Part shown: positions 1-21,002 of the stretch, piece after piece | Position numbering within the stretch: the first letter of the stretch is position 1 | How the letters are laid out: each line of letters opens with the position of its first letter | Source: a virus | Length of the DNA: 21,002 nucleotides | Reading direction: 5' to 3' (one strand) | IMG/VR virus record: IMGVR_UViG_3300045921_000221 | Coordinates: 1 to 21,002 of that record | Translations under genes and position numbers: made by a program | The notes under the pieces: model-generated | The model's database searches: none | What the model was told of the DNA's origin: nothing | The model's input: the letters and a program-made list of their open reading frames with translations, nothing else

Positions 1-260
1 CGGACGTCCCAGATGTGACCCTGGAAGGCCGCGCCCTGGCCATCGTTCTTGCGCCGCCTCCGCGAGTTGACGAGGTAGAGCATCACCTGGTTGCCGCACC
101 CGCAGGGGCAGAGATACCGGCACGACTCGGGCTCGCCCTCGCGGATCAGGAACTCGAATGAGGAGATGCCATCCGGGCTGATGCTCAGATCCGGACGGCT
201 CGCGCCCTCTGGGAGATCGAACGCGACCTCGGTGGGGATGTACTTCGTGACGCGGGGCAT
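1..260 (-). CDS. Partial small Cys-cluster protein (N-terminal 86 residues)
   Basis: The gene starts with ATG at 260. That ATG shares its A with the TAA stop of the tail tube gene (TAATG overlap), so it is translationally coupled to it. It runs off the left edge with no stop in the visible 86 codons. The visible part has no signal peptide or membrane segment. It carries a cluster of cysteines (C47, C51, C53, C55, with the motif CPCGCG) followed by basic residues (SRRRRK), which suggests a small metal-binding knuckle. The CPCGCG pattern recalls the cysteine cluster of DUF6527-type small proteins, but that is only a motif-level resemblance. The position after the tail tube gene is where a tail assembly chaperone is often found, yet nothing in the sequence supports that role. 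Function unknown. Confidence 0.7.
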   Translation of the reverse strand, partial: MPRVTKYIPTEVAFDLPEGASRPDLSISPDGISSFEFLIREGEPESCRYLCPCGCGNQVMLYLVNSRRRRKNDGQGAAFQGHIWDV

Positions 261-1834
261 TACTGAGCCAGGGTCGGCAGGTAGTCGAAGAACACGAAGA
301 ACAGGGTGTGATCCATGTTCGCATCGTACTTCGCGCCGGTCGCGGCATTGGCGGACAGCGGGAGCGTGATCGGCTGATCCTGCTCCACCTTCGCGCGGGC
401 GTCGCCGAGCGCGATCATCGGGATGTCGATAGCGATGCCCGCGTTCTCCTTCGCGAACTGGATGTCGAGCGTGCAATCCACGTTGTTGCGGACAGCCGAG
501 ATCGCATCGACGTTCGAGAAGTAGGCGGTCATGCTGCCCTCGACCACGAAGGAGCCGACCGACACGTCAAAGGCACCGAGAACGCCGACCGCCTTGTTGG
601 GGCTGGCGTTGTTCTTGACCATCAACTTCAACTCGGTGACGTAGGCGAACAGATCGGTCGGCGCCTCGTCGGCGGCATCGGTCTGTGCCAGGCGGATGCG
701 CGTGACGTCCGAACTGGTGTTGAAGGCCGCGGCCTCCGCGAGCGCCGGGCGGGTGCCCGACTTCACACCGGTCGCGCCAGTCCGCTGCTCGTTGTTGATC
801 GCGATGAACCCGAGATCGACGTTCAGCTTGTCAGCCGTGGGCACGTTGAGCCCGAGCTCGTTGGCGATCGCGCCCACCAGATACTCGCTCTGGATCTGGC
901 TCGGGCTGGCGTCATCCGGCGCGCCCAGCGTGCGCTCGATCTGGTAGGTGCGGCGCTTGATGAGCGTGCTGCTGCTCTCGTTCTTGAGGCAGCGGCCGAA
1001 GAACAGGCGAATGGTCTTGCCCGTTCCGGTCTCGTTCACCATGTCGCTGCCGCTCTTGTCGAACACGATCGTGGTGGCGGTCACGGACTTCACGCGCTTG
1101 AAGCCGTTGTTGACCGCGTTCGTGAACCGCTCGCCCGCGGCGTCGCCGCCGACAAAGATGAACTCGCCGGGGATCAGGCCAAACTGCGTGAAGTCCTTGG
1201 TGCCGGACGCGCGGGTGAGAGTGGCAAACGCACCGGTCGTGGTGATGTCGACCTCGCCGGAACCAAACTGGAAGCCCACGGCCACGATGCTGCCCTCGTT
1301 GGCGGCAGGGCTGGAGACGCCCACGGTCTCGTTGACGGTGAGCGTGAGCGCAACCACGGTGGTGACTCGCTTGAGCCCGTTGGCGGTGCTGAGGGCGAAG
1401 CCGGAGGCGTACAGGAGATCGCCCACGCGGAAGGGCTCGGCGGTCCAGTCACCGGCGGCGCGGACGTAGGTGTTGGCGCCGGTGGCGGAAAAGGACTCGC
1501 CGGTGGCGATGCCGTACTCGGCCTTGCGCCGGAAGTCGGCAAACATGAAGCCCTGGATGATGCCGTTGCCATCGCCGGGGTTGGAGAGGTTGCTCTGCGT
1601 GAGATCGGTGTTGAACCCGCCGCTGGCATCGAGGTCGGTGGTGACGCCCTTCTTCAACTGGCGGGAGGGATTGATGGGGTTGCGGGCGACCGTCTTGATC
1701 TCGCCGCCGAAGTCGGTGTACGAGTTGGGCTCGAGCGGATACCACACGGCCGAGCCGTTGGCGACGCCGATGCTCGTCTCCTCGGAGAAGCGGAGCCCGG
1801 TGATGTTGCTGTCGATCTTCTTGACCTGGGCCAT
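260..1834 (-). CDS. Phage tail tube protein (major tail protein)
   Basis: This 524-residue protein should polymerise into the hollow tube of a long non-contractile tail. The N-terminal 60 residues (SIGVANGSAVWYPLEPNSY, then a cluster reading RNPINPSRQLKKG) match the pattern of the Phage_tube_2-type tail tube family as I remember it. ATG at 1834 is preceded by AGAGGAG at good spacing. It follows the tail terminator gene directly, the usual order in siphovirus tail modules. The middle contains two related beta-rich segments, roughly residues 130-190 and 215-280. Both have a GD/GE start, a short NGLKRV or NGFKRV core and a following LTV or IVFD strand, which suggests an inserted duplicated domain. 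No sheath protein is seen, so a siphovirus-like tail is favoured. The family call is from sequence feel, not a search. Confidence 0.8.
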   Translation of the reverse strand: MAQVKKIDSNITGLRFSEETSIGVANGSAVWYPLEPNSYTDFGGEIKTVARNPINPSRQLKKGVTTDLDASGGFNTDLTQSNLSNPGDGNGIIQGFMFADFRRKAEYGIATGESFSATGANTYVRAAGDWTAEPFRVGDLLYASGFALSTANGLKRVTTVVALTLTVNETVGVSSPAANEGSIVAVGFQFGSGEVDITTTGAFATLTRASGTKDFTQFGLIPGEFIFVGGDAAGERFTNAVNNGFKRVKSVTATTIVFDKSGSDMVNETGTGKTIRLFFGRCLKNESSSTLIKRRTYQIERTLGAPDDASPSQIQSEYLVGAIANELGLNVPTADKLNVDLGFIAINNEQRTGATGVKSGTRPALAEAAAFNTSSDVTRIRLAQTDAADEAPTDLFAYVTELKLMVKNNASPNKAVGVLGAFDVSVGSFVVEGSMTAYFSNVDAISAVRNNVDCTLDIQFAKENAGIAIDIPMIALGDARAKVEQDQPITLPLSANAATGAKYDANMDHTLFFVFFDYLPTLAQ

Positions 1835-1846
1835 GAGCGTGCTCCT

Positions 1847-2272
1847 CTATCGAATCTCGTCGTACTCGAAATCGGCTAAAACGTCCGTCCGCCACCACGA
1901 TCCGTCAAGGCCCATCTCGGTCGTCCGGGCATTGCGGAACCAGACTCCCCCGGAAGTGCTGACGCCCTCGACGGCATTGCGGAAGAGCGCGGCCAGTCGA
2001 TCCGCCTCCTCCAGACCCTTCCCCGTGGGGGTGAACAGGGAGACCAGGAGGAGCCCGGTAGAAGTATAGAGCCTCGTCCCGGTCGAGCCGCTGAGCGTCG
2101 CCTGACGGCGCAAGAAGTGGCGAACACCGGCGCGGGCCCACGGCACCTGCGGGCCATCGGGAGGCTTGTCCCCAGCCGTGCCCTCCCAGACCATGACCAC
2201 ATCGTTCGCCTTCGCCACCGTGTTGATGAGCGTCAGCATCTGATCGCGGGCTTGTTCGAGGGTGGCTGGCAT
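1847..2272 (-). CDS. Tail terminator / tail completion protein
   Basis: The 141-residue product has the size and layout of phage tail terminators (DUF4128-like), which cap the tail tube and dock it to the head. It has an N-terminal helix (ATLEQARDQMLTLINTV), a central strand ending in TGLLLVSLFTPTGKG, then an EADRLAALFRNAVEGV helix and a C-terminal strand DVLADFEYDEIR. The small beta-strand, FTPxGxG, helix arrangement is characteristic of this group. It starts with ATG at 2272, six bases after the head closure stop, with no strong ribosome-binding site, so translation is probably coupled to the upstream gene. It ends 12 bases before the tail tube gene. The order closure, terminator, tube supports the call. 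Confidence 0.75.
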   Translation of the reverse strand: MPATLEQARDQMLTLINTVAKANDVVMVWEGTAGDKPPDGPQVPWARAGVRHFLRRQATLSGSTGTRLYTSTGLLLVSLFTPTGKGLEEADRLAALFRNAVEGVSTSGGVWFRNARTTEMGLDGSWWRTDVLADFEYDEIR

Positions 2273-2278
2273 GGGTCG

Positions 2279-2653
2279 TTATCGCACCAGGAACAGTACG
2301 TGGAGGAGCGGCGTCGGGCCGGGCGCAAAGGTCTCGATGTCGAGCACCCGCCACCGGTTGTCCTTGGACTCGTCAAGGAAGTGGGTGCCTCGCACGTCGC
2401 CGTTGCCGCTCGCCGCGACGTAGGCGACGCTGGTGGCGTCGCGCTGCAGCGTCGTCTGCGGGATGATCCCGGACTCCTTGATCGGGATGATGCAGGCGTC
2501 GACCTCTGTCTCTTTCTCGACCGGATCGTTCGCCCTCCACGGCTTCTGCGGGTCAGCGGGATCGGTGCTCTGCCGGATCAAAGTGACGGGCTTCCCGAAC
2601 TCGGAAACGAGATCAAGGGCGGTCTGAGCAAGCTCGGAGTAGTCAAAGGCCAT
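2279..2653 (-). CDS. Head closure / head-tail joining protein
   Basis: A 124-residue protein with a short N-terminal helix (YSELAQTALDLVSEFG) followed by alternating short strands (KPVTLIRQS, TEVDACIIPI, TSVAYVAASG, NRWRVLDIETFAPG, LLHVLFLV). This matches the small beta-barrel head-closure proteins of the SPP1 gp16 or HK97 gp10 type, which plug the portal channel and connect to the tail. The phrase NRWRVLDIETFAPGPTPLLHVLFLVR is the usual ending of such proteins. ATG at 2653 has GGAG about ten bases upstream, inside the end of the preceding 54-residue gene. It sits just before the tail terminator gene. A tail fibre and a Cys-rich gene separate it from the head-tail adaptor, which is unusual. 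Confidence 0.7.
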   Translation of the reverse strand: MAFDYSELAQTALDLVSEFGKPVTLIRQSTDPADPQKPWRANDPVEKETEVDACIIPIKESGIIPQTTLQRDATSVAYVAASGNGDVRGTHFLDESKDNRWRVLDIETFAPGPTPLLHVLFLVR

Positions 2654-2655
2654 CG

Positions 2656-2820
2656 TTACTCATCTCCATCGGGTGCCGCCTGGGCCGCGGCGCAGGAGTC
2701 GCAAATCTGGCCCGTGTCACAGCGGCGAGCGCGAACGTCGTCGGGCAGCGGCTCGGGCACAATCATCTCGCCGACCTTGACACCGCAGGACTCGCACTTC
2801 ACTTCGTAGGTCACGCTCAC
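2656..2820 (-). CDS. 54-residue Cys-rich, probable zinc-ribbon miniprotein
   Basis: A short reading frame begins with GTG at 2820, overlapping the TGA stop of the tail fibre gene (GTGA), and ends with TAA at 2656-2658, two bases before the head closure ATG. It fills the gap between these genes exactly. The peptide has CxxC at residues 9-12 and a second cluster at C34, C40 and C43 (CDTGQICDSC), the layout of a small zinc ribbon or rubredoxin-like knuckle. It is acidic at the C-terminus and has no signal peptide. An alternative GTG lies six bases downstream. The tight fit between neighbours and the paired cysteines argue that it is real. Its function is unknown; it might bind nucleic acid or act as a structural knuckle. 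Confidence 0.7.
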   Translation of the reverse strand: MSVTYEVKCESCGVKVGEMIVPEPLPDDVRARRCDTGQICDSCAAAQAAPDGDE

Positions 2821-5051
2821 TCGAAGGCTCCCTTCAAGGTGTTGAACTTCAGGACGTACCCGGCCTGTCCGTTTTGACCGACATTACCGCTCGCGCCGGT
2901 GCCGAACCCGGTGCCGCCCGCGCCACCGATTCCACCGTTCGCACTGATCGTGCCGCTGTTGTTCAGGGTCTCGTAGATCAGGTACACCACGCCGCCCGCG
3001 CCACCAGCACCACCACCGCCGCCACCGGTGTTGCCAGCCGACGAGTTGCCGCCATTTCCGCCAGCTCCACCGTTCGCCGTGATGAACGCGCTGGCACCGA
3101 CCACGATGTTGCGAGCGATCACGAAGCAGATCCCGCCACCAGCGCCACCGCCCCCACCGCCGCCGCCAGTGTTGGTCCCGTCGCCCGCGCCGGAGCCGCC
3201 GCCAGCGCCAGATCCGGAGCCACCGAGAAGCGTCGCACCATCAATCAGGTGAATGGTGAGTGCCCGCATCTCGCGGGTAATCACGCCACCGCCCGCGCGG
3301 GCTGCACCACCAGCACCAGACCCGCCGCTACCGCCGGCTCCGCTGCTAGAAGATGCGTTCGACACACCCATCGAGTTGACCAGCAAAGTCGGCGCAGTCG
3401 CCTGAGCTCCGACTCCGGTGGTGCCGGTCGCGCCCGCGGTGCCAGCGGACGAGCCGCCAGTTGATGTTGCACTCAGGGCTGTCCCGGCTGTCCCGCCTGT
3501 CGCGCCAGTGGCGCTGCCGCCAGGATTACCGTCGCGTCGGATCGCACCAGTGCCGTTCAGGGTCAGCGTCCCCTTGACGTGGATGCGGTAGCCACCGGTC
3601 GTGATCGTGTGCCCGGTCGCCACGGTCAAGTTGTTCCAGAAGCGGGGCCGCGTCAGCGTGATGTTGCCGCTCGTGGTGAAATCACCTTCGTAGCCGTCGC
3701 CAAAGTATCCGCGAACGGCCTCCGCGTACCACTCGCTGGTGCCCGATGCGTCGGTGGCCTTGAGCACGGCGCCGGCCTCGGATGCACCGGGCGGCAGCGT
3801 CAGCGTTCGATCGGCGGAAAGAACCGGTGCTTTCACGTCGATGTAGTTGCCGTTGTCGGACTCGCGGAACCGAATCTCAAGGCCGCTGCGGGCCTCAAGC
3901 ACGCCGGTCGGGCCGATCACCAACAGGTTGGTGCTGGAACTGTTCTTGACCTCTAGGAGGTTAGCAGACTGGCTCGTCGCAGCCTTCACCACTACCGCGA
4001 CAGTCGCAGAACTAGGAGGCCCGAAGTTGCAGGTGAACCCGGACATGTAGAAGTTCGTAGTCGTGCCGTCGAGGATCATCGCCGCGCCAACGCCGTTGCC
4101 GCGACCGCATCGCATATTCACGACGGTACCGGTCAGGTCGGCATTGGGGCTGTCGTAGGGTCCAAAGTACACGGTGTCGCTTAACACACCGAACATCTGA
4201 GCGCCATACCCGGTGTCGTAGACGCCCGCGATCAGGATTCCGTTCTCAAGCAGGAGCCCGGCGGTGATGAACCGGAACCACGACGTGTACCCCTGCGGAG
4301 CCGACGATGACATGATCCAGTGGCCGCACGCGGGATTGCCGAACTCGTCGTACAAAGAGAATGATGCGTAGTCCACGCCGCCGCTGGCCGTCGTGTAGAT
4401 GTGTAGAGCGCCAATGTCGCTGACCTGGGGGATGATCTCGTTGCGAGCATCGACAGTCGGCTTGTAAAAAATGTACTGAACGTGGTCGTCGTCGAGACGG
4501 CCAGCGAGACCGCCGTGATCGACCCATGCGAGAGTGAGGCTCGCTCCGGTGGACGAACTCGCGGGGACAAACCCAGTCGCGCCCGGATGGTTCTGGGGCA
4601 ACGTCACGGACCATGAACCTGTTGTGGCGTGCGGGAAGATCCCGACCGCGTTAGACAGACCGGGCTGCAGGTAGAGGCCGCCGTGGGAGACCAGAGCGCC
4701 GTATGAGTGCGTCTCGCCATCAGGAGCGCCGTCACCGATGACCGCAAAGAACTTGGTGCCGTCGAATCCGCCGACCGCAAAGGCGTCCGCGCCGTTGCTC
4801 TGGTTCGGGTCCTGATTGACCACAAGGCCCGCCTTGTCGAGCGGCGCGATGATCGTGTTGCGAGCGTCGTCCACGGGATCGCGGGTGATGTACTGCAAGT
4901 GATCGTCGTCGGCCAGACCAGTCAGTGCCCCGTGATCGGTGACGCCGCCACCGCCTCCACCGCCACCGGCATCCAGCACGACTTCGACCGGGCTGGTGTC
5001 GAGCACCAGTTCCACGGGAGAGGTGTCCAGGATGAGATCGGTGCTCGGCAT
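2817..5051 (-). CDS. Glycine-rich tail fibre / receptor-binding protein
   Basis: A 744-residue protein likely to form a trimeric host-contacting fibre at the tail. The frame stays open further upstream, but ATG at 5051 lies one base after the stop of the preceding gene and starts a sensible N-terminus. That N-terminus has a tandem LDTSPVE repeat (residues 8-22), a Gly stretch, and two copies of a fibre motif: DHGALTGLADDDHLQY at 39-54 and DHGGLAGRLDDDHVQY at 178-193. This DDDHxQY motif is common in phage fibres. The middle is beta-rich (330-500). The C-terminal third, from about residue 500, is Gly/Ala/Ser-rich with many GGxGG runs alternating with hydrophobic strands, like the glycine-rich receptor-binding tips of other phage adhesins. 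No chaperone or endosialidase motif was seen. Confidence 0.8.
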   Translation of the reverse strand: MPSTDLILDTSPVELVLDTSPVEVVLDAGGGGGGGGVTDHGALTGLADDDHLQYITRDPVDDARNTIIAPLDKAGLVVNQDPNQSNGADAFAVGGFDGTKFFAVIGDGAPDGETHSYGALVSHGGLYLQPGLSNAVGIFPHATTGSWSVTLPQNHPGATGFVPASSSTGASLTLAWVDHGGLAGRLDDDHVQYIFYKPTVDARNEIIPQVSDIGALHIYTTASGGVDYASFSLYDEFGNPACGHWIMSSSAPQGYTSWFRFITAGLLLENGILIAGVYDTGYGAQMFGVLSDTVYFGPYDSPNADLTGTVVNMRCGRGNGVGAAMILDGTTTNFYMSGFTCNFGPPSSATVAVVVKAATSQSANLLEVKNSSSTNLLVIGPTGVLEARSGLEIRFRESDNGNYIDVKAPVLSADRTLTLPPGASEAGAVLKATDASGTSEWYAEAVRGYFGDGYEGDFTTSGNITLTRPRFWNNLTVATGHTITTGGYRIHVKGTLTLNGTGAIRRDGNPGGSATGATGGTAGTALSATSTGGSSAGTAGATGTTGVGAQATAPTLLVNSMGVSNASSSSGAGGSGGSGAGGAARAGGGVITREMRALTIHLIDGATLLGGSGSGAGGGSGAGDGTNTGGGGGGGGAGGGICFVIARNIVVGASAFITANGGAGGNGGNSSAGNTGGGGGGAGGAGGVVYLIYETLNNSGTISANGGIGGAGGTGFGTGASGNVGQNGQAGYVLKFNTLKGAFE

Positions 5052-5052
5052 G

Positions 5053-5397
5053 TCAGGTGGTGACTTCTTCGAGAACCTTGATGCGGCCGCGCAGATAGGT
5101 CCGGGTGATCGGCCCGGCGAACACCACCTGCAGGTCGTACACGTACTCGCCGGCCGCAAGCGCCACCGTCTTGGAGAGCGTGATCTTCCCGTTCACGCCG
5201 TCCACGGTCATGCCGCCGCCGCCAGTCGTGAACTCCATCGCCGGTGGATCGACCGCGTCGTAGGACGTCCGCACCTGCATCTTGCACGTCGCGCCCGTGA
5301 GATTGATTGGGTCGCCCGTCGCCTTGTCGCGGAGCGTGATCGTCGCCTCAAAGGTGTCGCTCTCGACGACGTTGAAGTTGCGGGTGGCTGGGTCCAT
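5053..5397 (-). CDS. Ig-like BppU N-terminal-type tail accessory protein
   Basis: A 114-residue all-beta protein. The pattern begins FNVVESDTFEATITLRD, then DPINLTGATCKMQVR, a GGMTVDGVNGKITLS turn, and AGEYVYDLQVVF before a final RGRIKVLEEVT strand. This is the pattern of the small Ig-like domain that starts baseplate upper proteins (BppU-N-like) and also occurs as a stand-alone gene next to tail fibres. It may anchor the fibre encoded next or decorate the virion. ATG at 5397 follows the TGA of the adaptor gene by one base, with GAGGG at suitable spacing. The stop is one base before the fibre ATG, so adaptor, Ig protein and fibre are translated as a coupled unit. The fold is inferred from pattern only. 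Confidence 0.6.
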   Translation of the reverse strand: MDPATRNFNVVESDTFEATITLRDKATGDPINLTGATCKMQVRTSYDAVDPPAMEFTTGGGGMTVDGVNGKITLSKTVALAAGEYVYDLQVVFAGPITRTYLRGRIKVLEEVTT

Positions 5398-5398
5398 A

Positions 5399-5908
5399 TC
5401 AAGCCCTCAGAACGCGGTTTCCGGAGACGATCAACTCCCGGAGACGCGCGTCGACGGCCGGATAGGGCTTGAACGACGTGGCAGAGCCGTCGCGGGAGAA
5501 CTGCTTGCTGATGCTGATCGGCCCGACCTGCTTACTCTCCGCGCTCACCATGCGGCCGCTGGCATCGGCAACGGGATCTGGTGCGAGCGGCGCGCTCAGG
5601 GCCCGCAGCGCATACTCGGCGCAGGCCTCGGCGATCTCCACGGGCACGGCGTTCGCGGGCCGACCATCCTGATAGAACGCCTCGTAGCGCGGCCACTCCA
5701 TCGACTGGCTGACGTTGCGGCGGTAGCCCAGGAATGTGAACCGGGTGTCGAGGTAGTCGCTGGCGCGGACGATCGCCTTTTCGATGTTGGAATCGGTGAA
5801 CCCGGCGTAGGAGTTGCCTCGGTCGTCGTGATAGGACTTGAACGCGGCCACGCTGGTGTACGCGTTGGAGTTGGTCAACCCCGTGCCTGTCTCCACAACG
5901 AACGCCAT
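5399..5908 (-). CDS. Head-tail adaptor, DnaT-like (gp6/gp15-type connector)
   Basis: A 169-residue protein with the typical opening of phage connector proteins (VETGTGLTNSNAYTSVAAF), then YHDDRG, a helix ending in IVRASDYLDTRF, a MEWPR motif, and an AEACAEYALRAL helix. The YxDxRG, YLD.RF and WPR signature is the one found in proteins labelled putative DnaT-like ssDNA binding protein, which in phages sit where the first head-tail connector ring belongs. It should form the ring beneath the portal. ATG at 5908 has GGAGG seven bases upstream. It follows the small head-region genes and precedes the Ig-like and fibre genes. I trust the connector role more than any DNA-binding role. Confidence 0.75.
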   Translation of the reverse strand: MAFVVETGTGLTNSNAYTSVAAFKSYHDDRGNSYAGFTDSNIEKAIVRASDYLDTRFTFLGYRRNVSQSMEWPRYEAFYQDGRPANAVPVEIAEACAEYALRALSAPLAPDPVADASGRMVSAESKQVGPISISKQFSRDGSATSFKPYPAVDARLRELIVSGNRVLRA

Positions 5909-5935
5909 TCAGCAACCTCCTCAATCATGCTCGCC

Positions 5936-6184
5936 TCAGATGAACGTGCGACCACCGGGCGGCGTGATCGGCTTGATCGCGGGGCCCTTGAACGTCGTGC
6001 CCTCGGACGTCCGACGCTGGGCCGCGCTCAGCGGCTTCATCGTGTTGTCGTAGTCGTAGACGCCGGTGGCCTCTCGCATCCGCTTGTCGAATCCACCGGG
6101 GCCGATGTCGCCGCCGGGACCGACGTCATTGAAGCTGCCACCGGGTACGATTGTTGAGGTGGGTGGGGGAGGTCCTCCGGCCAT
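5936..6184 (-). CDS. Small Pro/Gly-rich structural-region protein, unknown
   Basis: An 82-residue product starting at ATG 6184, preceded by GGAG at eight-base spacing. The frame could be opened at an ATG at 6226, but that codon lies in a strong terminator hairpin, so the shorter start is chosen. The N-terminal third is Pro/Gly-rich (AGGPPPPTSTIVPGG, GPGGDIGPGG). The rest is polar with DKRMREATGVYDYDNT and a Pro-rich end. No membrane segment or known motif is seen. It is the first gene after the terminator and the last before the head-tail adaptor, so it is probably virion-associated or a head-assembly accessory. Function not recognised. Confidence 0.6.
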   Translation of the reverse strand: MAGGPPPPTSTIVPGGSFNDVGPGGDIGPGGFDKRMREATGVYDYDNTMKPLSAAQRRTSEGTTFKGPAIKPITPPGGRTFI

Positions 6185-6212
6185 GATCGATCTCCAAGGT
6201 GGGTGCGAATGG

Positions 6213-6240
6213 AAAAGCACCGCCATCGCTGGCGGTGCTC
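6213..6240 (-). terminator. Strong intrinsic (Rho-independent) terminator
   Basis: Read on the minus strand this is a perfect 9-bp stem (AGCACCGCC paired with GGCGGTGCT) with a six-base loop AGCGAT, followed at once by TTTTCC. It starts about ten bases after the stop of the 78-residue gene at 6250. The T-run exists only for minus-strand transcription. It would end or attenuate messages from the capsid side before the connector and tail genes. Confidence 0.8.
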
Positions 6241-6249
6241 GTCAGACGA

Positions 6250-6486
6250 TCAGCAGGTGTTCGCGCGATCAGCGCCGCCGCTTGCCGCCCGCTGCGGGTT
6301 GGTCAGTCCCGGGTTCGTCCCAAACGGGCTGTTGCTGCCCGCCCGACCCGGACTGGTCTGCATCGCCACCCCGCTCGGAGTGTTCGCGATGCTGGTCATC
6401 CCCTGCCCGTTGCTCTCCGGATTGCCCGGGCTGCTCGGCGCCTTGGGAGGGTTGCTCGTCCCGCTGTTCTTGTCGATCGTGGTCAT
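6250..6486 (-). CDS. 78-residue Ser/Asn/Pro/Gly-rich protein, overlapping gene
   Basis: This gene begins with ATG at 6486 inside the preceding 115-residue gene, in the +1 frame relative to it. The start has a strong AAGGAG seven bases upstream. By hand count about 87% of its third codon positions are G or C, and its codons (AGC, CCG, GCG, AAC, ACC) match the structural genes, which supports coding. The stop is ten bases before an intrinsic terminator. The product is low in hydrophobic residues and rich in Ser, Asn, Pro, Gly and Thr, with no motif I recognise, so it may be disordered. A longer version from GTG or ATG further upstream is possible but has no comparable ribosome-binding site. Function unknown; the position suggests a capsid accessory protein. 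Confidence 0.6.
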   Translation of the reverse strand: MTTIDKNSGTSNPPKAPSSPGNPESNGQGMTSIANTPSGVAMQTSPGRAGSNSPFGTNPGLTNPQRAASGGADRANTC

Positions 6487-6616
6487 CGGCGGACTCCTTC
6501 CAGCCCTCTGCCTTTGCAGCTTCGATCTCGTGGTGCTCAAAGTGACCGACGGTGTCGTAGTTCGATCCGTCCGCTCGCTTCACTCGCTTCCACAAGGTCT
6601 TGCTGGTGTCGGGCAT
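6269..6616 (-). CDS. 115-residue charged protein, overlaps next gene out of frame
   Basis: ATG at 6616 has AAAGGA upstream at suitable spacing. The first 43 residues look like a small folded domain: TLWKRVKRADGSNYDTVGHFEHHEIEAA contains an aromatic and charged pattern and ends in AKAEGW, a helix typical of short phage proteins. From about residue 44 onward the frame runs over the neighbouring gene starting at 6486 and becomes a Gln/Glu/Asp/Gly-rich tail (RQEQRDEQPSQG and so on). In this overlap only about two thirds of third positions are G or C by hand count, against about four fifths before it. The tail may therefore be a by-product of the other frame, or a tolerated disordered extension. 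It ends with RRR at the stop. No function recognised. Confidence 0.55.
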   Translation of the reverse strand: MPDTSKTLWKRVKRADGSNYDTVGHFEHHEIEAAKAEGWKESADDHDRQEQRDEQPSQGAEQPGQSGEQRAGDDQHREHSERGGDADQSGSGGQQQPVWDEPGTDQPAAGGKRRR

Positions 6617-6643
6617 GGGCTAGTTCCTTTGCTGAAAGGGGCT

Positions 6644-6706
6644 GCGGCCCGGCAAGGCCGCTGTCCCAAGATGTTATCCCGGCTCCGGCAGTCCCATTGC
6701 CGGCGC
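6644..6706 (-). repeat. Two adjacent inverted repeats in the 98-base intergenic gap
   Basis: The gap between the genes at 6715 and 6616 holds two hairpins. One is 6681-6706 (six-base stem CCGGCA/TGCCGG, seven-base loop, extended by GGC/GCC after one mismatch). The other is 6644-6661 (stem GCGGCC/GGCCGC, six-base loop). Neither is followed by a clear T-run on the minus strand. They could be RNA processing or stability elements, or weak terminators. Confidence 0.4.
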
Positions 6707-6714
6707 CGTCTGCG

Positions 6715-6903
6715 TTACGACTTGCGGTAGCCCCAGGCCACCCAGTTGACCTTACGGCTGAACGTGGTGGCCGCGATCTGTGCGGTGTCGGCGGTCGCGG
6801 TGGTGAGCTGGCCGAACGCGAAGGTAAGACCAGCGGCCTGACCGTTGCCCGGCGAGATCACGTTGGGGACAGAAACGTCGGGTCCGATGTATCCTTCGTT
6901 CAT
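6715..6903 (-). CDS. 62-residue unknown protein after the capsid gene
   Basis: ATG at 6903 is preceded by GGAG at nine-base spacing. The product has a mostly polar, beta-leaning sequence: MNEGYIGPDVSVPNVISPG, a LTFAFGQLTTATADTAQIAATTF stretch, and a C-terminal SRKVNWVAWGYRKS that is aromatic and basic. There is no signal peptide or true membrane segment. It is the first gene after the major coat protein and its hairpin. A small decoration or cement protein, or a coat-associated peptide, is plausible from position only. I do not recognise the family. Confidence 0.6.
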   Translation of the reverse strand: MNEGYIGPDVSVPNVISPGNGQAAGLTFAFGQLTTATADTAQIAATTFSRKVNWVAWGYRKS

Positions 6904-6937
6904 GGCGCAGCACTCCGGGGGAGAAGTTCGAGAATCA

Positions 6938-6965
6938 AGGGCGACCCGCTTTCACGGATCGCCCT
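6938..6965 (-). terminator. Hairpin after the coat gene, probable terminator or attenuator
   Basis: On the minus strand a 7-bp stem (AGGGCGA/TCGCCCT) encloses an inner 3-bp stem (CCG/CGG) and is followed by TTGATTCT, a weak T-tract. It lies about 33 bases after the coat protein stop. A second short GC hairpin (GGGG/CCCC, about 6976-6987) followed by TTTG lies between the stop and this element. Partial termination here would keep coat protein mRNA in excess over downstream genes. Confidence 0.5.
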
Positions 6966-6997
6966 GGGGTGTCAAAGGGGTCCGCCCCCGTCACTGA

Positions 6998-8230
6998 TTA
7001 GGTGAGTTGGCGGCAGATCTGTGCGCCGAGTCGGCCGTCGACCATGGCCGCGCCGCACAGGATGTCGAGCGAGAGCACGTCGCTCTTGAGGTTGCGGTCG
7101 TAGTCGAACACCGCGCGCATCGACAGGTTGCTCGCCTGGTCCTCGATGTACGCCGCGGGCGTGCCCACGGGCAGATCGAGGGGGACGGAGACGAAGGCGA
7201 AGCAGTCGGGGTGGAACAGAGCGCCGTGGTTCTGGCGGGTCAGACCGCCGCCGCGGTAGACGTTGATCGTCGCGTTGTCAGCCACGTCCTCGCGGAGCGG
7301 CTCCCAGATCGTGAACGTGCCGGCGCTGCCCGAGGAGGTCACAGCCACCGCGCCCACGACACCGGCGCCGCCCGGACCCTTCACAACGCAGTCCTGGTAG
7401 TCGCCGGACGAGCCGGAGAGGAAGATGCGGACGATGTCGCCGACCTTGAGCGTCACGGCCGCGCCGTTGGCGTTGTCGTAGGGGATGCTCGTGCTGCCCT
7501 TGACCAGCGAGGCGCTGTTCACGAGGCAGGTCGTCATGGTGCCGCTGGTGAACGTCGCGGTGTTGACGTTCTGGCCCATGTAGAGATCGAAGTTCATGAT
7601 CGGGCCGACGCGGGCGGCGCGGAGAGCGCTGTCGTCGCCGCTCTTGTCGACGCCGACGAACGCCTCTTGGCTCAGGATCGTGGCCTTCTGCGTGGTGCTG
7701 ACGATGCCGACGCGCGGGTTGAGCGGCGTCTTGAGATCGTTCATCGTCTTGTCGCAGTTCGCCCAGTCCGCGATCGTGGTGGGCAGCGCCACGGCACCGG
7801 AGCCCGCGCCGATCAGGCCAAACTCGGAGGGACCAGCCACGTTCGGGATGTGGAAGAGCTTGGTGAGACCGTACTGGTCGATCTTCTCGCCCATCTCCAC
7901 CATGCGAGGAGCGAGCACCTGCTCAGAGAAGTCGACGAGCGACATGGTGCGCTCGCGGTCGGTGATCTTGATCGTCGCGTCGAAGTGCTTCTCGAGGGTG
8001 AGCGGGATCGACGTTTCCTGGATGTCGCGGACGGTCACGGTCGAGCCGTTGTACTCGTCCACAACGCCCTTCGAGCGGCGGCGGATGCTGATGGTCTCGC
8101 CGACCTTGGCGCCCGCGTTCAGCGAGGCCTCGTAGCGGCGGGAGAACAGGCGCTGCGTGACAAGATTGCTCTGGAGGAGCACCAGGGCCTCGCGAGCAAT
8201 GACAGACGGGGTGAGAAAGATGTTCGGCAT
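6998..8230 (-). CDS. Major capsid protein, P22 coat-like
   Basis: A 410-residue HK97-fold coat protein of the P22 gp5-like family. The N-terminus, MPNIFLTPSVIAREALVLLQ followed by NLVTQRLFSRRYE and VGETISIRRR, is the hallmark of that family. Also typical are the KITDRERTMSLVDFSEQVLAPRM stretch, NPRVGIVSTTQKA, and the C-terminal VDGRLGAQICRQL. A beta-rich segment around residues 210-310 (LVKGSTSIPYDN, LKVGDIVRIFLSG, AGTFTIWEPL) probably corresponds to the inserted domain that P22 coat carries on the HK97 core. Translation could begin 15 bases earlier at 8245, but ATG at 8230 has GGAGAG at seven-base spacing and starts the conserved N-terminus. It follows the scaffold gene, as expected for a procapsid built around a separate scaffold. 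Confidence 0.9.
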   Translation of the reverse strand: MPNIFLTPSVIAREALVLLQSNLVTQRLFSRRYEASLNAGAKVGETISIRRRSKGVVDEYNGSTVTVRDIQETSIPLTLEKHFDATIKITDRERTMSLVDFSEQVLAPRMVEMGEKIDQYGLTKLFHIPNVAGPSEFGLIGAGSGAVALPTTIADWANCDKTMNDLKTPLNPRVGIVSTTQKATILSQEAFVGVDKSGDDSALRAARVGPIMNFDLYMGQNVNTATFTSGTMTTCLVNSASLVKGSTSIPYDNANGAAVTLKVGDIVRIFLSGSSGDYQDCVVKGPGGAGVVGAVAVTSSGSAGTFTIWEPLREDVADNATINVYRGGGLTRQNHGALFHPDCFAFVSVPLDLPVGTPAAYIEDQASNLSMRAVFDYDRNLKSDVLSLDILCGAAMVDGRLGAQICRQLT

Positions 8231-8305
8231 CGGTGGACTCTCCAAAGCGGATCAAACGCACGATGAGTGTACGCAGTTCCGGGAAAGCCCACAGGACCCT
8301 CGCCG

Positions 8306-9160
8306 TCAGGGGTTGAACCGACCGGCCCAGCCGGTCTGCAAGCCCTGCTTCTTCCGGTACTCCTTGTACTCGGACATCGACATCTTAGCCACCTGAGCAT
8401 CACTCAGGGCACCATTTCCCCCACCCATCCCGCCCTCAGCACCGGCCCCGCGGCTCCCGGGGAACCAGTGCCGGGCCTTCTCCTTCATCCCGTCAAGCCA
8501 TTCGGCAGCGCCCATCGGGCTCTTGCCGTCCTTGCCCAGAAGAACAACGCCGTCAGGCCCCTTGATGTGAACACCATGCTCGCGGTCAAAGGCGAAGGTG
8601 TTGCGGGCCCGCAGGAGAACGTCATCGAGCGCGGTGTCGACGATGCCGGCCTTCGTCGCCGCCTGCATCACCGTCGCCTCGATCTCGCGCTGTGCGTACG
8701 CGGTGTGGGCGGCGTTGCGGTCGCGCTCCGCGGCCTCGGCCTTCTCAGTCGCCGCCTTGATCTTGGCCTCGAGGTCCTTGCGCATCGCAGACGCGCGACG
8801 CTCGAACCACTCGTCGTGCTTGCCCTCGGCCAGCAACTTGTTCGTCTCGTCCTTCGACAGACGCTCACGCATCTCGATCAGGCCCTTGAGCCCATCGGTG
8901 CCGCCAAGCGCGTCGATCTGACCCTGGATCGCGTCGAGCGATTCCTTGAGCTTCCGCTTCTCGGCAAGGATCTCGTCGCGGTTCTGCTTGAGCGTGGCCG
9001 TCGCCTTCTCCACCGCCTCGTTGATCCGCTTCGTCACCTCGTCATCGCCACCGCCGCCACCACCGCCGCCCTCGCCTCCATTGTTGAACCGGGCACCAAA
9101 GGGCACACCGGAGAGCATGAACAGGGCGAGCGGGGACGATGCAAAACGACGACGACGCAT
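8306..9160 (-). CDS. Capsid scaffolding protein
   Basis: A 284-residue protein lying between the MuF-like and coat genes, the place of scaffolds in P22-like and related phages. A basic N-terminus (MRRRRF) and a poly-Gly stretch lead into a long charged helical region of about 140 residues (EVTKRINEAVEKATATLKQN to AATEKAEAAERDRNA). This is the extended coiled coil expected of a scaffold that is lost or cleaved on maturation. The second half has a DREHGVHIKGPDGVVLLGKDG turn, seen in many phage scaffold-like proteins, and the C-terminus is short and basic (MSEYKEYRKKQGLQTGWAG), which could be the coat-binding end. ATG at 9160 has AAGGAG six bases upstream. Confidence 0.8.
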   Translation of the reverse strand: MRRRRFASSPLALFMLSGVPFGARFNNGGEGGGGGGGGDDEVTKRINEAVEKATATLKQNRDEILAEKRKLKESLDAIQGQIDALGGTDGLKGLIEMRERLSKDETNKLLAEGKHDEWFERRASAMRKDLEAKIKAATEKAEAAERDRNAAHTAYAQREIEATVMQAATKAGIVDTALDDVLLRARNTFAFDREHGVHIKGPDGVVLLGKDGKSPMGAAEWLDGMKEKARHWFPGSRGAGAEGGMGGGNGALSDAQVAKMSMSEYKEYRKKQGLQTGWAGRFNP

Positions 9161-9181
9161 GGGCGGCTCCTTGCCTCTGGT

Positions 9182-9196
9182 GCCGGATCATCCGGC
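9182..9196. repeat. Perfect inverted repeat before the scaffold start
   Basis: A 15-base palindrome, GCCGGAT-C-ATCCGGC on the plus strand, lies in the 50-base gap between the MuF-like stop and the scaffold ribosome-binding site. It is followed by AGAGGCAAGGAG, not a T-run, so it does not look like a terminator. It could tune scaffold translation or mRNA stability. Confidence 0.35.
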
Positions 9197-9210
9197 GACC
9201 CGACCTGCAA

Positions 9211-10386
9211 TCACCTGAGCGCTTCGGCGTCCTGGCGTCGCAGATCAGCAACAGTGTAGCGGGCTCCCCGGTAGTCAGTAAAGCGGTCAAGAGAAAGTCC
9301 GCCGTCGCGGAACAGGGACGCGCGGGAGGGCCCAAGCACGTCGTCTTGGAACCACCGGGGCTGGCGTCGAAGCCACGACTCGTATGTGAGGGAGGCGGGC
9401 ACAGTGCCAACGCGATCGCGAGCCCACTGCTGACGAACCTCGTGGATGCTCTTCCCGGTGCTGCGGGCCATCTCGCGGAAGTCGATCACGCGCTCCTCGC
9501 GGGTGCGTGTGTCCGTGACAAACGGACGCTCACCGGCAATGCCATCGGGCGAGAGCACGGCCACCATGATGCTCCGACAGTTCGGATGGGCCGGAGGCCG
9601 CGCGTCAGGTGGATACAGGCGCTTGCCGGGCACGTCGTCGGGGATCACGCCACCGGGCAGCGACGCCAGGGCTCCGTCGCGGCCGGCGCACAGGAGACTG
9701 GTGCGGCCATCCAGCACCGAGGTCCATCGCTCGGCCAGAATGATGTCGGCGTTCTCCTCGAACAGCACGTCGCGGGCGACAGATGCGAAGTGAACGGCCG
9801 ACGTGCGTGCGATCGTCTGTGCCTGACGATTCGACAGAGGCAGCACCATTTCCTGGATGCGACGCACCACGGTGTCCCGGTCCACACCGGCCGTGAACGC
9901 CGCACGGATCTCGGTGACAACACGGCCTGCATCGGTGATGCGGTAGCCCCGAATCCACTCCTCAAACGTGCGTCCCGCAAATGGGATGCTCTTGGCCGTC
10001 GAGTAGGCGGAACTCGGGGCGTCGCGGACCAACAACTCTTTCAGGCCCACCGCCGACAGGATCGCGGCCTTCTGGAAAGCCGCCTCGGCCTCGACCAGGG
10101 CGCGGAACTCGACACGGAGAGCCGCCGCCATCTCCGACACGCCTTCGGCGCGGATGGCCGTCGCCTCCTCGATGAGAGAGTCGAGACGACGCGCCTTGCG
10201 GGCGCTCGTCCGCAGACCACCGCGGATGATGGAGTCGAACGCCTTGCTGACCTCGGCGATCACCGCGGCCTCTGACGGGCTCAAGCTGTTCATCGCCCGC
10301 TGACCGGCGCCCACAAACAGGCGGTTCAGATAGATCGCATGACGAACCTGCGCGTCAAGTAGTCGCGTATTTGCATCGCCCGGCAT
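9211..10386 (-). CDS. MuF-like minor head protein
   Basis: A 391-residue SPP1 gp7 / Mu gpF-type minor head protein, which sits inside the capsid near the portal. The diagnostic core is RQAQTIARTSAVHFASVA (about 187-204) followed by ERWTSVLDGRTSLLCAGRDG (219-238) and RPPAHPNCRS (263-272). The LDGRTS..C and HPNC pairs are the conserved MuF signature. The N-terminal 180 residues are helical. The C-terminal 90 residues contain TYESWLRRQPRWFQDDVLGP and a closing YTVADLRRQD, usual in proteins of this type. There is no toxin domain. ATG at 10386 lies three bases after the portal stop with GAGGAG upstream, so the two are coupled. Confidence 0.9.
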   Translation of the reverse strand: MPGDANTRLLDAQVRHAIYLNRLFVGAGQRAMNSLSPSEAAVIAEVSKAFDSIIRGGLRTSARKARRLDSLIEEATAIRAEGVSEMAAALRVEFRALVEAEAAFQKAAILSAVGLKELLVRDAPSSAYSTAKSIPFAGRTFEEWIRGYRITDAGRVVTEIRAAFTAGVDRDTVVRRIQEMVLPLSNRQAQTIARTSAVHFASVARDVLFEENADIILAERWTSVLDGRTSLLCAGRDGALASLPGGVIPDDVPGKRLYPPDARPPAHPNCRSIMVAVLSPDGIAGERPFVTDTRTREERVIDFREMARSTGKSIHEVRQQWARDRVGTVPASLTYESWLRRQPRWFQDDVLGPSRASLFRDGGLSLDRFTDYRGARYTVADLRRQDAEALR

Positions 10387-10389
10387 GGC

Positions 10390-11925
10390 TTACTCCTCAT
10401 CGCCGGGCTCCGGCTTGTCCGGGGCGTCCCCACCGGGGTTGGCGTCCTTGCCGCCGTCCTTGGGTGCCCCGGCAGGAACTTCTGGTTCGGGCTTGATAAT
10501 CGTCGCCAGAGACGCGGACTCCTCCTCGATCGCGGAGACCTCCTCCTCAAACGACTTATGGGTGAGGCTGCCGCGCCGCATCAACTCGTGCATGGTGGCG
10601 TACGACATCGGAGCGCCGCTGTTCTTCGCGGTGACAAGCTCCATGAGCTCTTGGCTCGTCATCGTGGGCTCGGCGAAGTCGGTGTCCGGAGAGAACTCCA
10701 CGGACTCCGGCTCCAAGCCGCTCATGTGGGCAACCTGCTTGAGCACGGTCTCGAAGCCCTGACCGAGATTCGTCACGATGTTTCGGAGCGTCACCTGCTG
10801 GGCCATCTGCCGCTGACGCAATGCCTCGCCGCTCTCGGGCGCGGTCTTGTCCGTGGCCAGCAACTTCCCGCCCTCCATGTCGAAGCGGTCGTACTCGTCC
10901 GCGATCGACTGGCGCATGAGCGGGATGCCCTGGCCGTCGATGTCGAGGTACCACGCCTTTGCATCGGGGCTGGGAAACGTCCAGATGCCCTCGCCGCCGA
11001 TCTTTTGCGGCGCATCGGTGGACTCGATTCCGGCGATGCAGATCTGAGGATCACCCTTGATGTAGAGCGCCCGGTTGTAGTCAGCGGTCTTGCGGTAGAT
11101 GGCAAAGGCGCGGCGGGCGAGCGGGAGCATCGGGATCGCCTGATAGCAGTACCCGATGTCGATGGCGTTGAGCGGGTAGAAGGGGATGAAGTCAAGGGTC
11201 TTTCCGCTCACGCTGATCGTGACCCAGCCGCCGGCGTCCTTGTTATCACCCTCGCTCACCACCTGCAGAGTCGGCGCCTTGTCGTCGCCAGACTCCTTCT
11301 CCTCCCACAAACGCGACTGATAGACGCCGTTGTTCAGGCGCAACTCGCGGTACCGAGTGACCTTCTCGACGTCAAACTCGTCCTCGCCCTCCTCGTCGGA
11401 GATTTCGCGGAGCACCACAAAGCTCGCGCCACCGCCCTGACGCGCGGTGCGCTCCTGCCAGTTGATCAAGTTCTCGACCGAGTAGGGCACGATCCGCAGC
11501 TTCTGGTCGGTGTCGACATCAATCAGGAGCCCGATGCGGCCGGTCGTCAAGACCTCGGAGGTCGTCATCGACCACAGTTCTTCGAGCGTGGTCCCATCGG
11601 GGCACGCCATGTCGATCAGGTAATCGAGGGAGGCCGGGAGCTTGGCGACGGGAGGACGCGCGTGGATGACGCCCTGGAACCCGGCCAGCGCGGGCTCCAC
11701 GATCTCCGGGAACTCGGCGAACCCGAGGTAGAACGTGTAGGGATCGGAGCCAACACGCTTCCCGCTCTCAAGCACGTCGGCGATCATCGTCGGCATACCC
11801 GGAGGCACCGGCAGGTACGTCGCGGTCGCGCCCTTCACAGCCGTCTCGCCCTCGATGGCGTCGCGCATCAACTGCCACGTCGTCGAACGCTTCTTGTACT
11901 CGGGATGTGCTGTGTTGACGGGCAT
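10390..11925 (-). CDS. Portal protein, DUF4055-type
   Basis: A 511-residue protein that should form the dodecameric DNA channel at one capsid vertex. The N-terminus matches DUF4055 phage portals: YLPVPPGMPTMIADVLESGK, then YTFYLGFAEFPEIVEPALAGF and ARPPVAKLPASLDYLI. The central region carries LTTGRIGLLIDVD and VPYSVENLINWQ, and later GEALRQRQMAQQVTLRNI forms the long helix near the clip/stem. The last 60 residues are acidic and Pro/Gly-rich (EPEVPAGAPKDGGKDANPGG), a likely disordered tail. ATG at 11925 lies one base after the preceding stop. The order terminase, (membrane genes), portal, MuF, scaffold, coat is classical apart from the membrane-protein insertion. Confidence 0.88.
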   Translation of the reverse strand: MPVNTAHPEYKKRSTTWQLMRDAIEGETAVKGATATYLPVPPGMPTMIADVLESGKRVGSDPYTFYLGFAEFPEIVEPALAGFQGVIHARPPVAKLPASLDYLIDMACPDGTTLEELWSMTTSEVLTTGRIGLLIDVDTDQKLRIVPYSVENLINWQERTARQGGGASFVVLREISDEEGEDEFDVEKVTRYRELRLNNGVYQSRLWEEKESGDDKAPTLQVVSEGDNKDAGGWVTISVSGKTLDFIPFYPLNAIDIGYCYQAIPMLPLARRAFAIYRKTADYNRALYIKGDPQICIAGIESTDAPQKIGGEGIWTFPSPDAKAWYLDIDGQGIPLMRQSIADEYDRFDMEGGKLLATDKTAPESGEALRQRQMAQQVTLRNIVTNLGQGFETVLKQVAHMSGLEPESVEFSPDTDFAEPTMTSQELMELVTAKNSGAPMSYATMHELMRRGSLTHKSFEEEVSAIEEESASLATIIKPEPEVPAGAPKDGGKDANPGGDAPDKPEPGDEE

Positions 11926-11926
11926 G

Positions 11927-12307
11927 TCAGAAGGCCTTCTTCTCGAGATGCTTGAGGCGCTCGTCGTTGCGAATCGACTGCTCCCAAGCCTTGTCGGCAG
12001 TCGCCTTGATCTCGTTCTTTCGCGACTCCATGACCTCGTCGCGCACGTTGAGTGGCATGACCAGTGCAGTCATCACGCCGCCCGCGATCGAGACGCCCAC
12101 GGCAATGAACGCCGCGATCCAGCCCCAGTTGGTCTGCTTGCTCGCGGACTGCTCGCGGCGCAGCTGATCGAAGCCGGTGTTCACCGACTGAGCGATTCCG
12201 CGGAGATCGAGCTTGATGCCTGCAACGTCCTCGTGCAGATTCTCAAGGGCGACCTCGACCTTGCCGACGCGAGATTCCAGATGCTGAGGGGGCACAGGGT
12301 CATCCAT
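11927..12307 (-). CDS. Small one-TM coiled-coil membrane protein
   Basis: A 126-residue protein with an N-terminal amphipathic or coiled-coil segment (residues 9-55, ESRVGKVEVALENLHEDVAG), one transmembrane helix at 61-84 (WGWIAAFIAVGVSIAGG), and a charged C-terminal helix (EVMESRKNEI to ERLKHLEKKAF). The coiled coil plus single TM layout is like that of XhlA-type holin accessory proteins and of tail or lysis-associated membrane anchors. I cannot assign one with confidence. ATG at 12307 has GGAG eight bases upstream, and the stop is one base before the portal ATG. Together with the two membrane or exported proteins just upstream it may act in lysis. Confidence 0.65.
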   Translation of the reverse strand: MDDPVPPQHLESRVGKVEVALENLHEDVAGIKLDLRGIAQSVNTGFDQLRREQSASKQTNWGWIAAFIAVGVSIAGGVMTALVMPLNVRDEVMESRKNEIKATADKAWEQSIRNDERLKHLEKKAF

Positions 12308-12331
12308 TGGCTGGGCTCCGAGGCGTGGGGG

Positions 12332-13135
12332 TTATCGAAGGTTGTCCTGGCGGCGGATCTCGTCAATGACAGCCTCCTCCTCGGGCTCAACGTGGGAGGA
12401 GAGGAACGTCTTGAGCCGGTCCCACATCTCGGGCGGCACCTGGGCAAACGCGGGGTCCTGGGCCAGCTTCTTGAAGTCGCTGATGCCAGCGGCGACCGAC
12501 CGAAGCGCCTTGTGCGACTTCTCGCCCTTGGCAGCCTGCTGGCCGAGCGTCTGAGTCGTGAACTCGCGGTAGAGATAGAGCCCGACCACCACCAGTGCGA
12601 CGCCGCCGACGATGAACAGCGTCGCTACAGGAAAGAGCGCGGATGCAAGGAACGCACATCCTGCTCCGGCCACGACCAGCGTGGCCTTGATGGGGATGGC
12701 GACGGGAAAGGTCGGGGGCCGCACCACCAGCGAGGCGGTCGCCAGGAGGATGAGCGCGACGCCGACCCAGAGGAGAGGGTTGGCCCAGAGGTTCGACGAC
12801 CCCTTCACGTCGTTGCTGGTCTCGGTGGTGCCGCCAGTCGCCGCACCCTTGGTCCCGAGATTGGCACCCGGCGCCCCGGCGTTGAAGTCGCTGGCGATCT
12901 TCTCGCCCCGGGCCCGCAGGGACGCGCCTTCGCCGGTGGCCTCCTCCTCGATCTTGAGGCTGCCGCCATCCTTGGTCGTGGTGTGCTCGAGCGTGACCGT
13001 GCTGCCGGGCGGCAGGCCGAGCGCCTGGCGCACGGCCTCCTGCTGCTCCGGAGTCAGCGCGGATTGTCCTCGGGCGGGGGCGGCGAAGGCGAAGAGGGCG
13101 ATGGTGATGACGAGGATGGCGGCGACGGTGCGCAT
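12332..13135 (-). CDS. Signal-peptide, multi-pass membrane protein, unknown
   Basis: A 267-residue product starting at ATG 13135, which has AAGGAG at five-base spacing. The frame is open further upstream, but that part lacks a comparable start. Residues 1-23 form a signal peptide (RTVAAILVITIALFAFAAPA, then RGQS). Residues 24-115 are a polar, probably periplasmic segment (LTPEQQEAVRQALGLPPGS). Three transmembrane helices follow at about 117-138, 144-167 and 169-189. The C-terminal 75 residues are soluble and charged (FKKLAQDPAF, EPEEEAVIDEIRRQ). The start overlaps the end of the lipoprotein gene by 82 bases in another frame. Holin-like or envelope-modifying roles are possible; no known family is recognised. 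Confidence 0.7.
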   Translation of the reverse strand: MRTVAAILVITIALFAFAAPARGQSALTPEQQEAVRQALGLPPGSTVTLEHTTTKDGGSLKIEEEATGEGASLRARGEKIASDFNAGAPGANLGTKGAATGGTTETSNDVKGSSNLWANPLLWVGVALILLATASLVVRPPTFPVAIPIKATLVVAGAGCAFLASALFPVATLFIVGGVALVVVGLYLYREFTTQTLGQQAAKGEKSHKALRSVAAGISDFKKLAQDPAFAQVPPEMWDRLKTFLSSHVEPEEEAVIDEIRRQDNLR

Positions 13136-13350
13136 GAGGGCTCCTTCTTCGTGATGACCAGACGGTAGGTGGCGGGCGGCTGCGGCGCAGTCGTCACGCT
13201 CCACTTCGTTGTCGTCGTCTCGGTCGGACGCTTCTCCTCGGACTTCGATGCCACACGGGTCTTTGCCGAGCCGACCTCGGTGCTCGCCGGTGTGGCGCAT
13301 CCCGAGAGTGCGAGTGCGGTCAGGAGAAGCAGTGTGGTCATCGTTCGCAT
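13054..13350 (-). CDS. Small Pro-rich lipoprotein (o-spanin-like?)
   Basis: ATG at 13350 has AGGAG seven bases upstream. The 98-residue product opens with MRTMTTLLLLTALALSGC, a lipoprotein signal with lipobox LSGC and acylated cysteine at residue 18. The mature part is Thr/Lys-rich, and its last 30 residues are Ser/Pro-rich (PPSSSSPSPSSPSPPPP). That Pro-rich tail is encoded in the 82 bases that also encode, in another frame, the signal peptide of the next gene. Short Pro-rich lipoproteins in overlapping frames recall Rz1 outer-membrane spanins, but here the partner is a multi-pass protein rather than a typical Rz. The lipoprotein call is firm; the spanin role is a guess. Confidence 0.7.
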   Translation of the reverse strand: MRTMTTLLLLTALALSGCATPASTEVGSAKTRVASKSEEKRPTETTTTKWSVTTAPQPPATYRLVITKKEPSCAPSPPSSSSPSPSSPSPPPPEDNPR

Positions 13351-13379
13351 GTTCGTGCTCCTGCTGAAAGTGTACACGC

Positions 13380-15056
13380 TCAGCCGCGTCGCCATCGGCT
13401 CACCCGAACAACCTCCGCGCGGGCCCGTCGCCACTCCACCACCCGCATCTGGTTCGCGATCGCCCACTTGCTGATCGAGTCGTCGTGGCTGCCCGGGTCC
13501 GCGGCGAATGTTCCATCGGCCTGCAGGCGGAAGGTCATGCACTCAGCAAGGAACTGTCTGTCCATGATCCGCTCCAGCGCGCCATCGGCCTCCATCCACT
13601 CGCGGAGACCTTCGAGCGCGATCGGCCGGGTGATGACGTTGGTCGTCCAGCCGGCCCGGGCAACTCGATTCTCCTCGGCCGACCGATGGCTCGGTGCCGC
13701 GCCGTGGTAGTAGAGCGACCCGCCAGTGTGGTGCGGCTTCTCCAGCCCAAGATCGATCACCTTCTGGATGACGGCGTGGCCGTGGTTCTCTCGCTCGATC
13801 CCAACCAGCGCGTCGTTGTACTGCTTGTGGATGCGGACGATGTGGTCGGCGAGCACCCGCGGCGTGAAGATGCCGTGCAGGGACTTCACCTGCTTGCCGT
13901 TGTCGCGCCGCATCACGCCGATCCCGCTCGGATCGCAGCCGACCAGACCTTCGGACGTGTCAGCGCCAAGGCAGTAGAGGACGCCCGGCTGAGGCTTCTC
14001 CCACTCGACCTCGTAGCCGCCCGGCAGAACCCGTGCGCCCGCTGGCATAGTCCCACCGTTGGGAGCATCGATCATCTCGGGCTGTCGGCAGAAGTCGCGG
14101 ATGCGGAGCAACACCTGCGGGTCGAAGAATGGTGTGCCGCTCACAAGCCAGCAAGTCTCGTCGTCCTCGGGATACTCCTGCGGGAACAGCCGCTTGAGTT
14201 CGCGGCGCTTGCGACGCCGCCACTTGATCTGCTCGGGGTCAAGCCCGTGCTTTGCCACCAGACGACGCTCGTCGTCGTCGAGGGTCTTGACGATCTCAAC
14301 CGCCTCCTCGGGGTCGGCGATCTTGTCGCGGTTAATGTGGTCGACGAACCAGGGGAGGAAGATCGGGGTCCAGTCGTTCTTGCCCTGCTTCGCCTCCTGA
14401 TACATCTCCCTGAACATCTCGCTGCCGTTGGGAGTGGTTTCGAGCACCATCTCGCCGTGCGACGCCGCCTCGCTCAGACCAGTCAGGATGTCGCGCTGCT
14501 TCATCACCTGGTTGAAGCCGAGACAGGACCATGCGACTTCCGACCAGTGGACGCGGGAAAGCGTGTCGCCGCGGCCCACGCCACGACCGGCGGCGGTGCC
14601 GACGTAGAAGAGCGAGTTGAGGGCCGGGAACTCCAGCTTGTACTGGTTGCCGATGCCCTTGATCGCCGGCGCCTCTGGGTCGCGCTGGTGCATCAGCACG
14701 GGGATGCGGAAGATGCGGGCCGTGACCTCGCCATCCTGGGCAAGAGTGAGAACGTTGATGTTGCGGTTCCGGCTCGCCAGCGCATACGACTGCGCCTGCT
14801 CCACGGTGGTGAACCCGCCTCGGCGGTACTTCAACAGCAAGTAGCGAGGGAGCTTGCCCTTCTCCACGGCCGCTCGCTTGGCCTCGAGGTACTTGATCTG
14901 AATGGGCCGGAGCTCGAACGGGATCACCCGGTTGTCGACCGTTCGGATCTGCAGATTGCGGCGCGCGAAGTCGATGAACGACTCGTCCTTCTTCGCCGGA
15001 AGCTTGGAGGCGATGCTCGCGCGAAACTGCCGGAGTAGTTCGGTGCCATCACTCAC
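13380..15056 (-). CDS. terL: Terminase large subunit (ATPase and nuclease)
   Basis: The 558-residue DNA packaging motor. The ATPase domain shows a deviant Walker A at 76-84 (KYRRGGFTT), Walker B with the catalytic carboxylate in VHWSEVAW (E173), and the coupling motif LETTPNG at 205-211. The RNase H-fold nuclease domain has its acidic residues at D366 (LGADTSEG), E421/E423 (VGIERENHG) and D525/D526 (SHDDSISKW). Length and motif order are normal for the family. Translation starts at GTG 15056, preceded by AAGGAG at seven-base spacing, and overlaps the small subunit stop by eight bases; the nearby ATG is out of frame. It makes headful or site-specific cuts and pumps DNA through the portal. The type of ends cannot be told from sequence alone. 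Confidence 0.93.
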   Translation of the reverse strand: MSDGTELLRQFRASIASKLPAKKDESFIDFARRNLQIRTVDNRVIPFELRPIQIKYLEAKRAAVEKGKLPRYLLLKYRRGGFTTVEQAQSYALASRNRNINVLTLAQDGEVTARIFRIPVLMHQRDPEAPAIKGIGNQYKLEFPALNSLFYVGTAAGRGVGRGDTLSRVHWSEVAWSCLGFNQVMKQRDILTGLSEAASHGEMVLETTPNGSEMFREMYQEAKQGKNDWTPIFLPWFVDHINRDKIADPEEAVEIVKTLDDDERRLVAKHGLDPEQIKWRRRKRRELKRLFPQEYPEDDETCWLVSGTPFFDPQVLLRIRDFCRQPEMIDAPNGGTMPAGARVLPGGYEVEWEKPQPGVLYCLGADTSEGLVGCDPSGIGVMRRDNGKQVKSLHGIFTPRVLADHIVRIHKQYNDALVGIERENHGHAVIQKVIDLGLEKPHHTGGSLYYHGAAPSHRSAEENRVARAGWTTNVITRPIALEGLREWMEADGALERIMDRQFLAECMTFRLQADGTFAADPGSHDDSISKWAIANQMRVVEWRRARAEVVRVSRWRRG

Positions 15057-15696
15057 CGGACGGCTCCTTCACGGTGACGGTGGCGTCGATCACGTCGCCG
15101 TAGTCCTTGTCGGACTTCATCGACAACTGACGCTGCTCCATGTCCTTGATCGCCTCGTCGAGAACGGCGACGACGCGGGGCGCGGCGTCCTCCGGGATCA
15201 CCTTGCTGATCCGCTCGATGATGAAGCCCATCTGGACCCGCATCTCGTTGATGTCGATCTGTAGACGCTGGGGCTCCTCGTAGCCCATGAGCCGGGCGTG
15301 GAACACCATCAGGCGGATCAGACGGTCCACGGCCTGCAGATCCATCGGCGGCGTCGACGTCTTGCCATTCGCGTCGGTCGCGGGATTCGGCATCGCCTGC
15401 AGGTACAGCCGGTTGATCAGCGTCTCGATGCGGACGTGCGCGATCTGGCGAAGCTCGGTCGCCTTCTCCGCGGTCTCGAGCCGCATGGCCCGGACCTCTT
15501 TCATCACCAGCTTGTACGCCGCCTGCTTGCTGACCCCGAGCGCCTTGCCGATCTTCGAGAAGCTGAACCCGGCGGCGCGGAGACTGATGGCTTTCTCGCG
15601 TCGCTCGGCGAGCGCGGGATCGTTGTCGGGCGTGTGGTGAGTGCCCTTGTTGATGACTTGCGCGGCGGCGGGGCCCTTGCTTTGGTCGAATGTCAT
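15049..15696 (-). CDS. terS: Probable terminase small subunit
   Basis: A 215-residue protein just before the large subunit and overlapping it by eight bases. Residues 36-66 form a helix-turn-helix (ISLRAAGFSFSKIGKALGVS and then KQAAYKLV), as in terminase small subunits that recognise packaging sites. The middle region (AHVRIETLINRLYLQAM, QAVDRLIRLMVFHARLMG) is helical and could form the oligomer core. The C-terminus is acidic and polar, suitable for contacting the large subunit. ATG at 15696 is preferred; a TTG at 15714 is in frame, but GGAGAGG directly touches it, which is poor spacing. The call depends on the HTH and position, since small subunits are poorly conserved. A stand-alone regulator is the alternative. 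Confidence 0.72.
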   Translation of the reverse strand: MTFDQSKGPAAAQVINKGTHHTPDNDPALAERREKAISLRAAGFSFSKIGKALGVSKQAAYKLVMKEVRAMRLETAEKATELRQIAHVRIETLINRLYLQAMPNPATDANGKTSTPPMDLQAVDRLIRLMVFHARLMGYEEPQRLQIDINEMRVQMGFIIERISKVIPEDAAPRVVAVLDEAIKDMEQRQLSMKSDKDYGDVIDATVTVKEPSGE

Positions 15697-15707
15697 GTGG
15701 CGTCCCA

Positions 15708-15870
15708 GCGTCAACCTCTCCGTGGGCGATCACTCATCCCGGCACACACGGGCGTGGTCGCGGAAGCCACCTGGAGGGCCGCGGAGCCATTGTACGGGCA
15801 TCAACCCACTCTCACCCCTACCCGGTTCACCAGAGGCCCCTGCGTCAACCACCCACATCTGCACCCGGTT
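15708..15870 (-). repeat. Short direct repeats in the leader before the terminase genes
   Basis: On the minus strand the nine-base motif GGTTGAYGC occurs three times (15842-15850, 15798-15806, 15708-15716; spacings 44 and 90). AACCGGGT occurs twice (15863-15870 and 15820-15827; spacing 43). The near-multiples of 44 suggest an ordered array. This is the only gap over 150 bases beside the packaging genes, and no convincing gene lies in it. It may be a regulatory leader or a terminase small subunit binding (pac-like) region. Confidence 0.4.
15789..15794 (-). promoter_or_regulatory. Possible -10 box (TACAAT) before the terminase genes
   Basis: TACAAT on the minus strand is one mismatch from the TATAAT consensus and stands out in GC-rich sequence. 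It lies about 95 bases before the small terminase start, in the repeat-bearing leader. No good -35 element is found 17 bases upstream, only GGGTGA-like sequence, so this is weak evidence for a promoter driving the packaging and head genes. Confidence 0.25.
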
Positions 15871-16789
15871 ACGCGGATGCGACGATCTCGCGACAGATCG
15901 CAAGCAGCTTCTCGGCGGGCTCATCGCCAAGCACGTCACGGACGTTCTCGGCCTCCTGACCGGTGAAGGCGAAGTTGAGGCGGAACGGCTGCTCGAACGC
16001 GGCGCTGATGCGGCCGCGCTCCAACTCCGATGTCGCGGCCTCCAGTTTCTCCTTCCGCTCCACCACCTGAGCGGCGGCGGCGCGGGTCATGGCGAACGCG
16101 TTGATCCCGGCCTCGCCCTTCTGCGAAGGCAACTCGACCAGCTTGGTGCTCGCCTCTTCCTTGTCCGCGATGTCTCCCTGGGCGGCGTCGCCTCGCTCGG
16201 GAGTCCACGCGTTATGGAACTCCTCGCCCGCCAGCGCCTCGGCCGCGGGCAGTTCATCCAGAAGATCGTTCAGTTCGGCGTCGCTGATCATCAGCGAGTC
16301 CTGTGCCCACTCGATCGCGCCGAGTTGCTGCAGGTCCTTCAAGACCTCGGTGCTCAACTCGATGTCCTCGGACCCGCGAGCGCGGTTGTGCCGAAGGGTC
16401 GCAATCCGCATCTGCTCGTCGGTCATGTCGACGAACACCACGGGGATCTGGCTCATCCCGAGTTTGCGAGCAACACGCCACCGGTGCTCACCGTCAACGA
16501 TCTGCCGGCTCGACCGGTGCACGATCACGGGCTGCGTGAACCCGTCCTCCTGGATGCTGCGGGTCAAGAGTTCGAGCGTCGCCTCGTCCTGGCGGTTCGG
16601 GTTGTAGGTGTTGGGCTTGACGCTCTCGGTCGCCACGTACTCGATCTGCAGCGACTTGAGGCGGACGGCGTTCTTCTGCACCGCATGGAGACCGCGCTTC
16701 GCGATCTTGTCGGTCACGATCGCGGCCGTCGCCTCGGGGCTGGTGTTGGTTTGAACGCGGGACGTCCCGCCAAGGGGTTCGTTGCTCAC
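15869..16789 (-). CDS. ParB/IbrB-like protein, second tandem copy
   Basis: A 306-residue protein with a ParB N-terminal-type domain at about residues 52-140. It has SVKPNTYNPNRQ, DGFTQPVIV, the signature VDGEHRWRV (GEHR at 100-103), a KLG..QIPVVFVDMT strand, and LRHNRARG (132-139). Known ParB proteins use a GERR-type box and an N-x-R box to bind CTP; here GEHR and HNRARG occupy those places. The C-terminal half is helical and charged and ends in a module shared with the upstream paralogue (FRLNFAFTGQEAENVRDVLG, then EKLLAICRE). GTG at 16789 overlaps the paralogue stop (GTGA). There is no HTH of plasmid ParB, so segregation is unlikely. Nuclease, CTP-switch or transcription roles, as proposed for IbrB-type proteins, are possible. 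Confidence 0.8.
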   Translation of the reverse strand: MSNEPLGGTSRVQTNTSPEATAAIVTDKIAKRGLHAVQKNAVRLKSLQIEYVATESVKPNTYNPNRQDEATLELLTRSIQEDGFTQPVIVHRSSRQIVDGEHRWRVARKLGMSQIPVVFVDMTDEQMRIATLRHNRARGSEDIELSTEVLKDLQQLGAIEWAQDSLMISDAELNDLLDELPAAEALAGEEFHNAWTPERGDAAQGDIADKEEASTKLVELPSQKGEAGINAFAMTRAAAAQVVERKEKLEAATSELERGRISAAFEQPFRLNFAFTGQEAENVRDVLGDEPAEKLLAICREIVASA

Positions 16790-17571
16790 GGCTGATGGCT
16801 CCTCTCGCGACAGATCTGCAACAACTTCTCGACCGGCCTGTTCCCGAGCGCCTTGCGGACGATCCCGGCCTCCTCACCAGTGAACACCAGGCGCAGGCGG
16901 TACACGCTGGTGTCCTTCTCGACCTTGGCTCGCTCCTGCTCCGTCTTGGCCGCGCGAAGGCGGGCCTCGCGCGCCCGGATCACGTCCTGCACGCTGGCGG
17001 TCTGGTGCTCCTCGACCTTGCCGCCCTCCTTGGCGATCATGGACTTGAGGGTGTCCTGATCGGCGTTCGCCAGCGCCGCGGCCTGATCGTTGCTCATCCC
17101 GTCCTGGTGATCGACGGCATCGAGGAAGTTGCCGAGCTCGATGTCGTCCATTTCGAGCGAGTCTTTCAGCCACTCGGTCGCGCCCAGCTTAGCGAGGTCG
17201 CGGAGAACGGCCGCTGCGAGTTCGACGTCCTCTCCACCGCGCGCCCGGTTGTGGCGAAGCGTCGCGATGCGGGCCTGCGCCGGCGTCATGTCGGTCAGGA
17301 CGACGGGAATCTCCTCGAACCCGAGCGCCTTGCACGCTCGCCACCGGTGCTCCCCGTCGACGATCGTCATGGTGCTGCGGATCACGACAACAGGCTGGGT
17401 CATCCCATCCTCGTCGATGCTCTTGCACAGCAACGTGAAGTCGTGCTCACTCTGGCGGTTGGGGTTGTAGTCGTTCGGCTTCACGGCGTCGATGGGCATG
17501 TACTCGACCTTGAGTTGGCCGAGTGCGACGTTGCCCTTCACCACCGGTCCCGCGTTCTTGCCCTTCGCCAT
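16786..17571 (-). CDS. ParB/IbrB-like protein, first tandem copy
   Basis: A 261-residue paralogue of the gene that follows it. The ParB-type domain spans about residues 23-115, with AVKPNDYNPNRQ, DGMTQPVVV, VDGEHRWRA (GEHR at 73-76), EIPVVLTDMT and LRHNRARG (105-112). After a helical linker with KEGGKVEEHQTASVQDVIRA, the last 40 residues repeat the paralogue's end module (YRLRLVFTGEEAGIVRKALG, EKLLQICRE). It lacks the longer N-terminal extension of the other copy. ATG at 17571 has AGGAG upstream; this AGGAG overlaps the stop codon of the dioxygenase gene (TGAGGAG), so the two are coupled. IbrB-like ParB proteins are known partners of IbrA-like PAPS-reductase homologues, and such a homologue lies two genes upstream. 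Confidence 0.8.
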   Translation of the reverse strand: MAKGKNAGPVVKGNVALGQLKVEYMPIDAVKPNDYNPNRQSEHDFTLLCKSIDEDGMTQPVVVIRSTMTIVDGEHRWRACKALGFEEIPVVLTDMTPAQARIATLRHNRARGGEDVELAAAVLRDLAKLGATEWLKDSLEMDDIELGNFLDAVDHQDGMSNDQAAALANADQDTLKSMIAKEGGKVEEHQTASVQDVIRAREARLRAAKTEQERAKVEKDTSVYRLRLVFTGEEAGIVRKALGNRPVEKLLQICRERSHQP

Positions 17572-17583
17572 CGCGCTTGCTCC

Positions 17584-18270
17584 TCACTTCTTGCCGTAAA
17601 GATACCCGGCCTCAGCCGACTTCGGCGCCGCACCGGGCGCAGAGAACGACATCGGCACGCTGATCCGAAGCGGCGACCCGTCGACCGGGCCAACCGCGTG
17701 CGCGATCTGAGAAAGATCGCCGTAGATGAGGCCGATCGACGGCCCGAGAACGGTGTGGAGCTCGCCGCCCTCCACGAACTTGAACCGCCCGCTGTGGAGT
17801 CCGAAAGGGAACAGCACCGCCGTGATCGGCGTGCTGTCGTAGTGCCACTCGTACCCGCGGCTCCCACGGGGCAGGATGTTCACGTTGATCGCCTGCTTCC
17901 ACCCGATCCGCGGCTCTCGCTCGAGCGGGACCCGGTGAAGCTGGTTCAGGAACAGGGCGATCGCGTGCCAGAACGAGCGGAGCGCCGGAAGGTGCTCGCT
18001 GATGAGGTCGCCATCGGCCACGAAGTAGTCGAGGCCGGTGATCTCCGGGTCGTCGTCGCCCGCCGGCTTCTCCAGCGACCCCAGCGCATGATCGGGCGCG
18101 GCCTTGACGTGCCGGGCCATCCCGATGGCGCGGGCGCACGCGCTCATCGCGCGATGGAACTCCACCCAGCCGATGGCCTCGACGATGAAGGTCTCGACCT
18201 CGGGCACGGTGCACACTCGGGCACGGCCACCGAAGTAGTCGTGGAGCTTGGGATAGGGGCTTGGAGGCAT
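17584..18270 (-). CDS. 2-oxoglutarate/Fe(II)-dependent dioxygenase
   Basis: A 228-residue enzyme of the double-stranded beta-helix dioxygenase class. The metal triad is visible: H143 and D145 in EWHYDSTPIT, and H191 in LSQIAHAVGP. R202, eleven residues later (SPLRISVPMSF), would bind the 2-oxoglutarate C5 carboxylate. The strand INVNILPRGSRGY before HxD and the GGELHTVLGPSIGLIYGDLS turn fit the fold. D145 argues for hydroxylation rather than halogenation. ATG at 18270 shares its A with the TGA of the PAPS-reductase-like gene (TGATG). The frame is open far upstream over that gene, but the region is a shadow. The substrate is unknown: a DNA base is attractive because of the neighbours, but a free amino acid, nucleotide or protein side chain is equally compatible. 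Confidence 0.8.
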   Translation of the reverse strand: MPPSPYPKLHDYFGGRARVCTVPEVETFIVEAIGWVEFHRAMSACARAIGMARHVKAAPDHALGSLEKPAGDDDPEITGLDYFVADGDLISEHLPALRSFWHAIALFLNQLHRVPLEREPRIGWKQAINVNILPRGSRGYEWHYDSTPITAVLFPFGLHSGRFKFVEGGELHTVLGPSIGLIYGDLSQIAHAVGPVDGSPLRISVPMSFSAPGAAPKSAEAGYLYGKK

Positions 18271-19439
18271 CAGAAGCTGGGCGTTCCGTTCCATGTGCCG
18301 GCTCCGGGACGAAAGAACTCGGGCTCCATCGGGGGAAACTTCGATGCGCTCAGCAACAGGATCCGCAAGCTGAACGGATCGCCATTGAACATGATCTCCG
18401 TGAGGCGCTTCCAGGACACGATCTTCGCCCCGCCGCACTCGTGACACGGAGTGACCTCCGGCACCGGCCCCGTGCTGTGACGCGCGTGGTGTGCCAGAAC
18501 GTGATCCTTGACGGCGACGCTTCGATCTCGAATCCATTGCGCGGGAGCCTCGTTGATGCAGAGTCGGTGGTAGCACTGTTCCCAAGTTTCGTCGAGGCGG
18601 CGTCGCGGAACTGCGACGTGGCTCCCGAACTGAGCGGCTTGGCGGACGCCCGCAAGTCGACGGGTCACGCGGTCGAACCACTTGGGCCAGGCGCTGGCGG
18701 CGAATCGCAGGTTCTTGACCGCCGCGGTACTCATCGTCACCGGGCCGATGCGGAGTTCGCGGGCCGGGATGCCCATGCGGTGCATCACGTCGTAGGCCTT
18801 GTTGTAGTCCCAGCCGTTCTCCTTGATCGCCTTCCACACGTCGCTGTCGGTCCAGTCGTAGATCGGCCGCAGCTTCCGGTAGGGGACGCCGCTCCGCATC
18901 GCCGCACCGGTCAGGGCGCCGCCGCTGCTCACCAGACCGAGCATTCGCTTGCTGCTCTCGCTGACGCGCAGGCCCACCACGTCGATCAGATCCTTGCCGG
19001 GAGTCACCGGGAACCGCGCGGGGCTCACGATCGCCTCGATGTTCTTCTCCGCGATGTCGACGGCGAAGTCAGGAGGCTGGTACACCCACTGGTCGCGCGG
19101 AATCGTCGGATCGCAGACCCACCAGAACGGCGCGGCTCGGTTGAAGACGTTGACCATGGGCTGCCGCGCCATGAGCCAGTGCATCCGAACCTCGGGCCGC
19201 TGGGACAGGCGAAGCAGGTACTCGTGGGTGCCCGGATAGAGAATCTCCTCCTCGCGGAACACCACGTCGACCGGGAGCGCGCCGGCCTGCTCCGCGGCGA
19301 TCAGCGTCAACTCGGTGCACACCGCACTGTCCTTGCCGCCGCTCACGGAGACCACGACGCGGTGCCCCTCCTGGAAGCACTCGCTGATGCGACTGATGGC
19401 CGCGTCGAACACGTTGTCCCCGGTGTAGATTCGCCTCAT
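18270..19439 (-). CDS. IbrA-like PAPS-reductase-family PP-loop ATPase
   Basis: A 389-residue enzyme with the ATP-pyrophosphatase P-loop SGGKDS at 33-38 in VVVSVSGGKDSAV. Further family marks are VDVVFREEEILYPGTHEYL (57-75), WWVCDP...RDQWVYQPP (106-123), GLRVSESSKR (156-165) and LRPIYDWTDSDVW (190-202). The C-terminal CHEC pair (332-335) and extended tail go beyond true PAPS reductases and resemble the IbrA/DUF3440 type common in phages and in dnd-like sulfur systems. It probably adenylates or reduces a substrate other than free PAPS, but which is unknown. ATG at 19439 overlaps the methyltransferase stop (ATGA), and its stop overlaps the dioxygenase start. Confidence 0.85.
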   Translation of the reverse strand: MRRIYTGDNVFDAAISRISECFQEGHRVVVSVSGGKDSAVCTELTLIAAEQAGALPVDVVFREEEILYPGTHEYLLRLSQRPEVRMHWLMARQPMVNVFNRAAPFWWVCDPTIPRDQWVYQPPDFAVDIAEKNIEAIVSPARFPVTPGKDLIDVVGLRVSESSKRMLGLVSSGGALTGAAMRSGVPYRKLRPIYDWTDSDVWKAIKENGWDYNKAYDVMHRMGIPARELRIGPVTMSTAAVKNLRFAASAWPKWFDRVTRRLAGVRQAAQFGSHVAVPRRRLDETWEQCYHRLCINEAPAQWIRDRSVAVKDHVLAHHARHSTGPVPEVTPCHECGGAKIVSWKRLTEIMFNGDPFSLRILLLSASKFPPMEPEFFRPGAGTWNGTPSF

Positions 19440-20188
19440 CGACCGAGCTCCAGAACGGCATACGAGAAGTCGGGTCGCACGATCAGGCCGGTCCTGCGTG
19501 CGATCGCTGCTTCACATGGTAGCAGACGTGCGACGCGACGGGCAAGCCATCCGGAGTAAGACCCGATGCTGCGGCTCAGCACGGGGCGGGAGCGGCCGAC
19601 AAACTCCGCGACGTACTCGAGATCGTCGGCGCGGTAGGACATCGGGCTGGTGCCGTCGACGTTCATCCGCACCATGCCGTAGCGGCCGGACTCAAAGCGG
19701 TCGGGCGCGGGGCAGGCGATCACCATGCGGCAGCGCTCGGCACCCATCTCGGCCAGGGCGCGGACCACGCGGGCGAATCCGACGATGTAGGGCGAGCAGT
19801 AGAGCATCAGGATCAGATCGGGCCGGGTCGGAATCGTGATCTCGCGGCAGTACTGCTCCGCGGTCATCTGCCGGTACTCGGTGTGCCAGCCCGGAACGGG
19901 GCGCCGGCGCGCGATCTCGAGCATCTTCTCGCTCGGGTCGACGCCCTCGTAGAACCCGCTGTACCAGATGTCGTTGCAGAGCCGCAGTCCGAGACCGGTT
20001 CCACACCCGATGTCCAGGACCCGCATCGGGGCGCGGCCTCTCATCAGGTTGCGGACGAACTCGTCCTCGGCGGCGTCGATGGGTCGCTGATAGACCCCGT
20101 CGTATTGCTCCGCGACCGCGTCGTACGCGGCTGCCGGGTTGATGGGGCCGACACGGGACGCAGAGCGATGTTCTTGGACGACAGCCAT
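19436..20188 (-). CDS. Class I SAM-dependent methyltransferase
   Basis: A 250-residue Rossmann-fold methyltransferase. The start at ATG 20188 has GGAGG seven bases upstream and begins an N-terminus typical of small-molecule type enzymes (AAYDAVAEQYDGVYQRP, residues 20-36). Motif I VLDIGCGTG is at 57-65, the acidic SAM-ribose residue is D84 in YEGVDPS, and post-motif strands include LILMLYCSPYIVGF. There is no NPPY or DPPY (amino-DNA methylase) motif and no PC motif for cytosine methylation, so a standard DNA base methylase is unlikely. The 250-residue length with GxGxG fold suits methylation of a small molecule, nucleotide or modified base. Its end overlaps the next gene (ATGA). The long upstream open frame is a shadow of the VRR-NUC gene. 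Confidence 0.82.
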   Translation of the reverse strand: MAVVQEHRSASRVGPINPAAAYDAVAEQYDGVYQRPIDAAEDEFVRNLMRGRAPMRVLDIGCGTGLGLRLCNDIWYSGFYEGVDPSEKMLEIARRRPVPGWHTEYRQMTAEQYCREITIPTRPDLILMLYCSPYIVGFARVVRALAEMGAERCRMVIACPAPDRFESGRYGMVRMNVDGTSPMSYRADDLEYVAEFVGRSRPVLSRSIGSYSGWLARRVARLLPCEAAIARRTGLIVRPDFSYAVLELGR

Positions 20189-20466
20189 TCGCGGACCTCC
20201 TCGACGGACTCCACCACCAGGACCTCGCAGCCCGCTTGCTGGAGTACGCCCCCGGTGTGGATCTGCAGCGGTGTGCGCACCTCGCCGGGGCGCTTGACCT
20301 CGATCCACACGCTGTGCCCGCGAAGGGCCTCGCACGTGAAGTACAGATCGGGGATGCCACCGCCCTGCATCCTGTTCCCGTGCATCTTCCTCACGAAGTG
20401 GTGCGGGACGCGCTGCAGGAGCGCGATGATCCGCGTCGTGATGTTCCGCTCGAGTGGGCGTGGCAT
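20044..20466 (-). CDS. VRR-NUC domain nuclease
   Basis: A 140-residue product from ATG 20466 with the compact VRR-NUC fold of the PD-(D/E)xK superfamily. E6 is in the first helix (RPLERNITTRIIALL), GGGIPDLYF has the catalytic D40, WIEVKRPG has E56 and K58, and a following PLQ has the conserved Q68. Phage VRR-NUC proteins act as structure-specific nucleases, for example in replication or recombination intermediates. The start is uncertain: the frame stays open to ATG 20652 with another ATG at 20523, and none has a good ribosome-binding site. The C-terminus (SAPSTRQPRTTRSRSNTTG and on) is low-complexity and overlaps the methyltransferase by 145 bases in another frame; it probably adds little to the nuclease. 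Confidence 0.78.
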   Translation of the reverse strand: MPRPLERNITTRIIALLQRVPHHFVRKMHGNRMQGGGIPDLYFTCEALRGHSVWIEVKRPGEVRTPLQIHTGGVLQQAGCEVLVVESVEEVREWLSSKNIALRPVSAPSTRQPRTTRSRSNTTGSISDPSTPPRTSSSAT

Positions 20467-20682
20467 ATTGGAAAGGGGCTGGTCGGGCAGTGCCTCAGCC
20501 AGCCCCTGGACGTTTCCCGGCATCACTGGCCGCCGAGGAGCCTGAGCGCCTGCATGATAGCGTCGGTGCGCCCACTGACGCTGGATGCCGGTCTCGCTTC
20601 GCACGGCGGCGGGATGGTCCATCCCGGTCGCGTCATACGTCACTGGTGGCATCTATGCAATCAGGGGTTCGCAGGGATGCTA

Positions 20683-20808
20683 TCAGTGACGGGTGGCCTC
20701 GTACTTCTCCTCACGGACCTTCTTCTCGGCGATGGACTTCGGCGACTTCGCGACGTCCTTGGCCCTGGTCTGCTTCTTGCCGCCCTTCGACTTCGTGCTC
20801 TTTGCCAT
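20683..20808 (-). CDS. 41-residue Lys-rich basic peptide
   Basis: ATG at 20808 is preceded by AAGGAG with seven-base spacing, one of the best ribosome-binding sites in the window. The 41-residue product is highly basic, with KSTKSKGGKKQTRAKDVAK and KSPKSIAEKKVREEKYE, and no hydrophobic core, so it is probably disordered until it binds nucleic acid or a partner. The Lys/Ser/Pro pattern recalls histone-tail or nucleoid-peptide composition, without homology I can prove. The frame can be opened earlier to 20868, but that segment lacks a ribosome-binding site. It stands between the end of the right-edge gene and the VRR-NUC gene. Function unknown; a DNA-compacting or inhibitor role is only speculation. 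Confidence 0.65.
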   Translation of the reverse strand: MAKSTKSKGGKKQTRAKDVAKSPKSIAEKKVREEKYEATRH

Positions 20809-20865
20809 CGTGCTGCTCCTTCGGGGATGAGAACCGGTGCCGGGTCCACACACGTAGACGCGGCG

Positions 20866-20878
20866 CATAGATGCTATG
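20866..20878. repeat. Perfect inverted repeat CATAG-ATG-CTATG
   Basis: A 13-base palindrome with three-base spacer spans the stop codon of the right-edge gene. A related half, ATAGCATC on the minus strand, recurs about 200 bases on, just before the VRR-NUC region (20675-20682). A protein-binding operator is possible, but the motif is short. Confidence 0.25.
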
Positions 20879-21002
20879 TCGGCTCGGGTCTGCGGGTCGC
20901 GTCCGTGGGAGGTGGGTCGAGGTAGTCCGCGGCGTACTCGGCGAGCCGCATCAACTCCGCGACGGCCTCGGCGCAGTCCTTGGTCTTGCAGACAGGCCCA
21001 TC
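20874..21002 (-). CDS. Partial protein, C-terminal 42 residues only
   Basis: An open frame enters from the right edge and stops with TAG at 20874-20876. The visible 42 residues include CKTKDC (C5, C10), then an Ala/Glu/Leu-rich helix (AEAVAELMRLAEYAAD) and a Pro-rich, charged end (DPPPTDATRRPEP). The frame and strand agree with all downstream genes, and the codons are GC-rich at third positions. There is too little to assign a function. It would be read together with the Lys-rich peptide gene, whose start is about 65 bases further on. Confidence 0.6.
   Translation of the reverse strand, partial: DGPVCKTKDCAEAVAELMRLAEYAADYLDPPPTDATRRPEPT

Follow-up and report, generated by a model that had tools for sequence, protein, structure and literature searches.

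Genes for PAPS-reductase-like and ParB-like proteins belong to the common phage pairs of "function unknown". The Ibr pair is described as activating prophage genes, and IbrA/IbrB resembles the locus described here in that a PP-loop protein adjoins a ParB-like protein; in the window (the whole stretch of 21,002 nucleotides that was analysed) an oxygenase gene lies between the two, however, and most cassettes of the present type add a SAM-dependent methyltransferase (MT) and swapped tailoring enzymes. DndC and DndB of Dnd phosphorothioation belong to the same superfamilies, PP-loop and ParB, but the cassette is without conserved cysteines and Dnd-specific partners. CmoA/CmoX/CmoY cytosine hypermodification is likewise encoded in a phage cluster that combines a SAM enzyme and a DNA methyltransferase with an enzyme that uses ATP and forms AMP, frequently also with a ParB-domain protein, and ParB-domain genes are reported to adjoin this proven DNA hypermodification pathway (PMC12783734). 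Its AMP-forming enzyme is however of the asparagine-synthetase type, whereas the PP-loop enzyme of the cassette is of the PAPS-reductase type, and the cassette has oxygenase and glycosyltransferase modules in addition and no C5-methylase (PF00145) in 20 carriers, often partial genomes. In ParB-DNA methyltransferase fusions (phrog_498, PDLC03229 and the WO methylase) the N-terminal half resembles the ParB proteins of the window and the C-terminal half the DNA methyltransferases of other cassettes, but the cassette keeps these as separate genes and adds the PP-loop enzyme and the MT, and the methyltransferase half is absent from the window. The virion glycosylation loci of Corndog-type mycobacteriophages, for which the comparison rests on Firecracker and Catdawg, share with the cassette a phrog_854 glycosyltransferase plus a methyltransferase, but they run without PP-loop or ParB genes and lie beside portal and capsid genes, whereas the cassette lies before the terminase. 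The cassette itself is undescribed in the literature searched; the base-modification survey of Iyer 2013, outside that search, may mention it.

Gene order in the window and in other phages

The minus strand carries all six genes of the original prediction (15869-20466), as seen from open reading frames and profile matches. They encode a VRR-NUC-like nuclease of Holliday-junction-resolvase type (20044..20466), the MT with a UbiE/BioC-like class I fold (about 19436..20188), a PP-loop enzyme of the PAPS-reductase superfamily (18270..19439), a putative 2OG-Fe(II) oxygenase (17584..18270) and two ParB-like NTPase-fold proteins, ParB1 (16786..17571) and its tandem copy ParB2 (15869..16789). The tight coupling from MT to ParB2 is exactly as claimed, with the junctions ATGA (MT/PP-loop), TGATG (PP-loop/oxygenase) and GTGA (ParB1/ParB2) and a 12-nt gap containing TGAGGAG between oxygenase and ParB1; the overlap of about 145 nt between the MT and VRR-NUC reading frames had gone unmentioned, and the MT start ATG has GGAGG ahead of it. 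The site directly upstream of the terminase genes is likewise borne out, the next genes on the same strand being an HTH protein in the small-terminase position (15049..15714; HTH_23), which overlaps the start of the TerL gene, and the large terminase TerL itself (13380..15056; phrog_2, 7.8e-17).

The same gene order, for which a database search had been proposed, recurs far beyond chance. PP-loop relatives from IMG/VR and MAG contigs, clustered at 90% identity, gave 52 clusters whose PP-loop proteins are mostly 45-55% identical to that of the window, and a ParB gene lies close to the PP-loop gene in 50 of these and an MT gene in 42. TerL could be detected in 22 contigs, and in 20 of these it follows downstream at a distance of 1.4-7.5 kb, encoded on the same strand. 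The conclusion that the cassette is a real, recurring functional unit is thus supported, and the window is one version of a mix-and-match cassette present in about 50 phage lineages ahead of the packaging genes, which places the PAPS-reductase-like/ParB-like pair at the core of a modular unit with DNA-modifying partners. Two parts of the predicted gene set were however too generously drawn: a VRR-NUC homologue adjoins MT in only 4/52 clusters, which rules it out as a core part and makes it an optional neighbour, and most cassettes have one ParB gene rather than a pair. The VRR-NUC-like protein matches phrog_93 endonuclease (3e-14) and phrog_5702 resolvase (1e-4), and its match to PF08774 (18.8 bits, E 0.0018) is under the cut-off.

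Interchangeable genes sit between or beside the PP-loop and ParB genes. A phrog_854 glycosyltransferase and a beta-class DNA methyltransferase each occur in 15/52 clusters, the latter missing from the window and scoring above the PF01555 cut-off in L004 and L067, while an unnamed small protein occurs in 16/52 and relatives of the window oxygenase in 3/52. On the PP-loop tree the glycosyltransferase and the DNA methyltransferase have undergone at least 10 changes each. The order is bare MT-PP-ParB in 11 clusters, ParB follows directly after PP without a tailoring gene in a distant clade (L049-L063), and L089 has the combined set MT-PP-2OG-GT-DNA MTase-ParB, in which GT is the glycosyltransferase. 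Related versions are found in cultured soil phages, namely Rasputia, Leaf and Hendrix of Microbacterium and Wheelbite of Arthrobacter; Rasputia gp155, directly ahead of the PP-loop gene, fuses a small WAKTY domain to an MT domain, and the Rasputia run contains three glycosyltransferases and one acetyltransferase. Among 50,697 phage records there was no match to the oxygenase or its relatives, to one cassette glycosyltransferase or to one cassette DNA methyltransferase.

Core proteins and tailoring enzymes

The PP-loop protein, the anchor of the cassette, matches PF01507 (1.2e-9) and phrog_2302 (3e-52) and has an intact SGGKDS motif. Its AlphaFold model (pLDDT 86.7) is by structure comparison closest to FAD synthase and CysH/CysD, the best PDB match being the PAPS domain of FAD synthase (3.5e-8). 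No cysteine is invariant across 26 PP-loop proteins, and the DndC models score poorly on the window protein (TIGR03183, 13.8 bits with the cut-off at 290; PADLOC, 16.7 bits). A DndC-type phosphorothioation sulfurtransferase, which would need conserved cysteines for a 4Fe-4S cluster, was consequently rejected, and the sulfur chemistry that had been proposed finds no backing here; adenylation rather than sulfur transfer is the likelier chemistry. The MT matches PF13489 (1.3e-10) and PF13649 (1e-8), that is Methyltransf_23/25, with a profile resembling small-molecule or N- or O-methyltransferases. The 25 commonest matches obtained with 36 cassette MTs do not include CmoA, and an identity with CmoA was rejected.

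For the window oxygenase itself Pfam, PHROG and NCBIfam give no match, and nothing was found among PDB sequences. Its homologue in L089 (phmmer 3.8e-10) does pass the gathering score of PF13640, 2OG-FeII_Oxy_3 (33.9 vs 27 bits), and the residues H143, D145, H191 and R202 do not vary among the three members known (window, L089 and L096), which are also the only ones in a wider scan of IMG/VR. Facial triad and homologue profile match together place the window protein, at the level of sequence, in the 2OG-Fe(II) superfamily. The dioxygenase call with its conserved HxD...H...R thus holds, but not the suggested link to the TET/JBP class, since the homologue belongs to PF13640 and PF12851 (TET/JBP) was above cut-off in 0/34 carriers, with control genomes likewise empty. 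A fold model (pLDDT 38) is too poor for use because it could be built from only three relatives.

ParB1 and ParB2 (PF02195, 1.2e-14 and 3.5e-15) are 44.5% identical, and ParB1 carries the motifs IVDGEHRWRA and RHNRARG; motif conservation was examined over 59 ParBs. In Pfam only ParB_N is above cut-off and an HTH domain is not detected, TIGR00180 stays below its cut-off on the window ParB (51.3 vs 58.45) and the window cassette has no ParA; a partition ParB with a centromere-binding domain was therefore rejected. The PADLOC model PDLC03229 (Type II methyltransferase) is matched over 8-155 by a window ParB and over 167-281 by the cassette methyltransferase of L089, and the "DNA methylase" of Wolbachia phage WO is a fusion of ParB and methyltransferase.

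Proposed DNA decoration and its alternatives

DNA modification has the best support of the readings considered, ParB and the DNA methyltransferase of the cassettes each corresponding to one half of a known fused family. It is further favoured by the recurrent neighbours, a glycosyltransferase and the beta-class DNA methyltransferase itself, by the conserved position before the terminase, by the WAKTY-MT fusion of Rasputia and by the ParB-domain genes beside the CmoA/CmoX/CmoY pathway. The modification hypothesis accordingly survives as regards a recurring unit with DNA-modifying neighbours at a fixed site, though shorn of its TET/JBP and sulfur components. Gene content, recurrence, interchangeability, position and family assignments form the observed basis, from which we infer DNA as substrate, the sequence of reactions, adenylation by the PP-loop enzyme and the role of ParB; we give an even chance to a late modular phage cassette that chemically modifies phage DNA, or the nucleotides destined for it, before packaging. 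A fixed core of small-molecule-type SAM methyltransferase, PP-loop ATP pyrophosphatase and ParB-like protein would act together with swapped tailoring enzymes, the putative oxygenase in the window and, in other cassettes, a glycosyltransferase of GT-A-like type, a beta-class DNA N6/N4 methyltransferase or both. ParB would bind NTP and hold DNA for, or present it to, the enzymes; the initial chemical handle would come from the tailoring enzyme, for the window probably as a hydroxyl placed by the oxygenase; the PP-loop enzyme would use ATP to adenylate a group and make it substitutable; and the SAM enzyme may then cap the product. The pair's role is now open to direct test, as the virion DNA of cultured carriers is suited to mass spectrometry, and if true this reading would mean a new chemistry for phage DNA protection and a non-partition role for ParB proteins.

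Several described routes were considered and rejected. Hydroxymethyl-pyrimidine hypermodification of the T4 and SPO1 type is in poor agreement with a thymidylate-synthase homologue (PF00303) in 0/20 carriers, although contigs are often partial, Dpd deazaguanine modification with a TGT-like DpdA (PF01702) in 0/34, and the CmoA/CmoX/CmoY and TET/JBP routes with PF00145 in 0/20, in addition to the CmoA and PF12851 results above. Less likely than DNA decoration in general, though well conceivable, is a new hypermodification in which a fixed PP-loop/SAM-MT/ParB-clamp core is combined with swappable modules that choose base or decoration and which uses no hydroxymethyl- or carboxymethyl-pyrimidine pathway of known type.

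Some observations speak against a DNA substrate: the part that points most strongly to DNA, the DNA methyltransferase, is missing from the window; MT and PF13640 both stand for broad families that act on many substrates other than DNA; the glycosyltransferase family includes Firecracker gp36, where virion protein glycosylation has been proposed; and the usual enzymes for hydroxymethyl or methyl handles, thymidylate synthase and C5-methylase, were not found in the 20 carriers, often partial genomes.

The first of the two main rivals, a regulatory function of IbrA/IbrB type with PP-loop and ParB proteins controlling late or prophage expression and the other genes as hitch-hikers, would fit the match to proteins annotated as IbrA (24.7% identity, 1e-19, in Escherichia phage PhiR5_2), the direct PP-ParB succession in the distant clade and the bare clusters; it leaves unexplained the recurrent MT and the exchange of glycosyltransferase, DNA methyltransferase and oxygenase genes, is in poor agreement with ParB proteins devoid of an HTH domain, and seems unlikely. 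Quite unlikely, too, is the second, a virion-protein or surface-glycan locus, in which oxygenase, MT and glycosyltransferase modify capsid or tail proteins and not DNA. The cassette glycosyltransferases do share phrog_854 with Firecracker gp36, which adjoins capsid genes and is related to enzymes for which a role in decorating the Corndog capsid was proposed (PMC4351075), and the glycosyltransferases and acetyltransferase of Rasputia point the same way, but a glycosyltransferase was not found in 37/52 clusters, and ParB, the beta-class DNA methyltransferase and their fusion in other phages would have no explanation.

Phosphorothioation of Dnd-like type, or a different DNA modification that incorporates sulfur, could be argued from the PAPS-reductase superfamily of the PP-loop enzyme and from DndB being counted in the ParB superfamily; in view of the missing invariant cysteines and the DndC scores, and with DndA, D and E not seen in the cassette, it is highly improbable. 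Finally, an orphan DNA methyltransferase/ParB and unrelated morons may have accreted at an insertion hot spot before the terminase with no common pathway, as might be suggested by the coming and going of tailoring genes and by two carriers that have PF13640 genes far away from the cassette. This is very unlikely, however, since MT and ParB stay with the PP-loop gene in some 50 clusters, the exchanged gene set is narrow and repeating, and domains fuse, as in WAKTY-MT and ParB-MTase.

Organization and recurrence of the cassette

The predicted six-gene cassette before the terminase is borne out and lies wholly on the minus strand of the window, a virus record of 21,002 bases, with genes for a VRR-NUC-like protein (VRR, 20466-20044), a SAM methyltransferase (MT, about 20188-19436), a PP-loop enzyme (PP, 19439-18270), a 2OG-like protein (2OG, 18270-17584) and the ParB-like proteins ParB1 (17571-16786) and ParB2 (16789-15869), followed by an HTH protein (15714-15049) and the large terminase (TerL, 15056-13380). 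The position of the HTH protein suggests that it is the small terminase and that the label 'RNase E' of its matching family phrog_645 is wrong. IMG/VR contig IMGVR_UViG_3300045911_000316 matches the window at 99.99% over the 10.7 kb compared. Overlapping genes are common in phage operons, and although the junction sequences originally given are correct, the overlaps alone are little proof; the evidence is the recurrence of the cassette.

PP-loop alignments scanned against IMG/VR gave 61 and then 80 loci, with five MAG contigs from GTDB genomes, and clustering at 90% identity left 52 clusters. A ParB gene lies near the PP-loop gene in 50 of these and an MT in 42, while a phrog_854-type glycosyltransferase (GT) and a beta-class DNA methyltransferase (MTase) each occur in 15 and the oxygenase in three. 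A small conserved protein of about 96 aa (WAKTY...APHxY...YKYW...INR, e.g. L028:7113-7403 and L067:7182-7484), without a Pfam, PHROG or NCBIfam family, comes and goes among cassettes and is found in 16 clusters. Gene orders include MT-PP-MTase-ParB-TerL (locus L010), MT-PP-WAKTY-GT-ParB (L018), VRR-MT-PP-GT-MTase-ParB (L100 and L101), MT-PP-2OG-GT-MTase-ParB (L089) and 2OG-PP-(GT-like)-MTase-ParB-ParB, then more phage genes (L096). The tailoring genes have clearly been gained and lost repeatedly, the minimum changes on a quick PP-loop tree, whose weakly resolved forks may inflate the counts, being at least 10 each for GT and MTase, eight for WAKTY and three for the oxygenase. In the distant clade L049-L063, which lacks MT, a short, mostly overlapping ParB gene directly follows the PP-loop gene, and another often precedes it as well.

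The large terminase was found in 22 of 34 contigs examined, and in 20 of these the PP-loop gene precedes it by 1.4-7.5 kb on the same strand. The copy on MAG contig L069 looks like a prophage, since terminase-like and portal-like genes, judged by eye, come after its ParB. An extra methyltransferase-like gene (L096:5587-6102) separates small-terminase-like and terminase-like genes, and the TerL match of L093 (G032:C1:1314-2927) spans eight TAG, one TGA and one TAA in frame, which may reflect a decayed gene, alignment extension or recoding.

Among cultured phages, Microbacterium phage Rasputia has its PP-loop gene at the right end, together with a methyltransferase, an acetyltransferase and three glycosyltransferases, and Leaf shares this right end; the left end of Rasputia carries three ParB genes followed by HTH and terminase. 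The two ends are likely contiguous, since the related phage Hendrix, from the same genus, has a circularly permuted genome. Arthrobacter phage Wheelbite has the order ParB-PP-ParB-methyltransferase-HTH-terminase. The cultured PP-loop proteins share only about 28-31% identity with that of the window, over about two thirds of the latter.

Predicted chemistry of the components

The window 2OG protein has no direct match to family models, but its assignment as a 2OG-Fe(II) oxygenase is well supported by homology. Its two relatives, both from cassettes of this kind, are L089 (phmmer 3.8e-10), which passes the PF13640 cut-off (33.9 bits versus 27), and L096 (1.7e-10), and His-x-Asp, the distal His and Arg are kept in all three proteins. 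AlphaFold gave no usable model from the three sequences. The contigs of L036 and L047 carry further PF13640 oxygenase genes, at a distance of some 10 kb or more from their cassettes.

The PP-loop enzyme gave a good AlphaFold model (pLDDT 86.7), nearest to FAD synthase, CysH and CysD among solved structures. No cysteine is shared by all of 26 members, and the match to the DndC model reaches 13.8 bits where the cut-off is 290. It thus appears likelier that the enzyme uses ATP to adenylate an acceptor than that it transfers sulfur. MT resembles small-molecule methyltransferases. The ParB proteins retain IVDGEHRWRA and RHNRARG motifs without an HTH family match, and the weak likeness of ParB1 to two ParB-fold serine kinases, the ADP-dependent SerK (8e-6) and SbnI (8e-4), makes a nucleotide-handling or kinase role possible. 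These matches also hint at phage ParB-like proteins as kinases.

DNA as the probable target

The original interpretation holds in so far as the cassette is real, conserved, modular and probably DNA-modifying. A TET/JBP system is not supported, the oxygenase being PF13640-like by sequence, nor is a phosphorothioate system, given the DndC score and the lack of an invariant cysteine in 26 members. Thymidylate synthase and C5-methylase were not found in 20 carrier records, nor TET/JBP and TGT in 34, which is suggestive only since many of these are partial. No described system with this gene set was met in the literature searched, which left out a 2013 survey possibly mentioning parts.

Domain fusions tie the parts together: the Wolbachia phage WO methylase, upstream of terminase, joins ParB to a cassette-type DNA methyltransferase, the PADLOC model PDLC03229 unites the same halves, and Rasputia gp155 fuses WAKTY to MT. 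ParB-domain genes are reported from many clusters for carboxymethylcytosine, a proven phage hypermodification (PMC12783734). The window itself however lacks a DNA methyltransferase, which counts against DNA modification, and the cassette GT might act on the virion capsid instead, since its family also adjoins capsid genes in Firecracker, for relatives of whose glycosyltransferase capsid decoration has been proposed (PMC4351075). We hold the chances that the cassette modifies DNA to be about even. In the structural region, a 780-aa ORF (2817-5159) has a very glycine-rich C-terminal half.
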